IMG/VR virus record: IMGVR_UViG_3300020448_000009
Coordinates: 1 to 61,128 of that record
Strand: one strand, 5' to 3'
DNA length: 61,128 nt
DNA from: a virus
Below the pieces are notes generated by a model that had not been told where the DNA came from, did not search any database, and saw only the letters and a list, made by a program, of their open reading frames with translations. This document shows positions 1 to 61,128 of the stretch, in pieces. The position numbers were made by a program, and so were the translations under genes. The stretch's first letter is position 1, and each line of letters starts with the position of its first letter.

Positions 1-1739
1 TGAGACTTTCTATCATCAATGAAGTTGGTCATCTTTGTAGACCCATCATTATTTTCCTTCTCACCCTTATACTTCTTAACTCCTCTCTTCATTTTATGAA
101 TAGTCTTACGAGCAGGAGCATTATACTTTGCACCGTAACCACTACCATAACTACGAGCAGCTCTATCTGCCTGTTTAGTTGGTGTGTCTTTTCCTGCGTC
201 ACCCTTTGGTGTTTCTAGGATAGTCTCTTCTTTTTTATAAGACTGAATAACTTTCTTTTTGTCAGCAGTAGTATAGTCACTACCACCTTTATACTGACGC
301 TTTCTAGCAGCAATTACATCAGCAGAAGGTTTAGATGCTTCCCTCTCCTTTGCACGCTTCATAGCATTTGCCTTATTAATAGCATCATTCTTTGCTACGT
401 TAGGATGTAATGCCTCATCAACATTTAAGAAATTAACATATTTGTTATGCTCTTTCTGTCTCATCTTTTTCTTAGCGATAGCACCTGCGTCTCTTTTCAT
501 ACGCTCTTTCGCTGTTATACCTTCTAAGATTTTACCAAGTCTACTGTCACCATTTAATTGTAGACCTGCATATGATCTACTTCTAGGCATGGAAGATGTG
601 CTATCAAAATGAGGATTGTTTTTAGCAGCATCAGATTGTGAATTTCTTTTCTTCTCTAATTTCTTTGCTTTATCATCAAGGAATTTTTTCATTGCTGAAG
701 TATCCTTTTCTTCAACCTTGTATGCAGGCACCTTAGCACCTTTCACACCACGACGTGCTTTGTGCTCTTCTCTACGCTTTTCAATAGTCTTTCCTCTCTT
801 ACCTGAGGGGTCAAACATACCAGGATCGTCATGACCAGGACCCATTCTCCTATAATTTCTGATAGATGCTTTACCGTAATCGCTACGACCTTTATCTACC
901 TTTGCCTCTGGTATTACGTTTGAAGGATTTGTTGGTTTAGGAATCACTCCTGCTCTTTTATTTTCTGGTATTCTTCTATTTGCTTTATTACCAGAACCTC
1001 TATCAGTTTCTGTAGGAATATTTTTGATAGCTGCCTTTGCAGTTGGAGGATGAATAGATTTTAATCTTGCCTGTCTTGATACACCCTTGCCACCGTATGC
1101 CTCACCCACCATTTTCTTTGCAAGTTTAGCAAAATGTCTAAGTCTCTTATCACCTGTCTTTTTGTTTCCTTTTTCAACTGAAGATGCTACAGGTGACTTG
1201 CCAGTCTTAGGATCAATATCATACATACCTTCCATAGTATCAGCAGGCACTGCCTTTACTTCTTGCTTATTCTTATCTTCTTTTTTCTTTGCACCAATCT
1301 TCATCTTACCGTCACCTTTATAGATGCCGTAGGCAGTCCCTTCTTTTTTTAAATTCATAATGGCACCTTTTCCATATTTGTCGGTAATAGATTTTTTCAC
1401 TATCTCTAGTGCAGATTTACCTTTCGCTGCTTTTTGTGCAGCAGTCTTACCTTTCATAGGTTTACTAGGAGTATAAGACCTATTCTTAGTCTCCTTTGAC
1501 CTATGGTCTCCACCTTTCATAAGGATGTTGTCTCTGTAATGATCGTAACCTTCCTCATTCATTTTCTTTTTCTCAGGTAAACCTTTGTGTTTTGTAGATG
1601 CGAAGTCTTTCGCATCGGATTTTTTTATGCGGGAAGCAACTCTGGCAACCTCAGGTGAGGAAGCTTTCGCCTGACCCTCTTTCTGAGCTTGTCTAACCAT
1701 CCCGAAGAATCTTTGTTGTTTTTTGGAGACGGCGGGCAT
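1..1739 (-). CDS. Lys-rich DUF3008-type virion-associated protein, 3' end cut by window edge
   Basis: This frame is open from an ATG at 1739 to the left edge (579 codons seen, no stop). The first ~55 residues, starting MPAVSKKQQRFFGMVRQAQK and including SSPEVARVA and KDFASTKHKGLPEK, match what I recall of the DUF3008 family found in cyanophages and some bacteria; its function is unknown. The remainder is unusual: low complexity, very rich in Lys, Arg, Asn and Ala, with stretches such as KKLEKKRN and RKTIHKMKRGVKKYKG, so it should be strongly basic and probably disordered. A GGAGG sits about 7 nt before the start, and the preceding gene ends 3 nt upstream. Position after gp16 fits a structural or packaged basic protein, but that is inference. 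DNA binding inside the head is possible and not shown. Confidence 0.75.
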   Translation of the reverse strand, partial: MPAVSKKQQRFFGMVRQAQKEGQAKASSPEVARVASRIKKSDAKDFASTKHKGLPEKKKMNEEGYDHYRDNILMKGGDHRSKETKNRSYTPSKPMKGKTAAQKAAKGKSALEIVKKSITDKYGKGAIMNLKKEGTAYGIYKGDGKMKIGAKKKEDKNKQEVKAVPADTMEGMYDIDPKTGKSPVASSVEKGNKKTGDKRLRHFAKLAKKMVGEAYGGKGVSRQARLKSIHPPTAKAAIKNIPTETDRGSGNKANRRIPENKRAGVIPKPTNPSNVIPEAKVDKGRSDYGKASIRNYRRMGPGHDDPGMFDPSGKRGKTIEKRREEHKARRGVKGAKVPAYKVEEKDTSAMKKFLDDKAKKLEKKRNSQSDAAKNNPHFDSTSSMPRSRSYAGLQLNGDSRLGKILEGITAKERMKRDAGAIAKKKMRQKEHNKYVNFLNVDEALHPNVAKNDAINKANAMKRAKEREASKPSADVIAARKRQYKGGSDYTTADKKKVIQSYKKEETILETPKGDAGKDTPTKQADRAARSYGSGYGAKYNAPARKTIHKMKRGVKKYKGEKENNDGSTKMTNFIDDRKS

Positions 1740-1742
1740 GGA

Positions 1743-2282
1743 TTATCCTCCGACAATCTGGACTGTCTCAACAATAACGTTTGCACTTCCTGCTGTGAGT
1801 TTAACTGTTCTTTGGATGAGTGGCACAGTGCCTGCAGTTGCGTCTGCTGCACTGAGTGAATAGTCTCCACTTGCTGCTGATGAGTCATAATTAGTAGTGA
1901 TAGTAGATGATGTTACTGCTGTAACTTGTTTTCCTGCAGATGCTGCAGTTTCAAAATCGGATGTGAATCCGTCTGTGTCACCACCATCAACTGTTTGTAT
2001 GTAATCACCAACACTAAATGTGTGACGACCACCACCAGAATATCCCTCTGCAGTGACTACCATTGCTGCAGCGTCTGTTGCTGCTGCAATCTTAGCACCT
2101 TTTGATTTACCACATGAAATTAATAATGCTTCATTGGCAACCAAAGTAATAGCGGGACCGCCATCGACTTGAATCGAAGACGCAGATGTCGCAAGACATC
2201 TCAAGACACCAGTTTTAACCACGATGTAGCTGGTGCCACTACCTGATACTGTTTGGGTGTCAATTACATTTAATACTGACAT
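1743..2282 (-). CDS. Small beta-rich virion protein candidate
   Basis: The product is 179 aa, rich in Ser, Thr, Ala and Val, with no Lys/Arg clusters and no signal peptide. The N-terminus (MSVLNVIDTQTVSG) is followed by alternating hydrophobic and polar residues typical of beta sandwiches, including VDGGPAITLVANEALLISCG. Proteins of this kind lie next to gp16 in cyanophage late operons and are usually annotated as structural; I cannot assign a T4 counterpart. It has its own late-promoter motif just upstream, overlapping the end of gp16, and a good AGGAG ribosome site. A head-decoration or tail-decoration role is possible, but only on position and composition. Confidence 0.65.
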   Translation of the reverse strand: MSVLNVIDTQTVSGSGTSYIVVKTGVLRCLATSASSIQVDGGPAITLVANEALLISCGKSKGAKIAAATDAAAMVVTAEGYSGGGRHTFSVGDYIQTVDGGDTDGFTSDFETAASAGKQVTAVTSSTITTNYDSSAASGDYSLSAADATAGTVPLIQRTVKLTAGSANVIVETVQIVGG

Positions 2283-2304
2283 GGGTAAAGATTCTCCTAC
2301 TTTT

Positions 2305-2313
2305 CTATTTATC
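2305..2313 (-). promoter_or_regulatory. Late promoter-like GATAAATAG
   Basis: The minus strand has GATAAATAG 23 nt before the ATG of the 179-aa gene, fused with the TAG stop of gp16. It fits the NATAAATA late motif reported for T4-like cyanophages. Confidence 0.55.
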
Positions 2314-2742
2314 TCGTTGCTGCTTTAGAAACTTGGCGAGATCTGCTGTGCTACCTACAAACATAGTATTGTTTGTTGTATTGACCTCTTTTTTCTTAGG
2401 TGCTTCTATGTCAGAAACTTTCTTTTGTAGGTCTACTAACTTGTCAGCAACATCACCTACATGTTTAATCAACTGACCTGCAACTTCATATGCACGAGGT
2501 TGGTCAGACTCTTGTGCTAATTCCAATATACCATCTACAGCCTCTTGTCCTTTATCGATAAGAGAGTATAGATTACCACGAGTATATTCATAATCTTTTT
2601 TGAGCTGATCCTTAGTCGCCGTTTCCACGACTTCTGGCTTCGCCGAAGGGGGTTTGATGATATCAGTTGACACATCCATTGCGTCAGCTATACCGTCAAA
2701 CTTACTCGTCTGTTCCTGTGGTTGGGTTTCTGGACTTTCCAT
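2305..2742 (-). CDS. gp16: Terminase small subunit, gp16-like
   Basis: The product is about 145 aa. Its conserved core (KKDYEYTRGNLYSLIDKGQE, then AQESDQPRAYEVAGQLIK and KLVDLQKKVSDIE) matches the cyanophage gp16 family, which recognises DNA and stimulates the large terminase during packaging. The helical coiled-coil centre and the C-terminal FVGSTADLAKFLKQQ motif fit that family. I chose ATG 2742 (MESPETQPQ) because the longer reading to 2937 is out of character and overlaps gp15 by more than 230 nt; 2742 still overlaps gp15 by 41 nt. Another start at 2766 is possible. No large terminase is seen; it would lie beyond the left edge. Confidence 0.72.
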   Translation of the reverse strand: MESPETQPQEQTSKFDGIADAMDVSTDIIKPPSAKPEVVETATKDQLKKDYEYTRGNLYSLIDKGQEAVDGILELAQESDQPRAYEVAGQLIKHVGDVADKLVDLQKKVSDIEAPKKKEVNTTNNTMFVGSTADLAKFLKQQRDK

Positions 2743-3496
2743 CTGTAAACTCACTGTAAAGCTCATTAAATCCGAAGTTATCATCTGGATCTGCGTCAAC
2801 AGGATCAGGTGTAACTGTGTAACGTACCTCTCTAGGAGCGGTAACCTTAGCATCGGTTGCATAATCAACAATCGCCTTCGTGATAACTTCACCTGTTTTG
2901 TCAGCGACAGGTCCGTACAAGTACGTCTTTGCGACAAACTGTAAGGTGTATATCAGTGTGCGACGTGTGTCATAGTCACCTTCATATTGATCATCATATT
3001 CCACACTCAAAAGTGTGACTGGATAATCTCTTTTTTCTCCCAGCTCAGCAACTAGATTCATTGTAATATTGAAACTAGGTTGGAAGTGTGGAAGAATTTG
3101 CTCAAGAATCTGCAAGGCATCATCTTGATTCTTAGATAGAATTGCCAATTCAAAGTTAACATTATAAGGAATTGGCATAAAACCTTTATTGGTTTTATCT
3201 CCACTTGTGTGTCTTATATATGAAGTTGGTGATAATTTTCTTGTGGGATCGTATTGTATTGCTCCTATTTCAAAAGATATTCTAGGTAATGTTATCTGTG
3301 TCCTATCTTTTGTAGTTAGATCTCCTAGTTGTGCGAGACGAGCAAGAAACTTTTGTTTAGGACCGTAAGCGAGAGGCACTTTCATTACCTCAGTTTTAGA
3401 TCCAGACGTGCGTCTAAGCTCTATGTTATTAAACAGAGTACCGAAACCGATAACTGTCTTCTTAAAAATCTCGTGATATGAATATGTGCCTAGCAT
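2702..3496 (-). CDS. gp15: Tail sheath stabilizer / tail completion protein gp15-like
   Basis: The 264-aa product is close in length to T4 gp15 (272 aa). The N-terminal MLGTYSYHEIFKKTVIGFGT, the segment PLAYGPKQKFLAR, and LPRISFEIGAIQYDPTRKL are typical of the T4-like gp15/gp3 group. In T4, gp15 caps the contracted or extended sheath at the neck and connects the tail to the head. The last ~40 residues are acidic and loose (DPVDADPDDNFGFNE). The start overlaps the stop of gp14 by one nucleotide, which implies coupled translation in a gp13-14-15-16 block. Confidence 0.85.
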   Translation of the reverse strand: MLGTYSYHEIFKKTVIGFGTLFNNIELRRTSGSKTEVMKVPLAYGPKQKFLARLAQLGDLTTKDRTQITLPRISFEIGAIQYDPTRKLSPTSYIRHTSGDKTNKGFMPIPYNVNFELAILSKNQDDALQILEQILPHFQPSFNITMNLVAELGEKRDYPVTLLSVEYDDQYEGDYDTRRTLIYTLQFVAKTYLYGPVADKTGEVITKAIVDYATDAKVTAPREVRYTVTPDPVDADPDDNFGFNELYSEFTDGKSRNPTTGTDE

Positions 3497-4371
3497 TAGA
3501 GACTACTTCCTTTATTACCGAATTCACCAAATGGGTTGCCCTCACTAAAGTCTAGGATACCATCAGCGTTAGTTTCAAACGCAGAATTTTGATCGAATTC
3601 ACTGCTCGTATTATTTAGTGTATTGTATGATGCAGAAGTCCAAGCAGCTCCAGATGTTTGGCCAGTAACAGTTTCGGGAATCGTAAATATACCCGATCTG
3701 TTGTAGACTTGAAGTTGTCTGGTTGTGGAATCCCAAGACTTAACCTCTGCTGTAACATTTGATGTGCCACCTGCAACTACTTCTCCAACTGTAAAGTCAC
3801 CACTGCCACCTGTTGCAAAGTTGACTGTAACTGCAACAGAGAAGTCAACTTCAATCTGATCAACAGCAGCAACACCAGTATCGATATCCTCGTCGCTGTA
3901 CTCGAATAGCTCACAACGCAAACCCCATACATGCACTTTACCTAACTGATAGAAAGGTTGCTCGTGCTCAACAAACTGTATCTCAAAAGTTTTGTTTGCC
4001 ATAGGGAAGTGAATTAGATCACCTTCGTTTGGTCTACCTTCTACAATTAATTGTGCGTTATCATCTACTGCTTCTGTAAATCTTGTGCGTGATATTATAA
4101 AAGTAATCTGGTCTGATATTCTTACACCAAACTTACTAAACATATCTCCGTCGCCACGGAATCCTGAGGCATCTTCAATGTATGCTTCTATTAAAAATGC
4201 ACCTTCAAACTTACTTAAAGTGTCCTCACCAAATGTATCATCATTCTTTACAATAGTCCTAGGAATATAATATACATCCTTACCGAACATCTTAATTTGC
4301 TCAGTAACTAAGTCACCGACTAAATTCTGCTCGCCAGTAGTCCCTTGTGTAAAGAATGTGTTGAGTGCCAT
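3496..4371 (-). CDS. gp14: Neck protein gp14-like with extra beta module
   Basis: The product is 291 aa; T4 gp14 is about 256 aa. The first ~190 residues, with FTQGTTGEQNLVGDLVTEQI, YYIPRTIV and a metal-free hydrophobic core, are the gp14 neck family, which with gp13 seals the head after DNA packaging. Residues about 190-255 carry an added module, reading FTVGEVVAGGTSNVTAEV and later IPETVTGQTSGAAWTSA, that is also seen in the DUF4815 protein, gp8, the 614-aa protein and the giant protein of this window. The end (EFDQNSAFETNADG to SEGNPFGEFGNKGSSL) again looks like other cyanophage gp14 proteins. It starts 1 nt after the gp13 stop. Confidence 0.85.
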   Translation of the reverse strand: MALNTFFTQGTTGEQNLVGDLVTEQIKMFGKDVYYIPRTIVKNDDTFGEDTLSKFEGAFLIEAYIEDASGFRGDGDMFSKFGVRISDQITFIISRTRFTEAVDDNAQLIVEGRPNEGDLIHFPMANKTFEIQFVEHEQPFYQLGKVHVWGLRCELFEYSDEDIDTGVAAVDQIEVDFSVAVTVNFATGGSGDFTVGEVVAGGTSNVTAEVKSWDSTTRQLQVYNRSGIFTIPETVTGQTSGAAWTSASYNTLNNTSSEFDQNSAFETNADGILDFSEGNPFGEFGNKGSSL

Positions 4372-4372
4372 G

Positions 4373-5173
4373 TTATCCGATCATGTCTAGAGGTGGTATT
4401 TCCCAAACTGTGCGTAGTTGCTCATCTAAATTTTTTAACTCTTCTACTGCATCATTGTAAATCATTTCACCATTAAGAGTTATTCCACCTGGCATCTGCA
4501 CGCTTTGGAATTTTGTTAGATTCTGTCCCCATTGCTTTTTAATTTTAGCAGAGGCATAATCTTTAACCCACATCTGATTGTATATCTCTGTCCATGTTGT
4601 TGGATCTAACGCTCTCCATGCTTTGATAACTATATACTGATCTAACTGTGCATCTTGTGGCCAATCAAAATCTAGATATAATCTGTCTTGCACTGAATGA
4701 TATCTTACTGGTTTAATACCTTCTAACAAAAAGTCAATGGTAGAAAGGTGTTGTTGTATCATATAGTAATGATAAAACTGTGTAGATGTAAAATCATATA
4801 AGTCATTCAAACGCATCTGATATCTAATATCAAACATGTTTGATGTGCCTTTATCTGTAAAAGAAAAAATCCCTTCAATCGATAGGATGTGATCTGGGAT
4901 TTCTATATAACCATTACCTTCTGACCATGTATCATTTCCTGCCTTAGAAGTATAAGAAGCATTTGATTCACTTCTGTCTATAACATCCTGTGTAACCTTA
5001 TGCTTTAAGTAGCAACGTTGTGCCCCATCATAGTGATACTGTTGAAACTTCTGTAAGGTATAATCAATCGCATCATCAACTTGATCATCAGACACGTTGA
5101 TCTCCAAGACTGGTTTACCCAGTCTACGAAGACAGTATTCTTTGAGAGTAGCTTTAGAGGTAGGAGTTGCCAT
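4373..5173 (-). CDS. gp13: Neck protein gp13-like
   Basis: The 266-aa product has the gp13 family signature: an N-terminal helix TLKEYCLRRLGKP, then VSDDQVDDAIDYTLQKFQQY, a central MRLNDLYDF segment, and a conserved YASAKIKKQWGQNL stretch before MPGGITLNGEMIYNDAV. In T4, gp13 is part of the head-completion neck with gp14 and is needed to join heads to tails. T4 gp13 is about 309 aa, so this is slightly short, as in cyanophages. It lies 4 nt downstream of the fibre gene stop and heads the gp13-gp14-gp15-gp16 run. Confidence 0.87.
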   Translation of the reverse strand: MATPTSKATLKEYCLRRLGKPVLEINVSDDQVDDAIDYTLQKFQQYHYDGAQRCYLKHKVTQDVIDRSESNASYTSKAGNDTWSEGNGYIEIPDHILSIEGIFSFTDKGTSNMFDIRYQMRLNDLYDFTSTQFYHYYMIQQHLSTIDFLLEGIKPVRYHSVQDRLYLDFDWPQDAQLDQYIVIKAWRALDPTTWTEIYNQMWVKDYASAKIKKQWGQNLTKFQSVQMPGGITLNGEMIYNDAVEELKNLDEQLRTVWEIPPLDMIG

Positions 5174-5177
5174 TTAA

Positions 5178-8100
5178 TTATAGAGCAGCGATTCTAGTCT
5201 GGAAGTCAGCAAAGTCAGCGGACGCAGCGACTGTAGACTTGAGTGTAGCTAATGTAATTGTTTCTGCCTGTAATGCAGATGCAGCAAGAGCACCTTGTGC
5301 AGCAGTAGCATAATCAGTTGATGCAGTTGCAGCAGCAGTGCCTAATGTAGGTTTGCCACTTAAGTCATTATATGCACCAGAGAATAATGTAGGTTTACCA
5401 GTTAGGTCATTATATGCACCAGAGAATAATGAAGGTTTGTTGCTTAGGTCATCATAATCATTAGATGTGGCAACAGCACCCAAGTCGCCTGGTTGTGTAG
5501 CAGAGGCAGCAAGTGTACCTTGTGCAGCAGTTGCATATGCAGATGCAGCAGTGGTAGCAGCACTACCTAATCCTAATGTGGATCTGGCAGCAGAAGCATC
5601 TGCGTCATCAACTAGTGTTAGACCAAATGTGCTAATTGCAGAAGCATCAAGTTTTCCAGTAATACCTGCAACTACACGAGCATCTGCTCTAGCATTAGTG
5701 AAGAATACATTAGTCGATCCTTCAGTAATATTATCAGTATTAATGTCTGACTGAGTAACACTAAGAGTACCACTACTATGTGTGATTCCTGTGCCGTATG
5801 TAAAGTGAGTCCTTGTCCTAGCAGCAGTAGTGAATAGATTTGTTGATCCTTCAGTTACTGTGTCAGTGTTAACATCTGCCTGTGTAACAGATAATGTGTA
5901 TGTGTTAGCACCATCGTCATAGACTTTAGTAACACCAGTACCAGCAATGATAAGAGCATCGATTCTGTCATCAACTCTCTCATCTGTATAATATTTGTTA
6001 GTTGCTCCCTCTGCTACATCATCTGTATCATGGTTAGATAGAGATGCGATAGTTGTTGGGATTGTGTATGAGATAACACCTGTAGAAGCATTATATCCTA
6101 GGTCTCCGCTAACAGAGATATGTCCTCTAGTGCGAGCAGCAGTTGTAAATAGATTTGTGGATCCTTCTGTGACATTATCGGTGTCGATATCAGCCTGAGT
6201 AACAGAAAGTGTGCCACTGTTATGTGTAATACCTGTGCCATATGTGAAATGACTCCTAGTGCGAGCAGCAGTGGTAAAGAGATTTGTAGATCCCTCTGTT
6301 ATATTGTCGGTATTTATATCTGCCTGTGTTGCACTTAAGGTCAACATGTTACCTGCGTCATCATAAGTCGCAGTAATACCAGTGCCACCTACGATTAGAG
6401 AATTAACTCTATCGTCAACTCTTTCGTCAGTAAAGTATAGATTTGTAGATCCCTCAGCAAGAGCATCAGTATCATGGTTTGCGATACTACCAACTTGTGC
6501 CTGACCGTAAGTAATGTTACCTGTAATATTCAAGTTACCTTGGACTTCAAAGTCAGTTGTTGATCTGAAGTTTGTAACAGTTAATCTGTTTGTGCCAGGA
6601 TTATATGTTAGGTTTGTAGAGTCTGTGCGGATCTCAGTGAAACCATTGTTTGTAGAAACAAATGTTGGGAAGTATGTAAGGTTAGATGTTGTAGTATCTG
6701 TGATATCAGAGAGTAGAGTCTTGTCAGAAGTACCTGTTAGATCACCTGTTATGTTACCAGTGATCTGCCCTGTTACACCAAGTGTGCCTCCGATAGTGGT
6801 GTTAGTTGTAACGTCAAGAGAGTTAGTAGTTGTAAGACCACCCGCTATGATGTTACCAGAGGTTGATTGCAACTCAATCTTAGTTGTGCTGCTACCATTC
6901 TGTAATTTAAGAGTCTTAGTAGATCCCTTTAATACAATACTATCTTTGAATAATGATGTGCTATCTAAAGTAAATGTGCCATCAAGTTGTAAATTACCAT
7001 CTACATTGAGGTCAGCATCAAAGTCAACATTCTGTGTGACATTCAATGTATCGTCAATGACAGTTGCACCTTGGACATCTAATGTGCCTGCAATATCAGT
7101 GTTACCACTTGCAGATGCAACACTAAATTTGTTTGTGTTAACAATCAAACTACCGCCGATGTTAGCAGCACCACTAGATGTGAGACTTCCTAAGTTTAGG
7201 GTGGTTAGTGTTGTAATACCTGTAACACCAAGTGTGCCCCCAATAGTTGCATTACCAGTTGTGCCTGCTAATGTAATTGTCTCTGCAGCGTTAGGTCCTA
7301 ATTTTAGAGTCTGTCCGATAAAGACATCCTCACCAATGGTTGCACCACCATTAGGAATCATTAATGGAGCGTTAGCAGTTAGAGATGTAGGATTCTCATT
7401 CTTAGTAAGATCAACTCTTGCCTGTGCAGTTACATTATCAACTAAAGTTGTTGTGCTTGTAACTTCTAATGTGCCTTGAGTTACTACGTTTCCGTTATCT
7501 GTATCTACTGTAAACTTATCGACACCAGAGTTATTCTGGATCTTAAATGTTTTATTATCAGCGTTTATTGTGACGTCATCTTGGAATGTCGCTGCACCAT
7601 CTACGTTTAGAGTGCTATCAAGATCAGTTGCTTGAGTGACATTGAAAGTATCGTCAATGGTTGTAGCACCCTCGACATTAAGTGTGCCTTGAATATCTGT
7701 ATTACCATTGTCAGTATCAATAGTAAATTTGTCTAGTCCTGCAGCAGTTTGAATCTGGACTTGCTTATTGTCTGCCTTAACTACTAGACCATCTGTAATT
7801 GTAGTCAACAGATTGATATCTGCTGTGCCATTTACAGTTAAGTTATCATCTACAATAGTTTCACCTGTTGCAGAGTCAATAGTTAAGTTACCTAGAGATG
7901 TATCAATCTCAGAAGATCCACTAACACCAATCTGAATGTTATCAGCAGTGATGTCTGTAGATGTAATTGCAGCGTTAAATGTTGAAGTTGCATTAACAGT
8001 TAATGTGTCACTGCTGCCATCACCTAATGTTGAGTTACCATCAACTTGTAGATTACCATCTACCTCAGCATTATCTGTGATGTGTACCTTTCCTGCCTGA

Positions 8101-11100
8101 GAGTCGAGGATAAGGTCACCAGCTGTGGTACTAATTTCATTGTTAGCATCGACCCCGATCTTGATGGCGTCTGCTGTGATGTCTGTGGAGGTGATTGCTT
8201 GGTTAAATGTAACCGTGCCAGTGAATTCGTGAGCATCTCCTGATGCGTTACCGATAGTAGTATTACCATCGACAGTAAGAGTGCCATCAACCTTAGTATT
8301 ACCGTCAACATTTAAGTCTCCGTCTACGTCAGCATCATCTGTGATATTAACGGTGCCACCTGCTGAATCTAATATTAGATTTCCAGAGGTTGTTGAAATT
8401 TCGCTCGATCCATCAACACCGATCTTAATGTTATCGGCAGTAATATCTGTTGATATAATCGCTTGGTTAAATGTAACTCCACCTGTAACTACATGTGAGT
8501 CCCCAGAAGCATTACCGATAGTAGCATTACCATCAACTTGTAATGTCCCTTGGACAATGGTGTTACCTGTGCCTGCATCTACAGTAAACTTAGTAGAGTT
8601 AATTGCAAAGTCATTGGTTACATCGAGCGTGCCAGTGATACTGACATCTCCACCAAATGATCCATCGTCTGTGACGACGAGATCGTCTCCAACGTAGAGA
8701 TCCAATCCAATACCAACACCGCCCCCAACGATGAGAGTCCCAGTAGCAGAGTTTGTCGCATTTGTTGTGTCAAATAATTTAATTGATCCTGCATCTAGAC
8801 CAGATCTTGTGCCTGTGAATGCCTCTGATGAATTAGTAGCAGCATGGTAAAGTGCATATCTTTCTGCAGAGTTATCCCAACCAAAAAATCCTAGTCTTGC
8901 TTGAGTATCGTAATACCTAAACTCAACACCACGATCCTTAGCATCATCAGATGAAGGAGCAGTGTCACCACCTAAAGTAATAATAGGATCGTCTAACGTA
9001 ACAACAGTAGAATTAACTGTGCTTGTTGTGCCGTTAACAGTTAGGTTACCTTCTATTATAGCATTTGTGTCAACAGTTAGTGACCCATTGATTCTAACAT
9101 TGTCAGTTAGAGTTGTGTCGCTGTTAACTGTAAGAGTGTCGGTGTTTGCATTACCGATAGTTACGTTGTCAGTAAACTGTGTATTGTCATTAAAGGTTGC
9201 GTCACCGTGGACTGTTAAAGTACCTGTGCCTTGTCCAACACGACCAATTATTGTATTACCATTATCACTATCAACTGCAAACTGTATCTGACCAGAAGCA
9301 TTGTTGATATTAAAGACTTCGTTATCAGACTGTAAGATTATAGAATCGTAGATTGTGGTTGTGCCATCTACAGTTAAAGTAGAATTAAAATCTACTGCCT
9401 GATCCACATTAAGAGTTGAATCAAAATCTACCGCTTGATTAACTGTAAGGTTATCTGTAAGGGTAGTGTCTGAGTTAACTGTTAATGTATCGCTAGATTG
9501 ATTACCAATAGTAGCGTTGCCATCTACTTGGAAATTATTTTCTAATACTACTGCAGATCCTACAGTAAGTGTACCTCTGATATCTGTATTACCATTTGTA
9601 GAAAGGACGGTAAATTTATCATCAGTGCCGTTTGTAATCTTGAAATTCTTACCAGTGGTATCAAGTGTAATATCATCATGGAATACTGAATCATTATCAA
9701 CATCCAATGTTGAATTAAACGTAACAGCAGAATCTACATCAAGAGTGCTATTAAATGTTACTCCACTATCTACATCTAATGTGCCATCTGTATGTGTATT
9801 ACCATTATCTGTATCAATATCAAATACACTAGTGCCACCTGCAGTTTTAATCTCGAATTTTTTATTATCTGCTTGTAAAAGAAGACCATCAGTTATAGTT
9901 GTTTGTAACTGAATGTCAACTGTACCTTCAATAACTGTGTTACCTGTAGCACTTTCGATAGTAACCTTATCAGTAGTGCCATTTCTAACAGCGAAGTTTG
10001 CATCTATGTCAACAGTGCCATCAATCTCAACGTTACCATTCAAGTGGGTTGTGCCACCGACGTTAAGATTTTCAGAAATACCTGCACCACCAGTTACAAC
10101 TAGTGTACCTGTTGTAGGTGTCTTCCAAGTAGAAGAAGTGTTAGTTGTTAATCTGAGGTTACCACCAATGATAGGAGCGTCAGTCCCAGTAAATGTCTCA
10201 GAAGAGTTGGTCGCATTGTAGAGGAAGCGATACCCGCCAGTGCCAGACCATATGTTAGAGTCTGCATAATCTTCGTCCCACCCGAAGAATCCGAATCTTT
10301 CTTGTGTATCATAGTACCTAAATTCTACACCACGGTCTAAGTTATCATCTGATACAAGAGTATCTTCACCACCTAAAGTAATGATAGGATCTTGGACTGT
10401 TAATGTAGTTGAGTTTACAGTTGTAGTTGTGCCATCTACTTGAAGATCACCACGGACTCTAACAAGACCAGTAGCACCATCATCGTCATTAGGATCAATT
10501 ATCAACGTAGAGTTGGTAGTTGAAATAACGTTGTCTTGGAAATGGAAGTCCTCTACGTTGACTCTATTAGCAACGTTTGTGGCATTGATAGTAATATCAT
10601 TTTCAGAAGTGATATTGATAAGAGCATTACCACTACCTGCATTTGTCGCATTAATTAATAGAGTGCGATTTTCTGTTGTATTTTGTGTGTGTTGGAAAGT
10701 AAGATTACCATCACCAGTCTTGTCTAGAGCCTGATCGATTGCACCATCTAAAGTAATATCTGCATCAGAGAAGTAAGTCCTTACATTAATATCAACCTCT
10801 CCTGCACCACCATCAGTGATAGTTAAACTATTACCTTGTCCTGTATGGTGATGACACCAATAATATAGACTTGCAGGTGCATCAGTCTGCACTAAAATTT
10901 CTGCAACACGAGTTGTAGCAGCATCAAAACCACTTACATACCCTGCCATGTTAACGACAGCACCATCTAACTTATAGGTGACACCATCCATATAATGACC
11001 ATTACCATTATGGTCACCATCAGATCCTGTGCTAAACATCAATGGGTGATTCATCCCATTGTATACTTCATTGCTATTATCTGACTGGTCAAAGATGTAT

Positions 11101-12548
11101 GTTACTCCTCTCTTAAGACCAATGCTAGGTTTCTCTACAGCATCAAGATAAAATACACCTGTTGCTTGACCACCGACATTATCTACACCTACTGTGACTG
11201 CTATCGTAGTAACTAACTGTTGAGTCCCACCACTACCATCACCAGTATTATTAACACCAAAGAGTAAGTTACCAGTTGTATCGTTTACCTTCGTATAGTT
11301 AAGGTAATTAAATCCTCTATAACCAGTAGTTGATGTTAACTCCTGATCTAATTCAAAATCCTCTTTTGTATTACCATCAGCAAAAGAGATTCTATTATTT
11401 TGTAGTTGTAGATTATCTACTCCATTTTCAGCGATGGTTACAAAACCACCTTCATATCCACTTGCAGGATTCCATGCTGTTACATCGAAGTCCTCTTGAT
11501 TGAAAGATGCTAAACCCTTTTGTGGGGTTACAGCAGTTCCCAAATAACGCCAAGACCCTGTGTCGGAGGTGTCCGTGTGTGTAGGCTCACCGCCTCCAGA
11601 ACTGATAGCAGCGATAGCCTCATACAAGCGATTACTTGCATTTTTGACTTTTGCATAGCGAGCGTAAGTTGTTGAGTTGTCGAATGCACTTACCTCACTA
11701 CCTTGTGTAGCGGTAGCGATTGGAATGGTTTGTGCTTGTGTTAATCGACCATATCTGTCTACTGTAAATTCTGTTGTGTTTACAGTATCGTCGTCGGGTA
11801 AATTTACCGATACTAGTGGAGTGTCTAAGTTACCTGTAGGGTTGTAGTAACCAACTATAACTGTAGTATCAGCAAGGTCAATGAATGGATTACTGCTTTG
11901 ACCGTTACCATTATTAATTACTAAACGACCAGATCCACCTGTTAGTGTCCTAGTTGTAATTGTACCTTCCGCTTGACGTGACATCAAACCAAAGGATGTC
12001 ATGTCTGCTATAGATTGTAAATCTGTGTCTGCTGCCTGAGCGTCAGCAATACCATATTCTGATAAAGTTGTTGGGTTAGTAGCAGAAGTAACACGACCAC
12101 GAGAGTCTAGTGTTATCTGTGTATATGTCCCTGTAGCATCTAAATCATTGGCATCATAATGAGGTAAGCCTGGCTGATAATTCAACTCGGCAGTAATGGT
12201 TAAGTTTGCAGATCCATCAAAAGTACCACTACCAGACATGTCACCACCAAGAGTGATTTGTCTTGCGTTTGCTAATCTAGTTGCTGTTGCTGAGTTACCT
12301 ACCAGAGATCCAGTGATTGCACCTGCCTCAAAGTTACCGTCAGCATCCCTTTTAACAAGAGTGTTCGCAGTATTAGATTCCGTTTCTAGTGGACGCTCAT
12401 AGCGTAAACTATTCCACGGAGTAACACCGTCACCAATTTTTATTCTAGACGTGTCAATCTCAATACCTAACTCACCCTGAGCAAGTATCGGGTTAATGTT
12501 TGCCCACTGCTGAGCACCATCACGTCTTAGTTGTAGTCTATTTGCCAT
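5178..12548 (-). CDS. Very long repetitive tail fibre with cupredoxin-like segment
   Basis: The product is 2,456 aa. Residues 1-55 (LQLRRDGAQQWANINPILAQ, then IKIGDGVTPWNSL) are the fibre N-terminal domain common in marine phage tail fibres. Residues ~456-583 resemble a cupredoxin: NHPLMF with His501, then YYWCHHHTGQG with Cys565 and His566-568. Two copies of GVEFRYYDTQ.R.GFFGWD lie near residues 700-760 and 1180-1240. Between and after them are many LTVDG/TIGNASGD/TDNAEVDG repeats suggestive of a beta-solenoid shaft, then TEGSTNLF.T.ARTR repeats, and a C-terminus with tandem FSGAYNDL.GKPTL units. No chaperone or enzymatic domain is evident. A late-promoter motif lies ~44 nt upstream. It most likely binds the host surface; the receptor is unknown. 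Confidence 0.85.
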   Translation of the reverse strand: MANRLQLRRDGAQQWANINPILAQGELGIEIDTSRIKIGDGVTPWNSLRYERPLETESNTANTLVKRDADGNFEAGAITGSLVGNSATATRLANARQITLGGDMSGSGTFDGSANLTITAELNYQPGLPHYDANDLDATGTYTQITLDSRGRVTSATNPTTLSEYGIADAQAADTDLQSIADMTSFGLMSRQAEGTITTRTLTGGSGRLVINNGNGQSSNPFIDLADTTVIVGYYNPTGNLDTPLVSVNLPDDDTVNTTEFTVDRYGRLTQAQTIPIATATQGSEVSAFDNSTTYARYAKVKNASNRLYEAIAAISSGGGEPTHTDTSDTGSWRYLGTAVTPQKGLASFNQEDFDVTAWNPASGYEGGFVTIAENGVDNLQLQNNRISFADGNTKEDFELDQELTSTTGYRGFNYLNYTKVNDTTGNLLFGVNNTGDGSGGTQQLVTTIAVTVGVDNVGGQATGVFYLDAVEKPSIGLKRGVTYIFDQSDNSNEVYNGMNHPLMFSTGSDGDHNGNGHYMDGVTYKLDGAVVNMAGYVSGFDAATTRVAEILVQTDAPASLYYWCHHHTGQGNSLTITDGGAGEVDINVRTYFSDADITLDGAIDQALDKTGDGNLTFQHTQNTTENRTLLINATNAGSGNALINITSENDITINATNVANRVNVEDFHFQDNVISTTNSTLIIDPNDDDGATGLVRVRGDLQVDGTTTTVNSTTLTVQDPIITLGGEDTLVSDDNLDRGVEFRYYDTQERFGFFGWDEDYADSNIWSGTGGYRFLYNATNSSETFTGTDAPIIGGNLRLTTNTSSTWKTPTTGTLVVTGGAGISENLNVGGTTHLNGNVEIDGTVDIDANFAVRNGTTDKVTIESATGNTVIEGTVDIQLQTTITDGLLLQADNKKFEIKTAGGTSVFDIDTDNGNTHTDGTLDVDSGVTFNSTLDVDSAVTFNSTLDVDNDSVFHDDITLDTTGKNFKITNGTDDKFTVLSTNGNTDIRGTLTVGSAVVLENNFQVDGNATIGNQSSDTLTVNSDTTLTDNLTVNQAVDFDSTLNVDQAVDFNSTLTVDGTTTIYDSIILQSDNEVFNINNASGQIQFAVDSDNGNTIIGRVGQGTGTLTVHGDATFNDNTQFTDNVTIGNANTDTLTVNSDTTLTDNVRINGSLTVDTNAIIEGNLTVNGTTSTVNSTVVTLDDPIITLGGDTAPSSDDAKDRGVEFRYYDTQARLGFFGWDNSAERYALYHAATNSSEAFTGTRSGLDAGSIKLFDTTNATNSATGTLIVGGGVGIGLDLYVGDDLVVTDDGSFGGDVSITGTLDVTNDFAINSTKFTVDAGTGNTIVQGTLQVDGNATIGNASGDSHVVTGGVTFNQAIISTDITADNIKIGVDGSSEISTTSGNLILDSAGGTVNITDDADVDGDLNVDGNTKVDGTLTVDGNTTIGNASGDAHEFTGTVTFNQAITSTDITADAIKIGVDANNEISTTAGDLILDSQAGKVHITDNAEVDGNLQVDGNSTLGDGSSDTLTVNATSTFNAAITSTDITADNIQIGVSGSSEIDTSLGNLTIDSATGETIVDDNLTVNGTADINLLTTITDGLVVKADNKQVQIQTAAGLDKFTIDTDNGNTDIQGTLNVEGATTIDDTFNVTQATDLDSTLNVDGAATFQDDVTINADNKTFKIQNNSGVDKFTVDTDNGNVVTQGTLEVTSTTTLVDNVTAQARVDLTKNENPTSLTANAPLMIPNGGATIGEDVFIGQTLKLGPNAAETITLAGTTGNATIGGTLGVTGITTLTTLNLGSLTSSGAANIGGSLIVNTNKFSVASASGNTDIAGTLDVQGATVIDDTLNVTQNVDFDADLNVDGNLQLDGTFTLDSTSLFKDSIVLKGSTKTLKLQNGSSTTKIELQSTSGNIIAGGLTTTNSLDVTTNTTIGGTLGVTGQITGNITGDLTGTSDKTLLSDITDTTTSNLTYFPTFVSTNNGFTEIRTDSTNLTYNPGTNRLTVTNFRSTTDFEVQGNLNITGNITYGQAQVGSIANHDTDALAEGSTNLYFTDERVDDRVNSLIVGGTGITATYDDAGNMLTLSATQADINTDNITEGSTNLFTTAARTRSHFTYGTGITHNSGTLSVTQADIDTDNVTEGSTNLFTTAARTRGHISVSGDLGYNASTGVISYTIPTTIASLSNHDTDDVAEGATNKYYTDERVDDRIDALIIAGTGVTKVYDDGANTYTLSVTQADVNTDTVTEGSTNLFTTAARTRTHFTYGTGITHSSGTLSVTQSDINTDNITEGSTNVFFTNARADARVVAGITGKLDASAISTFGLTLVDDADASAARSTLGLGSAATTAASAYATAAQGTLAASATQPGDLGAVATSNDYDDLSNKPSLFSGAYNDLTGKPTLFSGAYNDLSGKPTLGTAAATASTDYATAAQGALAASALQAETITLATLKSTVAASADFADFQTRIAAL
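5345..5455. repeat. 42-nt tandem repeats in fibre gene
   Basis: The phrase TTAGGTCATTATATGCACCA with flanks recurs at a 42-nt period, coding for FSGAYNDL.GKPTL. Near-identical DNA at adjacent copies suggests recent duplication or slippage. Confidence 0.75.
5690..6335. repeat. Repeats coding TEGSTNLF.T.ARTR in fibre
   Basis: Four copies at about 5690, 5815, 6125 and 6250 of an ~80-nt phrase that codes for QAD.NTD.VTEGSTNLFTTAA plus RTR. Spacing varies, so these are dispersed domain-level repeats. Confidence 0.75.
7850..8550. repeat. Three ~75-90-aa shaft repeats in fibre
   Basis: Units with STDITAD.IKIGV, EI.TT.G.LILDS and a VDGNLQVDG-like end recur with ~226 and ~267-nt spacing (marks near 7937, 8163, 8430). 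They fit a fibre shaft. Confidence 0.7.
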
Positions 12549-12580
12549 TGCTTAAAGGATCCTTGCAACTGCACACTATG

Positions 12581-12808
12581 TTATTCTGGACTATTTATGT
12601 CCTCAGTGACCTCTGTTGTTGCAGCTAGTTTCTCAGGTGATAGATATTCTAATGTTTCGATTGCACCTAATAGTTTAAGTGCTGTCTGCTCGTTTTGACG
12701 AATTTTGTCAGTCAATTCTTTGTTTTCACCAATCAACTTTTCGTAACGAGTCTTGAATTGATCAAGAAGCTCTTCCTTAGAAAGAGATTCAGTTTTAGTT
12801 GCTGTCAT
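12581..12808 (-). CDS. Small acidic coiled-coil protein
   Basis: The 75-aa product is dominated by one long predicted helix (KEELLDQFKTRYEKLIGENK, NEQTALKLLGAIETLEYL) with heptad-like hydrophobics, then an acidic tail ending DINSPE. It overlaps the upstream small gene by 14 nt, so both are probably translated as a pair, and its stop region carries the late-promoter motif of the fibre gene. I do not recognise a T4 counterpart. Its place between two giant tail-fibre-type genes suggests a fibre assembly helper or a small structural part, but nothing in the sequence proves this. Confidence 0.65.
   Translation of the reverse strand: MTATKTESLSKEELLDQFKTRYEKLIGENKELTDKIRQNEQTALKLLGAIETLEYLSPEKLAATTEVTEDINSPE
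12591..12599 (-). promoter_or_regulatory. Late promoter-like CATAAATAG
   Basis: Located ~43 nt before the ATG of the fibre gene and inside the last codons of the 75-aa gene. Fits NATAAATA. Confidence 0.55.
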
Positions 12809-13040
12809 TTTGTAGCTCCAATAATGATTTGAGTAGACCTTTAATATCCTTTAGATCTGATTTTACTTCATCAACTTCAGTTTGTAAAGTCTCTATTGTG
12901 ACTTCCTGTTTTGCCCGCTTGTTATAGGCACGCATGTATTTTTCGTATTCTGATGTATTGTTGTTTATGATGGCATTTGTCAGGGGATCACGATACCAAC
13001 CCTCTTTTCCATCAACAGGAATGAGTTTTCTAAAGTCCAT
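12795..13040 (-). CDS. Small protein with C-terminal coiled coil
   Basis: The 81-aa product has a short N-terminal segment (MDFRKLIPVDGKEGWYRDPL, then NAIINNNTSEYEKYMRAYNK) and a helical C-terminal half (IETLQTEVDEVKSDLKDIKG). I recall similar small proteins in cyanophage tail-fibre regions, always of unknown function. Positions 13041-13108 upstream hold no clear promoter; transcription could continue from the DUF4815 gene. With the next gene it forms a two-gene cassette between two very large tail genes. Confidence 0.65.
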   Translation of the reverse strand: MDFRKLIPVDGKEGWYRDPLTNAIINNNTSEYEKYMRAYNKRAKQEVTIETLQTEVDEVKSDLKDIKGLLKSLLELQNDSN

Positions 13041-13108
13041 AGCTTGACAAATGATAAAATAATAAGTAGACTAAGCTTGTCGGTTTTCGGGATCGAAGTT
13101 TAGGTACT

Positions 13109-16100
13109 TTAAGTAGCGAGTGCTGTAGACCTAAAATCAATAATCTGAGGGACAGATGCTTGATTTCTAGACCTCATTACAATCTTCACTTGGAAAGCGT
13201 TGAAATTAAGTCCAGTTGCTTCGTAAGAATAATCTCTAAATTCAAAAACGTCCGACGCAGGAATATCAACCTTAGGTTGTATCTCTACATAGCTGATTGT
13301 ATTAGGATCAACTTCACTTCCTGATTCAAAAGTCTTAATATAAACTCTTGTTTCAGTCCCTTGTGGGCGATAGCAACCAAAATCAATCTTAAGTGTGCGT
13401 GAAAGTTGAGCAAGGTTTGCTATTCTTGTGAGATAAACAGCGTCGTTTTGATCTCCACTAGGCTCTAAAGATACATTTGCAGTAGATTCAATCAAACTGT
13501 TGATACCGAGAGGTTGAGGACCACCTGGCCAGTAGTTGATTCTATTGCTAATCGTGATAAGAGATGTCCTATCAAGATCCACATATGGTGAAACGTTAGG
13601 ATTCTCAGTATTTAATGTGCAGTCAAGAGATATACTTTTATTACCACCCAACTTATTATCCTCATTAACCTTAGAGCAGATCATCTGAGGAGTTGCAAAG
13701 TAATTTTCTGTATTTAGTGTGATGTCATAATATGCACCGTTGTTTACGAAGGATGCTTGATCCACAACCGCCGTGCCGTCTCCAACGGAGGTGCTGCTAG
13801 TAGTATTTACACGAGCAACAAGACTTGTTTCTGGGAATACTAAGTTAGCAACTGATGGACGTAGAGTCTCAAATTGATAGTTTTGAGATGCCATTGCCAT
13901 AAGACCACCACCCCTAATACCGTTGTTAGCAACGGATGTAGTATTCAATAAGTAATGATCCATCCATGGATCTTCTATTCCATCATGTACCTTGTTGATT
14001 TCTGTAAGAGGAATACCATCAAGGTTATAACAAATTACAGGTGATCCAGTAGGATGATCTTGGTCAGCAGTGCTGTTAGCTCCTCTACCAGATGTTGCAA
14101 CTGTAATTACTTTACCATCTGTAGCGATAGCAGAGTATTGAATAATCTCGCTACCGATCATCAAGAAACCAGGATTTAAGTTACCGATTGCTTGTCCATT
14201 AACTTGTGTATGGAATGCTATTGCACTCTCTACGTTAATAGATGTAGCACCTGCTGCCAACGAAGAAGTCAACGTTGTTGGTGGGACTTCTGAAATTATA
14301 CCTTTGACGTCAACATTGTTGGTACGTTGGTGCATACAATGATTCTTGTGATACACGAGGACTTTACGATCCTTCGCCTGATATGATGGTGCCGAAACAG
14401 GGTAGTTATTCCTTGTGTCTCCACTATAGGCAACAGAGGTAATAGTAGCAGTGACAACCCCACCATTCTCCGAGAGAGTGTCTGCAAGGTCGAAGTCTTT
14501 ATCAACATAGTTTACATATAATACGGGATTAGATGCAGTGCCACCACCGTCAGGGAGAGTATCTCCTGTTGCATAATATGCTGTGACTCTTGCAGTAGAA
14601 TTGGATGTAGATCCAGTTATAATGTCGTTTGTTGTAGTTGCAGTACCTGTTGCAGGATTAGGTCTAGGTGAGAAGTCACCGTTAGACACTGTAGACAACT
14701 GGAAAATCGCGGTCGCCTGAGAAGATACAATTCCTTGGAATGCGTTACTACTTGCATCTAAGAAACCTGCAGACCATATACCTGATATATCGTTGATAGT
14801 AATAGTATTAGGTGATGATGTTGAATCAAATGCTGCCACAGTAGCAGATGCACCTGATGGTGATTGTGTTAATCTAGCACCAACTGTGTAAGTAAAGGTG
14901 CCTGATGGTAATGTCAATACCTGCTCAGGTTGGATAGTAACCACTGGATTATCTACTAATCTGGTATAACCACCATTAGTTTCACCCATCTCAACGTTTT
15001 CAAGTGTTACTGTGCCAGTTACGTTAGTATCAAATCCTGCTTTGTAAATTGTAAACTTAAGATCTTCATATTGGTCAGCAGTCCATGTTGATGCGTTTTG
15101 TGATTTGAATAACACACCTGCATATGGTTGCTCAGATATTGTCCTATTACCTGATTTTTCTACGTCACCCATTCTGGATATCCAGACTTGATATTCGTTA
15201 GAGTCAGATAGTAATACAAAACAATATTCAACCGACTGTTTAATATAAACAGGAGATCTAAATGTAAATCTTGTTGGAATCAATCCACTTTCTGATATCT
15301 CAACATCTGCAGCGTTAACCGTAATATCAGATAGAGGTAAGATATCTTTAGTAGGATTACCATTCTCCATAGTCCTTATCTGCATGGAAAGAGGAATGTT
15401 GGAGTCCTTAGTCCTAAAGAATAGATCAACAGAGGTAATCATAATACCACCTTCTTCATCCACAATGAATGATTGTGCAAGAGGGTCATACCAACCAATC
15501 TGTCTAGTCTCAGTCCTAGTAGAATTTGTTAATACTCTTTCATCACTAACTGTGTCACGGACGATCTCAGCATTTCTAATTGCAAGAATGTTTTCTCTAA
15601 CAGTCTGCAATGTACCTGTTGCTCTGTATTCTACGTCAGCAGATGAGTCAACTGTGCCAGGTGTCCTTTCGTTTGCAGGACTAGTTGTCAATCTAATAGT
15701 CCTTGTACCTGTTGACCAACGTGGATTGGAGTCAAGTTTAGGAGATGGAATATAGAAAGTGCCTTTAAAGTTACCAACGTTATCAGTCAATAGACGACGG
15801 TCTTTAACATATGCAGCAGCACCTGATGTTTGTCCTACAAGTAATTCACCAATTTTAATGTTACCTTGGAATTCACCATTAGCAGTAGACGCCATCTCAT
15901 CGACGTCAATATTTAATATGTTGGTGTTAGATGCATATGATGTAGGTAATGTTGCAGCACCTGTGCCATATGGTGTAGTTACATATGCATCATTTGCCTC
16001 AGCAACTTTTATCTTCACGCCACTATCAATACCAACAACAGTCTCACCTACCACAAATGGTATTTGGTTACTATTATCAATCGTGCTGTCAGAAGGTTGG

Positions 16101-19100
16101 TTAAATGTATTAGCACCTGGTGCAGTTATAACTTCGTTAATAATATTACTGTTACTACCTGTCTTGTTTAACTCAATTACTTTAGGTGTAATGTATGCTG
16201 TAATATCAACTCCATCAAAGAATGCATATACTCTAGTCCTTGGTTTCATTCTATAAACATCAAATGCAATGTTTCTAGATCTGATCCATGGGACAGCAGT
16301 TTGTGATAGTATTGTGTCACCCATAGATCTTCTTTCAATCTTAGGTACAATTCTTGTCCTAATACCTTGTCTAGACTGATTTTCTGTTACTGCAAATGTG
16401 CGTCTTTCGTGAATAAATTCAAGACCTTGATGTCTTGTGCCGACCCAAGTACCTCCACCACTATGACTACCAGTCCTGTTGATGATGGTATCTGTAGAAA
16501 TTAGACTTTCTCCAACCCAGTTAGTTTCCCAACCACCCCATTGGATAGGTGCAAAACCTGTATTAGGATCAATGTTTAACTCATTCTGTACTGATGAAAA
16601 ATCTCCTTCTACATTCTCTACTCTAGCTGGAAGTCTATTTGTTTCGATCCAGTCGTCTGATGTAGGATTAAGATCAATACGCCCGATGAAAGTAAAGACG
16701 TTAAATGGGTTAACGTTCTCGGATCGCGAACAATAGGGTTGCTTAACGATTTCAACATCTGTATATGGTAACATGCAAATGTTTGCAGGAGTTGTTGTAA
16801 CATTAGTTGATTTTGTTTGGTTAATTTTTAGAGGGACATTCTGTGTAAAGTGAGAAGGTCTCAAGATTCCTTCTTTGAAATCTAGAGAGCATTTGTAATC
16901 TGCACTATTAACATCACCAATCTTATGATCAGTAAAGTCATCTACAACGAAACCATTCTTTAATCTATCAAAACCATTCTCGTCATAAGAAGCGGTATTT
17001 TCTGCTTTAACTTCTAGTAAAGATAATGCAGTATAATATTCAACGTTGGTGAGACGTTTCTCCATATCACCAATGTCTTTCATCGTATAACGCTTGATGA
17101 TTTCTTGGTTAATTGTTGAGTCACGCTCAGGTGTAAACATGTATGCTCTATGCTTCAATGTCGCTAGACACATAGCATTTTGCATATTGTCGGGTGGTTG
17201 TGGATCTTCTGAAGAATTACCTTTAAGTAACTGTAACTTGTTATCGTGAGTTAGGAATAGTTTATCTGTCCTAGGTAGGTAGTAATCAAAGTCACAACGG
17301 AATTCTGTTTCTGCCTTAGGAATATCAAACAATGTCGCTGCTGCTGCAGCACCTGCACCCTGTCCAGTAGTAGAGAATTGTCTTGCATCAAAGTCAAGAG
17401 TTGCACAAGTAACCTCAAAAGGACTACCAACTGTACCTTGTCCTGTTGCCAATTCACCAACTGCAGGTCTAAAGTCAATCTGATCTCTAACAGTTTGACT
17501 AGATCCTTTAAGTATAGGTGAAGGAATATCTGAAAATTCTATACCAGTATATGATTGACCAGAGAAATAATCTCCTGATGCTTCATGAATGAAGTAGTCA
17601 AACACTGCCATCAACTGTCTAGTTGGGGGAGTTGTGCCAGGTTTTCTTACTAGACGTGATACGTCATAGAAGAATGGGTTTTGTGCTTGATTTAATTCAT
17701 ATTGATTTGTGATAACTTTAGATCCTCCTTCAACAGATCCGTCAGCATCATCAATAGTTGCAGTCAATACGTTGTTATCAGCGTCTACACCTGTTACTGT
17801 TTCGCCAGGATTAAATTGTGTGCCGTTAAGATCAACATTATAAAGTCTTAGAGTTGAGTTGATAAATGATACAACTATTGCTCTTGCTCCACTTGTGCCT
17901 CCTGTGACAACTGTGCCAGGTGCAAAGAAAGTTGCTTCTGAGAGTACAATGTAAGGTATCTTGGGAGGGTTGTCATCCGAAGATTCATAGACTGCGTGGA
18001 GTTTATATACATCGTTGAGACCGAATGAGATCTCAGAGTCTTCGATTCTTGTGCCATAAAGTCCTCCATATAGTAGACCAAATCTTTGGACGTCTTGTTG
18101 TTTTGCAGTCCTACTGATTTTCATAGCACGCATCTTAGATGCGGTTTTAATTTTTCTAGAAACAATATTCTTAGATACCAGTGCAGTCAACTTAACTGTG
18201 GTAACGTTTGTCAAACCACCAATAGTAATAGACTGTCTATCAGCACCATAAGTAACTGACAATGTGCCTGCATCTGAAAGTGCTTCAATGTCTAAGTTTT
18301 GTCCTACAGAATATGCAGATCCTCCCTCAGCAAGGACAGTAAGAATATAATTATCATCATCTAACGCAGCAAACTGCTCAGATTCTGGAAGTGCAACAGT
18401 TAAACCACCTGATACAACAGTCTTGTTATCAAACGTCCTAAAGACAAAGAATGATTCATCACTAATAGATTTGATTGTCTTCTTAGGCATATCTTGAGAC
18501 AACTGACCTGCAGGTGCATTTTGTCCATATAGATACGGTCTATATCTTACAACAGTTGTATATGTGCCATCAGTTATAGATCCTTTTGTTAGACCAGTAT
18601 CAACTGTAGCAGTCTGTGCTTGATAATCAAAGACATAAGGTGTAACACCTGTGTTGTTTTGAGATGTTAGGTTTATAGCATTCTTAACTGCTTTTGTAAT
18701 CACAAAAGTTTTTTCACCCTCAGGAGATGATAATCCATCAGGGCATAATACTTCACCTGGTCTGAGGTCTTGCTCAAACTTAGATCCATTTGTACCTGTA
18801 ATTTTAGGGGGAGATCCGTTTAAATCAACAGTAATAGATGCACCTCTGACTACTTGTCTATCATTAAGTAAGAAGTTAGCAAGGAAACTTACAACAGATG
18901 ATGCGTTATAACCTACAGCAGATCTTGCGTCAATAACTTTGTATGTATGGACAGCATCCAATGTGCCAACAACTCTACCATCTCTAGTAATTACTTCACT
19001 GTCAACAAAGTTACCTGATACTTGCTCTAGAGAAACTCTTGTGCCAGAGAAATCAGAAGTTACAAATCCAGTTGCACCTGATATACGTCCGACAAGTTTA

Positions 19101-20548
19101 TCACCTGTTGTGACAGTAGTATTACCTGCAGCAAAGTTTATAGCTGTATACATCTGGATATCCATCATATACATGTCAAAAATACCTGCTCCTGATTTCT
19201 GTAGTTGCACACAGCGAGCACGTCCGATTTTTTGTCCAGATATACTAGCACCAGTATTAAGACCCCAACCGTCATATAGATCTACGATTTGGTAAGCATC
19301 ACTAACACCTTCACCAGTAAAGTTTGGCCATCCATATACGTCGAATACTTTTACATACTGACCCCATTCCAAAGGAATGATAGTGTTTTGAATCCCTTCA
19401 AAATCTCTTGGTTTTGGTAGATCAACATACTGAGGTGTTAGAAACTCTGTCCTATAACCTTTAATATATGCACGACCTGGTGATACCTCGATTGCAGCCC
19501 ATTCTTCCGATGCTGCCTGACCGTCTCTAGATGATTGACCTGGTGAATATACACCATGATTGAAACCATCATTAAGATGCTCTCTTAGTTTGACATCAAA
19601 TGTGTCAATTACATAGTCACCAGACTCTTCATATGTCCTTCTCGCAAGTGACTTCTCAAGTTGTGAATAAGCACTTGTATTAACAAGTTGCTCAATCTTA
19701 GAATTTCTGATTCTAACCAATTCGATGAAGTTTTTATCAGTCTCATCTGTAATTGGTTTCTTAACAAGTGTAGTAGATATCTTAAATCTATGTCCACCTG
19801 GTGCTGAATAGTTTGATGTGCCTGCAGCATTATCGTTTAGAGACGTATCATCTTCTGGGGTAACAATAGATTCTGATACTTCTAAACCAATTCTATATGA
19901 CGGATTGTTTGTATATTGGTCAAGAATAATGTAAGCACTAGGGACGTTTACAAAATGTCCACGAATAAAATATATACCTTCATTAATATATGCTACAGAA
20001 GCTACTGCAGTTGCATCAACAGGTAGTAACTGAGCAAATGGTGATCCAATCTCAATAAGAGTTGTGCCGAAAGTTAATTCAGACTCAGATATTAACTGCT
20101 CGTTTTCTTGGAAACCACGGACGCTTGTCTCAGATACAGTGTCACCAGAGTCAATATACTTTACATATAGTGTAATGTATCCTCTAGTAGATTCAGTAGC
20201 AGGAATTGAATATAGGACTTTTGCACGAATACCAGATGTAAGTCCAGATATAATCTTTCCACTTAGTTGAGTACGATATGTCTCAACGTCTACTCCCAAG
20301 AATGCTTGTTGTAAGACGATTGCTTGTACGTTTAAGTCATAACCTACTTGACCAGGTATGACCATTGCACCTTCTTTAAAGAAGTGCTGACCCATATTCT
20401 CAATCTGATTCTGTAGAATCGATTGCATTGTTGTTAGCTCTCTTGCTTGGATTGGGAATCCAGGTCTATAGAGCACTCGATAAAAATTCTTATCTTTATC
20501 GAAGTCGTCGAAATATGGACTAATGTTTAGGTTGGTATTCTGTGGCAT
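13109..20548 (-). CDS. DUF4815-type baseplate/tail-fibre protein, 2,479 aa
   Basis: The N-terminus, with SPYFDDFDKDKNFYRVLYRP and QARELTTMQSILQNQIENMG, is the DUF4815 signature found in large marine phage structural proteins. Other conserved points are DIGDMEKRLTNVEYYTALSL near residue 1170 and GWYDPLAQSFIVDEEGG near 1690, followed by ITSVDLFFRTKD. Interspersed are several short GE.V.G.TSGA.A.V modules (for example VVTGGTSGARAIVV) and a module with GFLMIGSEIIQYS. The family is a virion component at the baseplate or fibre root; its precise T4 equivalent is not settled, and I make no gp10 claim. It lies directly downstream of gp8 (2 nt gap), so they are co-transcribed. No internal stop or frameshift is visible over 7.4 kb. 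Confidence 0.8.
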   Translation of the reverse strand: MPQNTNLNISPYFDDFDKDKNFYRVLYRPGFPIQARELTTMQSILQNQIENMGQHFFKEGAMVIPGQVGYDLNVQAIVLQQAFLGVDVETYRTQLSGKIISGLTSGIRAKVLYSIPATESTRGYITLYVKYIDSGDTVSETSVRGFQENEQLISESELTFGTTLIEIGSPFAQLLPVDATAVASVAYINEGIYFIRGHFVNVPSAYIILDQYTNNPSYRIGLEVSESIVTPEDDTSLNDNAAGTSNYSAPGGHRFKISTTLVKKPITDETDKNFIELVRIRNSKIEQLVNTSAYSQLEKSLARRTYEESGDYVIDTFDVKLREHLNDGFNHGVYSPGQSSRDGQAASEEWAAIEVSPGRAYIKGYRTEFLTPQYVDLPKPRDFEGIQNTIIPLEWGQYVKVFDVYGWPNFTGEGVSDAYQIVDLYDGWGLNTGASISGQKIGRARCVQLQKSGAGIFDMYMMDIQMYTAINFAAGNTTVTTGDKLVGRISGATGFVTSDFSGTRVSLEQVSGNFVDSEVITRDGRVVGTLDAVHTYKVIDARSAVGYNASSVVSFLANFLLNDRQVVRGASITVDLNGSPPKITGTNGSKFEQDLRPGEVLCPDGLSSPEGEKTFVITKAVKNAINLTSQNNTGVTPYVFDYQAQTATVDTGLTKGSITDGTYTTVVRYRPYLYGQNAPAGQLSQDMPKKTIKSISDESFFVFRTFDNKTVVSGGLTVALPESEQFAALDDDNYILTVLAEGGSAYSVGQNLDIEALSDAGTLSVTYGADRQSITIGGLTNVTTVKLTALVSKNIVSRKIKTASKMRAMKISRTAKQQDVQRFGLLYGGLYGTRIEDSEISFGLNDVYKLHAVYESSDDNPPKIPYIVLSEATFFAPGTVVTGGTSGARAIVVSFINSTLRLYNVDLNGTQFNPGETVTGVDADNNVLTATIDDADGSVEGGSKVITNQYELNQAQNPFFYDVSRLVRKPGTTPPTRQLMAVFDYFIHEASGDYFSGQSYTGIEFSDIPSPILKGSSQTVRDQIDFRPAVGELATGQGTVGSPFEVTCATLDFDARQFSTTGQGAGAAAAATLFDIPKAETEFRCDFDYYLPRTDKLFLTHDNKLQLLKGNSSEDPQPPDNMQNAMCLATLKHRAYMFTPERDSTINQEIIKRYTMKDIGDMEKRLTNVEYYTALSLLEVKAENTASYDENGFDRLKNGFVVDDFTDHKIGDVNSADYKCSLDFKEGILRPSHFTQNVPLKINQTKSTNVTTTPANICMLPYTDVEIVKQPYCSRSENVNPFNVFTFIGRIDLNPTSDDWIETNRLPARVENVEGDFSSVQNELNIDPNTGFAPIQWGGWETNWVGESLISTDTIINRTGSHSGGGTWVGTRHQGLEFIHERRTFAVTENQSRQGIRTRIVPKIERRSMGDTILSQTAVPWIRSRNIAFDVYRMKPRTRVYAFFDGVDITAYITPKVIELNKTGSNSNIINEVITAPGANTFNQPSDSTIDNSNQIPFVVGETVVGIDSGVKIKVAEANDAYVTTPYGTGAATLPTSYASNTNILNIDVDEMASTANGEFQGNIKIGELLVGQTSGAAAYVKDRRLLTDNVGNFKGTFYIPSPKLDSNPRWSTGTRTIRLTTSPANERTPGTVDSSADVEYRATGTLQTVRENILAIRNAEIVRDTVSDERVLTNSTRTETRQIGWYDPLAQSFIVDEEGGIMITSVDLFFRTKDSNIPLSMQIRTMENGNPTKDILPLSDITVNAADVEISESGLIPTRFTFRSPVYIKQSVEYCFVLLSDSNEYQVWISRMGDVEKSGNRTISEQPYAGVLFKSQNASTWTADQYEDLKFTIYKAGFDTNVTGTVTLENVEMGETNGGYTRLVDNPVVTIQPEQVLTLPSGTFTYTVGARLTQSPSGASATVAAFDSTSSPNTITINDISGIWSAGFLDASSNAFQGIVSSQATAIFQLSTVSNGDFSPRPNPATGTATTTNDIITGSTSNSTARVTAYYATGDTLPDGGGTASNPVLYVNYVDKDFDLADTLSENGGVVTATITSVAYSGDTRNNYPVSAPSYQAKDRKVLVYHKNHCMHQRTNNVDVKGIISEVPPTTLTSSLAAGATSINVESAIAFHTQVNGQAIGNLNPGFLMIGSEIIQYSAIATDGKVITVATSGRGANSTADQDHPTGSPVICYNLDGIPLTEINKVHDGIEDPWMDHYLLNTTSVANNGIRGGGLMAMASQNYQFETLRPSVANLVFPETSLVARVNTTSSTSVGDGTAVVDQASFVNNGAYYDITLNTENYFATPQMICSKVNEDNKLGGNKSISLDCTLNTENPNVSPYVDLDRTSLITISNRINYWPGGPQPLGINSLIESTANVSLEPSGDQNDAVYLTRIANLAQLSRTLKIDFGCYRPQGTETRVYIKTFESGSEVDPNTISYVEIQPKVDIPASDVFEFRDYSYEATGLNFNAFQVKIVMRSRNQASVPQIIDFRSTALAT

Positions 20549-20550
20549 CG

Positions 20551-22086
20551 TTAGAATTCGATTACGACTTTGATATCCTCAATTTGGTCGCCCGCACGAG
20601 TGATTGGTCCTCTATTATCTATGTAAATAATCCGACCGCTATTTGGTTGGATCTCTGGATCTGCATAACCGTTAGTAAATGCCATACCCAAATCATATTC
20701 AGTGTTGTTAATCACTCTGGTAGAGGATCCAGAGACGATAGGGAAGTTGATGTCTGGGTCACCTGATGTACCTGAGATAGATCCCACAACTGGGTTACCT
20801 CCATCAAACTCAGTCAAACTACCAGTAATCTCAGGGAAAATACCGTCGATTCTATTCTGGTAATACTTCAATACTTTTGTTGTGCTATTCCATGAAACAA
20901 CACGACCTCTAGCAGTTACCTGCTGCCCACCAACTGTCCTAGATTGTGTTACGATCTCGTCAGTTGTGTAGTTACCTGTAAATGTAGGAGAGAATATAAC
21001 TGCCTTTGTACCTGACAAAGTTAATTCTGCAGTCAATTCATTTGTGCCATATCTAAATGGATTAAGTAACAAACCAATACGACGATAGTCGTTATCAGTT
21101 GGGAAGTCACCTGATCCCTCAGCGTATGTAAACTTGGTGTTGATCATTGTCCTATATCCACCTAACTCTGTGTCAGGTGCTGCACCATGACCTACAGATG
21201 GAGGAATGATAACTTCAACAGATGCACCAGATCCTGCTCCTGCTCCAATACCGTTGATCTCATCAATGATAACTGTCCCGAATGTATATCCTGATCCACC
21301 AGATGTAACAGTAGCAGTAACAAGTTTACCACCGTCAACCACTAGTGATACACGTCCACCAATACCGTCTCCTTTAATAGGGACGTTTTCATAGGTGCCG
21401 TTGTTGTAACCAGTACCTGAAGATCCGATAATAACCGTATCAATCTCTCCACCAACAGCATCAGAGATAACAGCAGTATCTTCCAACACTGGCATATATT
21501 CATTAGAGAAGAATTTTAAAACTTGTCCAACAGGAATAGTATAGAGATATTTCCAACGATAACCATCAGCAGTTGTGATGATAGATGTTGAAGTACCTGT
21601 AGGCTCAACAGTGGAAGGTTTTCCGTTAGGATCACCAGGAGACGTGCCGTTGAATATACACTTGTATACCTGATAAGATGAGTTAACAACATAGAAGTCT
21701 GCATCATAAAGTTTAGTAGCACCAGATGCAGCAGTCTTGGTAGCAGAATAGTCATGTCTATACATGTCATAGACGTATCCTAATCCACCAGTTGTTTGCT
21801 CGGGAGGAATCCAGTTTATTCGTCTTACAACTTGAATTGTGTCATTTGCTAAAACTCTCTTTAGGGAGATCATGTCAGAAAAGTTGTCAGCAAATTCCTG
21901 CAGCGAATCCGTTGGATCGGGCGGGTCATTCTCATTATCCCAACTTTGAGGTCTGCCAATGAATACATACAGTCTGTCTCTGGATGATCCTGCTGCTAGA
22001 TCGGATTGTGCCGAGTCAGGACCTTCCAGAGATTTAATGAATCTCTTGGCAGTAAAAATTCTAAACTGGTCGGTTAGTAGTGCCAT
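20551..22086 (-). CDS. gp8: Baseplate wedge protein gp8-like with C-terminal extension
   Basis: Residues 1-~210 resemble T4 gp8: an N-terminal DQFRIFTAKRFIKSLEG, RLYVFIGRPQSWDNENDPPD, then PTDSLQEF, MISLKRVL, and later DGYRWKYLYTIPVGQVLKFF plus NEYMPV. In T4, gp8 dimers bridge gp7 and gp10/gp6 in each baseplate wedge. The protein is 511 aa against 334 in T4; the extra part includes glycine-rich SSGTGYNNGTYENVP and GGSGYTFGTVIID modules of a kind repeated in neighbouring genes and a segment NYTTDEIVTQSRTVGG. A late-promoter motif CCATAAATA lies 24 nt upstream of the start in the short gap after the 614-aa gene. Confidence 0.83.
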   Translation of the reverse strand: MALLTDQFRIFTAKRFIKSLEGPDSAQSDLAAGSSRDRLYVFIGRPQSWDNENDPPDPTDSLQEFADNFSDMISLKRVLANDTIQVVRRINWIPPEQTTGGLGYVYDMYRHDYSATKTAASGATKLYDADFYVVNSSYQVYKCIFNGTSPGDPNGKPSTVEPTGTSTSIITTADGYRWKYLYTIPVGQVLKFFSNEYMPVLEDTAVISDAVGGEIDTVIIGSSGTGYNNGTYENVPIKGDGIGGRVSLVVDGGKLVTATVTSGGSGYTFGTVIIDEINGIGAGAGSGASVEVIIPPSVGHGAAPDTELGGYRTMINTKFTYAEGSGDFPTDNDYRRIGLLLNPFRYGTNELTAELTLSGTKAVIFSPTFTGNYTTDEIVTQSRTVGGQQVTARGRVVSWNSTTKVLKYYQNRIDGIFPEITGSLTEFDGGNPVVGSISGTSGDPDINFPIVSGSSTRVINNTEYDLGMAFTNGYADPEIQPNSGRIIYIDNRGPITRAGDQIEDIKVVIEF

Positions 22087-22109
22087 TTAGTTATAGGTCT
22101 CCCATACTT

Positions 22110-22118
22110 TATTTATGG
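22110..22118 (-). promoter_or_regulatory. Late promoter-like CCATAAATA
   Basis: In the 37-nt gap before gp8, 24 nt from its ATG. A truly intergenic copy of the NATAAATA motif. Confidence 0.6.
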
Positions 22119-22123
22119 AGTTT

Positions 22124-23968
22124 TTAATCGTCTTCATTTCGGACTCTAGTTGTATACTCAGTAAAGATGTGCACACCTGTTGCACCTGACCCTTGACCTT
22201 GTATAGTTTCACCTGCAGCAAACTTACTTGCTGTGTTAGATGCAGTAATATTCTTTACGTTTAAGATAAATTCTCCTGTCCTTTCCCCTGCAGTAATACT
22301 TACAAAGGTTGCAGTAACACCGCTAGATTGACCTGTTATGATCTCATCAACAGCATATGCAGAAGCGTTTCTATCTCTAACAGAGATTGCACCAAGAGAT
22401 ATATGAGTGTCTCCATCACCCAAAACTCCCGCTGTAACTACTGTTGCAAGTTGCGGTGGGTTTGCTCCGTCGTATAGTTTATCCGCTGCTTGGAATAAGG
22501 TGATATTTTGTCCACCTAATTCTTCCTCAATACCATATTTAGATGATGCTATACCACCATCTAGGTTTGTATCATTTTCAAATTCTGTGCCAGTATTTAC
22601 TAGATCAATAATACCGTCACCCGCTCCGTCTAATTCATCATCATCTTCAAACGCTTTGTTTAAGATTGCTGATAACGGATCAGTAAAAGTAACAATATCG
22701 TTACCTGCACTGTCTATAATAACGTGTGGTGATACACCTGTGCCACTAGATTGTGCACTACCACCAACAAACTGTATAGATGCAGTCTTATCAGCAGAGT
22801 TACCACCATCAATAAATGCTAATTCGTCAACCTCAAATGTTAGATATAACTCATGAGCAATAGGATCCCAATCATATACGATAGCAACCCTACTTGTCGC
22901 ACTAGCAACAAAACGTTTTACTTGGTCGGTAACCGCAAACGAATATTGAGAAACCCCTTGAGCATCGTCTTGCAAGTTGTCCAGAGTAACTTTTTGGTCA
23001 AATCTAAAGTTGACACCCCTGTCGAGTCCAGTAAAGGAGGTTGCAGTTTTACCTGTATATCTAACGATTTCCTTCCCGACCAAGAATTTACCTGAGCCTG
23101 GATACGCTGCAGTAGTTTCGACATTAATGGTGCTATCACTTGGTGCCACATTTGAAATGAGACCAGTAAGATTATAAACGACACTATTAAGAGATTGTCT
23201 ATTCCTTTGCCTACGAATGAGATTGGTATCTCTAGCAAATATAACTTTAGGACTATTAGTATACCCATTACCTTGGTTAGATAGATCTATACTAGTAATG
23301 GCACCCAAGTCAATATCAGCACTTGCTGCTGCTCCTCTACCACCTCCACCAATAATCTGCACAATAGGTGCAGTCTCAAAAAATTCACCTTGGTTAGTTA
23401 GGGTAATTGATGTAACCTTACCAAACTGGTTGGGTGTAACTGTACCTGTAGCACCATCTCCACCGCCACCACCAGATATAACAACGTTAGCATCATTGAG
23501 GTCATAGTTTCTACCTTCTCGGGTAATAACCAGACCTGTCACACCACCAGTAACAGGGACTAATTCTGATCCAGAGCCACCGCCACCTTCAATAACAGCA
23601 CTAGTGCCGTCAAAATAATTATCACCCAGAGTTGTCATCTGGATATAGTCTATTCCACCAGTTGCATTCAAAAAAACTTTGCCTCGTGCACCAAGACTAC
23701 CTACATCTGTTGATTCGATCTTTAAACGTAGAGGGTCATATCCTTCGCCAGGATCTAAGATCTCAACAGCAAGTATTCTATTGTCTTGGATTATAGGTCT
23801 TAAAACTGCCTCTCTTAGAGGTGTCCCTGCATTCTGTATAGTCAGTTTTGGAGGGTCATTAGCATCATATCCGTCCCCACCACTTTCGACAAAAATCGCC
23901 CTGACTCCAAACACACTGTTGAATTCGGGTCTAATAATTGCACCAGAGCCAGGAACTGTACGTGTCAT
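22124..23968 (-). CDS. Glycine-rich beta-module virion protein
   Basis: The product is 614 aa. The first ~270 residues are a string of modules ending in GY followed by a VxI strand and GGGGSG/GGGGDG loops (for example GEGYDPLRLKIE, EGRNYDLNDANVVISGGGGG, NQGNGYTNSPKVIF). Residues ~280-350 carry a PSDSTINVETTAAYPGSG...VGKEIVRYTG module also found in the DUF4815 and giant proteins. The C-terminal part has two GE/DE.I.G..SG.TA modules. I cannot name a T4 counterpart. The start overlaps the stop of the 491-aa gene by 4 nt (ATGA), and gp8 follows. A structural role at the baseplate periphery is inferred from place and composition. Confidence 0.75.
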   Translation of the reverse strand: MTRTVPGSGAIIRPEFNSVFGVRAIFVESGGDGYDANDPPKLTIQNAGTPLREAVLRPIIQDNRILAVEILDPGEGYDPLRLKIESTDVGSLGARGKVFLNATGGIDYIQMTTLGDNYFDGTSAVIEGGGGSGSELVPVTGGVTGLVITREGRNYDLNDANVVISGGGGGDGATGTVTPNQFGKVTSITLTNQGEFFETAPIVQIIGGGGRGAAASADIDLGAITSIDLSNQGNGYTNSPKVIFARDTNLIRRQRNRQSLNSVVYNLTGLISNVAPSDSTINVETTAAYPGSGKFLVGKEIVRYTGKTATSFTGLDRGVNFRFDQKVTLDNLQDDAQGVSQYSFAVTDQVKRFVASATSRVAIVYDWDPIAHELYLTFEVDELAFIDGGNSADKTASIQFVGGSAQSSGTGVSPHVIIDSAGNDIVTFTDPLSAILNKAFEDDDELDGAGDGIIDLVNTGTEFENDTNLDGGIASSKYGIEEELGGQNITLFQAADKLYDGANPPQLATVVTAGVLGDGDTHISLGAISVRDRNASAYAVDEIITGQSSGVTATFVSITAGERTGEFILNVKNITASNTASKFAAGETIQGQGSGATGVHIFTEYTTRVRNEDD

Positions 23969-25440
23969 ACTACTACTATGTCACCTATCATGTTGACGTG
24001 TGATGGAATACCACACTGATACTTGTAAGTTGTGCCTGCACTTAATGTTTGTGGCACTGTCCAGAATTGGACTCCTGATTGAGATCCACTAACACCACTG
24101 ACTGCAGATCCATTTTGAGATACATTAATTTCAAATGGATGTGATCCTCCTGTTGTGTTATTAAATCTATAAGTAAATCCTCTATAGACATATATTGTAG
24201 GATTGTCAGATCCAGTTGGTAAACCACCACCATCAAATCTATAACCAGCTGTTGCATTACTAGTGATTATGAAACTAATAGTTGGAGATTCGGTAGCAAT
24301 CCATTGTGTACCATCATAGACTAAGTTGTCATTCTCACTTGCTGAAGGGAATGATGCAGTGTTTGTAATTGTAAGAGTGTTACTTGAAACAGCAGTTGTG
24401 ATACCTGTGCCACCTGCAATAGTAATTCCAGAGTTACTTGCAACAGCAGTATAACTTCCACTGTCACCTGATACAGATTGCAATACATTCTGCACAATGT
24501 TAGGTGAATCGTTTGTTATAGTAATAGCACCTGCGTTGAGGTTAGTGCTAATACCAGTGCCACCTAAGAAGTTAAGGGTGTCTGTAGTTACTGTAGCAGT
24601 TGTAGTGCCATTATCAGCACCAAATGTTTCAAACAAATTCTGGTCAGGATCACCAAGTGCACCTGTCATAGTAACTGTAAGTGTATCTCCTACCAATGCA
24701 GTGGAGATGTTTGTGCCACCTACAATATTAAATGTGTCATTTGCAGCAGACGCTGTTGTTGTGCCAGTATCACCTGTAAATGTTTCAAATAGGTTTTGTG
24801 TTGTGCCACCGCCACCTGTTGCTGTTTCATCATTAGCAGGCTCCCATTTTGAAGATGTGCCATTCCATTTCAATACTTGACCGTCAGAAGGTCCTCCATT
24901 TACTGTAGTATCTACGTCAGTTAGTATAGAAATACCATCAGTGGCATCGAGAAGTTGTGTCCAACTGCTGTGTGCAACATATGCTTTTCCTGTGCCATTT
25001 ACATATCCAAGCATACCTTGATGTGCAGTAACATCAGGAAGATCGCTCAATAATGCATAAGGAGCAGTCCATTTAAAATATCCATCTGCACCATCTACAT
25101 ATGCCTTTCTACTACCTTGACTACCTGCCTTAAATTCAATATCTCCTGTTGTATCTGGCTCAATAACAATATTACCTGCACTCTCAGAAATAATTTTAAA
25201 TGCTTTAACATTGAGGTCAGCACTTAATGAATCTAGGTGTGATTCAGTAAAAGCTGTGCCAGTCCATCGCAACACTTGATCATTAACAGGTGCTCCGATA
25301 TTAACTTGTAAGTTGGTATCATTTCCTAGGTTAGTATATAACTCATCAATGACGCTATTTAATTTTATAGCACCATCTCTCAGGGTATCACCTGTGCCGT
25401 CATTTGCAGCTGATCCAACTGATAAATTTTGCTTAGCCAT
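23965..25440 (-). CDS. Tail protein with C-terminal cupredoxin-like domain
   Basis: The product is 491 aa. The N-terminus (MAKQNLSVGSAANDGTGDTL, then RDGAIKLNSVIDELYTNLG) is a recurring anchor of cyanophage tail proteins. Residues ~215-350 are three degenerate repeats with NLFETFTGDTGTTTA and GGTNISTA. Residues ~390-491 resemble a blue-copper fold: VYRGFTYRF, GGSHPFEI with His434, then YKYQCGIPSHVNMIGDIVVV giving Cys476, His481, Met484. The four residues are in the order and approximate spacing (H...C-x4-H-x2-M) of type-1 copper sites such as azurin (C-x4-H-x3-M). Whether copper is bound is not known. A CTAAATA motif overlaps the stop of the gene upstream, 23 nt before the start. Confidence 0.8.
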   Translation of the reverse strand: MAKQNLSVGSAANDGTGDTLRDGAIKLNSVIDELYTNLGNDTNLQVNIGAPVNDQVLRWTGTAFTESHLDSLSADLNVKAFKIISESAGNIVIEPDTTGDIEFKAGSQGSRKAYVDGADGYFKWTAPYALLSDLPDVTAHQGMLGYVNGTGKAYVAHSSWTQLLDATDGISILTDVDTTVNGGPSDGQVLKWNGTSSKWEPANDETATGGGGTTQNLFETFTGDTGTTTASAANDTFNIVGGTNISTALVGDTLTVTMTGALGDPDQNLFETFGADNGTTTATVTTDTLNFLGGTGISTNLNAGAITITNDSPNIVQNVLQSVSGDSGSYTAVASNSGITIAGGTGITTAVSSNTLTITNTASFPSASENDNLVYDGTQWIATESPTISFIITSNATAGYRFDGGGLPTGSDNPTIYVYRGFTYRFNNTTGGSHPFEINVSQNGSAVSGVSGSQSGVQFWTVPQTLSAGTTYKYQCGIPSHVNMIGDIVVV

Positions 25441-25462
25441 GGTAGGTAGTTTTCTACAGTGT

Positions 25463-25469
25463 TATTTAG
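25463..25469 (-). promoter_or_regulatory. Late promoter-like CTAAATA
   Basis: Overlaps the TAA stop of the YHYH/Ig gene and lies 23 nt before the ATG of the cupredoxin-like tail gene. Confidence 0.55.
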
Positions 25470-27046
25470 GTCGCATCGTATGTAACTGACGTGGTGTCAT
25501 ACTTCACTGCGGTAGATGAGAAGTCAGTATCACCTTGTCCACCACCTAGTCCTGATACAGATAACGTTGCAACAGAAGACATTAGGGGTGAGTTACTTGC
25601 ATTATTAGCGGGTGCAGGTCCTCGTAATTCAACTTTATACTTGTAGTTGGACATGTATCCCAACGCAGTAAATGATAGTGAGTTGCTTGTTGCACCAGTA
25701 ACTTGTGCGTATGCAAATCCATCATCAGTTGATCTATACCATTGATATGTAATAGGTCCTGGTATAGGAGAGACATTTGCTTGGACTGTAAAGGTAACAG
25801 TTGTATTGACAGATGCCGTAGCACTTTGAGGTTGTGCAGTAATTTGCAGCGTAGGTGTAACAGGAGGTGCTCCACCGTCTCCACCTTCTTGTGCAGGAGG
25901 TGCTGCTGCTCCATTGTTTGCAGGTTGATTTATAGTCTCTCTAGTCATATTCCCAACCATATATGGGAATGCTGCTTCTCCTACAGAGTCAATAGATATG
26001 AAATATGCATAAGTCCCATTTGGAAATTCTGGGGTTACACAGTATCTACCATTGTGAAAATCTAAATCACCTAGACCATCAATATATTCCCAGTCCTGCA
26101 CTAAAGATCCTGCAGGAGGGTTTTGTGCAGAAGTCCCATAATCGGGTCTTCCTGCTATTTCAATATTTCTTGTCCTATAACTCGAGGACATAAAACGAGT
26201 TGTTTGTGATGCAGTAAACGCTACGTCATATCCAAAAGGTCCGTATACTGGGAATCCATCAAAGCAATATCCTAAGATTTTACTATGACCATCAGGGTGA
26301 CGCATATTGTCACCATTAAACTGACTACTACCATAGTAGTCATTATAGTTTGCCATAGCAGAATTCTGCTTCCAACAATCTATAAAATGAGTATCATGAT
26401 AATGATACTGTCCTGTTGATTCTGGGTGTCCACCACAAGAATCTTCACCAAAATCTACAGGTGAATTAGGATAATGTGCATTCCACTGAAATCCTACAGG
26501 AGGGTTACCACCTGCACCTGCACTAGGATTATAAAATACAACTCCATTTGCAGCAATACCTATAGCACCAAGAGGAGTTTCTATACGTCCATTTCTTTGA
26601 TCATAATATGTGTATGTGCCTGTTGGTATTGTTTGTGAATCTGCAACAATAAGATCTAATCTTTGGTCTGTGGCGAGCCAGCATTCTCCTGCAATGGACG
26701 TAAATGTTGTCCCTCTAAATACAAATCGTTGTTTCCTACCGTCAGAAAAGATAAAGAAAAGATGATCGCCAGGAGCAATAGTTTGGGCAGCAAATAAAGC
26801 ATTGTCATTAACTGATATATTTACAGAGATAACAAATCCACTTTGGAAGTATGTGTTATCATCAAATGTCCTCTCAACACCAAACTCACCACCACGATAT
26901 GTAAACGTATGAGCAAATGCCTGCTCTGTAACCGCATTAGGATTATTCAGATTAGGAAACGTGCCATAACTTACTGGATCAGGTAGACCATCACCAGTTA
27001 CGGCAAGTTGTTTAGTTGCTGACGTGTATGTTGCTGTAGCGGTCAT
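25466..27046 (-). CDS. YHYH-domain plus Ig-like virion protein
   Basis: The product is 526 aa. Around residues 200-370 it carries a YHYH domain: TGQYHYHDTHFIDCW, then GHSKILGYCFDGFPVYGPFG, and FPNGTYAYFISID before AFPYMVGNM. Residues ~395-505 read as one Ig-like fold (TPTLQITAQPQSATASVNTT, with ITYQWYRSTD and YKYKVEL). Function of YHYH domains is unknown; Ig-like domains on phage tails are thought to give weak surface binding. The gene overlaps the end of the 7,343-codon gene by 4 nt (ATGA), so the two are likely translated in series, and the giant has its own YHYH and Ig-like regions. Confidence 0.78.
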   Translation of the reverse strand: MTATATYTSATKQLAVTGDGLPDPVSYGTFPNLNNPNAVTEQAFAHTFTYRGGEFGVERTFDDNTYFQSGFVISVNISVNDNALFAAQTIAPGDHLFFIFSDGRKQRFVFRGTTFTSIAGECWLATDQRLDLIVADSQTIPTGTYTYYDQRNGRIETPLGAIGIAANGVVFYNPSAGAGGNPPVGFQWNAHYPNSPVDFGEDSCGGHPESTGQYHYHDTHFIDCWKQNSAMANYNDYYGSSQFNGDNMRHPDGHSKILGYCFDGFPVYGPFGYDVAFTASQTTRFMSSSYRTRNIEIAGRPDYGTSAQNPPAGSLVQDWEYIDGLGDLDFHNGRYCVTPEFPNGTYAYFISIDSVGEAAFPYMVGNMTRETINQPANNGAAAPPAQEGGDGGAPPVTPTLQITAQPQSATASVNTTVTFTVQANVSPIPGPITYQWYRSTDDGFAYAQVTGATSNSLSFTALGYMSNYKYKVELRGPAPANNASNSPLMSSVATLSVSGLGGGQGDTDFSSTAVKYDTTSVTYDAT

Positions 27047-30000
27047 GCGTCGTCGAAGATTTGATCAGGAGTGAAGTTAGAGATCACCGTGGATCCGATC
27101 TGGACAGATAGGATAGCGGAGAAGGAGTAAACAGGTGTTGCTCCTGCTGCAGTTATCGCTACTCTGTATTCATCACCATCATCTTGTTGTGTGGTAAATC
27201 CAGTAGGATATGCTGCTTGGTTTCCACCAATAATGTTAGACCAAACAGTTGTGCCGTAGTCTTTCTTCTGCCACTGATAGTTAAGTGTAGTAGTATTTAG
27301 GGCACTATCTGATGCTCTTACAAAGTCAGCAACCACGGTGAATGTTGCAGTTTGACCTTGGTTAACAGTTACGTTAACTGGGTTGATATTAATTCTAATT
27401 AGACCAGGATCAACAGTGATTGGGTTACCTTGTTGATCAATACCCTCACCTGCGTAAATATCGAATCCATTATTTACAGGTGATCCTGTAGGTGTAACAA
27501 AATCATCCTCGACAGTTGTTTCAGCAGCAACTAGAGGTAGTTGATATCCAACACCAGGTGTCCTTACATCGATTCTTTGAATACCCATCATAGGCACCAA
27601 ACGACCATCAAAACCAGTAGAGGAGATAATCTCAACGTTAGGTTTAGATGTATAACCATCGCCAGGATTAGTTACAGTAGCAGAAATAATTTGTCCACTA
27701 GTAATATTTGCAAGTGCCTCTGCATTTCTACCCTTAACTGATCCTGTATATTCAAATGTAATCAAGGAGTTAGAAGATTCAATTAGAGCAACTTCTCTTG
27801 GGAATTCTTCACCCTCGATGTCTAATTGGTCACCTGCCTCAATCGGTGGGACAACAGTTGCAGATATAACGTCAGCATCAGATCCAATGTAAGAGAATCC
27901 AACGAAGGTTGCTCCTGCTCTTGGGACTTCAGCAAAGATTATTCTAGATCCAACAATCTCGTATGACACACCTGGCTCCTGTATGATACCGTTGAGTGAT
28001 ACTAGTATGTTGTTTTCTGGTAAGATCGTTGCAGATGAAACACCCTCTGTCAATGTCAATGAGTAGAAGATTCCATCTAACTTTAAGTTAAAGGAAGATC
28101 TTAGTGAATCAAATTCAAATCCAATATCATCAAGTTGTCTTAGTTTACCAACGTAGTATCCAATAAACTCAGATCCAATCTCAGGTGGCTCTGTAAACTG
28201 TATCTTGTCAGAGAATGCAGTGTATGCATTAATAGCACCTGGTGGTTGTAGAATACCATTAACGAAGATGAGCATGTGTCCTGCAGGATCTGGGAAGTAT
28301 GCTTGTCCATTCTCAACAGATAGTGAGAAGTTTTGCTGCACACCATCAAATCCTCTGAAGTAACGATCAACACGTCCAACCAATGTCCTTGCATCAGATA
28401 CAGCAGCTGACCATCCGTCGTCACCCTTAATAGTCATGTTGTCATAAAACTCACCGACTGCCTGCTCAACCCATATTCTTGCAGTAATACCTTGCTGCTC
28501 AATCTTAGAAATCTTAGCGTAAGAAGTATATGTGTTTTGAGTTACGTTAGTTACATTGGAGTAGATAACAGGGAAGTTTGTACCTATATCAAACTTACCG
28601 ATGAATATACCTGAGTTTGTTAACTCAGAAACATCTGCACCTGTACCTACAGGTTGGACATTACCAATCCACATCTTATGTGGTATTATAGGACTTACAT
28701 TGTTATTAGGAGCTTGATACTTAGTTACGATCGCTGTTAAACCAGGATTCTTAATAACAGTACCTATAAGCATATTAACTTCATCACCAACTTCAAATGT
28801 AGCAGCAAGACCTGCCTCAATAAATGTAGATCCAAGATCTAATTCTATAACCTCTGTGCCGTGAATAATATCATTTACTTCTGCAACTCCACCTGGTTGG
28901 TATATACCTTTAACATCAAAGATATAATCAGTAAGACTACCATAAATGATGTCACCAGTCTCCCATCCAGATTGAATGGTCTCAACATCCATAACAACAC
29001 GACCACCATCGTTACCGATAATTGCACCTGACTTATTATCGTAGAATACGATATCTGCCTCAGTGTTATCTGCCTTCTTGAAGATCTTATCTCCAACAGC
29101 ATATGCACCAAGATCAACGTTAAGGAGTAGACGATCTGTTATAGCAGTAATGTCTGCAGTTGTTGAGCTGTCTAGTCCAACAAGAGTATCTCCAACTGCC
29201 CAATTAGGTCCTGTCTTATCTACAACTCTTAAGATAATTTCTGTGTTGCCAGTGTTATAGTTTTGCTGTAATATCTTACCTACAGCAGTTGCATCACCAG
29301 ACTTGAATACATTTTCACCGTTAGTAAATTTAGAAACGCCAGGATCTGATGGGTTGCCAAGTGTGACATATAAGAATGTTTCTCTAACAGATGCTTCGTT
29401 AAATGACTGTGATCCAATCTCAGCAAATACATCAGACTGTGTGCCGTAAAGGACATCAGCATCAACAAATCCACCTGAGTAAGGAGTCTCTACATCGGGA
29501 TTACCATATGTTGTAGTTGCTCTATTAATACCAGATCTTACAAGGACTTGGAAGATATGAGATGATGTTGCAGTATCGTCAAATTCTAATGCTCTAAATC
29601 TACCATCATGAGTTGGGACAGCACCTATTTCAAAGAATGTTGCCTCAGCATTTAAGATATAATATAAAGATTGACCTGTTGTGCCAACTAGTGTGCTACC
29701 AGATGCAGGGATGTATTGTACAACATCACCACGTCTGAAGAAGTTAGCACGGTAAATTCTAACTCTAAACTCTGCTCTATCATACCCCGCACGAACTGTG
29801 GGAGTAAGAGATACAAGAGCAGGATCTGTATTCCAGTCAAATCCTTCATTGTATACAACGTGTCTGTTGTGGACGTCAGTATTTGCAATCCATGTAGTCT
29901 TCGCCTCAGTAGAGAATTTAGATTGCTCAAGTGCAAATTCAAATACGTTAATACTAGAATCCATATTGAATTCTGTTGCTTCCTGATTCCACTCTGTCCT

Positions 30001-33000
30001 AAGAGCAGGAATGTAAATGCCAGGATCTGAAATGTAAGGAATCCAACCTGCACCATCAGGAGCGTATATGATTGACTTACAATATTCTCTAACACGAGTC
30101 ATGTGATAGATTAAATGTGTCCTAACAATTCCTGTATAGACAATCATATTTCCATCACCGTCAAACCAGTTACTAATAGAATCAAATGCCTCAGCATTAC
30201 CACCTGTAACAAGGTCGTAAATTACAGCATGAATTATTTGATCAGCAAAGTCTGCATCTCCTGCATATGAAGGATAGAAGGATACAGTTTGATCAAATGC
30301 TCTCTTCTTAATAGCAGGTTTGTTGAAGAGAATCATCTTCGCTGCCATCTTATTACTTGATGTGCCACCTGATAAGGTCTCATACATGACCTTATATTTC
30401 TTCTGAATTTCTAGTCTGACATCATAACACTTACCTGCATTATAGAGACTAGATGTAGGTGATGTAGGAGCAGTTTCTGTAACAGTTGTGCCATAGTAAG
30501 TAAGACCATTTCCTGCTACAGCAGCGTCAATACCACCCTCAAGAATTGCCATTAAGGTATTGATTGCAGTAGCCTGATCAGGACAGGTCTGATTCCATTC
30601 TGTTGCTTGATTGTCGAATGTAACAGATACATCTCTAAGTGGAATATCTCCACTGTATTTTGCTGGCCAGATGTTTGGTAGTGTTGGAGTAAATGTGCCA
30701 GATAGACTGTTAGGATATGTTGTATTATCAGATCCTGTAGGATCATTAATAGTATCAGTAACTATACTAATAAGTCTATTAACTTCAGTATCTACATCAG
30801 AGTCACTTACAGCACTCATATTTCCTAATCCAGTTACCCACTTATCTTCAATGTCAGTGATTGGGACAAACTCAGCACCGTTTGTTGCATGTCTAGAAGG
30901 TGTAGTGCCTTGGTATATTTGCTTGGCAATATCTCTAGCAGTATTTGTAATCCAAGTTACTTCATTTACAACACCTGCGATATGTTGGATAACTCCATTT
31001 TCAACATAGTAATTTGCACCAAGTGAAACCATATTATCTCCACCATACTCTAAGTTAAATGTATGCCATGCAAGCACATCAGCAACGTCATGGACACAAT
31101 CAATAGATCCTGCTGCAGTGATACAATTATGTGTAGCACTTACAAATGCATGAGTATATTGCTGACCTGCAGGTGATGCACCAATGTTAACTGTTACAGT
31201 GCCACTCTGTTTTATCAATGCACCAGATGTTGCACTTACAAATGTATGAGGATATTGTTGACCCGCTTGTGAAGGATAAACGTTAACTGCAATATTATCA
31301 TCATCAATCTTAGTTACTAATAACCACTTATTATTAGCAGGGTCAGTAGATCTTGGATAATCGTGGTTTGTGCTATTTCCATCTTGTGTGCAAGTAAATC
31401 TAATACCATCAGTTGCAATCTTAATTCTATTTCCAGTTACAAGTCCATGACCTGCAGATGTGATTGTTAGAATACCAGTTGCTTCTCCATATGTTGCATT
31501 TGTAATATTTGCAGTGCCTGTTGGGACAGCAGTTACAGCAACTGTCTTATTATAGTAAGGATCAGTTGTCCTAGGATATGAATGATTAGATGCATTGTTA
31601 TCCTGACTACATGTAAATGTTAATGAGTTAGGAGCAATCATTAAACGATTACCAACATTAAATACATGGTTAGGAATTGTCATCACCATGTCACCAGTAG
31701 CAGAGTTGTAAGTGACGTTTGTAGGTGTTAGTTTCTGTCCACCAAAATCATCACCCCACTTAATAGATCCTGCAAGTGCACTTTGGAATTGATGATCATA
31801 CTGCTGACCTTGTGGTGATGCTCCAACGTTTATAGTAATAGTTGTTGGTGATATATCTTCTACAAGAATATTTTTCTCATAGTAAGGATCAGTTGTCCTA
31901 GGATATGGATGATCTGTTGCATAGTTATCTTGTGAGCAACGTAATGTAATACCTAGAGGAGTAACTCTAACTGTGTCACCTCTTTGAATATCGTGCTTAC
32001 CAATGGTAACGATCATCTTACCATTTGTAGAATTATAATTTACATCTGTAGGAGTAAATTCTTGTGTCCACAATGCACTAGATCCACCGTTAATACTTAA
32101 TGAAGGATATTGATCCAATCCACGACGGACTGCTTCTTCTGCAATAAATCTAATGTTTCTTTCAATAGCACGAGCAGCATATATTCTATTGTTAGATGCA
32201 CCATTACGCTCATAACTTGAAAGTTGGAAAGTTACATCGTTGTGACCAGGTAAACTATCACGACCAAATCCATTTCTAATTGTTAGGATTGCCATGTCTC
32301 TAGCAATCTTAAATACAGCTTTAGATGCTTCTGTCTCACCTTCGATGTGTTTAATACCACCGTCAGATCTTACATAAAGTTTACCTATTCTAAAGATCTC
32401 AGAGTTACCACCATGACGTAAATCATGAGCAACACCTGCCAAGATATCAACAACGTCATCTTCACAATCTACAGGGTTACCAGTTGGCACAATAAATGAT
32501 CCATACTTAGAAAGGTCATTCATTGTAGAAACTGCTTCCTTAGCAATTATTCTTGCATTGTCATCAATTAAATCTGCAGCATCAAGGAATTTATTAGATC
32601 CAGTCCTTGTTTGATCAAACTGTTTAGGATCGTAAGTAATTGTCTCATCTCTATATGCTAATCTTGAAGTATATAATGGTGAGTAATATTCATCTTGATA
32701 AGTTGCACTAACACCAAGAGCAGCAGAAGTTTCGCCTGGTGACATGAGTAAATTATTGATTGCCTTAATTGCAAGCATTTCTGTATAGTGAATTGCATCA
32801 ATCATTGGATTCAATTCATCAGTGATGTAAAGAATCTCATTATCACTATTCAAATAACTATCAATAACTTTCTGTGTTTCAGCATTACCACCCATAATGA
32901 TGTCACCAATCACAGCAGGTAATACATGATCTTTAAGATCTCTTAGACACTTAGTATTATTTGGAATAGTTAAGAAACTTACAGGGACACTATTAATTGT

Positions 33001-36000
33001 CTTAGTATAAAGATCGTTGATATAACCAACTGCTTCCTCTGCAATGTAATCTCTATTCTTCCAGATAAGTGCACCACCATCTCTGAATCTATGTCCAGTA
33101 GGAGCAAGGACATCAGCAATGTAATCACCTAAAACATCTAATTGTGTTTCTACACCAGTTGTGCCAGACAATGCATGTGGGACACGAAGTTTAGTTGTAT
33201 ATGTGCCAGTAAGGACAGTCTCAGATGTATTGATTACATACTTACAAAGTTTTACAACTTCACGCCATGCATATAGAGTTTGTAATAACTCTTGACCGAT
33301 ATACTCTATCTCACCACCTCTTGTGCGGTAGAAACGAGCAGTAACAATAACGTTATAGTTACCACCTTCTCTTAGATCTTTTACAATAGCAGGTAAGATA
33401 TAATCTCTAGTATCTCTGATACAAACATTTGTGCCACTCATTGTGCCACCTGCTCCGTAAGTATCGCCAGGTATTGTAAAGTCAGGGAAGAATGCCTGCA
33501 TGATTCCAACTGCTTCCTCAGCAAGCCAATCACGGTTAATATCAATTATATCTGCAGCGTCTCTATAAATTTCTCTACCAAGATCTACTTCCTCAATAGT
33601 AATACGTTTATTAAGATAATCAATAGATTTAAGTGTAGATGAAGAATTAGTTAAACCAGTAAGTGTAGCATATACCTCAGTTGTAGAAACTACAAATGGT
33701 GCTTCTCCATTAAGACCAAGGACAATACTACTATTAGTAAAGTCAGGAGATGAAGGAGGAGTAATTGTAGCACCTTCATAATCACCAACACCTTTCTTAA
33801 CGATAAGATTATCAAGGTTACCTATAAACTGTTGAGCGTTAGAAACATCTTTACCAAGAGCAAATCTTGCAAACTCGTATGTGTTTGTATCGCTGTAAGT
33901 TGTTTGCTGCACACCATCAATATAGATTGAAGTTACAGCAGACTTTCTAACAACAGCAATGTGATGCCATCTAAGTGCAATAAGAGTATTTGTAGATGTA
34001 ATAAGAGTGCTGCTACCATTAGCAAGGACAAGTTGTCCACTTCCATTCAATACTAGACTTAGACCTGTTGAGGTTGTTTGTGGACGTCTCATATCAAAGA
34101 TAATCTGATTACCTGATATTGCGTCAGCACGAAGTCTCATCTCAATAGTAAAGTCACCTGTGCCAAACTTAAAGTCATTCCTTTCTGTCTGGACAATCTG
34201 TCCAGTGCTAGGAATTCTAATTGATTTTGTGTTATCAGAAAGAGCTGATAATATTGTAATATCATCTATGGTGCAATTAGCATTAACTAGAGTAGAGTTA
34301 GTTACATATTCTCCAATACTAAATGTGCCAGTAGCGTTACCACCATAGATCCACTTAAGACCATTGTTAGATCCTTTAATAGGAGCAGATGCGTTAGTTG
34401 TAACACCTTTAAGGTTTTCGCCAGGTAAGAATAAACCTCTTGATGGATCTTTAAATGCATATTTTGTAACACGAAGAGTTTCACCTGCAGTATAACCACC
34501 ATCAGTGATTGTCCTTTCAGTAGGAGCAGTCCTTGTGGCGTGTGCCATATTGTTGTTGGTATATGCAGTTGTGTATACACTCATAAGTGTATTAAATGCA
34601 GATACAACAGTTGCACAACCATTAGTGTCTGAGTTTACAGGTGTTAGATCTGTGTCAAACCACTGTCTCTTACCATGCACTCCTGTAGCAGCAAATCTAG
34701 GATAGAAGTAATCACCAAATGTCTTAGATACAAAGTGTAAGTAATGAAGTCTTACTGTGTTTCCGTTACTTAATGTTGGAGTATAACTTTCTGCAAGAGT
34801 GACAGAAAGTGTGCCTGTGCTAACGTCATAAACTGCGTTAGCAATGTCTGCAGTGTTATCTAATGTTACTGCGTTACTTGTAGCACTTACAAATGTATGT
34901 GTATAGTTACCACCTGTGATAACAGCACCAAATGCTGCACTTTGGAAGACGTGCTCATACTGACCTTGTGCAGTTGCAACACCTACGTTTACAGTAATAG
35001 TAGTAGATGTTGTATCTGTAATTGCTATTGCAGTGTCATAGTATGGGTCAGTTGTCCTTGGATAAGCATGATCAGTTAGATAGTTATCTTGAGAGCACCT
35101 AAAGACTAATGATTCTTGTGCAATTTTAATAGAAGTGCCTGTCTCTAATTTGTGCTCACCAATAGTCATTACCATCACACCGCTAGATGGACTGTATGTG
35201 ATAGCAGTAGGAGTAAATGTTATCTCAGGAGATGCACCAACATTAACTGTAATAGATGTGTTTGCAACAACAGATTTAACTTCTAGAGGTTTGTTATAAT
35301 ATGGATCTTTTCCTGCTCTAGGATATGTCTTGTTAGAAGATCCACCATCCATTGTGCAATTAAATGTCAAACTATTAGCAGCGATAGAAACAAATCTACC
35401 TGCAGTAATACTATGAGATCCAATAGTTAATACTAAGTCACCAGTTACAGGATTATATGTTGCACCAGTTGGTGTAAATTGTGGTGGTGCCACAACCATC
35501 TTACCGTTACCAACATAAGTTAATGAGTCACCTGCATTCAGTGTGACAGTTGGGACTGTCACATCAAATGTCCTAGTGGCGTTGTTTACGTTAGCAACTG
35601 TAAATGTATCTGTGCCGTTTTGTATGACACTACCTGCAATAGTCTGTGCTTCAGCATATATTCCATTAACTTGTGATGCAGTTGTAGGAGAGTCATCATA
35701 AGCAATAGCATAAGTTGCAGCATCATATACTCTACTATTTCCACCATACTTAATATCATAAGCAATCGCTTCAATTACATCTTTGATATCGTCTGTGCAA
35801 TCAGCATCAGTTTGGTGAGGAGTAAATCCTGGATTAGCAGTCTTATAAATGTGAAGTGCTTCTGCAGCAATAAATTCTTTGTTATTAAGAAGAAGGTTTG
35901 CACCATCAATATTGAGACTACCTTGTGGCACTGGATCAGCAAATACACCAGTAATCTTAGGACCTCCTGTGCCCTCAGATGTATATGAAGTTGTGCCTGT

Positions 36001-39000
36001 AAGGTTATGTGTATTTTCTGCAGTAACAGAGTGAATAACAATGTCAGTTAAGAATGTAATATTTTGTTGAATATCAGCACAGTTACTTAAACTCTGAGCA
36101 TTACCAGATGAGTAATTAGGGTCATAAGTATGTGCAGGAGCAGATCCACCGTAAGTTATAGGATCGTTTAAGTTATATCCTTCGTTACCAATATCTTTTA
36201 CATAGAGCAAGTTATTGATAGCATAAAACATTGTGTCTCTTGCTTTCAATATTGCAGTCTGTGATTCAGCAACTTCACCATAGAATCCGTTAAGAATAAA
36301 GTTGCCAGTAGTATCAAAATATTGCTCTGCAAAGTTTTGAGAATTAAACTCACCACCTGAGCTTAAATCATCAGCAATAGCATCTATGAATAATCCTAAG
36401 TCACGACGACATTTTTCTTGACCTATAGAAGTTGTAGGATCAACCTCAGAAGGAATGTCATTTAGATTGCCTGCAGTTATTGCTTCGTTTTGCCACGTCC
36501 AGATAGTAGTAATTGCAGACTGCACGTCGCTGCAATTATCAGTAGTAGCGTTATCTGTATTACTGCCTGGAGTCGCATACGGAGATCCTGGTGATGGGTC
36601 TGCTGTGATTGAGAGGTCTGCATAATAAGTTGCTTCGTCGGATGAATTGGTTGCACTGAATACACCAGTTAACTGGTTTGTAATAGCAGCAAGACATAAG
36701 TCTTTTGCTTTCTCTACAATGAATAATAACTCAGCACTTGCTCTACTATAGTTAAGAGTAGTTGTATCTGAGAAGTATTCATTAATCCACTTCAAGGAGT
36801 ATTGGTTACCACCTGAGTGAATGTCTAATGCAAGAGATTCTATCCATAGTCTAACATCATCTAGATAACCTTGCTTGTCTCCTGCACCAGTGCCAGTAAA
36901 TTGTGATTTTTGTAGATCATATGCTCTTAAAGATATTGCATCAATATTCTTAAGAATCATACGATATGCATCTCTAAATCTTGATGTTGTGTTAGTCTGC
37001 ACATCGCCAGGATAATAGAAATCAGGATGCTCTACTGCAACCCAACGCTCTGCTCTGTCAATAATTTCTTGTCTATTTCTACCAATACTTCTAGCACCGT
37101 CATTTGCTCTGTTACCTGCATTACCCACAAGGTTTGCATAGAATATTGCTTTGTTTCTTAAAGCATCACCTTTAGCAAATGTGCCACTAGCAAGATTATC
37201 GAATTCAATCTCAGTGCTTCTAACTTCTTCAAAGTCTAAGAAATCTTCATTGATTCTAGCATCTGGATCGTACAATTGTACTGGTGTAATACTTGACTGA
37301 GAAATATCATCAAGTATGACATTAGGATTCTGGATAGCAACAAGTCTTTCGTAGATAAGACCGAAGAATGTAGATCCTTTGTTAATGATTAGAGTGTCAA
37401 CAGGTTGACCAGTATTAGGATCAAGATATGGACTAATGAATGTAATCTGAGCAACAATCTTAGAATTACTTGAGTAGATATATTCATTTAATCTAATATC
37501 AAAGATACCAGTTTCATATCTTGAAGTACCTGAAGTCTTACTTAAGAGTAATTCATCAGTTGCATTACCTTGTGAATCAAGGTTTGTTTCTTCAATGATT
37601 GCTATATCACCGTCAAAGTTAGTGATTGTCTCTTGGAATTTAAAGAGGTTTTCAGTATTGATAAGATCTACACTTGCTACAACAGCATTGAATAATGTTG
37701 TCCTCTTAATTATTTCACTGACTACGAAAGGTCCGTCAGTAATGTTAATAACATCAATATGGAATGTCCCTGAGTCAATAACAGTTGCATATGCATCAGA
37801 AGACTCACCATTAACTTGCTGACCCATCTCAGGGAATATACCCTGTGGGTTTGTTAATGTAATTCTGTAAACTGGTATAGTTGTAAATCTAACAGCTCTA
37901 TATCTAACCTGTGATGCTGCTTTTGGTGGCTCAGCAAATACAATCTGATTACCAACAATTTGATATGATGTGCCAGGTGCTTGGATAACACCATTCAATG
38001 TAATCATCAACTGATTACCTTTAACAATTACACCTTCACCTTCAACAGTGATTGGGAATGATTTTAATATTCCATCGAAATCATCAGATATATCATCAAT
38101 CTTCTTAACGATAGAAGTTAAGATTTCCTCAGATGATGTTAATCTTCTACTTCTGAATAATACCTCTGTATTGTTGTAGTCAGTATATACTGGCTCAGCA
38201 GCACCAAATGATGTGATCTGGTTTACGTTAGTATACTCATTAATATTAACTTCTTTAATAAATTCTGTGCCAACCTTTCTACCAGATACGTCCTTACCAC
38301 CAGTTAGTGATAACTGACCAAACATCTTAAATCCTGTAGGATGGTTGTTATCTAATACTTGCTTCTTCCATCTTGTAATAGGAATCTCAGATGTAATCAC
38401 ATAAGAGAATGACTGATAGAAGAAACTATCTTGAATCTTCTGGACAATCTCAGATGGTTTACCAACATCATCGATGAATCTACCAGGTGTTTGTGTAATT
38501 GAGTCAATATTCAATACACCACGAGCAATGCTCAAGTTATCGATAATACCAGATGCTTTAGAAACCTCACCTGATACTTTTTCACCTTGGACAAAGTTAC
38601 CTGTGTAATCAACAACCTTAAGAATCTTAGGACCTATCTGCCAACCAGTGTTAGTAGAAACAAAACCTGTTGCAGTTGCTTGCTCAGGACTATTACCTTG
38701 GAAAATTTTCTCACCTTCTAGGAATCTAGATGTTGCAACAACAGCAGTAGCAGTACCTCCAAACACCTCAGTTAAGAGAGTTTGTCGTCCCTCACCCTGT
38801 GTTAGGAAGGTGATAAAGTCACCAGACTGTGCGGCTTGTAACGTTAATCCGAAGCGTAATTGATCAGATTCTAACTGATCAGCAATAGCATAGTATATCT
38901 GACCATCAACTAATTGAGTCAAACCTGCACTACTTGGTTTTGGTAGTATACCAGTTGTAGATCCTACACTATCAGCACGCAACTGAATAGCAGCACCTGT

Positions 39001-42000
39001 TGTAATACCATGTGGGAAGTTAAACTGTAGATAGTTAAGATCTAAGTTAACAACATAGTTAAATTCTGATTTTAGAGTTACAGTTGGCTCAGATGAATAT
39101 CCTTGACCTGGATTCTTAATAAGAATCTCATTCAAACGATTGTTTTTAATAACCGCCTCTGCCTCAGCACCTGATCCACCACCACCTTCGATTACAACTG
39201 CAGGAGCAGATGTGTAACCAGAACCTGGATCAGTTATGGTGATCTCAGTTAGTATTGAAGTATTAAAGAGTTGTAGGTTAACAGGGAATGTAATCTCAGG
39301 ACGTAGAGTGTAGTCATGTGAATATCCAAATCCAAACTCATTGTTTTTAAGTCTCTTAATCTTACCGATATTTCTACCAGTTAAGAATACAGATGCACCA
39401 CTACCTTCATCAGGGATTACAACGTTTAGAGCAGCACCAGATCCTGCAAGTTGAGGTCCTAAGATACCTGTGATACTATCAACGTCAATACTTGCAGTTG
39501 TATAACCTTTACCTGGATCTGCAACAGATACATCTGAAATTGTGCCTGATCCAATCTCTTCATCAAGAGTAACGGTGATAGTTGCTAAACCACCTTCACC
39601 ATCTCCATCAATAGGCACATTATAGTAAACACCAGGTGAGTATTCTGTACCTCCTGAGGTTATAGTAATACGCTCAATCTGTCTGAATGATGCAATATCA
39701 GATATAATAGGTAACTTCTGATAGAATCCACCTGGTGATACTAGTTTAATAGTATTGATAGGTCCGATTGCTTTTACAGATGTTGTTGAATAGAATGAAT
39801 ATGGATTACCGTTTTCATCATCTTGGACTTCAGCAGATGAGGTTTCTGGCTCAAGTAGTAATGGGAATTTGAATTCAGTATTGTTGACAATTTGTGATAT
39901 GGTAAATGTGCCATCATAAGGTGTCTTAATAATATCAATAAATGAATTTGCACCAACAGGAGACAATGATCCAATCCTAGATGGATCAAAGTAGTAAGAA
40001 ATATTAGTTACATTACCAATAGCAGAGAATTTAACATATGGTCTTAGACCTTCTGCTTGGACACCTGGTGTGCCAACTCTAGTAATATTATTAAAGGAGT
40101 ATTCCAACTTATACTGGTTATCCTGTGCAAATGACAAATAGTAACCGAAGTTAGATACATCACCAACATCAAAGACATATTGATGCTCTCTAATAAATGT
40201 TAGAGATGGATGTTTAGCAAATATATTAACATTGCTTATACTGTTTTGATTAAATACAGGATCACCCGCAGCAGTACTTCTTAGTCCAAATACAAATTCT
40301 CTACTACCAAATACTTCACGAATAAAGAATGATCCATTATATTCTGTAGTATTAAATCCTTCAGTAAATATAATTTCATTAGCTCTATAATTATGAGGTG
40401 TGACAGATGTTGCATAAACAAGATCAGATCTTCCATCACTAACTTTCTTAATATCTTTCTTAAGAGTTGTAGTTAACTCAACTTCTTTAACAGATGCAAA
40501 TCCAGTTACCTTAACAATCTTATATGCATCAGTGCCTTCATCATCAACAACAATATTTCCAGAGTTGATAGCAATAACATCGCCAGGTATGTAAGATGAT
40601 GCAGGTTGTACTTTTAGAATCTTAACTGAGTATGATCCATCACTGTATTGTTGGAATCTAGCATAGTCGGATAATGGTTGCTCTGTAGATTTCCATTCCC
40701 ATGTTACGCCACCATCAGATGCTGTGCCAGTTGTATGTACTGGTGCAGTGGTGCCTGATGTACCTGCAACTGTTACTTCATATATGTTACGTTGCCAATA
40801 AACTTGATATCCTACAGGGAAATTAACTCCACTATCCCAACGATCCATATCAAGTCCTCTATATTGAGGTTTGGGATATGGCTCAGTTTGAATATCAATG
40901 TTAAACTCACCTGCATTTCTAATAAACACCCATGTAACAGAACCGTCACTTACAGCACCAGTGGTGTGTGTTGGAGGAGTTACACCAGATGTGCCACCTG
41001 ATTGTGCCTCGTATATCTTCTTAGCATAGTATACTCTGTCAGCAGTAGCGTATGCAGTACCTGTTACCCAAAGATTTTCTGCCTCAATACCAACAAACTT
41101 TTGATCTGCTATTACGTTTATATCTGTTGCTTCTGTAGATCTTAATAGATCAGTAGTATTGAATGTGCCGAAGATCTTACCAATCTTATACTTATTACCT
41201 AGACCAGGATTTGTTGTAGTGCCTACAGGAGTTTCTACAATCGTGCCGTATGCTTGGACTACACCTAGAGAATTGTATTGCTGAAGAATTGCACCTTTAG
41301 TAAAGATAACATCTTGGTTAAGAGTATATTCAAAGATGTTGTCAATCTTACTGTAAGTTGCATCTTTAATGTAGAATTTAGGCACAACGTTTGCAGTAAC
41401 AAACATCTTCTGACCATTCTTAACAGGTATAGTAGAAGACTTAGATGCAAACTGCTCTCTATTGTTTGTCCATGTGTACGTTTGTACTGGTGTGTATACA
41501 CTGGGCGAATCTGAGAAGTCAAGTAGTTGTAGACCACCTGCTCCAACATCCCACTGATCAATAGAAGGTAAACCTGCATCTGACCATGTGCCAGTTGTCC
41601 ACTCACTGATAGTAAGATTAGAATAGTTAGTAGGTGTAGTTAATGTATATGTGCCTCTTCCAGAAGTATGTGCTCTGTCAATCTTAACAGCAACCACATC
41701 ACTAATTTCATGTGATAGTGGGTATTTGGTTGTAGGAGGAGTAAAGGTTGACTCAAACTCATCAAGTTTAGATATAATCCAATCGTCAATATGACCAATA
41801 AATGCCTTTGTTGCAACTGATGGCTCAGTGCCACCTAATCCAACAGACGCCATATTAACGTCAATTAGAGTTTGATATGTGACTGCAAGCGTGCCATCAT
41901 AGTAAACATTGATTTCCCATACACCTGATCCAGTGTTTTCCTTAACAAGTGCAATATGGTGCCATGCTGCAGCAGCAAAGTTACCCCAGTAAGTAGTCTC

Positions 42001-45000
42001 TGTAGAGGAAGCAACTACACTACCATTTACTTCAAGAATAATTTTACCGAAGTTAGGATCAGATGCGATACCCATAAGGTATGCAGAAACACCAGAGGTG
42101 CCATTTACTTCAATAGTATCAAAGAAGTGTGGAGTGTTACCTGCTGCATATGCAGTGGTATTCATACTAAACCATGCTGCAGTAGTCCAGTTTTGACCTT
42201 CCCATGCTAAACCTGAGGCAGTAGCACGGTTTGCTGCTTGGAATTTAAGTGATCCACTGCCATACTTATAATAACCAGTATCTACTTCAGCATCAGCAGG
42301 TGTTTGAATTGTAAGAGTAGATATAGTCTGTTTAGTTGTATCATAGTCTAAATCAGCACTATCATCAAATCTATAGACTGCAAGTTGATTAGGAATTAAT
42401 CTTTCAGCAACAGTGATAATATCACCAGAATTATCAACTGTAGAGGTTTTACCAACTTGTCCAACAGAATCAGTTGTTTCTATTAATGATTCTGCTTTTA
42501 CTGTGCCATCATACTTAAGTGAAGATACAATATTAGTTTTTCTGTCTTCGTCATAATCTATAGCAGCAGTTATGACAACATCTCCAAATACATCGATATG
42601 TAGACCAGTATTCTTAATAGAGACGTAATTTCCTTGAGGAGTTAATGATTTACGGAATAACCAAGGTTTTACTACTGTAGCACCTTGAGCATTGGTCATA
42701 GTTGCATTTGTATCTGCAAGAGGAATTTTACCAAGTTGGATTCTTTCAAATTTACCATTTGCATTATTATAGACATCATATAAGAAAAATACGTCATTAT
42801 ACTCGTCAATAGTAAATCTTGGGTTTCTTGCATAACCACCAAGAGCAGGGACTTGTTTTACGAAGTCAACATTGATATTTGACCCATCATATGAGAATGT
42901 GCCGTATATCATGTTATCAGTTGTCTGGTTGACACCTACAAACATAAATGTGCTGTTTGAAACCCATTTAATCTGTGTGAGATCTTCATCACCATTTGGA
43001 GAAGATATTTTACGTTTCTCTTTTAGATCTCCATCATTATTAGATTGAATGATCCAAATATCATTTGCATCGATTGCTTGAGTATCTGTGTAACCAACAA
43101 TGTAAATATTGTTATTTTCATCAAGGGCAATGTCAGTAATGTAATCTCTACGTTGTCCACCAGATATACCCGCAATAGACTTCTGCCACTTTAAAGTACC
43201 TGTAGGATTGTTTTGTGCATCCCTTTCTGACTCATATTTACCAAACCAGACATCTGGATTATAATTGGCGTTATCGGGGTCATATGTTTGGCCACCAACA
43301 TATACGAGGTCGTTTTCTTGGGAGTCATCAACATATAGGCAAGTAAATTCAAGTTTCTTAGTGCCTGCGTTATTTGGAAGTAATGTCCTAACCCACTGCA
43401 CCTCACCAAGGTCATCAAACTTGGCAAGGAAACCAACTTGATCATTATCGATATCTTCTACTAAAGATCCACAAATATAGTAGTCTCTATTAACTGTTGA
43501 GTAACTATCGAATATGGTAACATTACCACTGTCATTCAAATACTCTGATAACCAATAACGTGTTTTGGTGTTTGACTGTGGATGTGATACTCTGATTTGT
43601 GGGACATTAGTTGTGCTATAACCATTACCAGAGTTTACAATATTAAATGAATTTGCAACACCTGCAGCGTCTAAGTTGATAGTAAATTCAGCGTCAACAC
43701 CACCTGAGTCATCAACCAACTCATATGTTGGAGGTATTAACTCACTATATCCAACACCTGCTATATCTACTGTAACACTCTCAATACCATCTACAACTTT
43801 TACAGTAAACTCTTTATTTGTATTTGACGTAATAGGAGTGCTATCTACAATAACTTCATCACCTTGAGAAAGATCATGGTTTTGAGAAGTTGTAATAACA
43901 CCATATGGTCTATCACCAATTATTTCCTTGACATATGCACTTATAGGGACACCTTTAATACTATCAATGATTGCAGAAGCACCAAATCCACCAGTGCTTT
44001 CATTATCGAAGAATACGGTATCATTTACCTGATAAGATCTACCAGGATTCTCAATAACAAAACCATCAATTTGTGCAGTCTCAAACTGAGTAACAGTCTC
44101 TACATCTATGTCAACTTTAGACTCAAGTGAGACTTGTGGGAAGTAATCATATATCTGAAGTGTAGGCTCTTCTTGTAACTGTAATATCTCTTGTTGCTCA
44201 TTAGCATCAATAATACCATCTTGGTTGGTATCTTGAATCTCAAAGATTATAGGATAACCTTCTATTTCAGTTGTTAATACATCTGCCTCTTGGTTTGGTA
44301 AACGCTCAACATCTATGTCCACATTCTCATATGGGACTCTATATCTTACAACATCGGCAGGAATATTTTCTTGGACTGCACCTTGACTTAAATTCCACTC
44401 ATCTGGAAGTGAGTTAAATGCAGGACCCATAATATATGGGAATAGTGGTAAACCATCTGAAGATGCATCAATAGTAACGAAGTATGCATATGTGCCATCA
44501 GGATACTCAGGTGTTTTACAGAAACGACCGTTATATTGATCTAGGTCACCTTGTTGGAAAACATATTCATAGTCAGGTACAAATGACCCTGCAGGGTAAG
44601 TTGATAGTAGAGGACCGTCAACTCTAGCAGGATTTGGATTTGCATCTGTTAATACTATCTCAGGTTTAAGTTGATATGATGTGCGAAGTCTTCTTACACC
44701 ACTGTTTTGATCAGTTGGGTTTGCATATCCATAAGGACCGTAGATTGGGTTACCATCATATGCCCATCCTAAGATTGGAGAGTGTTGGAAGTTAGTTTCA
44801 ATTTCTTGGAATTTACCTGTTTCTTGATCTAAGAATACGTTGTCTCCAACAACATAACGTAATTCTTTTGGATCTGAAAGGTGAGCATATTCACCACCAT
44901 ACTGGTTGTTAAGACCAGTAAATACATATCCTCTTGCTATATCATACTTGTTGGAAAGATTATATTCAAAGTTTTTATTCCACTCAAAAACTTGTGCAGT

Positions 45001-48000
45001 GAATGTTGCCATTTCACCAACAGCGTCTAGTCTTACAGTAGTTGTACCTTGGATATAGTTAATACCTCTGTTGGATATAGAGATACCAATTACTTTACCC
45101 TTGTCTTCCCCAGTTGTTGCAATGCTTGCTTTTGCAACAGCACCAAATCCATCACCATTGATTACAACTCTTGGTGCTGTTGTATAACGACGACCAGAGT
45201 TAATAATAGCGATAGATACGATTCTACCATTCAATACGATTGGTTGTGCTAATGCACCTTCACCAGATGTAACAGATACAGTGGGGAGAGATGTGTATCC
45301 TGATCCACCACCTGTTAATGTGACAGCAGAGATAGGACCTCTGATATTAGCAGTGGCTGCAGCACCACTACCGCCACCCCCAGTAATAGTAATAGATGGT
45401 TGTGATGTAAAGCCACTGCCAGGATTGCTTACTAATATTCTTGTTATGACACCATTAGTAACAACTGCAGTTGCAGATGCACCTGATCCACCACCACCAA
45501 CGATAGAGATCAATGGAGAAGATGTATAATCCTGTCCTCCTGCAGTTACCTCAAATGAGTCAACACTACCATTAACTGTAACAGTAGCAGATGCACCACT
45601 ACCTCCACCACCTTCAATAAGGACTTCTGGGGGAGATCCTGCATCATAGTTGAGACCTGAGTTAGAAACAACAACACCAGTCAAAGGACCGAAAAGTATT
45701 GACTCTTGTGACTTATAGCACCATATACTTACACCATTAACCCAAGCACCTATTGCACTGTTAGCAGCAATCTGTTGTCTCTCAGAAACGGTATTTACAG
45801 TCCTAGGGACTCTAATAAGTTTTCTTTGGTTGCCAGGTATTAATGCAGACCCAATAAAAGGTCCTATCTTGTAGTTTGGAAGACCAGACGCTGCAACGTA
45901 AACATAATCGGCATTAAAGAAGGAATTCTGAATATTAGTCGTAAATTCAGTAACAACGTTGTTAATTGGAGTTTCAGTAGACTTACCTCTGTTAAGATCG
46001 ACTGAAAGTAAGATATTACCAACAGGGACGATATCAGTTGCTGTTGCAACTCTATATGAAAAATTAAAGTCGTCAATACGAGAAGAAACTTGGAATGTGC
46101 CATTAAAGACAACTGGGTTAGCACCATACACTGTAACGGTGTCTTCTACCAATAATCCATGAGGTTCTTCGGTTGTTACGGTTGCAACTTGTGATGCACC
46201 GCCAGGATCGATTGTAGAGACTCTAACAAGTTTTTTAACGTTGTAAAACCAAGATTCTAGTCTTTCTTCACCAACAGAGTCTGATCCTAGTGATGCAACC
46301 TTTAATTTATCGCCAGGTAAGTAATATGACCCTGTATCGTCTAATACTGTGCTTCCTGCTTCAGCAATACCCAAAACACGCATTTTAACTTCAGTAGAAG
46401 TGCCTCTATTAGCGTAAATGAAAATATTGGAAGTAATGGTCGTGCCAGGATCCCAATCTTCAACAATACCGTTATTTGATCGAGTACATTCGATAAATTG
46501 GTTAAGTGACTTCTCTTTATACAAGACTTCTTCATTATCACCAATAAAGAAGGTGCCGTTTCTCTCTGGCCATCCAATAGTCGAGTCAACGGTTACAATT
46601 TGCCCTGTAGTGGTTAATGGCTCAACCAGATTAGTAATATAAGGTATTTTAAATGTGCCAGTAAGTGTTTCTTCAGATATTACCAATTCATAAATTGTAT
46701 CTTCACCTTTGATGATAGAAATTGCATTTTCAACTAATGCTGATGCATTTTTGACATTTTGGTCAACATCATCTGCATATTGGATAACTTCTGAGTCAAT
46801 TAGGTTAGCAGCGTCACCAGATACAATCTGAGTCCTTAAAATAGTGTCTACAGTCCATGTAGCAGCAGATGGAGAGATAATCTGCTCTTTAGGATATGAA
46901 ACCTCAATCTCTTCACCAAAAAGAATCTTGAAAAGATATTTTGCACCTAATGCAGTACCTTTAGCAAGATAGAAGTCCCTGATATTCTTAATTACGTTAA
47001 CAGGGTTAACTTTACTTGGATCTAGATTTATAGTCGGTAAATATTGCTTTCTAAACTTCTCAAATAACTGATAGATGAAAATGGAGTCAAGGTTGTGGAC
47101 TATTGACCCTATAGGGTGTGTGCTAGTAGCAATCTGACTTTCTTTTGCAAAAATTTGATTTCCAAACTCGTCAAAGTCAACAACGTTAGAAACACCACGG
47201 ACAATACCGTTAAATGCACTAGGCACATAGTTTCTACCACGCTCTTCAATTACAAATCCAGTAACTTCGTCATATCCAACATTTACAGATGCTTTTGCTG
47301 CTTGAGGCTCAGCAATGTAAATTGTAGGAGGATTTGCTTCACTATATCCAGTACCAAAGTTGGTAATGTTGATATCTGTTAACTCACCGTTGAATATAGT
47401 CGCTGCAGCAGTTGCACCTGTGCCTCCAATAGGATCACCGTATGCATCTTTACGATCGTCAACAATATAGACAGATGGAGCGTCAGTATAACCTCTACCA
47501 CCAGTCAATAACTCGATATCTGTAACAGCACCACTAGATACAGTCACATCTAAGACTTGAGCACCTACAGGATCGATTACACGGCATCTAGGAGGAGTTG
47601 TATACCCTCTTCCTCTATTAATGATAGTAACTAAACTTAAACCACCTTCTGCAGTTAGAGAGCACTCTGCAATAGCGTTGATACCACCATCAGGAGCAGG
47701 ATCGATGTATATTGTAGGAGGGTTAGCATAATTAAGACCTGGTGAAGTAACTGTAATGCTTTCTACGTTAAGTCTACCTTCAGAATCAATAGTTGCATCG
47801 CTAATAGTTGCACCGCCAGGATTATTGAAGGTAATGACAGGCACAAAGTCATATCCTGACCCAGAGTCAGTAATAGTGACAGTATCAACCATTCCAGTAG
47901 TATCATTAACTGTTAAAGATACTTTTGCAAGTCTACCATTGGGATTACTAGGTGCAGTAACTAAAGGAATAGGAGGATTGTAAGATGTATAACCTTGACC

Positions 48001-49074
48001 ACCAGAAATTAACTGAATATCTTTAATACCTGCAACTAAACTGTGTGCAGTAGCATATTCACCAGTAGTAGCAGTTTGTACATTTACTCTAGGAGCAAAA
48101 TCAAGTCTATATCCCTTACCACCTTCTTTAACTAAGATATTATCAATCTTATTCTCTATAACATTACATACAGCTGTTGCACCACTACCAAATGCTGCAG
48201 GGACAAATTCAATCGCTCTAACGTGAAGAGTATCTTGACTACCAAGAGCAAACTTAGCAACAAGAGTATCTTGATAAACATTAAACTGCTCAAAAGGTGT
48301 TTGTAATTGTCCTGAGCGGTTGACAATTAGTGAAACATCAGAAATTGGAGTATATGCAGATCCATTTACTCTTAGAGGATAATATTTTGTGCCTTGCCAT
48401 TCTGAGAATGGGACAGGATCCATTGTAACAATGGTTTTATCAGCAAAACCTATAAGATAGACAATCTTAGTAAAACCTTGGTCATCGCCTCCTAGGGGTG
48501 CTCTAGGGGGCACTGTGAAGATGATATTAGTGCCATTGACAGTGTAATCTACTGTAGGTTTAAGAGTTACATTATAGACAGTAACTATTAAGTGATCTAC
48601 AGACGCAGGACTAACTGGGTTACCCTGATACTTTAGTGGAAATGTGGTTTGGACGCCATCAAACTGGTAATATGGATTTTCTAGTGCTTGCTCTTTCTTC
48701 TTAAATTCATGTGGTGCAATACCAGGTGTCATGATAGCATCAGGACCTCTGGTTACCGATTCATAGTATAAGATCTCATTATCAACCTTAATACTACCAT
48801 TTCTTTCTTGATATCCGTCAATATCTTCGACAACAATCTCTGTGTCATTCAAACCTATTGCTTGAAGCACAGTTGTCTCAGATGTTAAGACATTTGACTG
48901 ATAAGTGTCTAAGTCAAGATAATCGAGTACATTATTAAGGATGTCATAGGGTCTACCTACTTTTTCCTGTGACTTGTAGTATTCTTGTAGTAGTTGGACA
49001 AAGGCACGGTCTTCTGATTTAATAAAATCAGGTAACTGTTGCTCAACTCTGTCAGAAACCTGTACTCTAGACAT
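27043..49074 (-). CDS. Giant modular virion protein, 7,343 aa
   Basis: One open frame of 22,032 nt with no internal stop. Residues 1-55 (DRVEQQLPDFIKSEDRAFVQ, LLQEYYKSQE) and ~640-740 (NIRDFYLAKGTALGAKYLFK, EEIEVSYPKE) match conserved parts of large baseplate-linked cyanophage proteins. Going on: glycine-rich GGGGSGA modules (~1140-1265), YHYH-type domain (~1425-1550, HSPILGWAYDGNPIYGPYGY), EF-hand loop (1615-1626), propeller-like region (~1860-2175), LamG-like (~2225-2440), two GTSG.T.P.HTTG..SDG modules (~2660-2800), more GSGYTS modules (~3125-3325), helical DL..GGN modules (~4000-6460), second LamG-like (~4940-5105), YPRTTDPYY modules, F.G...F.L..NG..Q.PG modules, and a C-terminal Ig-like domain (~7215-7343). 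It follows gp6, where T4 has gp7; equivalence with gp7 is possible but unproven. A CTAAATA motif lies ~60 nt upstream. Confidence 0.88.
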   Translation of the reverse strand: MSRVQVSDRVEQQLPDFIKSEDRAFVQLLQEYYKSQEKVGRPYDILNNVLDYLDLDTYQSNVLTSETTVLQAIGLNDTEIVVEDIDGYQERNGSIKVDNEILYYESVTRGPDAIMTPGIAPHEFKKKEQALENPYYQFDGVQTTFPLKYQGNPVSPASVDHLIVTVYNVTLKPTVDYTVNGTNIIFTVPPRAPLGGDDQGFTKIVYLIGFADKTIVTMDPVPFSEWQGTKYYPLRVNGSAYTPISDVSLIVNRSGQLQTPFEQFNVYQDTLVAKFALGSQDTLHVRAIEFVPAAFGSGATAVCNVIENKIDNILVKEGGKGYRLDFAPRVNVQTATTGEYATAHSLVAGIKDIQLISGGQGYTSYNPPIPLVTAPSNPNGRLAKVSLTVNDTTGMVDTVTITDSGSGYDFVPVITFNNPGGATISDATIDSEGRLNVESITVTSPGLNYANPPTIYIDPAPDGGINAIAECSLTAEGGLSLVTIINRGRGYTTPPRCRVIDPVGAQVLDVTVSSGAVTDIELLTGGRGYTDAPSVYIVDDRKDAYGDPIGGTGATAAATIFNGELTDINITNFGTGYSEANPPTIYIAEPQAAKASVNVGYDEVTGFVIEERGRNYVPSAFNGIVRGVSNVVDFDEFGNQIFAKESQIATSTHPIGSIVHNLDSIFIYQLFEKFRKQYLPTINLDPSKVNPVNVIKNIRDFYLAKGTALGAKYLFKILFGEEIEVSYPKEQIISPSAATWTVDTILRTQIVSGDAANLIDSEVIQYADDVDQNVKNASALVENAISIIKGEDTIYELVISEETLTGTFKIPYITNLVEPLTTTGQIVTVDSTIGWPERNGTFFIGDNEEVLYKEKSLNQFIECTRSNNGIVEDWDPGTTITSNIFIYANRGTSTEVKMRVLGIAEAGSTVLDDTGSYYLPGDKLKVASLGSDSVGEERLESWFYNVKKLVRVSTIDPGGASQVATVTTEEPHGLLVEDTVTVYGANPVVFNGTFQVSSRIDDFNFSYRVATATDIVPVGNILLSVDLNRGKSTETPINNVVTEFTTNIQNSFFNADYVYVAASGLPNYKIGPFIGSALIPGNQRKLIRVPRTVNTVSERQQIAANSAIGAWVNGVSIWCYKSQESILFGPLTGVVVSNSGLNYDAGSPPEVLIEGGGGSGASATVTVNGSVDSFEVTAGGQDYTSSPLISIVGGGGSGASATAVVTNGVITRILVSNPGSGFTSQPSITITGGGGSGAAATANIRGPISAVTLTGGGSGYTSLPTVSVTSGEGALAQPIVLNGRIVSIAIINSGRRYTTAPRVVINGDGFGAVAKASIATTGEDKGKVIGISISNRGINYIQGTTTVRLDAVGEMATFTAQVFEWNKNFEYNLSNKYDIARGYVFTGLNNQYGGEYAHLSDPKELRYVVGDNVFLDQETGKFQEIETNFQHSPILGWAYDGNPIYGPYGYANPTDQNSGVRRLRTSYQLKPEIVLTDANPNPARVDGPLLSTYPAGSFVPDYEYVFQQGDLDQYNGRFCKTPEYPDGTYAYFVTIDASSDGLPLFPYIMGPAFNSLPDEWNLSQGAVQENIPADVVRYRVPYENVDIDVERLPNQEADVLTTEIEGYPIIFEIQDTNQDGIIDANEQQEILQLQEEPTLQIYDYFPQVSLESKVDIDVETVTQFETAQIDGFVIENPGRSYQVNDTVFFDNESTGGFGASAIIDSIKGVPISAYVKEIIGDRPYGVITTSQNHDLSQGDEVIVDSTPITSNTNKEFTVKVVDGIESVTVDIAGVGYSELIPPTYELVDDSGGVDAEFTINLDAAGVANSFNIVNSGNGYSTTNVPQIRVSHPQSNTKTRYWLSEYLNDSGNVTIFDSYSTVNRDYYICGSLVEDIDNDQVGFLAKFDDLGEVQWVRTLLPNNAGTKKLEFTCLYVDDSQENDLVYVGGQTYDPDNANYNPDVWFGKYESERDAQNNPTGTLKWQKSIAGISGGQRRDYITDIALDENNNIYIVGYTDTQAIDANDIWIIQSNNDGDLKEKRKISSPNGDEDLTQIKWVSNSTFMFVGVNQTTDNMIYGTFSYDGSNINVDFVKQVPALGGYARNPRFTIDEYNDVFFLYDVYNNANGKFERIQLGKIPLADTNATMTNAQGATVVKPWLFRKSLTPQGNYVSIKNTGLHIDVFGDVVITAAIDYDEDRKTNIVSSLKYDGTVKAESLIETTDSVGQVGKTSTVDNSGDIITVAERLIPNQLAVYRFDDSADLDYDTTKQTISTLTIQTPADAEVDTGYYKYGSGSLKFQAANRATASGLAWEGQNWTTAAWFSMNTTAYAAGNTPHFFDTIEVNGTSGVSAYLMGIASDPNFGKIILEVNGSVVASSTETTYWGNFAAAAWHHIALVKENTGSGVWEINVYYDGTLAVTYQTLIDVNMASVGLGGTEPSVATKAFIGHIDDWIISKLDEFESTFTPPTTKYPLSHEISDVVAVKIDRAHTSGRGTYTLTTPTNYSNLTISEWTTGTWSDAGLPSIDQWDVGAGGLQLLDFSDSPSVYTPVQTYTWTNNREQFASKSSTIPVKNGQKMFVTANVVPKFYIKDATYSKIDNIFEYTLNQDVIFTKGAILQQYNSLGVVQAYGTIVETPVGTTTNPGLGNKYKIGKIFGTFNTTDLLRSTEATDINVIADQKFVGIEAENLWVTGTAYATADRVYYAKKIYEAQSGGTSGVTPPTHTTGAVSDGSVTWVFIRNAGEFNIDIQTEPYPKPQYRGLDMDRWDSGVNFPVGYQVYWQRNIYEVTVAGTSGTTAPVHTTGTASDGGVTWEWKSTEQPLSDYARFQQYSDGSYSVKILKVQPASSYIPGDVIAINSGNIVVDDEGTDAYKIVKVTGFASVKEVELTTTLKKDIKKVSDGRSDLVYATSVTPHNYRANEIIFTEGFNTTEYNGSFFIREVFGSREFVFGLRSTAAGDPVFNQNSISNVNIFAKHPSLTFIREHQYVFDVGDVSNFGYYLSFAQDNQYKLEYSFNNITRVGTPGVQAEGLRPYVKFSAIGNVTNISYYFDPSRIGSLSPVGANSFIDIIKTPYDGTFTISQIVNNTEFKFPLLLEPETSSAEVQDDENGNPYSFYSTTSVKAIGPINTIKLVSPGGFYQKLPIISDIASFRQIERITITSGGTEYSPGVYYNVPIDGDGEGGLATITVTLDEEIGSGTISDVSVADPGKGYTTASIDVDSITGILGPQLAGSGAALNVVIPDEGSGASVFLTGRNIGKIKRLKNNEFGFGYSHDYTLRPEITFPVNLQLFNTSILTEITITDPGSGYTSAPAVVIEGGGGSGAEAEAVIKNNRLNEILIKNPGQGYSSEPTVTLKSEFNYVVNLDLNYLQFNFPHGITTGAAIQLRADSVGSTTGILPKPSSAGLTQLVDGQIYYAIADQLESDQLRFGLTLQAAQSGDFITFLTQGEGRQTLLTEVFGGTATAVVATSRFLEGEKIFQGNSPEQATATGFVSTNTGWQIGPKILKVVDYTGNFVQGEKVSGEVSKASGIIDNLSIARGVLNIDSITQTPGRFIDDVGKPSEIVQKIQDSFFYQSFSYVITSEIPITRWKKQVLDNNHPTGFKMFGQLSLTGGKDVSGRKVGTEFIKEVNINEYTNVNQITSFGAAEPVYTDYNNTEVLFRSRRLTSSEEILTSIVKKIDDISDDFDGILKSFPITVEGEGVIVKGNQLMITLNGVIQAPGTSYQIVGNQIVFAEPPKAASQVRYRAVRFTTIPVYRITLTNPQGIFPEMGQQVNGESSDAYATVIDSGTFHIDVINITDGPFVVSEIIKRTTLFNAVVASVDLINTENLFKFQETITNFDGDIAIIEETNLDSQGNATDELLLSKTSGTSRYETGIFDIRLNEYIYSSNSKIVAQITFISPYLDPNTGQPVDTLIINKGSTFFGLIYERLVAIQNPNVILDDISQSSITPVQLYDPDARINEDFLDFEEVRSTEIEFDNLASGTFAKGDALRNKAIFYANLVGNAGNRANDGARSIGRNRQEIIDRAERWVAVEHPDFYYPGDVQTNTTSRFRDAYRMILKNIDAISLRAYDLQKSQFTGTGAGDKQGYLDDVRLWIESLALDIHSGGNQYSLKWINEYFSDTTTLNYSRASAELLFIVEKAKDLCLAAITNQLTGVFSATNSSDEATYYADLSITADPSPGSPYATPGSNTDNATTDNCSDVQSAITTIWTWQNEAITAGNLNDIPSEVDPTTSIGQEKCRRDLGLFIDAIADDLSSGGEFNSQNFAEQYFDTTGNFILNGFYGEVAESQTAILKARDTMFYAINNLLYVKDIGNEGYNLNDPITYGGSAPAHTYDPNYSSGNAQSLSNCADIQQNITFLTDIVIHSVTAENTHNLTGTTSYTSEGTGGPKITGVFADPVPQGSLNIDGANLLLNNKEFIAAEALHIYKTANPGFTPHQTDADCTDDIKDVIEAIAYDIKYGGNSRVYDAATYAIAYDDSPTTASQVNGIYAEAQTIAGSVIQNGTDTFTVANVNNATRTFDVTVPTVTLNAGDSLTYVGNGKMVVAPPQFTPTGATYNPVTGDLVLTIGSHSITAGRFVSIAANSLTFNCTMDGGSSNKTYPRAGKDPYYNKPLEVKSVVANTSITVNVGASPEITFTPTAITYSPSSGVMVMTIGEHKLETGTSIKIAQESLVFRCSQDNYLTDHAYPRTTDPYYDTAIAITDTTSTTITVNVGVATAQGQYEHVFQSAAFGAVITGGNYTHTFVSATSNAVTLDNTADIANAVYDVSTGTLSVTLAESYTPTLSNGNTVRLHYLHFVSKTFGDYFYPRFAATGVHGKRQWFDTDLTPVNSDTNGCATVVSAFNTLMSVYTTAYTNNNMAHATRTAPTERTITDGGYTAGETLRVTKYAFKDPSRGLFLPGENLKGVTTNASAPIKGSNNGLKWIYGGNATGTFSIGEYVTNSTLVNANCTIDDITILSALSDNTKSIRIPSTGQIVQTERNDFKFGTGDFTIEMRLRADAISGNQIIFDMRRPQTTSTGLSLVLNGSGQLVLANGSSTLITSTNTLIALRWHHIAVVRKSAVTSIYIDGVQQTTYSDTNTYEFARFALGKDVSNAQQFIGNLDNLIVKKGVGDYEGATITPPSSPDFTNSSIVLGLNGEAPFVVSTTEVYATLTGLTNSSSTLKSIDYLNKRITIEEVDLGREIYRDAADIIDINRDWLAEEAVGIMQAFFPDFTIPGDTYGAGGTMSGTNVCIRDTRDYILPAIVKDLREGGNYNVIVTARFYRTRGGEIEYIGQELLQTLYAWREVVKLCKYVINTSETVLTGTYTTKLRVPHALSGTTGVETQLDVLGDYIADVLAPTGHRFRDGGALIWKNRDYIAEEAVGYINDLYTKTINSVPVSFLTIPNNTKCLRDLKDHVLPAVIGDIIMGGNAETQKVIDSYLNSDNEILYITDELNPMIDAIHYTEMLAIKAINNLLMSPGETSAALGVSATYQDEYYSPLYTSRLAYRDETITYDPKQFDQTRTGSNKFLDAADLIDDNARIIAKEAVSTMNDLSKYGSFIVPTGNPVDCEDDVVDILAGVAHDLRHGGNSEIFRIGKLYVRSDGGIKHIEGETEASKAVFKIARDMAILTIRNGFGRDSLPGHNDVTFQLSSYERNGASNNRIYAARAIERNIRFIAEEAVRRGLDQYPSLSINGGSSALWTQEFTPTDVNYNSTNGKMIVTIGKHDIQRGDTVRVTPLGITLRCSQDNYATDHPYPRTTDPYYEKNILVEDISPTTITINVGASPQGQQYDHQFQSALAGSIKWGDDFGGQKLTPTNVTYNSATGDMVMTIPNHVFNVGNRLMIAPNSLTFTCSQDNNASNHSYPRTTDPYYNKTVAVTAVPTGTANITNATYGEATGILTITSAGHGLVTGNRIKIATDGIRFTCTQDGNSTNHDYPRSTDPANNKWLLVTKIDDDNIAVNVYPSQAGQQYPHTFVSATSGALIKQSGTVTVNIGASPAGQQYTHAFVSATHNCITAAGSIDCVHDVADVLAWHTFNLEYGGDNMVSLGANYYVENGVIQHIAGVVNEVTWITNTARDIAKQIYQGTTPSRHATNGAEFVPITDIEDKWVTGLGNMSAVSDSDVDTEVNRLISIVTDTINDPTGSDNTTYPNSLSGTFTPTLPNIWPAKYSGDIPLRDVSVTFDNQATEWNQTCPDQATAINTLMAILEGGIDAAVAGNGLTYYGTTVTETAPTSPTSSLYNAGKCYDVRLEIQKKYKVMYETLSGGTSSNKMAAKMILFNKPAIKKRAFDQTVSFYPSYAGDADFADQIIHAVIYDLVTGGNAEAFDSISNWFDGDGNMIVYTGIVRTHLIYHMTRVREYCKSIIYAPDGAGWIPYISDPGIYIPALRTEWNQEATEFNMDSSINVFEFALEQSKFSTEAKTTWIANTDVHNRHVVYNEGFDWNTDPALVSLTPTVRAGYDRAEFRVRIYRANFFRRGDVVQYIPASGSTLVGTTGQSLYYILNAEATFFEIGAVPTHDGRFRALEFDDTATSSHIFQVLVRSGINRATTTYGNPDVETPYSGGFVDADVLYGTQSDVFAEIGSQSFNEASVRETFLYVTLGNPSDPGVSKFTNGENVFKSGDATAVGKILQQNYNTGNTEIILRVVDKTGPNWAVGDTLVGLDSSTTADITAITDRLLLNVDLGAYAVGDKIFKKADNTEADIVFYDNKSGAIIGNDGGRVVMDVETIQSGWETGDIIYGSLTDYIFDVKGIYQPGGVAEVNDIIHGTEVIELDLGSTFIEAGLAATFEVGDEVNMLIGTVIKNPGLTAIVTKYQAPNNNVSPIIPHKMWIGNVQPVGTGADVSELTNSGIFIGKFDIGTNFPVIYSNVTNVTQNTYTSYAKISKIEQQGITARIWVEQAVGEFYDNMTIKGDDGWSAAVSDARTLVGRVDRYFRGFDGVQQNFSLSVENGQAYFPDPAGHMLIFVNGILQPPGAINAYTAFSDKIQFTEPPEIGSEFIGYYVGKLRQLDDIGFEFDSLRSSFNLKLDGIFYSLTLTEGVSSATILPENNILVSLNGIIQEPGVSYEIVGSRIIFAEVPRAGATFVGFSYIGSDADVISATVVPPIEAGDQLDIEGEEFPREVALIESSNSLITFEYTGSVKGRNAEALANITSGQIISATVTNPGDGYTSKPNVEIISSTGFDGRLVPMMGIQRIDVRTPGVGYQLPLVAAETTVEDDFVTPTGSPVNNGFDIYAGEGIDQQGNPITVDPGLIRININPVNVTVNQGQTATFTVVADFVRASDSALNTTTLNYQWQKKDYGTTVWSNIIGGNQAAYPTGFTTQQDDGDEYRVAITAAGATPVYSFSAILSVQIGSTVISNFTPDQIFDDA
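31200..32080. repeat. C-x-QD / YPRTTDPYY beta modules, cluster 1
   Basis: Three copies of a ~90-aa unit with IG.H.., SLTFTCSQD, H.YPRTTDPYY and Q.Y.H.F.SA. Two more copies lie at 34.9-35.5 kb. Confidence 0.75.
34900..35520. repeat. C-x-QD / YPRTTDPYY beta modules, cluster 2
   Basis: Two copies of the same unit (FRCSQDNYLTDHAYPRTTDP and FNCTMDGGSSNKTYPRAGKD). Part of the same giant gene. Confidence 0.7.
45280..45660. repeat. GGGGSGA / GY-T-S modules in giant protein
   Basis: Five ~24-aa units of the form P.V.I.GGGGSGA.A.. followed by I..I.V...G.GYTS lie in tandem. Like units are found in gp8, the 614-aa protein and the 1,224-aa protein. Confidence 0.78.
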
Positions 49075-49077
49075 AAC

Positions 49078-51201
49078 TTAGAAGCAGTCTTCTATATCGG
49101 GATAAGTGAATGTATCCGTGGGGTAATCAAGTATATTTAGCTCTCCACCACCAAAGTTAAATCCACTGAAATTATTAGGATCGAAGATAGGGACTGACAA
49201 GTCGTTGATCGTGTAATCTATTGGGTTTACGTCTGGGTTGAAGATAATTGGGTCTGTGCCTGCAGGAGGCTCAAGTGATCCACCGCTAGGGTAGACAACC
49301 ACTGGAATTCTGTTTGTATCGTCAGGTGTTAGTGCAACGTTTAGAGGTCCTACACATACTTCACCAGTATTATAATTGACTGACCCGACATTATTGTTTA
49401 AAATGACTTCTGCCTCATCTCTGATAGTAACTAACATCATGTTACCTTTACCGTCATCTCTTAAATTTACAGGGACAAGAGTTTGTGAGGTATTGGAGTC
49501 AAAAACTGCAGTATCTACTTGGACAACACCACTAGTTAAGTTGGCATTATTAAGAAGACTCTCAGTATATCCAGTTGCATAGAATGTGCCTGATTTAACT
49601 ACAGAGAAGGTTGGTTTACATGTGCCGTCAGACCCATCTGTGCCGTCCCCTGAGGTGCCGTTTCCATCGCCAGTGCCATTATCATCACTAGTGCCAGAAT
49701 AGTCGCCTGGACGGAATAAAGGGTTGTTGAAATCTAGACATTGGTTGAATACTTGACCAAACTGGAATGTATCAAGATTCTGACCTAAAGTAATTTGAGT
49801 TGTGCTACCTGAGATAGCAGGATCAGAGTTATCGACTACTCCTGCATACTTAGATCCTTCAAATCTGTTGTTGAATCTATTTGCAGCATTTTGTGCGTTG
49901 TAATCGTCGATATTTTTTAATACTTTAGTCCTTAGGTCATTAGAACTAAGATTAGTGTCATTACCATTATAGTAAACGTAAGATTTAGGAATAACATAAA
50001 GAGTTGTAGGATCAATGATGATCGGATCTATAGCACCGATCGAATAATCTTTTAATTGATTCTTAATTCTGACTTTTGTAGTCTCATTTAACTTAGATCC
50101 AGTCTTAGGTCTAACTGCAACGTAAACTTTTCCATAAACAGGAGGATTTAACTTCTCACCACCATATGCAACCACTGATCGTGATTGTGGATAGAGTTGT
50201 CTTACTAGATTCTCAAAATCTCTCTCTGTTACTGCTCTGTTTTGTGTTGTATACAATCTAGGAGCATTATACTTGATTGATACAGGTGATTCTCTGTCTT
50301 CACCGTCTGCTGCTTGGTTTTCGGTAACAACACTAATAGCATTGTTGCTAATTATACGTCCTTCGCTGTCATTTGCTGTCCCAATGAAAGTAAAGTCTCT
50401 TGCACCGTTTGCTTCTTTACCAACTGTCCTTACATAGTCAATTTTTACAAATTCACCATCAACTAATTGTCTTCCTAACACTCCATCACCAAAAATTACC
50501 TTATAACGTAAATCATCAACTTCTTCAAGGAAGTAAATACGAGAATTACTGTCTAAGTTAACAGATGAGGTTGCTCTATTGTAAATATCAATTTCTGATG
50601 ACTGCACAGAAGGAGATATGTAAACAATCATCCTTTCAGTGTCTACATCTTCACTAGGAATGATGTATTCTTGTCTTCTTGTGTTATTAACAACAAATGA
50701 GTAAGTAAGAAGGTTACCTTGATATGTTGCAAGACATCTAAACGTCGCTTTACCTGTAGATTGGTCAACAGGTGCTTGGACTTGAGTTAGAATTGTAAAA
50801 ATATAGTCATCAAAGTTATTTTCAGCACTAAACGAGTCACCTTTGTTAATTGTAACCTGCTCAGGGTAAGTTAGACCGTTTGCACCGATTAAAGTCTGCA
50901 CAGTTACTGTCACAAATGCTTTTGGAGACTTTACACTACGAGGAGTGTAGTTAAGTTGCTTAGCAACCTTAACAATATTGTCTCTGACAGTAGATGTTTC
51001 TAAGAATGCCTCATTGAGAGACATGTTTGCATTAAATGCAGTATAGTATGTGTTGTAAGCAAGAATGTCTAAGAGGTAAGACGCAGCAGATCCCTCAAAG
51101 TCATAATCAGTAAACTCTGATCGAGTCCTGAGGTATGATCTTATCGATTCCTTGATTTCAAAGAAATCTAAGGAGGTTAATTCTGATGGTACTGCAGCCA
51201 T
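49078..51201 (-). CDS. gp6: Baseplate wedge protein gp6-like
   Basis: The 707-aa product (T4 gp6: 660 aa) has the family N-terminus SLDFFEIKESIRSYLRTRSE, then FEGSAASYLLDILAYNTYYT and NMSLNEAFLETSTVRDNIVK. The later PRLYTTQNRAVTERDFENLV and AYGGEKLNPPVYGKVYVAVRP segments are typical of the gp6/baseplate J-like fold. In T4, gp6 forms the ring that joins wedges around the hub. Residues ~500-530 are an Asp/Gly/Thr-rich linker (GTSDDNGTGDGNGTSGDG), unlike the rest. The start ATG overlaps the last base of gp25, so these two are coupled; the giant gene follows after 3 nt. Confidence 0.87.
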   Translation of the reverse strand: MAAVPSELTSLDFFEIKESIRSYLRTRSEFTDYDFEGSAASYLLDILAYNTYYTAFNANMSLNEAFLETSTVRDNIVKVAKQLNYTPRSVKSPKAFVTVTVQTLIGANGLTYPEQVTINKGDSFSAENNFDDYIFTILTQVQAPVDQSTGKATFRCLATYQGNLLTYSFVVNNTRRQEYIIPSEDVDTERMIVYISPSVQSSEIDIYNRATSSVNLDSNSRIYFLEEVDDLRYKVIFGDGVLGRQLVDGEFVKIDYVRTVGKEANGARDFTFIGTANDSEGRIISNNAISVVTENQAADGEDRESPVSIKYNAPRLYTTQNRAVTERDFENLVRQLYPQSRSVVAYGGEKLNPPVYGKVYVAVRPKTGSKLNETTKVRIKNQLKDYSIGAIDPIIIDPTTLYVIPKSYVYYNGNDTNLSSNDLRTKVLKNIDDYNAQNAANRFNNRFEGSKYAGVVDNSDPAISGSTTQITLGQNLDTFQFGQVFNQCLDFNNPLFRPGDYSGTSDDNGTGDGNGTSGDGTDGSDGTCKPTFSVVKSGTFYATGYTESLLNNANLTSGVVQVDTAVFDSNTSQTLVPVNLRDDGKGNMMLVTIRDEAEVILNNNVGSVNYNTGEVCVGPLNVALTPDDTNRIPVVVYPSGGSLEPPAGTDPIIFNPDVNPIDYTINDLSVPIFDPNNFSGFNFGGGELNILDYPTDTFTYPDIEDCF
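49134..49140 (-). promoter_or_regulatory. Late promoter-like CTAAATA before the giant gene
   Basis: Lies in the last codons of gp6, 60 nt before the ATG of the 7,343-aa gene. Confidence 0.4.
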
Positions 51202-51611
51202 TACGTCCTCTCTAGTATAAAGTCGATCTCTTTAGTGATTCTTTCTCCTACGATTGTATATTCAACTCTAACTTCTAATGAGTTAGTGTCAAAACCGTCT
51301 TGCACATTAACAGACATTACTCTGATGCGTTTTTCGTATCTGTCTAGAGTGCTTTGTATTTCATCTTTGATTGCCTCACCTGTAAAAACATCATAAGGCT
51401 CAAATAGTAGTCCAGTTACTCTAGATCCGACATCATACTGAAAGGGTTTTTCACCAATATCGGTTTTAATCAGATTTAGGACTGCCTGCTTAATTGCATT
51501 CTCATTTTTGACAGCACCAAAGTCGCGGCTATTAGGATTTGCTTTGAAAGACATTGCAAAATCTCTAAAACCACGACTTATGTTTTTATCTGATCGAATT
51601 CTGTATGACAC
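51201..51611 (-). CDS. gp25: Baseplate wedge protein gp25-like
   Basis: The 136-aa product matches the GPW/gp25 family: NENAIKQAVLNLIKTDIGEK, PFQYDVGSRVTGLLFEPYD, and a C-terminal strand LEVRVEYTIVGERI. T4 gp25 (132 aa) is part of the inner baseplate and resembles the lysozyme-like fold shared with contractile systems. The only in-frame start that retains the N-terminus is GTG at 51611 (V/MSYRIRSDKN); no ATG lies before residue ~20. A CTAAATA motif sits 44 nt upstream, overlapping the stop of the 46-aa gene. Confidence 0.88.
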   Translation of the reverse strand: MSYRIRSDKNISRGFRDFAMSFKANPNSRDFGAVKNENAIKQAVLNLIKTDIGEKPFQYDVGSRVTGLLFEPYDVFTGEAIKDEIQSTLDRYEKRIRVMSVNVQDGFDTNSLEVRVEYTIVGERITKEIDFILERT

Positions 51612-51654
51612 TATGCATTAATAATGAATTTTGCCATAATATAGGTTACTTTAT

Positions 51655-51661
51655 TATTTAG
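51655..51661 (-). promoter_or_regulatory. Late promoter-like CTAAATA before gp25
   Basis: Overlaps the TAA stop of the 46-aa gene, 44 nt before the GTG start of gp25. Confidence 0.5.
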
Positions 51662-51798
51662 CCTTGTCCACGATACTTTTTACGAGGCTTATTTCTTGAG
51701 GTAGCAGACAATTTAGTATTTTGACTTTTACCTTGTCTAGTTTTCTTTGGTCTTGTATCTACTCCGCCAGATACAAACATGTTTGATCGTGTTGCCAT
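51658..51798 (-). CDS. 46-aa basic conserved small protein
   Basis: This short gene encodes MATRSNMFVSGGVDTRPKKT followed by a basic, Ser/Asn-rich tail ending RKKYRGQG. I recall near-identical miniproteins between the spike and gp25 genes of cyanophages, always hypothetical. There are 11 basic residues in 46 and no predicted fold. It starts 18 nt after the PAAR-like gene, and its TAA stop forms part of a CTAAATA late-promoter motif that would drive gp25. A role in assembly or as a minor virion component is a guess. Confidence 0.72.
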   Translation of the reverse strand: MATRSNMFVSGGVDTRPKKTRQGKSQNTKLSATSRNKPRKKYRGQG

Positions 51799-51816
51799 AA
51801 TAATTTAATAAGTTTA

Positions 51817-52347
51817 CTAACCTGCCCATACATTCATCGAGCCATATGCTACGACTGATGAGCAAGGATACGAGAAGCCAGGAAATCCGACTCCTAGTGG
51901 GTCTAACTGTCTAGCAATCAATCGCTTGAGTGCAAACACAGTTAAGGTTGTAGGATATAGAGTCCTATCATGTCCAATACCTCTATCCTCTGTCGTTAAT
52001 ACCGAGCAAGGGTAGGGCGTTGGTTTTGGACATAGTGATTTACCACATGGACACATATGAATCACTATATTCGTACATGCAGATGGGTGTACAATGAATT
52101 TATCACCCGCCAACATGATGGGGAAACCATTGACTAATACTGTAGCACGATTTGGTGCTAAAGGTGTCAAAGGTATTAGACTAAGAGGTGGCCACCAACA
52201 AGTATATTCCTTAATACGAATAGTCCTTGTCCTCGGGATAGCTCCGCATGCCTCCGTGCTGTGGACTGTGGGAGGTAAACACAACCCATGTCCAGAATCA
52301 GGTAGACCATTGATAGCAGCAACTGGTTTTAGAAATCCAAATCCCAT
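51817..52347 (-). CDS. PAAR-like spike-tip protein
   Basis: The 176-aa product has features of PAAR-type proteins: Gly/Pro-rich loops, a strand-turn TVLVNGFPIMLAGDK followed by FIVHPSACT, and clustered Cys/His (IHMCPCGKSLC), as expected for a metal-capped cone at the end of a contractile spike. The start MGFGFLKPVAAINGLPDSGH also fits. T4 uses a PAAR protein, gp5.4, at this place. The start codon overlaps the stop of the 1,224-aa gene (TAATG). The C-terminal ~60 residues are not typical PAAR. I place confidence in the fold at moderate level because no canonical PAAR tetrad is visible. Confidence 0.6.
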   Translation of the reverse strand: MGFGFLKPVAAINGLPDSGHGLCLPPTVHSTEACGAIPRTRTIRIKEYTCWWPPLSLIPLTPLAPNRATVLVNGFPIMLAGDKFIVHPSACTNIVIHMCPCGKSLCPKPTPYPCSVLTTEDRGIGHDRTLYPTTLTVFALKRLIARQLDPLGVGFPGFSYPCSSVVAYGSMNVWAG

Positions 52348-55300
52348 TATCCCTGTCCCTCTAATTCTCTGCCATCCAGATATGGGTATTTATCTTGGCA
52401 CTCGTCGAAGAATGGATTACCTAAGTTTTTAATACTTCTTGCCAGTGCATTTGTGCCACCAGTTAGATAATTCATTATTTGCATCTTGCCTGTGTAGTCA
52501 CCCATCTTGATCCTGTAACGCTCTGTTTCCATACGTTTAGGGTCAACGGCAATAGAGCAGTCTGCAACATGATTTAATGCATTGCAGTTTTGACATAGAC
52601 CAGATCCAGTACCTGGCCAATTACCTTGTCCTGCACCCGATTGACTACTTAAAGCAGATGGTGGTGTGATTTCATAATAGGTTTGTCCTGCAAGAGGGTT
52701 TCCACTGTCATCCCATCCGCAGTAGACATCAAGAGGTCCATTTGTGTTACTGCCCTTACGCACATACCTGTCCCAACAATCGTGAGGAATATTGGTAGGG
52801 TCACTTGGACAAGACCCGCTATTGACTGTAAAGTTAGTATAGCTTTGAGATCCGTTGATTGTGTTTGTGCCACCTTCTCCATCTGGTACTGTTGATTGCC
52901 AATTAACTGTAGCGTCTGTAGGATTGCCATCTAGGTTGTTTCCTAACCACAAACTGAATTGTTGTGCTCTAGTATAACTGCTACGGTTATAATCATATGT
53001 ATTTTCGTCAAGTCCGATTGGGACGTATTCTATACTATTGTTACTACCACGATAACAGCGACCTGGCACATTACCTCTAGTGCAACTCCATGTTTTATAC
53101 CCACCTGCAACGTTTCTTTTAGGTGTAATTTTAGGTTTTGGTAAAGAATTTAAGAATTTCATAAAATCTTGACCTTGAGGACCAGTAGTTTTTCCGTCAA
53201 ATGACAGAGAAACCGTAAATTCTGCTTTTTCATCATGCGGAGCACAGTATTTCCAAGGTAAATACCCAAATGCCTTCCGCGATGCCCTAAATTCGTCTTG
53301 CACTTCGCCATAAAAGTTGGATCTTGGGTTTTCTTCCGCTTCCATATACGCACAAGGCATCTGAAACCACTTTTTGATGTTGTGAATCACTGGTTGATCA
53401 ACAATCATGCACCTATTTCCGTTAAAACTTCCGTAGAGACCACTAAATGACTCGCTGTCCGCACCAGATTGCTGCAATCCACCTAAAATATCGGAATATA
53501 CACCGCTAGAAAACTTCTCTGCAGCAGGAGATGAGGTTTCATTAGGTCCTAACATCATTTGTGGAGGCTCTTGTGCACTCAAATTCTCAAAAGTCTCTAC
53601 GGGAGGCATTGCTTCGACCAAAGGAAGACCCATATCTATCTGTATACAGTCCGCAGGGAGGTTTTGACACAATACTGTCTTACCTTCTGGGTCAACTTCT
53701 GCGTATTCCATGTATGTAATCGGAATATTGCTAGTGTAACCCTTATTTACCTCTGCCATTTCGTCTGTAACTACGTCACTACTGAGCGGATTGCCCTCAG
53801 TCTCAAAATCAAACATCTCTTCGATGTCAATTTGAGAGGAATCTAGTGTAGGCTCGTCGTATTTTGTCTCTACATCTATAGAAAGACCTGATTCTGCGAT
53901 GTAAACCTGTGGAGGGAAGTGTGGATCGTATCCAGATCCACCATCTATCACGTCAATACGCTTAATAATACCTGATTTAGTGATTCTTCCGACTCTAATC
54001 TCTGCATTACGGAATTGTTGCACCGTATCAAACTCTCTTTCCTTCCTATTTTGCAACACTTGGAGCTGCCTACGCTCAAATTTGTCTAAAGATATCTTCT
54101 GCTCACCTATTTCACCAGTAGAATTATACTCTGGGAAGGACTTTACAGGTGATCCGTAGTCTCTAAGGAAGGCACCACGCATCTGACGTGCTGTATCTGT
54201 GCTACTAAACTCCTCCAACTGACCAGGCTCCGCTACAGTTACGGTAGGATTGCGATATCCGACCCCACCATTGATAACTTTGATCTCAACAATCTTACCT
54301 TCAGTGTCTACAATCGCTTCTGCCTCTGCTAAATCGAGTGTGCGTGTCGGTATGAGTGCCTTTGGATCTAATTTTACCTTGTAGTATGAGATATTTTTCT
54401 CAAATTCATACACTCCAAAGAAGGCTGCCTTGTCTTCTATGCCATATCCTGCTAAAACTTGTATAGTTGCACTAGGAGCTGGGTCTTCACCTTCGTCTAC
54501 AGGGTAAGGTTTGCTCGAAAACTGCTCTTGATAGGTAAATTTCTTGCCTCTCTTGCGTCCATCCGCTGTTAATTCCATATATCCCGCATTCATTTTGCCA
54601 CCGAAGTAGAAAATGCCCGCAATATTCCATCCGTTTATCTGCTCACCCTTCTTAAATGTGCCAGTTGTCGTCAAATATTTAAAAAATATCCTTGTAGTGT
54701 CTGTATCCGCAGTCCTAAATGACTCTTCTACGCCAGATCCCGCAGGTCCTGAGACATCTATGCGTGTCCTAGTCGTTTTCCACGAGTCTTCACGGATCTG
54801 ATAGAAGTGAGAATACCATTCTGTCGTCATAATACACACATCTTCATCATTTACAGTTGCATTTGGGCAACATTTCGCATCTGAGAGTTGATATTGTATT
54901 CCAAATACAGGTCCATTCCACGGATACGACGTATCATACAGATAATACATGTATTGTGAGTCATATGCAGTCTGGAATCCTAGGAATCTGGGCACTGCTC
55001 CCTTGACTGCACCGTTTAATCCATACAACCACTCGAAGTTTGCGTCTCCATCTGCCTGCACACCACCTACAATACCTGCATTTCCCGACTCACCAAACCC
55101 TGCAACACCTGGTGTGCCTATAGGTTGACCAAATGAATTAGTCCCAAACCTATTTCCTCTATAATCGTTATATGTAAACCCAGATCCACTGTTTCCCCAT
55201 GTATACCAACCTGATTTGTCTACACATTGACCAGTAGGACCTATTTTACCTACATCTTTAAACTCATTATCTGATGCATCGGGGTTTTCTCCTTGAAAAA

Positions 55301-56021
55301 CATACCCAAAGATACCCTGATATACATATTGACCTGCTCTCGCCTCTGCAGGAGCGATAGGACCACCACTCAGGTTAACTTCTGCTGCAGGATTGATAGT
55401 ATAGAAGTCATCTTCTGGGTTATAGAAGTAATGATAGAGGGGCACAGCGGTCTCTCCTGTCCCTGCATAGGCATTTGCATCACTTTCTGACGTAAAAATA
55501 TATCCTAGAGTCCCTACAAGGTAGTATGGTTTACCATTATTACTCGTAGGAGGTGTATTTGATAGTGATAGTTTTGTATTATCGTCTCTTTCTCCTCGAT
55601 ACCAGATATAAACAGGCACAGAATTTGCAACTTGAGTATTCATCAAGTAAAAAACAGGGATCTGTCCCTGTCTAGGCTCTGGATTATACCCTCTTAATAC
55701 TTTTTGCCACGACTCATCATCCCCAATAGCATGCTCTTTTGTCAACTCTGGGGTTTTTGCGTATTTGTGATCGTCTTTACTACCTCTATAGAAGCGATAA
55801 ACAGGTTGTCTACCGTCATCACAGTTTGCAATGCAGGTTTTCTGCTCTTCTCCTATGTAATGCACTATATCTTTGCCTAGTGGCATAGTGCCAGGACCTT
55901 CTCCTTGAAACTCAATCTCATAAGATTCGTTGTTTGCTTCGTCGAAGAAGGGTTTTACATAGTCTTCACCGTCTATGGGGTTGGGAAACGATCGTTTAGT
56001 AGATAGGATGTAGCAAGCCAA
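52347..56021 (-). CDS. 1,224-aa structural protein with DUF5648-like repeats, candidate hub/spike
   Basis: Residues ~70-240 contain repeats of the form PVYRFYRGSKDDHKYA, PVYIWYRGERDD, PLYHYFYNPEDDFYT, which resemble DUF5648-type repeats seen on secreted proteins. Two glycine-type modules follow (INGGVGYRNPTVTVAE near residue 580, IDGGSGYDPHFPPQVYIAE near 700). The last third is Cys-rich (WSCTRGNVPGRCYRG near 975) with GLCQNCNALNHVADC and a C-terminal YLTGGTNALARSIKNLG. No lysozyme motif is seen. Its position between the small 100-aa gene and the PAAR-like gene suggests a hub or spike protein, which is inference. The start is TTG 56021, 1 nt after the TGA of the previous gene and 3 codons after an in-frame TAG, so no ATG alternative keeps the N-terminus. 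Confidence 0.72.
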   Translation of the reverse strand: MACYILSTKRSFPNPIDGEDYVKPFFDEANNESYEIEFQGEGPGTMPLGKDIVHYIGEEQKTCIANCDDGRQPVYRFYRGSKDDHKYAKTPELTKEHAIGDDESWQKVLRGYNPEPRQGQIPVFYLMNTQVANSVPVYIWYRGERDDNTKLSLSNTPPTSNNGKPYYLVGTLGYIFTSESDANAYAGTGETAVPLYHYFYNPEDDFYTINPAAEVNLSGGPIAPAEARAGQYVYQGIFGYVFQGENPDASDNEFKDVGKIGPTGQCVDKSGWYTWGNSGSGFTYNDYRGNRFGTNSFGQPIGTPGVAGFGESGNAGIVGGVQADGDANFEWLYGLNGAVKGAVPRFLGFQTAYDSQYMYYLYDTSYPWNGPVFGIQYQLSDAKCCPNATVNDEDVCIMTTEWYSHFYQIREDSWKTTRTRIDVSGPAGSGVEESFRTADTDTTRIFFKYLTTTGTFKKGEQINGWNIAGIFYFGGKMNAGYMELTADGRKRGKKFTYQEQFSSKPYPVDEGEDPAPSATIQVLAGYGIEDKAAFFGVYEFEKNISYYKVKLDPKALIPTRTLDLAEAEAIVDTEGKIVEIKVINGGVGYRNPTVTVAEPGQLEEFSSTDTARQMRGAFLRDYGSPVKSFPEYNSTGEIGEQKISLDKFERRQLQVLQNRKEREFDTVQQFRNAEIRVGRITKSGIIKRIDVIDGGSGYDPHFPPQVYIAESGLSIDVETKYDEPTLDSSQIDIEEMFDFETEGNPLSSDVVTDEMAEVNKGYTSNIPITYMEYAEVDPEGKTVLCQNLPADCIQIDMGLPLVEAMPPVETFENLSAQEPPQMMLGPNETSSPAAEKFSSGVYSDILGGLQQSGADSESFSGLYGSFNGNRCMIVDQPVIHNIKKWFQMPCAYMEAEENPRSNFYGEVQDEFRASRKAFGYLPWKYCAPHDEKAEFTVSLSFDGKTTGPQGQDFMKFLNSLPKPKITPKRNVAGGYKTWSCTRGNVPGRCYRGSNNSIEYVPIGLDENTYDYNRSSYTRAQQFSLWLGNNLDGNPTDATVNWQSTVPDGEGGTNTINGSQSYTNFTVNSGSCPSDPTNIPHDCWDRYVRKGSNTNGPLDVYCGWDDSGNPLAGQTYYEITPPSALSSQSGAGQGNWPGTGSGLCQNCNALNHVADCSIAVDPKRMETERYRIKMGDYTGKMQIMNYLTGGTNALARSIKNLGNPFFDECQDKYPYLDGRELEGQG

Positions 56022-56022
56022 A

Positions 56023-56325
56023 TCAACCTAGACGCTCTTCCAACTTATTTAGTCGTGAATACAGATCGTCCAATACTTCTTTGATATTCAGATGCTTCTC
56101 ATACCCTTCTGGTTTATACTGAATCATATCAGGACCAGGTTTAGGATACTTACGAATGGCATCCTCGCAGATAGCAGTCCTTTTGGCAAGATTCTCTAAT
56201 CCTTCACCGACCTTTTCTAGGCAGAAAGCGATTTTTTCCATATCGTCCATTCCTGCCGTTGGCAGAGGTTGAGTCGGATTAGAAGGATCCCCATAACTAA
56301 TAGGACTCGTTGATTTAACTGGCAT
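56023..56325 (-). CDS. 100-aa protein of unknown function, baseplate region
   Basis: The product has a Pro/Ser-rich start (STSPISYGDPSNPTQPLPTA), a helix with DDMEKIAFCLEKVGEGLENL, and a C-terminal coiled coil (EVLDDLYSRLNKLEERLG). A linker/trimerisation element beside the 1,224-aa protein is conceivable. It ends 1 nt before the TTG start of the latter, so the two are probably made together. I do not recognise a family. Confidence 0.65.
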   Translation of the reverse strand: MPVKSTSPISYGDPSNPTQPLPTAGMDDMEKIAFCLEKVGEGLENLAKRTAICEDAIRKYPKPGPDMIQYKPEGYEKHLNIKEVLDDLYSRLNKLEERLG

Positions 56326-56345
56326 GTTTCACGCTCGCGATTTTT

Positions 56346-56510
56346 TTATTCGTCAATGGCTTTCAATATAATGGAGCCGTCTGTTTCCTCGGTATATTCT
56401 AATTTGGTGCCTGCTTTCCATCCCATCTCTTCCCATAATTCAACTGGCAGTGTGATGAATAAATCGCCATAGTCATCGTCTTCTATTGTTAGAGTATATC
56501 TATTACTCAT
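56346..56510 (-). CDS. 54-aa AbrB/SpoVT-like DNA-binding protein candidate
   Basis: This short gene reads MSNRYTLTIEDDDYGDLFIT, then LPVELWEEMGWKAGTKLEY and GSIILKAIDE. The LP.EL.EE.GWK.GT.LE pattern followed by a strand is the swapped-hairpin AbrB fold of transition regulators and MazE-type antitoxins. A toxin partner is not seen: the neighbours are an NlpC/P60 peptidase upstream and a structural protein downstream. It may regulate phage or host promoters, or be an orphan antitoxin. It starts 26 nt after the peptidase stop; no strong promoter is visible. Confidence 0.72.
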   Translation of the reverse strand: MSNRYTLTIEDDDYGDLFITLPVELWEEMGWKAGTKLEYTEETDGSIILKAIDE

Positions 56511-56536
56511 TAGTAGGATGTTATGTTTGATACATC

Positions 56537-57016
56537 TTATGTAGACTTACCACGAATTGCACCTACGCATGTCTCCATATAGAAGCTATTACCAGGTGCT
56601 TTTAAGTCTGTAATCTGAGACTGTCCCCTATAAGGATGATGAAGCATAAACCCATCACCCAGATAAACACCTCCGTGGTTAGGTGCTTGCCCATGTCTCT
56701 TAGAATAACCCCCTTCTAGAGGCGTATACCATAGTCTAAAGAGTATTATATCATCTTTCTGCAAAGAGTCAAGTGATGCTTTCTCCCACATCTCACTCTT
56801 CATTACATATTCTCCCTCTTCCGTTTCAATAGCATTATCAGTAAAAGCATATATCTGATCTAACTTAGTAAAGTCTCTTAGATCACGATTGCAATACAAC
56901 CGATAGTATTTTCTTACACAATGGTAGCAACTCCATGAATGAATACTTCGCCACTCCTCTCCGAGTAAGTGTGAGTATTCCTTTTCAATCTCTTGTTGTT
57001 TCAGTCGTCTACCCAT
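56537..57016 (-). CDS. NlpC/P60-family cell-wall peptidase
   Basis: The 159-aa product shows the phage-type NlpC/P60 layout: SWSCYHCVRKYYRLY with candidate nucleophile Cys30, then LQKDDIILFRL, and NHGGVYLGDGFMLHHPYRGQ with His114 as likely catalytic base and His126/127 nearby. Such proteins cut peptide crosslinks in peptidoglycan; in tail gene clusters they act during DNA entry. Position 29 is Ser where many relatives have Asp, and Cys33 takes the place of a usual Leu. No signal peptide or holin partner is visible, so a virion-borne role fits better than lysis. A GAGAGG ribosome site precedes ATG 57016. Confidence 0.75.
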   Translation of the reverse strand: MGRRLKQQEIEKEYSHLLGEEWRSIHSWSCYHCVRKYYRLYCNRDLRDFTKLDQIYAFTDNAIETEEGEYVMKSEMWEKASLDSLQKDDIILFRLWYTPLEGGYSKRHGQAPNHGGVYLGDGFMLHHPYRGQSQITDLKAPGNSFYMETCVGAIRGKST

Positions 57017-57141
57017 GCGACCTCTCAGGGGGATTTTTATATTGGAAAAATTTTTTCATATCGATAAAACAAATCACTCGCTTTGGGATACTTTTGTAGG
57101 TTAGGGAAGTAGGCATTTTTATATATCGGATTATTAGATAT
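57017..57141. other. Intergenic space between peptidase gene and terminator
   Basis: About 125 nt of AT-rich sequence upstream of the NlpC/P60 gene. The minus strand has AATATAAAAAT and ATATATAAAAAT runs that loosely recall late promoters but match neither NATAAATA nor a -35/-10 pair well. No gene is visible. Confidence 0.4.
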
Positions 57142-57171
57142 AAAAAAAGATCAACATTTTACTGTTGATCT
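57142..57171 (-). terminator. Rho-independent terminator
   Basis: On the minus strand AGATCAACA and TGTTGATCT form a perfect 9-bp stem around a 6-nt loop (57148-57171), followed by a run of U (57142-57147). It ends transcription of the 78-aa gene and insulates the spike/baseplate genes. Confidence 0.9.
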
Positions 57172-57186
57172 GTTTCTGTGTGTGTC

Positions 57187-57423
57187 TCATACAAGATTGT
57201 TGAGATAGTCCTGTGTGACCTCTGCACACTCTGGTAAGTCTGAATACCCACCTCTGAGCCACTTGTTTATATGTCTGCTAGTTGTTACGCTCCAGAACTG
57301 TTCTGTCCTTACATAACCCTTACCGAATACATACGCTGCAACAGGTGTTTTATAACTGAAAAATATTCTTGCTGTATCTGTTTCGATTTCTGTTTGGTTT
57401 GCTGCGATTGGTGTTAGTTGCAT
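57187..57423 (-). CDS. 78-aa conserved small phage protein
   Basis: The product begins MQLTPIAANQTEIETDTARI and continues FFSYKTPVAAYVFGKGYV and FWSVTTSRHINKWLRGG. I recall very similar small proteins in cyanophages and marine cyanobacteria, all of unknown function; the SYKTPVA and TTSRHIN segments are the family signature. It has its own promoter-like element upstream and a strong terminator 15 nt downstream, so it is probably a single-gene transcript, unlike the long operons around it. The likely fold is a small beta sheet followed by a helix. Confidence 0.75.
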   Translation of the reverse strand: MQLTPIAANQTEIETDTARIFFSYKTPVAAYVFGKGYVRTEQFWSVTTSRHINKWLRGGYSDLPECAEVTQDYLNNLV

Positions 57424-57434
57424 GTGTGCCCCTG

Positions 57435-57507
57435 TTTGTTTATATTATTATAATAACCCATATTCCAGGAGAGTGGGGTATGTGTGTGCCACTTATTCAA
57501 CTGGTAC
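57435..57507 (-). promoter_or_regulatory. Dyad plus TATAAACAAA promoter-like element
   Basis: Reading the minus strand, an imperfect dyad GTACCAGTT-GAAT-AAGTGGCAC (57486-57507, 7 of 9 arm positions pair) is followed, after 40 nt counted from GTGGCACA, by TATAAACAAA (57435-57444). A TATAAT lies at 57447-57452. The dyad includes the stop codon of the 62-aa gene. The same arrangement with the same 40-nt spacing occurs at 60248-60321. It would serve the 78-aa gene. Confidence 0.55.
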
Positions 57508-57681
57508 ATCATAACACATCCCTTCCAGGATCATATACTCACATAGGGGTGTATACTGTGTTAGACTCTCATTTAACCCATAATCAATTAATTGCTGACA
57601 CATGTCTATTAATTCATCGGGTGGTAATCCTCCGCTCTCATATAGGTCTAATAATACCGTGAGTTTGTGCGGTATAGTCAT
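57493..57681 (-). CDS. 62-aa microgene, third of an overlapping trio
   Basis: The product is mainly helical: MTIPHKLTVLLDLYESGGLP, then PDELIDMCQQLIDYGLNESL, ending EGMCYDVPVE. It starts inside the stop of the 56-aa gene (ATGA), so translation is coupled. No family recognised. Its stop codon lies within the dyad that precedes the 78-aa gene. Confidence 0.65.
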   Translation of the reverse strand: MTIPHKLTVLLDLYESGGLPPDELIDMCQQLIDYGLNESLTQYTPLCEYMILEGMCYDVPVE

Positions 57682-57848
57682 ATTTGTCTGCTGTGTCTGT
57701 TTGCATCATCTAGTGCTTGAGACTGGGATCGAAATGGACCATATTTCGTACACCCCAAATAGTCATACTGCCAGAAGTATTTCCGAGACTTTTCCCATAT
57801 CTTTATATTAACTGGGGGACTAGTCGGAAGTTGAAAAACCTTACTCAT
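57678..57848 (-). CDS. 56-aa microgene, second of trio
   Basis: The product starts MSKVFQLPTSPPVNIKIWEK and continues SRKYFWQYDYLGCTKYGPFR before SQSQALDDANRHSRQI. The aromatic, basic centre resembles AP2-like or WYL-like mini-sheets that recur in phage proteins (a strand pattern YFWQYDYLG.TKYGPF.S..QA), which would suggest nucleic-acid contact, but this is weak. It overlaps both neighbours by ATGA. Confidence 0.62.
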   Translation of the reverse strand: MSKVFQLPTSPPVNIKIWEKSRKYFWQYDYLGCTKYGPFRSQSQALDDANRHSRQI

Positions 57849-57991
57849 ATAGACCCCTCCGCGTCCCCTTCCGTGGGCTGTGGAAAACTCCCTGAGAAAA
57901 CCTTTTCATTTCTTCTAGGTTTTTCTAGTTGCTTCGCTCTCTTTAGTAAGTCGTTATACTCTGTAAATGGCGAAGTAGCATCAAAAGGCAT
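57845..57991 (-). CDS. 48-aa microgene, first of trio
   Basis: The product reads MPFDATSPFTEYNDLLKRAK, then QLEKPRRNEKVFSGSF and an acidic tail ending DAEGSI. The helix EYNDLLKRAKQLEKPRR is basic. No family recognised. It is the first gene after a good sigma70-like promoter at 58030-58058 and overlaps the next gene by ATGA. The lack of an obvious Shine-Dalgarno leaves the start slightly uncertain. Confidence 0.58.
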   Translation of the reverse strand: MPFDATSPFTEYNDLLKRAKQLEKPRRNEKVFSGSFPQPTEGDAEGSI

Positions 57992-58212
57992 AAGCGGGCA
58001 AAAAGAGTCAATTACTTAACTTCCTAATTATCATAAGCGATTTGGGGCAAAAAGTCAACCCCCATGTGCCACTTGTCTGGGTGTCCTCGTATTACTTGAC
58101 AAAAAAACTTCGCTGTGCTACGCTCTTAGACAACTGAAAGATACAAGACGTAAGTATATTTATTTTCATATTTTTATTGTTTCTCACATTGTCTCTTTTG
58201 CCTGTGGAAAAC
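57992..58212. other. 220-nt intergenic space with promoter
   Basis: It holds the sigma70-like promoter for the microgene trio, a third copy of the AGTGGCACA box (58065-58073, minus strand), and an AT-rich part containing AAATAAATA near 58155 on the minus strand. No gene longer than about 25 codons is credible here. Confidence 0.6.
58030..58058 (-). promoter_or_regulatory. Sigma70-like promoter
   Basis: On the minus strand TTGACT (58053-58058) and TATGAT (58030-58035) are separated by exactly 17 nt. It points at the microgene trio ending at 57493. An AGTGGCACA box lies 6 nt upstream of the -35 hexamer. Host polymerase recognition early in infection is the likely use. Confidence 0.75.
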
Positions 58213-58845
58213 TCACTTATCTGGTATGAAATTAACTGTCATGCTTACACGATCGTCATAGGGGTTACCCTCGTATCCGTGTGTCATACTAGACGGATAA
58301 ATTATAAGGTCTCCTTCCTGCATTGGGACGGTTGCTTCAGTCATATTAAATGCTGTATAATCCTTATTAGGGAATTGCATAACTGGGTAATAACTTCCTG
58401 CTACATTCCTTCTAAACTTCAAAGGCGAATGTCCCTCTTGGTAGTTTATTAACAATGTTGCTGAGTAGATACAATTAGAATGCTCATGTGGTGCATATAA
58501 TGCTCCCTTAGATGCTAACTCAAGATATGCATCAGATATGGCAAAATCGAGGTCATAGTAATATGCTCCCTCGTTATAGTCTTTGCAACTCTTTAGCAAA
58601 AAATCGGCGACGCTCCCATTGTCTTCGAGAATTGTGTTTCTTTTTCCAATTTGTGATACATTGTGAGTTATTGCTAATCGATCATGCTCTGGTCTGATAT
58701 CCTGAGTTTCTATCCACTTGAATATCTCTTTTTTAACTGTAGCAAAATTGGGGCAACTATAGACTCCTACTGGTAGGGCAAAAAGTGCATAAATTTCTGA
58801 CTTGCCTGCCTTGGGTAGTGAGTCGCTTAGAGGATTAGAGTCCAT
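58213..58845 (-). CDS. Putative 2OG-Fe(II) oxygenase
   Basis: The 210-aa product matches the phage type of 2-oxoglutarate/Fe(II) dioxygenase (PF13759-like). Candidate iron ligands are in APHEHSNC (His120/His122) and SMTHGYEGN (His189), with Arg199 in DDRVSMTVNF as 2-oxoglutarate partner. A strand pair YSATLLINYQ and GDLIIYPSS supports the double-stranded beta helix. These enzymes hydroxylate proteins or small molecules using O2; cyanophages often carry several with unknown substrates. The neighbours are all unknown microgenes, so no substrate can be proposed. ATG 58845 has no clear Shine-Dalgarno and sits just after a small hairpin. Confidence 0.8.
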   Translation of the reverse strand: MDSNPLSDSLPKAGKSEIYALFALPVGVYSCPNFATVKKEIFKWIETQDIRPEHDRLAITHNVSQIGKRNTILEDNGSVADFLLKSCKDYNEGAYYYDLDFAISDAYLELASKGALYAPHEHSNCIYSATLLINYQEGHSPLKFRRNVAGSYYPVMQFPNKDYTAFNMTEATVPMQEGDLIIYPSSMTHGYEGNPYDDRVSMTVNFIPDK

Positions 58846-58858
58846 AAAAAATTTGGCG

Positions 58859-58874
58859 TCCGCATTAGTGCGGA
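58859..58874 (-). terminator. Weak hairpin before oxygenase gene
   Basis: On the minus strand TCCGCA-CTAA-TGCGGA forms a 6-bp stem whose loop is the stop codon region of the 50-aa gene; a T6 run follows 8 nt later. It may be a weak terminator or attenuator upstream of the oxygenase. Confidence 0.4.
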
Positions 58875-59017
58875 ATTGTGCGGATTACTAAGTTTGGTGG
58901 CAACTTTATTGCAACTGGTTTAGTATTCTTATATATGTTAGTTTTTTGTGCCTGCTGTCCTCTGATTGCTGTCAAAGTGTCGAGGTCATTCAAAATTTCC
59001 TGGAAAATGTCATTCAT
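58865..59017 (-). CDS. 50-aa microgene
   Basis: The product is MNDIFQEILNDLDTLTAIRG, QQAQKTNIYKNTKPVAIKLP and a short end. I use ATG 59017, which lies 4 nt after the stop of the preceding gene; a longer reading from 59053 would overlap that gene in another frame. N-terminal helix, then a basic loop. Unknown function. Confidence 0.55.
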   Translation of the reverse strand: MNDIFQEILNDLDTLTAIRGQQAQKTNIYKNTKPVAIKLPPNLVIRTIPH

Positions 59018-59021
59018 AATA

Positions 59022-59159
59022 TTAATTATAACCTGCTTCCTGTATTTTGTCAAATACTGCTGACTGTTTGTCAGTTAACTCAAAATCCATATCTCTTAGG
59101 ATATCGTAGAGTTTGATGATTTCATATTTCTCATCATATGATAGACTTAAATTAATCAT
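59022..59159 (-). CDS. 45-aa microgene, helical hairpin type
   Basis: The product is MINLSLSYDEKYEIIKLYDI followed by LRDMDFELTDKQSAVFDKIQ and EAGYN: two short helices with an acidic turn. This resembles several other microgenes in this run. It starts 4 nt after the stop of the 47-aa gene. Unknown function. Confidence 0.58.
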   Translation of the reverse strand: MINLSLSYDEKYEIIKLYDILRDMDFELTDKQSAVFDKIQEAGYN

Positions 59160-59163
59160 AGTC

Positions 59164-59307
59164 TTAAAATCTAGTGTTGTTTTTGATTTCTTTTAGAATT
59201 GCATCAACTTCTTCGATATATTCGCTATCTGCGTATTTAAGTGATGCTTCAAGACTTGTTTCAATTATTGAAATTTGGTCTTTTGTGAATGGAATTAAAT
59301 GTCTCAT
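59164..59307 (-). CDS. 47-aa microgene, helical hairpin type
   Basis: The product reads MRHLIPFTKDQISIIETSLE, ASLKYADSEYIEEVDAILKE and IKNNTRF. The pattern is strand, T-x-D/E-Q, helix, acidic turn, helix. A GAGGTTAAAACA leader precedes the ATG. The gap to the previous gene is 4 nt. Unknown function. Confidence 0.6.
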   Translation of the reverse strand: MRHLIPFTKDQISIIETSLEASLKYADSEYIEEVDAILKEIKNNTRF

Positions 59308-59311
59308 TGTT

Positions 59312-59524
59312 TTAACCTCTGATTTCGTATTCAATGTATTCGACGTGATAACCTATGAAATTAAAGATTTGCTCTTTTAGGTCGTTATCGTCCTTCGCTC
59401 TCCATCTACCTAGGCATCTTTGGTGCATTACATACTCCTCTTGGGGTGTAAACTGCAAATCGGGGTCTCCGTCTCCAACTTCGCTTAGATATAGGTCAAG
59501 ATCGGTTACTTTGTATAAATGCAT
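59312..59524 (-). CDS. 70-aa microgene
   Basis: The product, MHLYKVTDLDLYLSEVGDGD to EYVMHQRCLGRWRAKDDNDL and ending IEYEIRG, has an acidic centre and a C-terminal helix-strand. I see no known family. It starts 2 nt after the stop of the 55-aa gene, as part of the same transcript. Confidence 0.6.
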   Translation of the reverse strand: MHLYKVTDLDLYLSEVGDGDPDLQFTPQEEYVMHQRCLGRWRAKDDNDLKEQIFNFIGYHVEYIEYEIRG

Positions 59525-59526
59525 AA

Positions 59527-59694
59527 TTAAAAGTCCTCTATTGTGAGATTGTTTACTGCATCAAAACACTTTTCTTGCATTGAGTCGAAATTTCGATTAT
59601 CATACAAGTTGTTTCGATACTTGTCTGTTTTAGGATGACTTAACAGTTTTGTGAGTGATTGATGCTCTTCGATTGTGAGATTGATTTGTGGCAT
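59527..59694 (-). CDS. 55-aa microgene, helical hairpin type
   Basis: The product begins MPQINLTIEEHQSLTKLLSH, then PKTDKYRNNLYDNRNFDSMQ and EKCFDAVNNLTIEDF. The N-terminal INLT.EE...L..LL motif is shared with other microgenes here. Its ATG overlaps the stop of the 60-aa gene by one base (TAATG). Unknown function. Confidence 0.62.
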   Translation of the reverse strand: MPQINLTIEEHQSLTKLLSHPKTDKYRNNLYDNRNFDSMQEKCFDAVNNLTIEDF

Positions 59695-59876
59695 TATTGA
59701 ATTAACTCCTCAAAACGTGCGGTTGCTTGATCTCCTAACATTGACATAATACCAGATTTTTCATCTTGCTCTAAGTGATACATCTGATTTAATGTCAAAT
59801 TGTTTTCTTTTCTATACTCCTCCCATACTTCATCATAAAGATTTTCTAGGATTGTCTCGTTTTGTATGCAACTCAT
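59694..59876 (-). CDS. 60-aa microgene, acidic helical
   Basis: The product starts MSCIQNETILENLYDEVWEE and goes on YRKENNLTLNQMYHLEQDEK; it is acidic and wholly helical. ATG follows the TAA of the 48-aa gene with no gap (TAAATG). Unknown function. Confidence 0.62.
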   Translation of the reverse strand: MSCIQNETILENLYDEVWEEYRKENNLTLNQMYHLEQDEKSGIMSMLGDQATARFEELIQ

Positions 59877-60023
59877 TTAATCGTCCTCCACTATAATGTT
59901 TGTAACCACTTCAAAAAGAAATGGGGTTTCGTTAGTCTCTCTAACGTATGCTTCCATTAAGAGATCGGTAATTGTTTCTCTCTCCCGATCGGTAAGCAAG
60001 TCGTAAACGTCAACTGTTTTCAT
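59877..60023 (-). CDS. 48-aa microgene, helical hairpin type
   Basis: The product is MKTVDVYDLLTDRERETITD, then LLMEAYVRETNETPFLFEVV and TNIIVEDD. It follows the LT.RE...L...L pattern of the other microgenes. The start is inside the ATGA overlap with the 70-aa gene. A GGAGG near its 3' end serves the next gene. Confidence 0.6.
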   Translation of the reverse strand: MKTVDVYDLLTDRERETITDLLMEAYVRETNETPFLFEVVTNIIVEDD

Positions 60024-60232
60024 TTTAGATAAGTCTCCGTAGCGTTAACAACTGCATCAAACATATTATCGAAAGTTTGAGTATCGATACGAGGTCTCTG
60101 GTCATAACCTCTGTCATATGCATCACATAGTAGGTTATAAAGCATTTCGTATTGACCTATTGTAAGATCAATGTTTAAACCTTTTTTGTTAGAAATTTGC
60201 TTTCCGTAAGGTCTGACTCTAGTAGTTGACAT
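60020..60232 (-). CDS. 70-aa microgene, first after intergenic promoter element
   Basis: The product begins MSTTRVRPYGKQISNKKGLN and continues IDLTIGQYEMLYNLLCDAYD, with a basic N-terminal tail and a helical hairpin. It is the first gene of the run to 58865 and is preceded by the dyad/TATAAACAAA element. It has weak similarity in pattern (DLT..QY..L...L) to the other microgenes. Unknown function. Confidence 0.65.
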   Translation of the reverse strand: MSTTRVRPYGKQISNKKGLNIDLTIGQYEMLYNLLCDAYDRGYDQRPRIDTQTFDNMFDAVVNATETYLK

Positions 60233-60247
60233 AGTTGAAAACTTTGC

Positions 60248-60321
60248 TTTGTTTATATTAATATTATAGTGCTTAATTGTATGGTAGTGTGCAAGTATGT
60301 GCCACTAATACAACTGTCACA
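60248..60321 (-). promoter_or_regulatory. Dyad plus TATAAACAAA promoter-like element, second copy
   Basis: On the minus strand TGTGACAGTTGTATTAGTGG (first part of the dyad 60298-60321) ends in GGCACA; 40 nt further on is TATAAACAAA (60248-60257). A TATAAT lies at 60263-60268. The dyad arms pair less well than in the first copy, but the outer TGTG/CACA match. It would drive the microgene run that starts at 60232. Confidence 0.55.
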
Positions 60322-60340
60322 AATAGGGTTGACATTTTAA

Positions 60341-60676
60341 TCATAAGTATTCTATCTCTCCATTTTCAACTGCATCCATGTATTCAACAAAATCGTTATG
60401 TGCCTTATCTTTTGTTTCTTGCCATTGATTCCAACATAGACGTCTATTAATGTCTAACAACTTGCCTAGATCAACTCCCTCGAGATCAGTCCACTCTGAA
60501 ACATAATCTATTTGACTTTTGTCATATCCTCCACTACTGTAGGATGGTGCACTAAGGAAATTGAAAGCAATGTCAATAAAGAAGTGCCTGCCGAATTCCT
60601 CGCTCTCAATAGTCTGCATAGGAATAAACTCTGTTTCTGTGGTTAGAGTATCTTTAAAAATGTAAGTAGAATTCAT
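60341..60676 (-). CDS. 111-aa protein of unknown function
   Basis: The product starts MNSTYIFKDTLTTETEFIPM, has a central IDIAFNFLSAPSYSSGGYDK and ends EYMDAVENGEIEYL; it is acidic (many Asp/Glu) with no membrane segment. It lies 5 nt after the preceding 55-aa gene and 19-20 nt before the second promoter element. Not recognised. Confidence 0.65.
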   Translation of the reverse strand: MNSTYIFKDTLTTETEFIPMQTIESEEFGRHFFIDIAFNFLSAPSYSSGGYDKSQIDYVSEWTDLEGVDLGKLLDINRRLCWNQWQETKDKAHNDFVEYMDAVENGEIEYL

Positions 60677-60681
60677 TGGAT

Positions 60682-60849
60682 TTAATCGTATAGTGGATAA
60701 TACACTTCTGTGTCAACTGCGTGCTTCATAACCTCATAGGTCGAAAATTCGGGGTCTGATAGGTCTTTACACGTTGAGAGTATGTTAATGACCTCTTCCA
60801 TAAGTCCGATAATCATTTTCTCTTTTGGTGTGGTTTTTGGTTTACTCAT
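60682..60849 (-). CDS. 55-aa microgene
   Basis: The product reads MSKPKTTPKEKMIIGLMEEV, INILSTCKDLSDPEFSTYEV and MKHAVDTEVYYPLYD: a basic start, two helices, aromatic end. The ATG overlaps the stop of the previous gene by ATGA. Unknown function. Confidence 0.6.
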   Translation of the reverse strand: MSKPKTTPKEKMIIGLMEEVINILSTCKDLSDPEFSTYEVMKHAVDTEVYYPLYD

Positions 60850-60989
60850 GATACTGATTTAAGTTTGTCAAATTGTGGATAGAATAGTTGATCAAGTATT
60901 TTCTCGGATAATACTTCTTCCTCGTCAGTCATTAAGCATCTATAATGTCTAAATGCTGAATAGATTAGTAAATACTCTTCTCTAGTCAT
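60846..60989 (-). CDS. 47-aa microgene, helical hairpin type
   Basis: I take the ATG at 60989 (MTREEYLLIYSAFRHYRCLM), which has GAGAGGGA 8 nt before it; a longer reading from 61046 would overlap the upstream gene out of frame. Two helices with the turn TDEEE. It overlaps the upstream partial gene by 8 nt and the next one by 4 nt. Unknown function. Confidence 0.62.
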   Translation of the reverse strand: MTREEYLLIYSAFRHYRCLMTDEEEVLSEKILDQLFYPQFDKLKSVS

Positions 60990-61128
60990 CTTGAAAGTCC
61001 CTCTCTGATTCGATTGATTGCATAAATTGAGAAACAAATTTGTCAACTGTCTCTCTGATCTCCCAACGTGGGGATGGGATTAGATCGCCTTCCTCTCCAA
61101 AATAATAAAATTCTTTGTTGAGATTGCT
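60982..61128 (-). CDS. Partial gene, C-terminal 48 aa, right edge
   Basis: An open frame runs in from the right edge and ends with TAG at 60982-60984. The visible end includes NKEFYYFGEEGDLIPSPRWE and a helix TVDKFVSQFMQSIE. Its start is outside the window. Unknown function. Confidence 0.5.
   Translation of the reverse strand, partial: SNLNKEFYYFGEEGDLIPSPRWEIRETVDKFVSQFMQSIESERDFQDD

Follow-up and report, generated by a model that had tools for sequence, protein, structure and literature searches.

What is a complete set of blue-copper ligands doing at the end of a phage tail protein? The question arises from a stretch of viral DNA of 61,128 nucleotides (IMG/VR record IMGVR_UViG_3300020448_000009), referred to here as the window, in which a 491-aa open reading frame on the minus strand (23965..25440) ends in a domain that had been read, from the letters alone, as a cupredoxin harboring the type-1 ligands His434, Cys476, His481, and Met484. 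The cupredoxins are an old and well-known family, and a blue-copper domain would be an unexpected component of a virion.

The protein and its setting

The tail region of the window and Cyanophage P-TIM40 are collinear and share 86% nucleotide identity over 6.5 kb, and the 491-aa protein is the homologue of PTIM40_101. Its N-terminal 99 residues match the Pfam family T4_gp9_10_N (5.8e-10), and the ORF is assigned to phrog_677, 'baseplate wedge tail fiber protein connector' (4.3e-136). The gene lies between that of a YHYH protein, a 526-aa neighbor (25466..27046, minus strand) with a YHYH domain (PF14240, 3.9e-35) and a weak Ig match, and that of a 614-aa protein, after which comes a gp8-like baseplate wedge protein (20551..22086, minus strand; PF09215 and phrog_438). 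The family matches, the baseplate gene context, and the collinearity with P-TIM40 bear out the earlier description of a tail protein, and the predicted product is a T4 gp9/gp10-like baseplate wedge or tail-fiber connector, a tail baseplate protein of a P-TIM40-like cyanomyovirus.

Fold and family of the C-terminal domain

The sequence-only reading had proposed structure prediction and a Foldseek search as its check, and both favor a cupredoxin. The AlphaFold2 model of the C-terminal domain is a confident Greek-key, cupredoxin-type beta-sandwich with a pLDDT of 93.5. Its PDB matches at E<=0.001 are rusticyanins, copper nitrite reductases, plastocyanins, amicyanins, laccases, and SufI, of the multicopper-oxidase fold, so that the best are either type-1 copper proteins or multicopper-oxidase-fold relatives; their Foldseek probability is about 1.00, with moderate TM-scores of 0.5-0.6 to solved cupredoxins. 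The domain had been placed at 23965-24300, a location that holds although its limits are slightly narrower, as the fold begins near residue 385 and covers residues 385-491 (23968..24288, minus strand).

Profile comparisons point the same way. A narrow family profile (A1) searched against the PDB finds amicyanins first, at an E of 0.03, with all four ligands aligned with those of amicyanin. A more diverse profile (A5), built from 21 divergent viral copies, reaches amicyanin (PDB 1aac, 1sf3) as its best match at 9e-8, plastocyanin at 1.3e-7, and nitrite reductase at 3e-7, from sequence alone. Aligned by hhalign against five PetE proteins, the narrow A1 family gives a weak match (26%), but the broad family resolves the relation: 327 viral copies align with phage plastocyanin at 94.4%, with an E of 8.9e-8. 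The Pfam Copper-bind (PF00127) cut-off is attained by three of the seven divergent copies tested, the top score being 31.4 bits. The window domain by itself scores 15.1 bits, under the 21.2-bit cut-off, and its membership therefore rests on the fold and on intermediate sequences; its NCBIfam matches, to halocyanin, rusticyanin, and azurin, are weak. This sub-threshold score is what could be said for a motif that arose by chance in a domain unrelated to cupredoxins. That explanation is contradicted by the invariance of the ligands, the fold, the Foldseek matches, the Copper-bind intermediates, the hhalign alignment, and the A5 matches, and is hardly credible. Because four independent lines, namely fold, profiles, Copper-bind intermediates, and ligand conservation with joint loss, agree, the last ~107 residues very probably form a cupredoxin domain of the plastocyanin kind with a full ligand set. 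A CuA domain was also considered and rejected, as it needs two Cys ligands and the 491-aa protein has a single Cys.

The ligand set and its conservation

The four proposed ligands stand in the translated ORF exactly where they had been reported, and are the sole His, Cys, or Met residues beyond position 258. Their spacing in the window copy is H-x41-C-x4-H-x2-M. The loose motif H-x30-75-C-x2-4-H-x2-4-M arises in 11 of 100,000 shuffles of the protein. Conservation is a stronger test of the motif than shuffling, and across 55 distinct relatives, gathered mostly by peptides free of ligand residues, all four ligands are invariant. A chance motif was rejected on conservation and fold together.

The set is also kept in much more distant viral copies. 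Among 340 distinct copies, the two His and the Cys make up the three strongest columns (98%) and the Met follows at 95%, in a collection that was partly chosen by a pattern containing Cys, His, and Met. Position by position, the predicted copper ligands are retained as follows: His434 (24139..24141, in an HPF context) in 326/334 copies, Cys476 (24013..24015) in 326/332, and His481 (23998..24000) in 324/329, while the predicted axial ligand, Met484 (23989..23991), is Met in 313/328 and Gln in 9, all four codons being on the minus strand. As the 340 include loci picked by pattern, the fair test is the subset selected by non-ligand peptides, and there H, C, H, and M are found in 138 of the 138 copies with letters at all four positions; two further copies of that subset have no letters at one or two of them. 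The full set is kept in the isolates P-TIM40, P-SSM4, S-SSM4, ACG-2014d, P-SSM2, P-GSP1, MA01, and S-SCSM1.

The C-x4-H-x2-M order described for the window copy is correct for that copy but is not the usual form, as it occurs in 19/304 copies and C-x2-H-x2-M in 283/304. At the axial position the chief substitution is Met to Gln; in one set Met accounts for 210 of 272 copies and Gln for 49, with no other residue common. Met and Gln are the two residues that serve as axial ligands in natural type-1 sites. The second His is absent from 4/4 copies that lack the Cys and from 1/325 that have it, with a Fisher p of 1e-8 that overstates independence, since the joint-loss copies are few and partly related; three of these four also lack a Met or Gln. 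Conservation, the Met/Gln exchange, and joint loss all uphold the claim of a full type-1 ligand set.

These patterns bear on two further explanations. The first is that the domain is an apo or purely structural adhesive beta-sandwich, in which the ligands persist through ancestry or packing. Other virion beta-sandwiches, such as Ig and lectin-like domains, do act in adhesion, and a few copies persist without ligands, but the ligand columns are the best conserved while the remainder diverges to about 26-40% identity, Met is exchanged mainly for Gln, and ligands are lost jointly, all of which makes a metal-free role improbable. The second is that the virion site holds zinc or another metal in place of copper. 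Type-1 sites are able to take zinc, and the cytoplasm in which the protein is synthesized contains little free copper. However, the combination of Cys, two His, and a weak axial Met or Gln is the usual mark of a copper site, Met is seldom found in zinc sites, and we regard this substitution as a shade more improbable still.

Two other features surround the site. A Tyr two residues ahead of the Cys is 97% conserved among viral copies, and the first ligand His precedes a Pro (HPF or HPL), where plastocyanin usually has Asn. The HPF context presumably resembles that of the first His in the HPxHLH motif of multicopper oxidases.

Distribution among viruses

A search of 50,697 phage records matched the gp9 cupredoxin in 252 (E<=1e-3), or 319 at E<=1, all of them cyanophage or marine, and no cupredoxin match was found in these records beyond cyanophages and marine viruses. 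The gp9 N-terminus was matched in 310 of the same records. It is over these N-terminal 99 residues that the viral protein resembles T4 gp9/gp10, whereas in the enterobacterial T4-like phages among the matches listed the likeness is limited to the first ~40 residues. Across cyanophages the cupredoxin is fused to the gp9 N-terminus, and on gp9 of T4-like cyanophages it is near-universal.

The fold extends well beyond gp9. A scan with the ligand pattern gave at least 120 matches in many different proteins, and the BFVD structures place the same fold in tail fibers and in S8-peptidase, lectin-like, Ig, and YHYH proteins. The expectation that a redox metal center on a phage tail would be unusual is not sustained for the module itself, which is carried by nearly every cyanomyovirus gp9 and often by other tail proteins of marine viruses. 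Some viral proteins carry three to five cupredoxin copies. In tandem arrays from three loci, L178 (ORF + 1570), L343 (ORF + 2365), and L198 (ORF + 6937), one copy has H, C, H, and M and the next lack several ligands jointly (YYYQSS...), a pattern that would fit the retention of a single metal site in each array. Metagenomic Pithovirus and Marseillevirus entries in BFVD named 'Beta-sandwich protein', A0A481Z6J5 and A0A481YWX9 among others, also match the cupredoxin fold.

Bacterial relatives were sought in genome contigs, and the search returned only cyanophage-like contigs inside the assemblies of other organisms. One of these, NZ_RMVE01000006.1 (L081; 188,235 bases), deposited as Nonlabens xiamenensis, is 99.1% identical to P-TIM40 over 8.3 kb and, given this identity and a size about that of the P-TIM40 genome, is probably phage contamination of a bacterial assembly. 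Four MAG contigs labeled Flavobacteriales or Euryarchaeota (L082-L085) are probably mis-binned phage, because they bear cyanophage-type gp9 genes.

Comparison with known copper and tail proteins

Amicyanin is the closest of the known copper proteins in sequence. Most viral copies share its C-x2-H-x2-M loop, and in the window copy the stretch from Cys to His is longer by two residues. The first His of amicyanin lies in an HN context, in contrast to the viral HPF or HPL, and amicyanin is a free periplasmic electron carrier, whereas the viral domain forms the terminus of a virion protein. Rusticyanin and AcoP are the top Foldseek matches of the viral domains, but they are stand-alone exported proteins, as are the stellacyanin-type cupredoxins.

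Plastocyanin, including the PetE of cyanophages, is alike in fold and ligand order, and PetE occurs in the same kind of phages. However, PetE has a gene of its own, and its sequence opens with what resembles a signal peptide and contains a C-x2-H-x4-M loop, whereas the C-terminal gp9 domain, with its C-x4-H-x2-M, shows neither that loop nor a signal-like start. The gp9 domain as a captured PetE gene was rejected on the differing loop and on PetE being a separate gene. The plastocyanin of S-SCSM1 (NC_070962.1, 127746-128003; H162) is called 'tail tip protein Tal' in RefSeq and plastocyanin in GenBank MK867354.2.

Possible function

Copper binding by the gp9 cupredoxin is, in our judgment, likely. 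The best explanation of the domain as a whole, to which we give nearly the same credence, is that it binds one copper, is probably exposed at the rim of the tail, and serves most likely in contact with the host. One copper ion would be held by His434, Cys476, and His481, with Met484 as the axial ligand, in a predicted type-1 geometry. Exposure at the rim is probable since the domain forms the end of the protein opposite to its N-terminal baseplate anchor. Virion proteins lack a signal peptide and are synthesized in the cytoplasm, so the site would probably be loaded with copper of the host or, once lysis has occurred, with Cu(II) from seawater. The most likely role is that of a beta-sandwich host-contact module, in which the bound copper may either stabilize the module or join in the contact with the cyanobacterial surface.

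A true redox center would go further, with the virion copper cycling between Cu(I) and Cu(II) and passing or sensing electrons, for instance when the tail adsorbs to the host surface or is triggered there. The retention of a weak axial Met or Gln, a ligand that in known cupredoxins has a small effect on binding and tunes the potential, is consistent with this, as is the conserved Tyr ahead of the Cys. Set against them, no redox partner or surface patch has been identified, and it is hard to see what repeated electron transfer would serve on a tail that acts a single time; a redox role is possible though unlikely. Another alternative is a metal lure or carriage function: copper on the tail would engage a host metal uptake site, much as the Trojan-horse idea proposes for iron on phage tails, or virions would serve as ligands for copper in seawater. 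The copper of known cupredoxins is buried and tightly held, no copper receptor is known here, and this function appears quite improbable, notwithstanding the abundance of the module on marine tail proteins and a proposed precedent in the iron-binding HxH motifs of phage tail fibers such as T4 gp37 (PMC11705849). Those motifs also put metal on a phage tail, but with another metal, fold, and ligand set.

To return to the favored host-contact module, its distribution and the retention of all four ligands in hundreds of relatives suggest that an old copper fold has been recruited as a common virion component, and that many marine viruses carry an unrecognized copper site on their tails. In the databases searched the cupredoxin is not named as a widespread tail module, and the proteins that bear it in hundreds of genomes are labeled 'baseplate wedge tail fiber connector' or 'hypothetical protein'. 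A literature search for cupredoxins or copper on phage tails, with subscription papers mostly outside its scope, returned nothing relevant. If cyanophage tails do bear copper, virions would make up a marine reservoir of tightly bound copper, and the infection of Prochlorococcus and Synechococcus could respond to the supply or chelation of the metal. The strongest version, that type-1 copper sites are standard in the tails of abundant marine viruses, that the presence or redox state of the copper controls attachment or triggering, and that infection thereby depends on the chemistry of copper in the ocean, is a speculation that we hold to be doubtful. The gp9 domain now has a concrete structural and functional hypothesis that is easily testable on one small recombinant domain.

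A probable second cupredoxin and other predicted metal domains in the window

The window encodes a second cupredoxin within a 2456-aa structural protein (5178..12548, minus strand; phrog_697, with Mtd_N at its start). This domain (10809..11195, minus strand; profile match 2.6e-9) carries His501, Cys565, His568, and Gln571, and an axial Gln is the stellacyanin arrangement. Its AlphaFold2 model has a pLDDT of 93.4, its best Foldseek matches are AcoP and rusticyanin, including the rusticyanin Met148Gln mutant, and hhalign relates it to the first domain at 94.8%; from sequence alone, no match to solved copper proteins was reached. Relatives of the second domain occur in 309 phage records.

A YHYH domain is found not only in the 526-aa neighbor of the gp9-like gene but also within a 7343-aa structural protein (44335..45144, minus strand; PF14240, 110.5 bits). 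For the YHYH domain, Zn binding and a role as a tail-associated hydrolase have been predicted (PMC7824862). With two YHYH domains on neighboring structural proteins and two cupredoxins, one tail would carry four predicted metal domains.
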